Shown here piece by piece: positions 1 to 12,886 of a DNA stretch of 12,886 bases. The DNA is from Desulfovibrio sp. (lineage in GTDB: Bacteria; Desulfobacterota; Desulfovibrionia; Desulfovibrionales; Desulfovibrionaceae), in contig JAAUYW010000130.1 of assembly GCA_014804915.1 (NCBI GenBank), positions 1 through 12,886 of the forward strand. Direction: 5' to 3'. Under the pieces are notes generated by a model. The model did not search any database. It had not been told where the DNA came from and saw only the letters and a program-made list of their open reading frames with translations. The first letter of the stretch is position 1. The number at the start of each line of letters is the position of its first letter. Both the position numbers and the translations under genes were made by a program.

Positions 1-57
1 ATTCCCCACCTCTCCTGGTTTGCGCAGCAAGGCCTTTGGCGCCGGGGCGGCAATGGC
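1..57 (-). promoter_or_regulatory. Ribosome binding site of a minus-strand gene beginning at the left border
   Basis: Read on the minus strand, positions 16 to 12 give AGGAG in a longer AGGAGAGG. The last bases of the window (3 to 1) read AAT, so an ATG could start at position 2 if the next base outside is G, with a spacing of nine. This would be the gene following the RsbRD_N-type protein in the same operon. From recalled gene order in Desulfovibrio that gene would be dsrM, but none of its coding sequence is visible. The remaining bases hold no gene. Confidence 0.45.
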
Positions 58-630
58 TCAGGACTTTTCTGTGCCGTTTCCGCCATTTTGCGGAGCCGCC
101 CGGGCTTCTTCGCTGCCCTGGCCCCCCCGCTCCAGACGCTGCGCCCATTTGGCAAGCTGGCTATGCTGGTTTTTAATTTCCTTTATGCGCGATTCCGCCA
201 GGGTTTCGCGCGCCTTGGCATAAATGTCAAAAGCTAGCAGCGCGATCGTGTCCAGGCGCGATTCTGCCGCAAGATATTCGTCCAGCTGGTTTGCCGCGAG
301 CATCTCTCCAAGCGCGAGCTCGCGCAGGGCCGGCTTCATCAGGTAAAACACGGCCAGGCTTTCGCCAGGGCTGAATTTCTGGACAGCGCGCAGTTTTACA
401 AAGCGGTCAACCGCCGCCTTGACTTCTGCTTCATCCACTTCCTCCCCTGCGAGCGCGTCGTATATCGCATTCGCGGCCTGGCGCGTCATGTGCGCGACCG
501 GATTGGTGAAAGGGTCATTCCTTGTGCGCAAAAAGCCGCCAGTTTCAAGAGGATAGGTTGTGAATACGGCCTCCACCCACTTGTCAACAACCGCTTTTTT
601 GTGATTGCGCAAAATTTCCCTGGCGTCCAT
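58..630 (-). CDS. RsbRD_N-domain protein (dsrMKJOP-associated type)
   Basis: This 190-residue soluble protein has no signal peptide and no membrane segment. It is mostly helical and resembles the RsbRD N-terminal (sensor-type) domain. Recognisable marks are the NDPFTNPVAH stretch at residues 38-47, FSPGES at 86-91, and the helix around YAKARE (137-142), which runs into a charged region up to about 168. The last 20 residues are low-complexity, rich in G, E, A and N. In Desulfovibrio genomes a protein of this kind is recalled just upstream of dsrM, the first gene of the DsrMKJOP membrane complex that feeds electrons to dissimilatory sulfite reduction. Its exact role is not known to me; a sensory or assembly role is only an inference. 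A promoter lies about 45 bases upstream, and the start has GCAGGCG as a modest ribosome binding site. The protein has no STAS domain, so it is not a full RsbR stressosome protein. Confidence 0.75.
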   Translation of the reverse strand: MDAREILRNHKKAVVDKWVEAVFTTYPLETGGFLRTRNDPFTNPVAHMTRQAANAIYDALAGEEVDEAEVKAAVDRFVKLRAVQKFSPGESLAVFYLMKPALRELALGEMLAANQLDEYLAAESRLDTIALLAFDIYAKARETLAESRIKEIKNQHSQLAKWAQRLERGGQGSEEARAAPQNGGNGTEKS

Positions 631-674
631 CTGTCGCCTGCCATCCGCTTTTATGCCAGTTGTGAATGACCAAC

Positions 675-704
675 TTTATAAGAGGCAATTTGGCGTTGCG
701 TCAA
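675..704 (-). promoter_or_regulatory. Sigma-70-like promoter of the RsbRD_N-type gene
   Basis: On the minus strand a TTGACG -35 box (704-699) is followed by an 18-base spacer and a TATAAA -10 box (680-675). Transcription would begin near 668, giving a leader of about 38 bases before the ATG at 630. Both boxes match the consensus at five of six positions. If the downstream genes are dsrMKJOP, this would drive that operon. Confidence 0.6.
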
Positions 705-709
705 GCCCG

Positions 710-719
710 TTTCCGGAAA
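710..719. promoter_or_regulatory. Palindrome TTTCCGGAAA between divergent promoters
   Basis: This perfect 10-base palindrome lies six bases upstream of the -35 box of the minus-strand promoter and 25 bases upstream of the candidate -35 box of the plus-strand gene at 809. The core TTCCGGAAA recurs at 4557-4565 in front of the aldehyde oxidoreductase gene. It could be an operator, but TTCCGG is also common inside genes of this window, so the match may be chance. Confidence 0.25.
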
Positions 720-744
720 TTTCAGGCCCCGTTCTCCAGACTGG

Positions 745-773
745 TTGCCTCAAAGGCTCGCCTGTGGAATGAT
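745..773 (+). promoter_or_regulatory. Candidate weak promoter of the GlcG-like/tunR/tup run
   Basis: TTGCCT (745-750), a 17-base spacer and AATGAT (768-773) each match the sigma-70 consensus at four of six positions. The predicted transcript start near 780 leaves a leader of about 29 bases before the ATG at 809. A weak promoter would suit control by an activator, but no activator site has been shown. Confidence 0.35.
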
Positions 774-799
774 GCCTTGTCATGAATAACTTTTACGCT

Positions 800-804
800 G
801 GAGG
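800..804 (+). promoter_or_regulatory. Shine-Dalgarno site that fixes the start at 809
   Basis: GGAGG lies four bases before the ATG at 809. An in-frame ATG at 782 would place this site inside the coding region and add nine residues in front of a typical signal peptide. The start at 809 is therefore preferred. Confidence 0.8.
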
Positions 805-808
805 ACTT

Positions 809-1297
809 ATGCGTATTTTTGCGGCCTTCGCGCTTGCGCTCGCGCTGGCCCTGCCCGCAACCGCGGCAGAAGTGGGCAAATTGCAGCTTCCGGATGATAT
901 CACGCTTGCCCAGGCACAAAAAGTCATGGCTGGCGCTCTGGCATTTGCTGAAAAACAGGGCGTACCTATGAATATCGCCATTGTAGATGCAGGCGGCAAC
1001 CTGAAAGATTTCTGCCGGATGGATGGCGCATTTCTGGGCAGCATTGACATATCCGCCAAAAAGGCTAAAACAGCGCGCTTTTTCAATATGTCAACAGCCC
1101 AGCTTGGCGCGGTTTCGGGCCCTGGCCAGGAATTGTATGGCATTGAAACCACAAATAACGGCCTCGTTGTTTTCGGGGGCGGAGAATTGTTGCGAAACAG
1201 GGATGGCGTTATCATTGGCGCAATCGGCGTGAGCGGCGGTTCTGTAGCCGAGGATGCCAATGTCGCTCGAGCCGGAGTGGAGGCCCTGAACAAATAG
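809..1297 (+). CDS. GlcG/HbpS-family heme-binding-like secreted protein
   Basis: This 162-residue protein belongs to the GlcG/HbpS/PduO-C-like family (often listed as heme-binding protein family PF03928), whose members bind heme or corrinoids or have unknown roles. Residues 1-20 form a signal peptide (basic start, Ala/Leu core, ATAA|E cleavage region), so it is predicted to be periplasmic. Family marks are VDAGGNLKDFCRMDGA at 59-74 and GAIGVSGGSVAEDANVARAG at 137-156, both in the usual places. The length fits a complete single domain. It stands nine bases before the TunR-like regulator and heads the run leading into tupABC, so co-transcription is likely. A link to tungstate or molybdate handling is only inferred from position; ligand binding cannot be told from the sequence. 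Confidence 0.8.
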   Translation: MRIFAAFALALALALPATAAEVGKLQLPDDITLAQAQKVMAGALAFAEKQGVPMNIAIVDAGGNLKDFCRMDGAFLGSIDISAKKAKTARFFNMSTAQLGAVSGPGQELYGIETTNNGLVVFGGGELLRNRDGVIIGAIGVSGGSVAEDANVARAGVEALNK

Positions 1298-1306
1298 CGG
1301 CCGATC

Positions 1307-2242
1307 ATGGGGGCCGGAAAGGCGGAAACACGGCGCGTTCTGACGCCAGCCGAGCTGGAGTCGCTTACTGACGCCTGGTCGATCTGGATAGGGGAAGCGG
1401 CGACTCCAGGACGCAGGCTGGCGCGCCTCAGGCTGCACCTGTTTTTCCTGCTGGCCCGTTTTGGCGGCTTGCGCCTGGCCGAGATCGCGTCGTTCACGCC
1501 GAGTCAGCTTGATCTGGCAACCGGATACCTGCGTCTGGAAGATCGCGGCCTCTTTATGCCGGCAGGCGCGATGCGGGCGGCCAGGCGCATCCTTGCCCTG
1601 GCCGAGGCCGGAAATCCCGAGTTTTTGCGGCTTGATTCAGGCTTCTTGCGCCGCGCCTTTTATGGGGTTGCCGAGCTGGCAGGGCTGCCGCCAGCCCTTT
1701 GCGCCCCGCGCGCGCTTCGCTATGCCCGCGCCAATGAACTGCTGGCAATGCGGATGCCTCTCGAGCTTGTAGCCAGATCGCTCGGTTTTAAAAATCCGCT
1801 GCAGCTAGCCGCGCTCTTCCCGCCAGCTTGTGAAAACGCGGACAATTCGCCAAACAGTCTGGCTGGACTTGTGCTGCGCCTGGAAGCAGGCCAGCGCAGC
1901 GCGCGGCTCCTGATTGAGCTGGCGCCAGGGACGTATTTGCAGGTCATCAGCCCTCTCGCCGATCTGCTCGCCATTGAGCCCAGGCCAGGTCACGCAGCCA
2001 GACTTCATATTCCGCCAGCCTGTATTTTTCCGGCTGCCAATTTTCCGGACTCTGAAAACCGCCTTGCCTGCGCCCTGGCAGACATCACGGGCGATCAATT
2101 TGAAATTTGCCTGACGCTCGGCCTTGGTTCCAGACTGAAGCTGCAAGCTGTTATGAGTCCTCTTGTAACGGATTTCACAAAGTTCAGGCCAGGAAAAAAT
2201 TTTGCTGTTCATATTCCGCCGCATTTGATACGATTGCGCTGA
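1307..2242 (+). CDS. tunR: TunR-like tungstate/molybdate-responsive regulator (recombinase-derived DNA-binding domain + two Mop domains)
   Basis: This 311-residue protein has two parts. Residues about 10-172 resemble the catalytic domain of XerC/XerD tyrosine recombinases: RFGGLRLAEI (51-60) carries the first catalytic arginine, R56, and the stretch ending in ALR at 136-138 resembles box II. It looks catalytically dead. The box II histidine is replaced by R135, LGFKNP at 159-164 lacks the usual histidine after LG, and no tyrosine stands where the nucleophile should be (L170, F171). Residues about 184-243 and 250-311 are two Mop/TOBE domains, as in the oxyanion-sensing part of ModE. This arrangement matches the TunR family of sulfate reducers, which controls modABC or TSUP transporter genes and responds to tungstate. 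It stands 35 bases before tupA, its probable target and co-transcribed partner. No clear ribosome binding site precedes the ATG, so its translation may be coupled to the gene before it. Confidence 0.85.
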   Translation: MGAGKAETRRVLTPAELESLTDAWSIWIGEAATPGRRLARLRLHLFFLLARFGGLRLAEIASFTPSQLDLATGYLRLEDRGLFMPAGAMRAARRILALAEAGNPEFLRLDSGFLRRAFYGVAELAGLPPALCAPRALRYARANELLAMRMPLELVARSLGFKNPLQLAALFPPACENADNSPNSLAGLVLRLEAGQRSARLLIELAPGTYLQVISPLADLLAIEPRPGHAARLHIPPACIFPAANFPDSENRLACALADITGDQFEICLTLGLGSRLKLQAVMSPLVTDFTKFRPGKNFAVHIPPHLIRLR

Positions 2243-2277
2243 AAATTTATTCTTCAATACCAGCGCAGGAGCGATCT

Positions 2278-3099
2278 ATGACTGGCAAAAAAATCCTGTA
2301 CGGGCTTTTGGGCGCGCTTTTGTTTGCAGCGCCTGTATCCGCGGCAGACACGTTGATGATGGCCACGACAACCAGCACCCAGGACACAGGGCTTCTGGAA
2401 TACCTTAAACCCTATTTCAGCAAGGACACAGGCATTGATCTCAAATGGGTGTCTGTTGGCACCGGCAAGGCGCTTGAGCTCGCCAAAAACTGCGATGCGG
2501 ACGTGCTGCTGGTGCATGCGCCCGCAGCCGAGAAGAAATTTGTGGAAGAGGGGCATGGCATAGACCGGCGCCAGATAATGTATAACGATTTTGTAGTCGT
2601 CGGGCCAAGGGATGATCCCGCGGGCGCAGGCGGCAAGGATGTCGCCCAGGCGTTCAGGGCCATTATTGGCGGCAAGGCGCCATTTGTGAGCCGGGGCGAC
2701 GAATCTGGCACACACAAGTCTGAAAAGGCAATCTGGAAGCAGGCCGGCATTGAGCCTGAAAAGAATTCGGATGTCTATGTTTCCGCAGGCTCGGGCATGA
2801 TGGCGACATTGCGTATGGCTGCGGAAAAGAAAGGCTACGCGCTAACCGACCGGGGCACCTGGATCAAGTTCTCCAATCAGGAAGGCGACAGGAATCCGCT
2901 CGCGATTGTTGTGGAAGGCGACAAGCCCCTGCTCAATCAGTACAGCGTGATCACAGTCAATCCGGCACAGTGCAAAAAAGTCAATCCCGAGCTTGCCAAA
3001 AAGTTCGAGGACTGGTGGGTGAGTCCTCAAACCCAGAAGCTGATTGAGGATTTCCGCCTGGAAGGCAAGCAGCTCTTTTTCCCCAATGCAGGCAAATAG
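2278..3099 (+). CDS. tupA: Tungstate ABC transporter, periplasmic binding protein TupA
   Basis: This 273-residue protein captures tungstate in the periplasm and delivers it to TupBC. Residues 1-22 are a signal peptide ending PVSA. The mature start carries the TTTSTQDTGLL signature at 30-40, and SRGDESGTH lies at 138-146. Both are typical of TupA rather than ModA, and these segments form the oxyanion pocket in the family. The length is normal. The start at 2278 has AGGAG six bases upstream (2267-2271). A longer reading from 2107 would run inside the regulator gene and bury the signal peptide. It lies between the TunR-like gene and tupB. TupA proteins generally prefer tungstate strongly over molybdate, but selectivity here is inferred from the family. 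Confidence 0.93.
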   Translation: MTGKKILYGLLGALLFAAPVSAADTLMMATTTSTQDTGLLEYLKPYFSKDTGIDLKWVSVGTGKALELAKNCDADVLLVHAPAAEKKFVEEGHGIDRRQIMYNDFVVVGPRDDPAGAGGKDVAQAFRAIIGGKAPFVSRGDESGTHKSEKAIWKQAGIEPEKNSDVYVSAGSGMMATLRMAAEKKGYALTDRGTWIKFSNQEGDRNPLAIVVEGDKPLLNQYSVITVNPAQCKKVNPELAKKFEDWWVSPQTQKLIEDFRLEGKQLFFPNAGK

Positions 3100-3113
3100 C
3101 AGGGCAATACGGC

Positions 3114-3153
3114 CCCGGGCAGCCTGTTGAAGCTTTCCGGGCGCGCCCTTTTT
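3114..3153 (+). terminator. GC-rich hairpin or palindrome with T run between tupA and tupB (possible attenuator)
   Basis: The arms CCCGG (3114-3118) and CCGGG (3137-3141) can pair, and the self-complementary GGGCGCGCCC (3139-3148) runs straight into five T (3149-3153). The structure sits four bases before the tupB ATG, which has no Shine-Dalgarno site. It could reduce expression of the permease and ATPase relative to the binding protein, or stop part of the transcripts. The stem is short, so this is tentative. Confidence 0.3.
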
Positions 3154-3157
3154 ATTC

Positions 3158-3853
3158 ATGGATTACTTTTCGGACGGTTTTGCAAAGGCGCTGAATCTGC
3201 TGCTGGATCTCCATCCGGCTACCATTTCCGCCATTGAGGTTACGCTGGTTTCAACTGCCTGGTCGGTTGGCATGGCTATGCTGCTGGGCCTGCCGGCTGG
3301 TTTTTGCCTTGGTTATTACGATTTTGCCAGCAGGCGCCTGCTTCGACTGCTTTCGGACACCCTGCTTGCCTTTCCGACAGTGCTTATTGGCCTGATTGTC
3401 TATGTGTTGATTACCTATCGCGGACCGCTTGGCCAGTTTGGGCTGCTGTTTACAATGCCAGGCATGATCATTGGCCAGACCATGCTGGCCCTGCCAATTG
3501 TGATCTCATGGACAGCGCAGGCGGTTGAGCGCATGGATTCCCGCTGCCGCATGACCTTGCTGACCCTCGGGGCAAACCCGGCGCAGCTCGCCCTGCTCAC
3601 CATCTGGGAGGCGCGCTACGAGATCTGCATGGTCTGCGCGACTGCTTTTGGTCGGGTTGTAACCGAGGTGGGAATCGCCATGATGCTGGGCGGCAACATT
3701 CTCAATGCCACGCGCACAATGACAACCGCCATCTCTCTGGAAACCAGCAAGGGCGAATTTGCCCAGGGCATTGCCCTTGGCCTGGTGCTTCTCGCCATTG
3801 CCTTTATCCTCAATGCGCTGCTTGTATTCCTGCGGCGCAGGGGGCGCCAATGA
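3158..3853 (+). CDS. tupB: Tungstate ABC transporter, membrane permease TupB
   Basis: This 231-residue integral membrane protein is the channel subunit of the tungstate importer. Several hydrophobic segments are visible: about residues 24-50, 60-95, 100-125, 165-180 and 205-225. The cytoplasmic loop with LTLGANPAQLALLTIWEARY followed by the TAFGRVVTEVGIAMMLGGNI segment is the TupB-type version of the EAA loop that docks the ATPase. The ATG at 3158 is the first possible start after an in-frame stop at 3128-3130. It lacks a clear ribosome binding site and directly follows a GC palindrome with a T run. The stop overlaps the tupC start (ATGA, 3850-3853), indicating coupled translation with the ATPase. 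Confidence 0.92.
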   Translation: MDYFSDGFAKALNLLLDLHPATISAIEVTLVSTAWSVGMAMLLGLPAGFCLGYYDFASRRLLRLLSDTLLAFPTVLIGLIVYVLITYRGPLGQFGLLFTMPGMIIGQTMLALPIVISWTAQAVERMDSRCRMTLLTLGANPAQLALLTIWEARYEICMVCATAFGRVVTEVGIAMMLGGNILNATRTMTTAISLETSKGEFAQGIALGLVLLAIAFILNALLVFLRRRGRQ

Positions 3854-4500
3854 GTCTGGTTTACGAGGCGCAAAACCTGCGCCAGGCATACGGAGGCCTG
3901 CCTGCCTTGCAGATTTCCGCATTCAGGCTGGAAAAAGGCGATGCCCTGATTCTTCAGGGGCCTAACGGGAGCGGCAAATCGACTTTTTTACGCCTGCTGG
4001 CTTTTCTAGAAAAACCGTCAGGAGGGAGCCTGCGCTATTTTGGAGGCAGGGAGCCGCGCAGGGAGTGCACGCTGCTTTTGCAGGAACCCTGGCTTTTGCA
4101 TGCCACAGTGTTTCAGAATGTTGTCCTGGGCCTGAAGCTGAGAGGCATCAGGCAGGATTTGCGTGCAAGCTATGAAGCCGCAATGCGGGCTAGCGGCTTT
4201 GACAGGCCGGAGGCTTATGCCCTGCGCAGGCCAGCCGCCCTTTCCGGCGGGGAAAAGCAGAGAGTCGCGCTCGCCGCCAGGCTGGCCCTGAAGCCAGTCG
4301 TCCTGCTCCTGGACGAGCCAACTGCCTATGTGGACAGCAGGAGCGCGGCCTGCATACTTGACGCATTGCGCGCCGCGCATCAGGCCGGGCTCACCATTGT
4401 CTGCGCTTCGCATGATCCGGGCATCGCCCAGGCGCTCGGCGCCGCCACAATGGCGATTGAAAGGCCGGATTCAGACACGCGATTTTCCGGACAGGCCTGA
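3850..4500 (+). CDS. tupC: Tungstate ABC transporter, ATP-binding protein TupC
   Basis: This 216-residue ABC ATPase powers tungstate import on the inner face of the membrane. It has a Walker A motif GPNGSGKST at residues 37-45, the ABC signature LSGGEKQR at 131-138, Walker B VVLLLDEPT at 150-158, and the switch histidine H188 in ASHD. It is short for an ABC ATPase and has no C-terminal Mop/TOBE domain, unlike ModC, which agrees with the Tup type. The start overlaps the tupB stop by four bases. The stop codon lies inside the loop region of a hairpin that probably ends this transcript. Confidence 0.92.
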   Translation: MSLVYEAQNLRQAYGGLPALQISAFRLEKGDALILQGPNGSGKSTFLRLLAFLEKPSGGSLRYFGGREPRRECTLLLQEPWLLHATVFQNVVLGLKLRGIRQDLRASYEAAMRASGFDRPEAYALRRPAALSGGEKQRVALAARLALKPVVLLLDEPTAYVDSRSAACILDALRAAHQAGLTIVCASHDPGIAQALGAATMAIERPDSDTRFSGQA

Positions 4501-4514
4501 AAAGCGTGTCTTTT
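4473..4514 (+). terminator. Probable intrinsic terminator overlapping the tupC stop
   Basis: AGACACGC (4473-4480) pairs with GCGTGTCT (4504-4511). After a two-base bulge, TTTTC (4483-4487) pairs with GAAAA (4499-4503), giving a 13-pair stem around an 11-base loop. A short T run (4511-4514) follows. The tupC stop (4498-4500) lies within the structure. It would separate the tup run from the oxidoreductase gene, which has its own candidate promoter just after. The short T run makes full efficiency uncertain. Confidence 0.5.
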
Positions 4515-4525
4515 CATACGTATTG

Positions 4526-4555
4526 TTGACCCTTGTCAGGAAATCGGGCAATCAT
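4526..4555 (+). promoter_or_regulatory. Candidate promoter of the aldehyde oxidoreductase run
   Basis: TTGACC (4526-4531) matches the -35 consensus at five positions. After an 18-base spacer, AATCAT (4550-4555) matches the -10 box at four. Transcription would start near 4562, some 32 bases before the ATG at 4594. The box lies directly after the probable terminator of the tup run, so it would drive aor, the MoaD-like gene and the E1 gene. Confidence 0.5.
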
Positions 4556-4556
4556 G

Positions 4557-4565
4557 TTCCGGAAA
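4557..4565. promoter_or_regulatory. Palindromic TTCCGGAAA at the predicted aor transcript start
   Basis: TTCCGGAA is self-complementary and lies right after the -10 box, where a bound repressor would block transcription. The same nine bases occur at 711-719 between the divergent promoters at the left. Sharing between the two is suggestive only. Confidence 0.25.
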
Positions 4566-4593
4566 CCATTCAACACTGGATTGAGAGGTCTGG

Positions 4594-6336
4594 ATGTACC
4601 AGTTTTTGCGCGTGAACATGGACACAAGGGAATGCCGGTTTGAGCCGGTGCCAAGGGAATACGAGGGGCTGGGCGGACGCGGCCTGACGTCGGCCATAGT
4701 CGCCAATGAGGTTGATGCCGGCTGCAATCCGATTGGGCCGCATAACAAGCTTGTCTTTGCGCCCGGATTGCTGGGAGCCACCAACAGCCCCAACACCAAT
4801 CGCCTTTCAGTAGGCTGCAAAAGTCCGCTCACTGGCGGCATCAAGGAAGCCAATGCCGGCGGTCAGCCAGGCGGACACCTGGCACGGCTTGGCATCCTCG
4901 CCATAATTGTCGAAAAACTGCCAAAAGATGGCGAATGGTGGGATCTGGAAGTAAAAAAAGATTCCGCGCGCCTGGTTAAATCCTCTGTCAGTGGCCTGAA
5001 CAACTTTGACGCAGTGGACAAGCTGCGCGGCTCCTATGGGGACAAATGCAGCTATATCACGATCGGACGCGCAGGCGAGTTCAAATTGACGGCAGCCAGC
5101 ATCGCCTGCACAGACCGTGAGCTGAGGCCAACGCGCCATGCTGGCCGCGGCGGAGTTGGCGCTGTCATGGGCTCCAAGGGCCTGAAGGCGATCATTGTCG
5201 ATCCCGCAGGCGGAGACACGGCGCCAATTCAGGATGTAAAGGCATTTCGCGAGGCCTCAAAACGGTTCGCAAAGGCATTGGCCGAGAATCCGGTTACGAG
5301 CCAGGCGCTGCCAAATTACGGCACAGACGTGCTTGTAAATATCATCAATGAGGCTGGCGGCCTGCCTACCCATAACTTTGAGTATGGCCGTTTTCCGGAG
5401 CATGAGAAGGTTTCCGGCGAGCGCATGAACGAGCTCACGACAAAACGCGGCGGCGAGGGCGTTGTCGCGCATGGCTGCATGAGCGGCTGCGTGATTCGCT
5501 GTAGCGGGCTGTATCCTGGCAAAAATGGCAAGCTGATTAGCAAATGGCCGGAATATGAGACAGTGTGGTGTTTTGGCCCCCATTCTGAAATCGATGATCT
5601 CGATTTCATCGCCAAATGCGACTATCTCTGCGATGATTATGGCGTTGATACGATTGATGTCGGCGTAGCGATCGGCACAGCCATGGCTGGGGGCGGCATT
5701 CCGTGGGGAGACAAGGACGCTGTGCTGGAGGCAATGCACGGCATCAGCAAGGGCACTCCCCTTGGCCGTATTATCGGCTGCGGAGCCGCCACTACCGGGC
5801 GCGTGTTTGGCGTGCGCAGGGTGGCCGCCGTGAAAGGGCAGAGCCTGCCGGCGTATGACCCCCGCGCAGTCAAGGGCCAGGGCGTAACCTACGCCACTAC
5901 GCCTATGGGCGCTGATCACACTGCAGGTTACGCTGTTACAGCCAATATCCTTCATTGCGGCGGTTATGTCGATCCGCTCAAAAAAGAAGGCCAGATCGAG
6001 CTGTCCCGCAATCTCCAGATTGCAACCGCATCCATTGACAGCGTGGGCCTGTGCCTGTTCACCGCCTTCGCGCTGCTGGATGTGCCGGATGCCCTGCCCG
6101 CAGTAGTTGACATGCTGAATGCGAAGTTTGGCTGGCAGCTCACCGGGGATGATGTAAGCGGCCTTGGCAAGCGCATTCTGACAATGGAGATTGATTTCAA
6201 CAGGCGGGCCGGAATTCCCGCATCGGCAGACCGGTTGCCGGAATTCTTCGAGGAAGAGCCGTTGCCGCCGCATGACACGGTATTTGACTTCACTACGGAA
6301 GAGCTGCAAAAAACCCTGGATTTTGCTGATAAATGA
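4594..6336 (+). CDS. aor: Aldehyde:ferredoxin oxidoreductase family tungsten (or molybdenum) enzyme
   Basis: This 580-residue cytoplasmic enzyme of the AOR family carries a bis-pterin metal site and one [4Fe-4S] cluster. Typical members oxidise aldehydes to acids with ferredoxin. Visible marks are GLGGRGLTS near residues 25-33, RHAGRGGVGAVMGSKGLKAI near 181-200, DDYGVDTID at 347-355, GADHT at 439-443 and DSVGLC at 482-487. Cluster ligands are C295, C299, C303 and C487. The first three are spaced Cx3Cx3C, where the Pyrococcus furiosus enzyme has Cx2Cx3C. The start has AGAGG (4584-4588) five bases upstream. Next to tupABC and cofactor genes a tungsten enzyme is likely. No ferredoxin or iron-sulfur partner gene adjoins it. 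The substrate is not readable; relatives of this length also include YdhV/hydroxycarboxylate-oxidoreductase-like proteins. Confidence 0.92.
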   Translation: MYQFLRVNMDTRECRFEPVPREYEGLGGRGLTSAIVANEVDAGCNPIGPHNKLVFAPGLLGATNSPNTNRLSVGCKSPLTGGIKEANAGGQPGGHLARLGILAIIVEKLPKDGEWWDLEVKKDSARLVKSSVSGLNNFDAVDKLRGSYGDKCSYITIGRAGEFKLTAASIACTDRELRPTRHAGRGGVGAVMGSKGLKAIIVDPAGGDTAPIQDVKAFREASKRFAKALAENPVTSQALPNYGTDVLVNIINEAGGLPTHNFEYGRFPEHEKVSGERMNELTTKRGGEGVVAHGCMSGCVIRCSGLYPGKNGKLISKWPEYETVWCFGPHSEIDDLDFIAKCDYLCDDYGVDTIDVGVAIGTAMAGGGIPWGDKDAVLEAMHGISKGTPLGRIIGCGAATTGRVFGVRRVAAVKGQSLPAYDPRAVKGQGVTYATTPMGADHTAGYAVTANILHCGGYVDPLKKEGQIELSRNLQIATASIDSVGLCLFTAFALLDVPDALPAVVDMLNAKFGWQLTGDDVSGLGKRILTMEIDFNRRAGIPASADRLPEFFEEEPLPPHDTVFDFTTEELQKTLDFADK

Positions 6337-6345
6337 TCAAAAATC

Positions 6346-6365
6346 GGGGCAGGGACGCCTGCCCC
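6346..6365 (+). other. Perfect 8-bp hairpin between aor and the MoaD-like gene
   Basis: GGGGCAGG (6346-6353) and CCTGCCCC (6358-6365) are exact complements around a GACG tetraloop. The structure lies nine bases after the aor stop and 11 bases before the next ATG, in place of a ribosome binding site. No T run follows, so it is not an ordinary intrinsic terminator. It may protect the aor message from 3' decay, limit translation of the downstream gene, or set relative amounts of enzyme and cofactor protein. Confidence 0.6.
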
Positions 6366-6376
6366 TGCTTCTGCTT

Positions 6377-6622
6377 ATGGCATTGCACATTAAATTGAGC
6401 ACTACCCTGCGGTCATATCTGCCTGATTATGATTCCGAAAAGGGGCTTGAACTCGAGCTTGATCCTGCCACGCGGGTTACTGCCGCCGATATTGCGGCCA
6501 GGCTGGGGCTGCCGCCTGATGAAATAAAGTTCATCATGCTCAATGGCCGCTGCATGGATATGGAAACGCCATTGGGCCCTGATGACAGGCTGGCCTTTTT
6601 TCCGGCAGTTGGCGGTGGCTAG
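6377..6622 (+). CDS. moaD: MoaD/ThiS-like ubiquitin-fold sulfur carrier
   Basis: This 81-residue protein has the beta-grasp pattern of MoaD/ThiS: a first strand HIKLSTTLR near residues 4-12, and a C-terminal strand DDRLAFFPAVGGG ending in the glycine tail that is adenylated and turned into a thiocarboxylate. MoaD donates sulfur for the pterin dithiolene. AOR-linked relatives often accompany tungsten enzymes, and that is the likely role here. A longer in-frame reading from 6191 would overlap aor and has no support; the ATG at 6377 gives the usual N-terminus. No Shine-Dalgarno site is visible, and a stable hairpin stands just upstream. The end overlaps the E1 gene by eight bases. No moaE is present nearby, so this carrier either works with a MoaE elsewhere or delivers sulfur to another acceptor. 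Confidence 0.85.
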   Translation: MALHIKLSTTLRSYLPDYDSEKGLELELDPATRVTAADIAARLGLPPDEIKFIMLNGRCMDMETPLGPDDRLAFFPAVGGG

Positions 6623-7418
6623 CCTCGCTTCAGGCCCGACCGGCTCCCGGCCGCTATTCTGTTCCGGAAAATCGCTTGCAGGCTATGCCCGTCGTCATGG
6701 TTTGACCCTGAAGGAAGCCATGGCCAGGGTTCTGACGCATGGCATCTGGCCGGAGCGCTTCAGGCGCAATTACGGACTGCTTGCGCCCTTGACACAGATT
6801 CGCCTCCTGGAGCTGCCAATTTTCGTGGCCGGGTGCGGAGGCCTGGGCGGCGAGATGGCGGCAAAGCTTGTCCGTCTGGGCGCTGGCCGGCTGCGCCTGT
6901 GCGATCAGGACAGATTCGAGGAATCAAACCTGAATCGCCAGCGGTTTTGCGTAGAGGCAGCGCTGGGCCAGGAAAAGGCTCTGGTTACAGCCAGCGCCCT
7001 GAAGGCAATGGCTTCATGGGGGGATTACGAGCCCCGCGTCATCAGGCTTGATCCTGAAAATATCGATGGCCTGATTGCGGATTGCGAAATCGTGATTGAT
7101 TGCCTTGATTCAGTCGAAGGCAAGAAAATGCTGGAACAGGCCGCGGTAAGGGTGGGCAAGGTTTTTCTGCATGGCGCTGTGCTGCATGAGGAATGCCTTG
7201 CCTTTCTTTCCCAGCCTGCGGACGGAGCGCTTTCAAGAATGTATGCCAGGGAGTCGCGGGCCTGCGGCGCGGGATCCGTGCTTGGCCATGTTGTGTCAGG
7301 CGCGGCGGCTTTGATGTGCGCGCTTTTTGTAAACTGGCTTTCAGGCAGGGCTGCGTCATCGCGCCTATTGCACTGCGATTTTTCAGCGCCGGGGCTTGCC
7401 CTTTACGAACTGCCCTGA
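6615..7418 (+). CDS. HesA/MoeB/ThiF family E1-like adenylyltransferase
   Basis: This E1-like enzyme probably adenylates the C-terminal glycine of the MoaD-like protein encoded just before it. It is 267 residues if translation begins at the GTG at 6615, which overlaps the carrier's stop codon. The N-terminal 65 residues carry helices ahead of the nucleotide fold. VAGCGGLGGE (71-80) is the glycine-rich ATP loop, CDQDRFEESNLNRQRF (96-111) is the acidic and NxxRQ region, and IDCLDS (161-166) gives the likely metal-binding aspartate. The paired CxxC zinc motifs of MoeB are not seen, so it is a minimal HesA-type member without a rhodanese domain. An upstream in-frame ATG at 6543 would lie deep inside the carrier gene and is unlikely. 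The 3' end overlaps the opposite-strand moeA fusion by 16 bp. Confidence 0.87.
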   Translation: MASLASGPTGSRPLFCSGKSLAGYARRHGLTLKEAMARVLTHGIWPERFRRNYGLLAPLTQIRLLELPIFVAGCGGLGGEMAAKLVRLGAGRLRLCDQDRFEESNLNRQRFCVEAALGQEKALVTASALKAMASWGDYEPRVIRLDPENIDGLIADCEIVIDCLDSVEGKKMLEQAAVRVGKVFLHGAVLHEECLAFLSQPADGALSRMYARESRACGAGSVLGHVVSGAAALMCALFVNWLSGRAASSRLLHCDFSAPGLALYELP

Positions 7419-9352
7419 AATGTTCCCACAATCTCGCCTGTCCTTGCCGTGTCATAGCCGCCCAGGGTATCGACAGCATCCCTGAATTCCCGGGAGCGGA
7501 TTACCTCCAGCAGCGCAATGACGCGCTCATCCTGCAGATACGCTAGCGGAATCACAAGGTCGTATTGCTCAAAGCCAACAGGCTCAAAACCCAGACCCAG
7601 CGCATTGGCAGCCGCGCGTACGCCAAGGCCGGCGTCAGCGCGACCGGAAAGCACTGCCTGGGCCACGTTCATGTGCGTGTACTCCTCGTCCTCGTACCCT
7701 GCGATCGCGCCAGGCGCAATGCCGCGCTTTTTGAGTTCCCAGTCAAGCAACACGCGCGTGCCGCTGCCTTTCTGGCGATTGATGAACCGGATTCCACTGC
7801 CGCCCAGATTTTCAAAGCTCCTGATATCAAGCGGATTGCCCCTGGCTACAATCAGCCCCTGTTCGCGATCCACCAGCCTGATCAGCGCTACAGGCGTGGC
7901 GCCGAGATGTTTCCGGATGGCGCCCTCGTTGTAGATTCCGGTTTCCGGATCAAGCAGGTGGCTGCCTGCCAGGTGCGCCTGGCCCCTGGCAAGCGCGAGC
8001 AGGCCCCCCAGCGAGCCAACATGGGCGGAAGTCAGGCGAAAGCGAGGGTGGGAGCGCCGCAGCAGGCTATCCAGAAGATCAAGCGTGTTGTCATGGCTGC
8101 CTATGGCAAGCAGCGCGCCTTCTATCTCATTGCGCGGCCGCAGCAATGCGGCCAGCCCTGGTTTGCCTGCATCCAGTCCTTCGTTTGCGGACGGGATGCT
8201 GAGAATGGCATCAGCGCGGGAAAGGCTGGTTATTGTGCCGGCGCCTCTTGGCAGTGGCACAGCCCAGGCCTTGCCATCCACAATGCCAAGCTTGACGCGC
8301 AATTTTTCTTCCATGCCAGGTTTTGAAGGCAGGGGCTTGACCGGAAAGGCAGCCATCATCTCCGGTCTGGGCGGTTGTCTTTTTTGCCAGTGGGCAAGAA
8401 GGGGCAAGACAAATTCCGAAATCGCCAGCCATGCTGATACAGGATAGCCAGGTATGCCGGCAACCGGTATTTTGCGCTCGCCAAGACTGGCAATGCCAAG
8501 AACCGTTGGCTTGCCAGGCATCATGCTCACGCCATGCGCAATGAGCTCGCCCAGGCCCGCAATCACATGCGCTGAAAAATCATGGCTGCCCGCTGAAGTG
8601 CCGGCATTGATCAGGATGAGGTCAGCATCCCGCGCTGTCCAGACCATTCTGCGAATCTCCTCCGGATCATCCGGCGCAATGGGTAGTGTGATTGGCTCCG
8701 CGCCCGCAGCCTTGAGCATCGTGGAAAAGACAAGGGAATTGAATTCAGGCAGTTGTCTGCCTGCTGCCAGATCAGTTTCGTTTGCGTCCCCGAGTTTCAC
8801 CAGGTCGCTGCCTGTCGGCAAAATTGCGACTTTTGCCTTTTTGAATACTTGCGGCCGCATGATGCCGCCTGCGGCAAGGGCGCCAATTTCCTGGGCGCCA
8901 ATCAGCGCGCCAGGCGGGAGTATGACTTCAGTTTCAACCAGATCCTCGCCTGTCTTGCGCACATGTTGCCAGGGAAAAACCGGTTTTTCCAGGATAATGG
9001 CATCGGCTTCCTGGTTAATTTCCTCGATCATCACAACAGCGTTCGCGGCTTTGGGGAGGGGTTGCCCCGTATTTACCGGCCAGGCCTGTTTTCCGATTGC
9101 AAGCGCGAGCGGACGCCTTGTGGACGCGCCATAGGTGTCAGGCGCGAATACTGCATAGCCATCCATTGCAGCGCCATGAAAAGCCGGAGAGGAACGTTTT
9201 GCAAGTATGGCTGCGCTGGCGACCCGGCCGGCGCTTTGCTCCAGATCGACTTCTTCGCTGCCAGGCGCGGCGCAAACCTCATCTATGCGGTCGAGCCAGA
9301 TTTTCAGGGCCTGGGCCGGCGGAGTAAGCTCAAGATAGATATTTCTTTCCAT
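7403..9352 (-). CDS. moeA: MoeA-type molybdopterin molybdenum/tungsten transferase fused to a PBP-like domain
   Basis: This 649-residue two-part protein begins with a MoeA domain (about 1-405) that inserts the metal oxyanion into adenylylated molybdopterin. It shows AMDGYAV at 62-68, NAGTSAGSHD at 249-258, HGVSMMPGKPT at 273-283 and GIPGYPVSA at 299-307. Residues about 410-640 form a PBP-like (PF12727-type) domain, with NRQKGSGTRVLLD at 525-537. The domain lacks a signal peptide and so is cytoplasmic. Such fusions are known in archaea and anaerobic bacteria, and the extra domain may bind an oxyanion or another small ligand; its function is not established. The start at 9352 gives the standard N-terminus. 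An in-frame ATG at 9511 lies within the preceding moeA and is unlikely. It follows the other moeA after 19 bases, so the two form one operon. Confidence 0.93.
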   Translation of the reverse strand: MERNIYLELTPPAQALKIWLDRIDEVCAAPGSEEVDLEQSAGRVASAAILAKRSSPAFHGAAMDGYAVFAPDTYGASTRRPLALAIGKQAWPVNTGQPLPKAANAVVMIEEINQEADAIILEKPVFPWQHVRKTGEDLVETEVILPPGALIGAQEIGALAAGGIMRPQVFKKAKVAILPTGSDLVKLGDANETDLAAGRQLPEFNSLVFSTMLKAAGAEPITLPIAPDDPEEIRRMVWTARDADLILINAGTSAGSHDFSAHVIAGLGELIAHGVSMMPGKPTVLGIASLGERKIPVAGIPGYPVSAWLAISEFVLPLLAHWQKRQPPRPEMMAAFPVKPLPSKPGMEEKLRVKLGIVDGKAWAVPLPRGAGTITSLSRADAILSIPSANEGLDAGKPGLAALLRPRNEIEGALLAIGSHDNTLDLLDSLLRRSHPRFRLTSAHVGSLGGLLALARGQAHLAGSHLLDPETGIYNEGAIRKHLGATPVALIRLVDREQGLIVARGNPLDIRSFENLGGSGIRFINRQKGSGTRVLLDWELKKRGIAPGAIAGYEDEEYTHMNVAQAVLSGRADAGLGVRAAANALGLGFEPVGFEQYDLVIPLAYLQDERVIALLEVIRSREFRDAVDTLGGYDTARTGEIVGTFQGSS

Positions 9353-9371
9353 GATTATTATTCCGGACAAA

Positions 9372-10601
9372 TTAGCGGAGTGGATAGAATTTGACCTGCT
9401 GGCCCTTGACAAGGCCTTCCGAATTTTCAGGACAAATGACAAGGCCATCTGCGGCGAGCATGCTTTCAAGAACCGCAGAAGGGCTGCGGACTGGCTGCGC
9501 GACAAAACCATCGCTATCTTCTTCCAGCCGGCAGCGGATGTAGTCGCGCCGTCCCTGGGCTGAAGCGATTGAGCGGCTCAGTCTTGCGGCAATCCAGGGT
9601 TTTGGCTCAGGCTGATCCTGGCCTTGCAAGCGGGCCAGAAGCGGCCCCAGGAAAACATGGGCGCAAAGCAGCGCGCTTGTAACATGGCCAGGCAGGCCAA
9701 ACAGGTATTTGCCGCCTGCAATCGCAAGAATAAAAGGTTTGCCAGGCCGCATTGCGACGCCATGTGCAAGCAGTTTCGCATCAGGCAGGGAAAGGAAGGC
9801 CTCGGCAGTGTGATCCCTCATGCCAGCCGAGGAGCCTCCAGAAACGGCGATTATGTCCGCTTTTGAATGTGCCTCTTTCAGGCGTGCCTCGAGCTGCGGC
9901 CTTTCGTCAGGCACTATGCCCATCTGCAGGGGAAGACCGCCGTGGAGCCGGCAATACGCGGCCAGGCTCCAGCTGTTGACGTCGCGAAGCCTGCAAGCGG
10001 ACGGTATCGTGTCAATGGGGACGATCTCATCGCCAGTGGCGATTATCGCCACGCGGGGTTGTTGATAGACCTCAATTTTCTGAATGCCAAAAGCTGCGAA
10101 AATGCCCGCTTCCTGGGCGCGAATGCGCCTGCCCGCGGGAATGAGCAACTGGCCAGGCTTCGCATCCTCATCGCTTTCAACGATATTTTCGCCTGGGGCC
10201 ACAGAGCGGATGATCTCGATCTGGCTTGTGCCAGCATCGCGGCTGTCTTCAATCATGACTACAGAATCCGCTCCTGCTGGCAGGGCCGCGCCGGTAACAA
10301 TGGAGGCAGCCTCTCCGGCTCCCAGATTTAGTTGGGGAGGGACGCCGATCTGGCAGTCTCCGCTTACAGCCAGTAGCGCTGGCGCGGATTCGCTGGCGCC
10401 AAAGACATCGGCAGCCCGGACTGCATAGCCATCCATCCTGGAGCGCACAAAGCCGGGGAGAGCGGCAGGGGCAATGAAAGGACTGGCGAGACGTCTGCCC
10501 GGGGAATCGGCCAGGGCCACTACATCCCTGCCCAGCGGCGTGGCTCCATGAATGAGGGCAAGCACCTCGTCAACTGATTTCAGATTCAAGAATGGCTTCA
10601 T
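9372..10601 (-). CDS. moeA: MoeA, molybdopterin molybdenumtransferase
   Basis: This 409-residue protein is a full-length MoeA, ligating molybdate or tungstate to adenylylated molybdopterin in the cytoplasm. Marks in order are RMDGYAV (55-61), with the aspartate matching a metal-insertion residue of the E. coli enzyme, TGAALPAGADSVVMIE (103-118), ATGDEIV (188-194), SGGSSAGMRDHT (254-265), HGVAMRPGKPF (280-290) and GLPGHV (302-307), then a C-terminal beta domain. It lies upstream of the second, fused MoeA. Paired MoeA paralogues are found in several tungsten-using anaerobes, and separate use for Mo and W has been suggested there. The sequence alone does not show which metal this copy handles. 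AAGAG some six bases ahead of the ATG is a weak ribosome binding site. Confidence 0.94.
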   Translation of the reverse strand: MKPFLNLKSVDEVLALIHGATPLGRDVVALADSPGRRLASPFIAPAALPGFVRSRMDGYAVRAADVFGASESAPALLAVSGDCQIGVPPQLNLGAGEAASIVTGAALPAGADSVVMIEDSRDAGTSQIEIIRSVAPGENIVESDEDAKPGQLLIPAGRRIRAQEAGIFAAFGIQKIEVYQQPRVAIIATGDEIVPIDTIPSACRLRDVNSWSLAAYCRLHGGLPLQMGIVPDERPQLEARLKEAHSKADIIAVSGGSSAGMRDHTAEAFLSLPDAKLLAHGVAMRPGKPFILAIAGGKYLFGLPGHVTSALLCAHVFLGPLLARLQGQDQPEPKPWIAARLSRSIASAQGRRDYIRCRLEEDSDGFVAQPVRSPSAVLESMLAADGLVICPENSEGLVKGQQVKFYPLR

Positions 10602-10648
10602 TTTATCTCTTTGGAGCTATAGTGGAGCTTAGTAAGGGATTTGGCGTA

Positions 10649-10657
10649 TTTTTAGCA
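10649..10657 (-). promoter_or_regulatory. Possible extended -10 promoter of the moeA pair
   Basis: On the minus strand TGCTAAAAA (10657-10649) resembles an extended -10 element, with no good -35 box at the right distance. Transcription would begin near 10642 and give a leader of about 40 bases. Two imperfect 11-base direct repeats beginning GGAGCT (plus strand, 10613-10623 and 10624-10634) lie in that leader. Confidence 0.28.
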
Positions 10658-10705
10658 CAGGATTTGCGATTTAGATAGAGGCAAAACGCGGCTTCGCAGG
10701 GGGAA

Positions 10706-10734
10706 TTGACTGGTGCAAGCCGTGTTTGTATAGT
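10706..10734 (+). promoter_or_regulatory. Near-consensus sigma-70 promoter of the DUF1640-like gene
   Basis: TTGACT (10706-10711), a spacer of exactly 17 bases and TATAGT (10729-10734) each match the consensus at five of six positions. Transcription would start about 10741, some 30 bases before the ATG at 10772. It is one of the strongest promoter matches in the window, so this small gene is likely well expressed. Confidence 0.7.
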
Positions 10735-10771
10735 TATATTGATGTGAATAAACCTGGACAGGATCAGAACC

Positions 10772-11254
10772 ATGGCGCTTGTGGCCTTTGATACTTTGGC
10801 ATATTCCAACAGGCTTGAACAAAACGGCTTTACGCGGGAGCAGGCGGAAGCGATAGCCCATGCCAATGCTGAAGCCATGCGCGATATGCTTGCCGCCCAG
10901 GAGTTTGTTACCAAAAAGGATCTTCTGGAAACCCAGGTTGCACTGGAAAACAGGATTGCTGGAGCTAAAGATGAGCAGCGCAAGGAGATCGGTGCCAGCA
11001 ATGCCGAATCGCGCAAGGAGATGGCGGCTAATACTGCCGAACTGCGCAAGGAAATTCAGGATACCAGAGATGAACTGCAAAAGGAAATCCATGATACCAA
11101 AGATGAACTGCGAAAGGAGCTGGAAGTAATCAGGGTATATATCGCCGATACAAAACACGAGCTGTTAAAATGGACGATAGGCATGGGCATGAGCGCAATC
11201 GGCCTGATAGTGGCCGCAATTGGAATAGGGATAACGTTATTCAGACCAGGCTAG
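10772..11254 (+). CDS. DUF1640-like coiled-coil protein with C-terminal membrane anchor
   Basis: This 160-residue protein resembles the DUF1640 family (bacterial relatives of the coiled-coil domain-containing CCDC90/MCUR1 proteins). The N-terminus, FDTLAYSNRLEQNGFTREQA (6-25), is the typical family head, with a VTKKDL turn at 46-51. Residues about 53-130 form a long coiled coil, including six consecutive 11-residue repeats at 59-124. Residues about 134-157 make one hydrophobic membrane span at the C-terminus, leaving the coil in the cytoplasm or periplasm. There are no catalytic motifs. Its function in bacteria is not known to me. AGGA lies about ten bases upstream of the ATG and a strong promoter precedes it. 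It is divergent from moeA but need not be linked in function. Confidence 0.8.
   Translation: MALVAFDTLAYSNRLEQNGFTREQAEAIAHANAEAMRDMLAAQEFVTKKDLLETQVALENRIAGAKDEQRKEIGASNAESRKEMAANTAELRKEIQDTRDELQKEIHDTKDELRKELEVIRVYIADTKHELLKWTIGMGMSAIGLIVAAIGIGITLFRPG
10946..11143 (+). repeat. Six 33-bp in-frame repeats encoding 11-residue coiled-coil units
   Basis: From residue 59 the protein runs in 11-residue units. Four of the six begin RKE and one begins QKE (R70, R81, R92, Q103, R114), and the first, at E59, is diverged. The closest pair is RKEIQDTRDEL and QKEIHDTKDEL (92-102 and 103-113). The hendecad period favours a right-handed or mixed coiled coil. The DNA repeats are diverged, so copy number is probably stable, though the central pair could still recombine. 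Confidence 0.75.
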
Positions 11255-11294
11255 AGAATTTTATCTTGAAAATAAGCTGCTGCCTGTGTTGGTC

Positions 11295-11392
11295 ACAGTC
11301 ATTCTGTTCGGATCAGCCAGAAAATTTGTGTTCCGCTCTCTCTATCGAGGATGACATCTTTCTTGCCTATTCTTGCCGGTGAGAATGACTGT
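11295..11392 (+). repeat. Inverted repeat, 11 perfect pairs in 17-base arms, 64-base loop
   Basis: ACAGTCATTCT (11295-11305) is the exact complement of AGAATGACTGT (11382-11392). After three mismatches, CGG (11309-11311) and CCG (11376-11378) also pair, giving 14 of 17. A pyrimidine-rich run with five T follows (11393-11400). It could form a long-loop terminator for the DUF1640-like gene, a structured RNA, or be the ends of a tiny decayed mobile element. No target duplication was found. Confidence 0.45.
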
Positions 11393-11441
11393 TCTTTTTC
11401 CAGAATGGACCTGGTTGCTTCCAGTGGGGCGATTAAAATCC

Positions 11442-11470
11442 TGTACAGGCGGGAATTGGGCGTATATCAT
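11442..11470 (+). promoter_or_regulatory. Candidate promoter of the racemase gene
   Basis: TGTACA (11442-11447) matches the -35 box at four positions. After 17 bases, TATCAT (11465-11470) matches the -10 box at five. The transcript would begin near 11477, about 40 bases before the ATG at 11518. Confidence 0.4.
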
Positions 11471-11517
11471 GGGGTAATCCTGGAAGTTGGCATGCTTAAT
11501 GCGAGGCGGAATGAGTT

Positions 11518-12219
11518 ATGCGCAAGCCCGAGCGAATTTGCGGAATTCTTGGCGGCATGGGGCCAGAAGCAACTGTCTATTTGATGAATCGCATTATTGC
11601 GAACACAGACGCAGGCGAAGATGGTCACCATGTCCGCTGCCTGGTTGACCAGAATCCCCAGGTGCCTTCACGCATCAAGGCGATTCTGGAGGGCGCGGAA
11701 GATCCTGGACCAGACCTGGCAAAAATGGCGTCAGGCCTTGAGGCCGCAGGCTCGGATTTTCTTTGCATGCCCTGCAATACCGCGCATTACTGGTTATCTG
11801 AAATCACAAGCGGCATAAAGACGCCATTTCTGGATATGCCTGATCTGGCATGCATGGATGCGGCCAGGGCCGCGCCAGGCGCGAAATGTGGCATCATGGC
11901 CACTCCAGCTACGCGGCTCAAGGGCATTTATGATGCCCGCTGCGCGCGTCATGGTCTTGAAGCGATTTATCCGGCTGAAGATGACCAGGCCGCCCTTCTG
12001 GAAATAATCAACGAAGTCAAGGCAGGCAATCATGGGGGAGGCCGCCGCCTTGCCGCAATTGCCGCCAGACTCGCTCAGGCAGGGGCTTCCTCCGTTATTC
12101 TGGCCTGCACTGAATTGAGCGTGCTGGGCGTCGCAGAGGAAAACGGGCTGAAAGTGATCGACGCACTGGAATCTCTCGCCCGTGAAATTGTCAGCAGGGC
12201 AGGCGCAGATTCAAAATGA
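11518..12219 (+). CDS. Aspartate/glutamate racemase family protein
   Basis: This 233-residue cytoplasmic enzyme of the cofactor-independent aspartate/glutamate racemase family probably interconverts L- and D-forms of an acidic amino acid by a two-cysteine mechanism. The N-terminal GGMGPEAT (12-19) is typical of the aspartate racemase branch. The two catalytic cysteines are C86 in MPCNTAHY and C197 in ACTELS, both present and well placed. The length is normal. GGCGGA seven bases before the ATG serves as a ribosome binding site. The following gene is a symporter for dicarboxylates or acidic amino acids, which suggests uptake and racemisation of the same substrate. Whether aspartate, glutamate or another amino acid is used cannot be read from the sequence. 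Confidence 0.9.
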   Translation: MRKPERICGILGGMGPEATVYLMNRIIANTDAGEDGHHVRCLVDQNPQVPSRIKAILEGAEDPGPDLAKMASGLEAAGSDFLCMPCNTAHYWLSEITSGIKTPFLDMPDLACMDAARAAPGAKCGIMATPATRLKGIYDARCARHGLEAIYPAEDDQAALLEIINEVKAGNHGGGRRLAAIAARLAQAGASSVILACTELSVLGVAEENGLKVIDALESLAREIVSRAGADSK

Positions 12220-12304
12220 TTGCAGGGCGCAGCTCCAGGGCCGGGACACTGAACTTTGCGATTTTTTGGCAATTTGCCGGAATTCGTTCAGGATATTTTA
12301 TATC

Positions 12305-12310
12305 AGGAGG
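12305..12310 (+). promoter_or_regulatory. Strong Shine-Dalgarno site of the symporter gene
   Basis: A perfect AGGAGG stands five bases before the ATG at 12316. The 96-base gap from the racemase holds no recognisable gene, and an AT-rich run (about 12293-12302) lies just ahead of the site. Confidence 0.85.
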
Positions 12311-12315
12311 TTTAG

Positions 12316-12886
12316 ATGGCGCGTAAGAAACTTGGTTTGCCTGCGCAAATGGGCATCGCAATGGGACTCGGCATCATCGTGGGCCTGATTGCGCCGCACG
12401 TCGGCTTTAACGCCCAGTGGTTCAAGCCTTTTGGCCAGCTGTTCATAAACGGCATTCGCATGGTGGTTGTGCCGCTCGTATTCGCCACGCTTGTGGCTGG
12501 CGCAGCCAGCGTATCCGATATCAGCCGCCTTGGCCGCGTGGCAGTGAAAACCCTGATCTTTTTCGCAGTTTGCACGATGATCGCTACCGGACTCGGCCTT
12601 TTGCTGGCCGATATCTTCCATCCCGGCGCCGGAGTGTCGATTCCATCCGAAAATCTGGTTGCAAAGCAGGTGGCTCCGCCAAGCCTTGTGCAGGTGCTCA
12701 TGGATATAGTGCCTGTCAATCCTGTTGAGGCGATGAGCAAGGGTTCGATGCTGCAGATTATCTTTTTCGCGATTCTGGTAGGCTTTTCCCTGTCCCTGAC
12801 TGGCCAGAAAACAAAAATCGTAACTGATTTCTTCAATGCTTTCGCTGAAATGATGATCAAGATGACGAATATCGTCATGCTCTATG
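12316..12886 (+). CDS. Dicarboxylate/amino acid:cation symporter (DAACS family), N-terminal part
   Basis: The first 190 residues of a membrane transporter of the DctA/GltP type are visible; the window ends before the stop. The segment INGIRMVVVPLVFATLVAGAASVSDISRLG (about 49-78) is the conserved family region, flanked by hydrophobic segments near 8-28, 84-102 and 150-168. Family members import aspartate, glutamate or C4-dicarboxylates with sodium ions or protons, and full length is usually near 400-430 residues. The core binding residues of hairpin 2 and TM8 lie outside the window, so the substrate remains open. Its position after a racemase of acidic amino acids favours aspartate or glutamate. 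Confidence 0.88.
   Translation, partial: MARKKLGLPAQMGIAMGLGIIVGLIAPHVGFNAQWFKPFGQLFINGIRMVVVPLVFATLVAGAASVSDISRLGRVAVKTLIFFAVCTMIATGLGLLLADIFHPGAGVSIPSENLVAKQVAPPSLVQVLMDIVPVNPVEAMSKGSMLQIIFFAILVGFSLSLTGQKTKIVTDFFNAFAEMMIKMTNIVMLY

Follow-up and report, generated by a model that had tools for sequence, protein, structure and literature searches.

The gene at positions 1307..2242 (+) of the window, i.e., the whole 12,886-nucleotide stretch of Desulfovibrio DNA analyzed here, codes for a TunR-like regulator of 311 residues (gene tunRL, product TunRL). The product probably regulates transcription as a protein that has the TunR architecture but belongs to a paralogous clade serving a tungsten operon. 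The TunR family is reportedly found in sulfate reducers, where it is said to act in molybdate/tungstate transport with modABC or TSUP genes as targets, and it reportedly couples an Xer-like DNA-binding domain lacking the full catalytic set to a ModE-like di-Mop domain. It has been described as an instance in which site-specific recombinases gave rise to transcription factors, and in D. vulgaris, TunR without tungstate is said to be an activator of modABC. TunRL resembles TunR in both of these domains, and a TunR-type box is found in several relatives; it differs in forming a separate clade, in being linked to tupABC-aor, in having lost the ligands of its first Mop domain, and in that no box was found in the window. 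While the architecture is already known, what seems to be new is a paralogous clade linked to tup, with a changed sensor: no paper on a tup-linked TunR paralogue came up in the literature searched, though Kazakov et al. 2013 (J Bacteriol 195:4466) and Rajeev et al. 2019 may mention one.

The N-terminal domain of TunRL (residues 7–172; 1325..1822, +) has the fold of the XerA catalytic domain and matches Xer proteins over these residues, and the C-terminal di-Mop domain (residues 178–311; 1838..2239, +) lies within the ModE matches that cover residues 166–311, the ModE-like fold proposed for it in the initial annotation being present. Pfam matches are to Phage_integrase, TOBE and, at 17.6 bits against a cut-off of 33.6, HTH_18, with HTH_17 and PBP_like absent from among them. 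When the catalytic positions are read by alignment with L052, an intact Xer protein of the window's own genome, the arginines of box I (R56) and box II (R138) are retained, while the lysine is replaced by R80, the box II histidine by R135, the box III histidine by F161 and the tyrosine nucleophile by L170. The same pattern holds across 45 TunRL proteins: all have both arginines and an arginine for the box II histidine, and the box III histidine is replaced by Gln (36), Phe (8) or Ile (1). Thus, the earlier description of a dead tyrosine recombinase is borne out, and the conserved tyrosine nucleophile that had been named as evidence against it is found by alignment in none of the 45. Relative to XerA, XerC and XerD, with which TunRL has the catalytic-domain fold and both box arginines in common, it lacks the nucleophile, the box histidines and the N-terminal core-binding domain, for which the window protein has no room ahead of its Xer-type domain. 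The product is likely to be a DNA-binding regulator built on a disabled recombinase. An anti-phage defence role was rejected, PADLOC giving no match at E 1. The ModE of E. coli, which has a winged-helix N-terminal DNA-binding domain, differs in this fold and in keeping SARN and KAPW in its first Mop domain.

In the window, a GlcG/HbpS-like gene (782..1297, +) lies 9 bp upstream of tunRL, and tupA, coding for the tungstate-binding protein, starts 35 bp downstream (2278..3099, +; NF041772, E 4e-96, 321.5 bits, the equivalog cut-off of 400 not being reached). It is followed by the genes for the TupB permease (3158..3853, +; NF041773, E 4.7e-85, 285 bits, cut-off 320) and the TupC ATPase (3850..4500, +; best match NF041774, 119.8 bits, cut-off 400), confirming at 782..4500 the proposed placement of the regulator directly before tupABC with a GlcG-like gene in front. 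Next come aor, for a tungsten-type aldehyde:ferredoxin oxidoreductase (4594..6336, +; PF01314 and PF02730 above cut-off), and, 3' of it, a MoaD-like and a ThiF/MoeB-like gene (6392..7418, +), the former matching weakly (19.6 bits, cut-off 49.5) and the latter at 94 bits (cut-off 159). Convergent with these are genes for a MoeA-PBP fusion and a MoeA (7403..10601, −), which also occur near tup or aor in several relatives; at 7403–9511, a MoeA is fused to a PBP-like domain, adjoining the second MoeA, and PF12727 is common to this fusion and the TaoR-type protein L073 considered below. Further out, the window codes for the cysteate racemase CuyB (11518–12219; 257 bits against a cut-off of 190) and, at 58–630, has a divergent gene with an RsbRD N-terminal domain. 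Sigma-70-like promoter matches (9/12) at 2225–2253 before tupA and at 4526–4555 before aor suggest that each may have its own promoter. No Rfam match was found in the window at the gathering threshold.

TunRL is not the canonical TunR of its own genome (70% complete, in 163 contigs, the window being contig C130), since a second protein of this architecture is coded on contig C93, divergent from modA (TIGR01256, 209 bits, above cut-off) and with a mobA-like gene after it (TIGR02665, 83 bits against a cut-off of 152); this copy retains TSARN and has a TOBE score of 67.7 bits. In a tree of 72 proteins, TunRL and the diverged L014 are separated from the modA-linked TunR proteins by a branch with SH-aLRT 100, in what is a quick, midpoint-rooted tree without bootstrap that carries long-branch warnings for the window's sub-group, L014 and L002, among others; the window protein falls in a long-branched sub-group with eight database proteins. 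Redundancy among the 45 TunRL and 27 other proteins compared here was removed on the basis of the last 150 residues; as some species remain twice, under a named and an unnamed record, the set does not amount to 72 independent cases. By score, L014 falls among the 27, yet it groups with TunRL in the tree and is the only one of them without TSARN. A profile (A3) made from 16 TunRL sequences, taken from the window, the database and genus g1 and meant to exclude genus g54, gave 22 matches of at least 378 bits in 199 genomes of the host family, the next scoring 219. These 22 are confined to g1 (10 of 16 genomes) and g54 (12 of the 15 listed), the high g1 scores being partly by construction as the profile includes g1 proteins. 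Desulfovibrio piger ATCC 29098 is among the named members of the clade, as are Mailhella MAGs. Thus, of the original assignment to the TunR family, the architecture stands, and canonical membership gives way to a separate paralogue clade with a canonical copy beside modA.

The members of this clade are to a large extent tied to tungstate uptake genes. A search of these 199 genomes for tupA (E 1e-40 or better) showed tunRL next before it, on the same strand, in 21 of the 22 TunRL genomes, with gaps of approximately 35 to 750 bp as measured by match ends; in the 22nd (G130), tunRL adjoins moaD/aor, and tupA is on another contig. Across g1 and g54, 25 genomes have tupA, of which 22 also have TunRL (the exceptions being G029, G025 and G238); none of the six genomes lacking tupA has it. 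These counts come from related genomes and hence are not independent. Beyond this sample, the linkage is looser: among the 12 genomes of loci L003–L014, which carry TunRL or its diverged kin L014, tupA comes next after tunRL in six (G008, G017, G006, G021, G013 and G011, the first two also being among the 199). In G016 (L036), tunRL is flanked by tupC and aor; G032 has its diverged L014 and tupA in divergent orientation; and G030 (tunRL beside aor), G020 and G022 carry tupA on a different contig. No tupA match was found in G033 (86% complete), the sole genome without one among ten searched separately. The glcG-tunRL pair recurs there (L037, 1205–2150) but looks broken, with a frame break in glcG and a tunRL that stops after approximately 148 residues, i.e., after its first domain; the window DNA matches this genome only within glcG, and the broken tunRL may be an assembly fault. 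Among 19 named loci, tupA is next downstream of tunRL in 13, and tunRL stands beside moaD/aor in two (L096 and L105); in the other four (L106–L109), neither a tup gene nor moaD/aor was found beside it, three of these ending approximately 1 kb downstream of tunRL and L108 having other genes across 6 kb on both sides. The tup association expected of this regulator thus holds in many genomes of g1 and g54.

The type-2 site of the tungsten storage protein Tub, as described in PMC11980592, is formed by the side chains of Ser4 and Lys60, the backbones of Arg6 and Ala61 and the neighbor's Ser40, and is said there to closely resemble the Mop and ModE sites. The corresponding positions in TunRL were transferred from this Tub structure, the Mop 1 alignment being anchored by the Asn that closes the SARN motif, and the Ser40 and Lys60 positions being less firm, as identity between the two groups is approximately 21% in the C-terminal half. 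In the window protein, these positions are occupied by N180, P182, D219 and P236 in Mop 1 and by D248, E250, V287 and P304 in Mop 2, with Asn183 and Asn251 retained and the ligand motifs SARN, IT..S and KAPW absent. Across the 45 TunRL proteins, Mop 1 has Ser4 in four, Arg6 in four, and Ser40 and Lys60 in none, as against 26 of 27 for each in the canonical set (the exception being L014); motif searches agree, with TSARN in 0/45 versus 26/27 and [VIL]KA.W in 0/45 versus 24/27. Mop 2 of TunRL retains Ser4 in 33 (the window not among them), Arg6 in one, and Ser40 and Lys60 in none, and in the other set of 27, the counts are 18, 9, 13 and 15, indicating that Mop 2 is partly degenerate there too. 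The Asn of SARN persists in Mop 1 of all proteins (45/45 and 27/27) and in Mop 2 of 36 of the 45.

With the usual oxyanion ligands missing in both the window protein and its clade, the sensing of tungstate through the Mop domains, which had been implied by the initial annotation, cannot be assumed. It might still be argued that TunRL is an ordinary TunR, whose Mop domains bind tungstate or molybdate via other residues or the backbone and lower tup expression when tungstate is plentiful. The intact di-Mop fold, the linkage to tup, the retained Asn, the frequent Ser4 of Mop 2 and the partial degeneration of the canonical Mop 2 itself, where Lys60 is present in just 15 of 27, are all compatible with this. 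Nevertheless, the loss of a Mop 1 ligand set that is nearly invariant in canonical TunR and the absence of Lys60 from Mop 2 in all 45 TunRL proteins speak against it, as does the acidic character that Mop 1 has acquired (Asp/Glu at Ser4 in 28 of the 45 and Asp at Lys60 in 24), which is unsuited to an anion; we therefore regard an ordinary TunR as unlikely. The two halves also differ in conservation in TunRL, the mean identity being 61.9% in the N-terminal versus 38.2% in the C-terminal half in the window's branch (36 pairs) and 67.7% versus 47.9% in the remaining TunRL proteins (630 pairs), whereas in the other set they are equally conserved at 42.6% and 43.1% (325 pairs, L014 excluded). In seven close tunRL genes (21 pairs, some with dS >1 and thus near saturation), dN/dS is 0.02–0.07 in the first half and 0.03–0.10 in the second, which points to purifying selection on both halves in this one close clade.

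Candidate binding sites were sought starting from the canonical copies, where TCACG-N14-CGTGA or a close form is present in five of nine tunR-modA gaps (L047, L049, L050, L051 and L132). Over 130 partly overlapping loci (816 kb), the exact TCACG/CGTGA pair occurs 21 times at a spacing of 14, once at 12 and never at 13, 15 or 16, against nine occurrences at spacing 14 over five shuffles (approximately 1.8 each); tunRL-tupA gaps of TunRL loci account for 12 of these 21 rows, some species appearing more than once. A matrix trained on ten sites picked by eye, and judged against shuffles that preserve single-base make-up only, found strong sites in all five tunRL-tupA gaps tested in the D. desulfuricans-like group (16.5–22.4, equaled by 0/300 shuffles). 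Upstream of tunRL, high scores are seen in L120 (19.5) and L125 (18.3), lower ones in L116 (10.9) and L127 (12.4; p 0.003 each), and weaker ones in the remaining eight of 12 regions (p 0.03–0.71). Control regions before tupA without an adjacent TunRL were low in L146 and L150 but reached 11.8 in L162 (p 0.007) and 10.4 in L164 (p 0.003), such that a score of about 11 carries little weight. Scanning 39 loci (480 kb) gave 17 positions at 14 or above; four are training sites, and of the other 13, ten (eight distinct) fall in tunRL/tupA promoter regions and three elsewhere. Before aor, the best scores in 13 loci range from −7.6 to 13.9.

In the window itself, the matrix scan of five regions found no TunR box. 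The DNA targets that had been proposed, 640–808 and 4500–4593, contain no box-like site, the best scores being −6.8 for 631–781 (shuffle p 0.79; covering 640–781 of the former) and −2.0 for 4501–4593 (p 0.20); 4440–4593 scores 5.8 (p 0.03), which, as one of five regions tested, is not counted as evidence. The canonical tunR-modA gap of the same genome also has no box (best score −0.25), suggesting that both copies may have drifted in specificity in the window lineage. Some further elements were observed: an inverted repeat GACACGC...GCGTGTC at window 4474–4510, within the region scoring p 0.03, at the end of tupC before aor, with a weak likeness to the TunR half-site; TCACG-N27-CGTGA, seen in two Mailhella loci, and a variant with N24 in L116, both of which may be chance; a box-like site (17.3) 194 bp before tupA in L036; and a palindrome TTATGTT...AACATA before tupA in L150 and L162, which have no adjacent tunRL, perhaps the site of another regulator. 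TGAAAT/ATTTCA elements recur upstream of tunRL in L121–L131 (g54, Mailhella-like), in several of which moeA is divergent, and are also seen in L163 close to tupA, which tunRL no longer adjoins there. In L098 7000–7790, no promoter match was found by which the box could be placed as an activator or a repressor site.

The boxes could be read by canonical TunR. TunRL might also be viewed as a sensorless partner of canonical TunR, forming a heteromer with it or competing for its box. This overlaps with the explanation that we prefer, and it draws on the resemblance of the tup boxes to the canonical box and on at least one further profile match, a putative canonical TunR, in 21 of the 22 TunRL genomes; however, G225, a 96% complete genome, has TunRL as its single match, and an obligatory reading of this kind appears rather improbable to us.

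A different regulator might also be responsible, with tunRL a bystander: TaoR, which we take to be the tupR product DVU3193 (both papers drawn on below cite Rajeev 2019), is reported to regulate tup and aor in D. vulgaris. It is like TunRL in its tie to tupABC; unlike TunRL, the TaoR-type protein L073 consists of HTH_17 and PBP-like domains, with no recombinase or Mop domain. The tie of DVU3193, named tupR, to tungstate uptake in D. vulgaris is stated in PMC10102598, and speaks for this; PMC11980592 gives TaoR HTH and PBP-like domains, and small HTH_17 proteins were dropped as TaoR candidates given that description. Searches with L073 listed full-length TaoR-type matches in eight of 61 relatives, none of them among the 37 of the genus, and in 14 of the 199 family genomes, along with six split or partial ones, none of them in g1 or g54, the family listing reaching down to approximately 150 bits, well below full-length scores. 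With no TaoR-type match listed in these two genera, TaoR was rejected as the local regulator and is very unlikely to hold that role, with the caveat that the window's own genome is only 70% complete; TunRL may replace TaoR at tup in g1 and g54. In many other family genomes with tupA, neither TunRL nor a TaoR-type protein is among the matches listed. Finally, that TunRL is an active or recently active site-specific recombinase lying by chance beside tup can be dismissed as having practically no likelihood, for despite the Xer catalytic fold and both arginines, the two histidines and the tyrosine are absent in 45/45 proteins, there is no core-binding domain, and the position beside tupA is repeated.

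The preferred reading of TunRL as a paralogous regulator serving the tungsten operon can be spelled out as follows. The Xer-type domain would bind DNA near the tup promoter without cutting it, the target being the TunR box in relatives and an altered site, not located, in the window lineage. With its Mop ligands gone, TunRL would stay in the ligand-free form of TunR, or else answer to another signal; the former would be the form in which canonical TunR is reported to activate modABC. The regulation of tup would then no longer follow the free oxyanion through the canonical pocket, and control of tupABC-aor would be separate from that of modABC, the latter falling to the canonical TunR coded beside modA. 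More speculatively, and as a possibility to which we give modest credence at best, a recombinase might have become a tungstate sensor, and a copy of the latter acquired an acidic pocket answering to a cation, a tungsten-cofactor intermediate or a partner protein, to drive the tungsten operon, with its target changed in the window lineage.

The TunRL clade would add a second step to the passage from recombinase to regulator, namely duplication, a move into a tungsten operon and loss of the ligand residues, with the DNA-binding half remaining the more conserved of the two. It also serves as a warning that architecture alone is insufficient to call such proteins tungstate-responsive. Moreover, TunR at mod and TunRL at tup would constitute a testable pair in one cell, through which to study how bacteria separate the uptake of molybdenum from that of tungsten.
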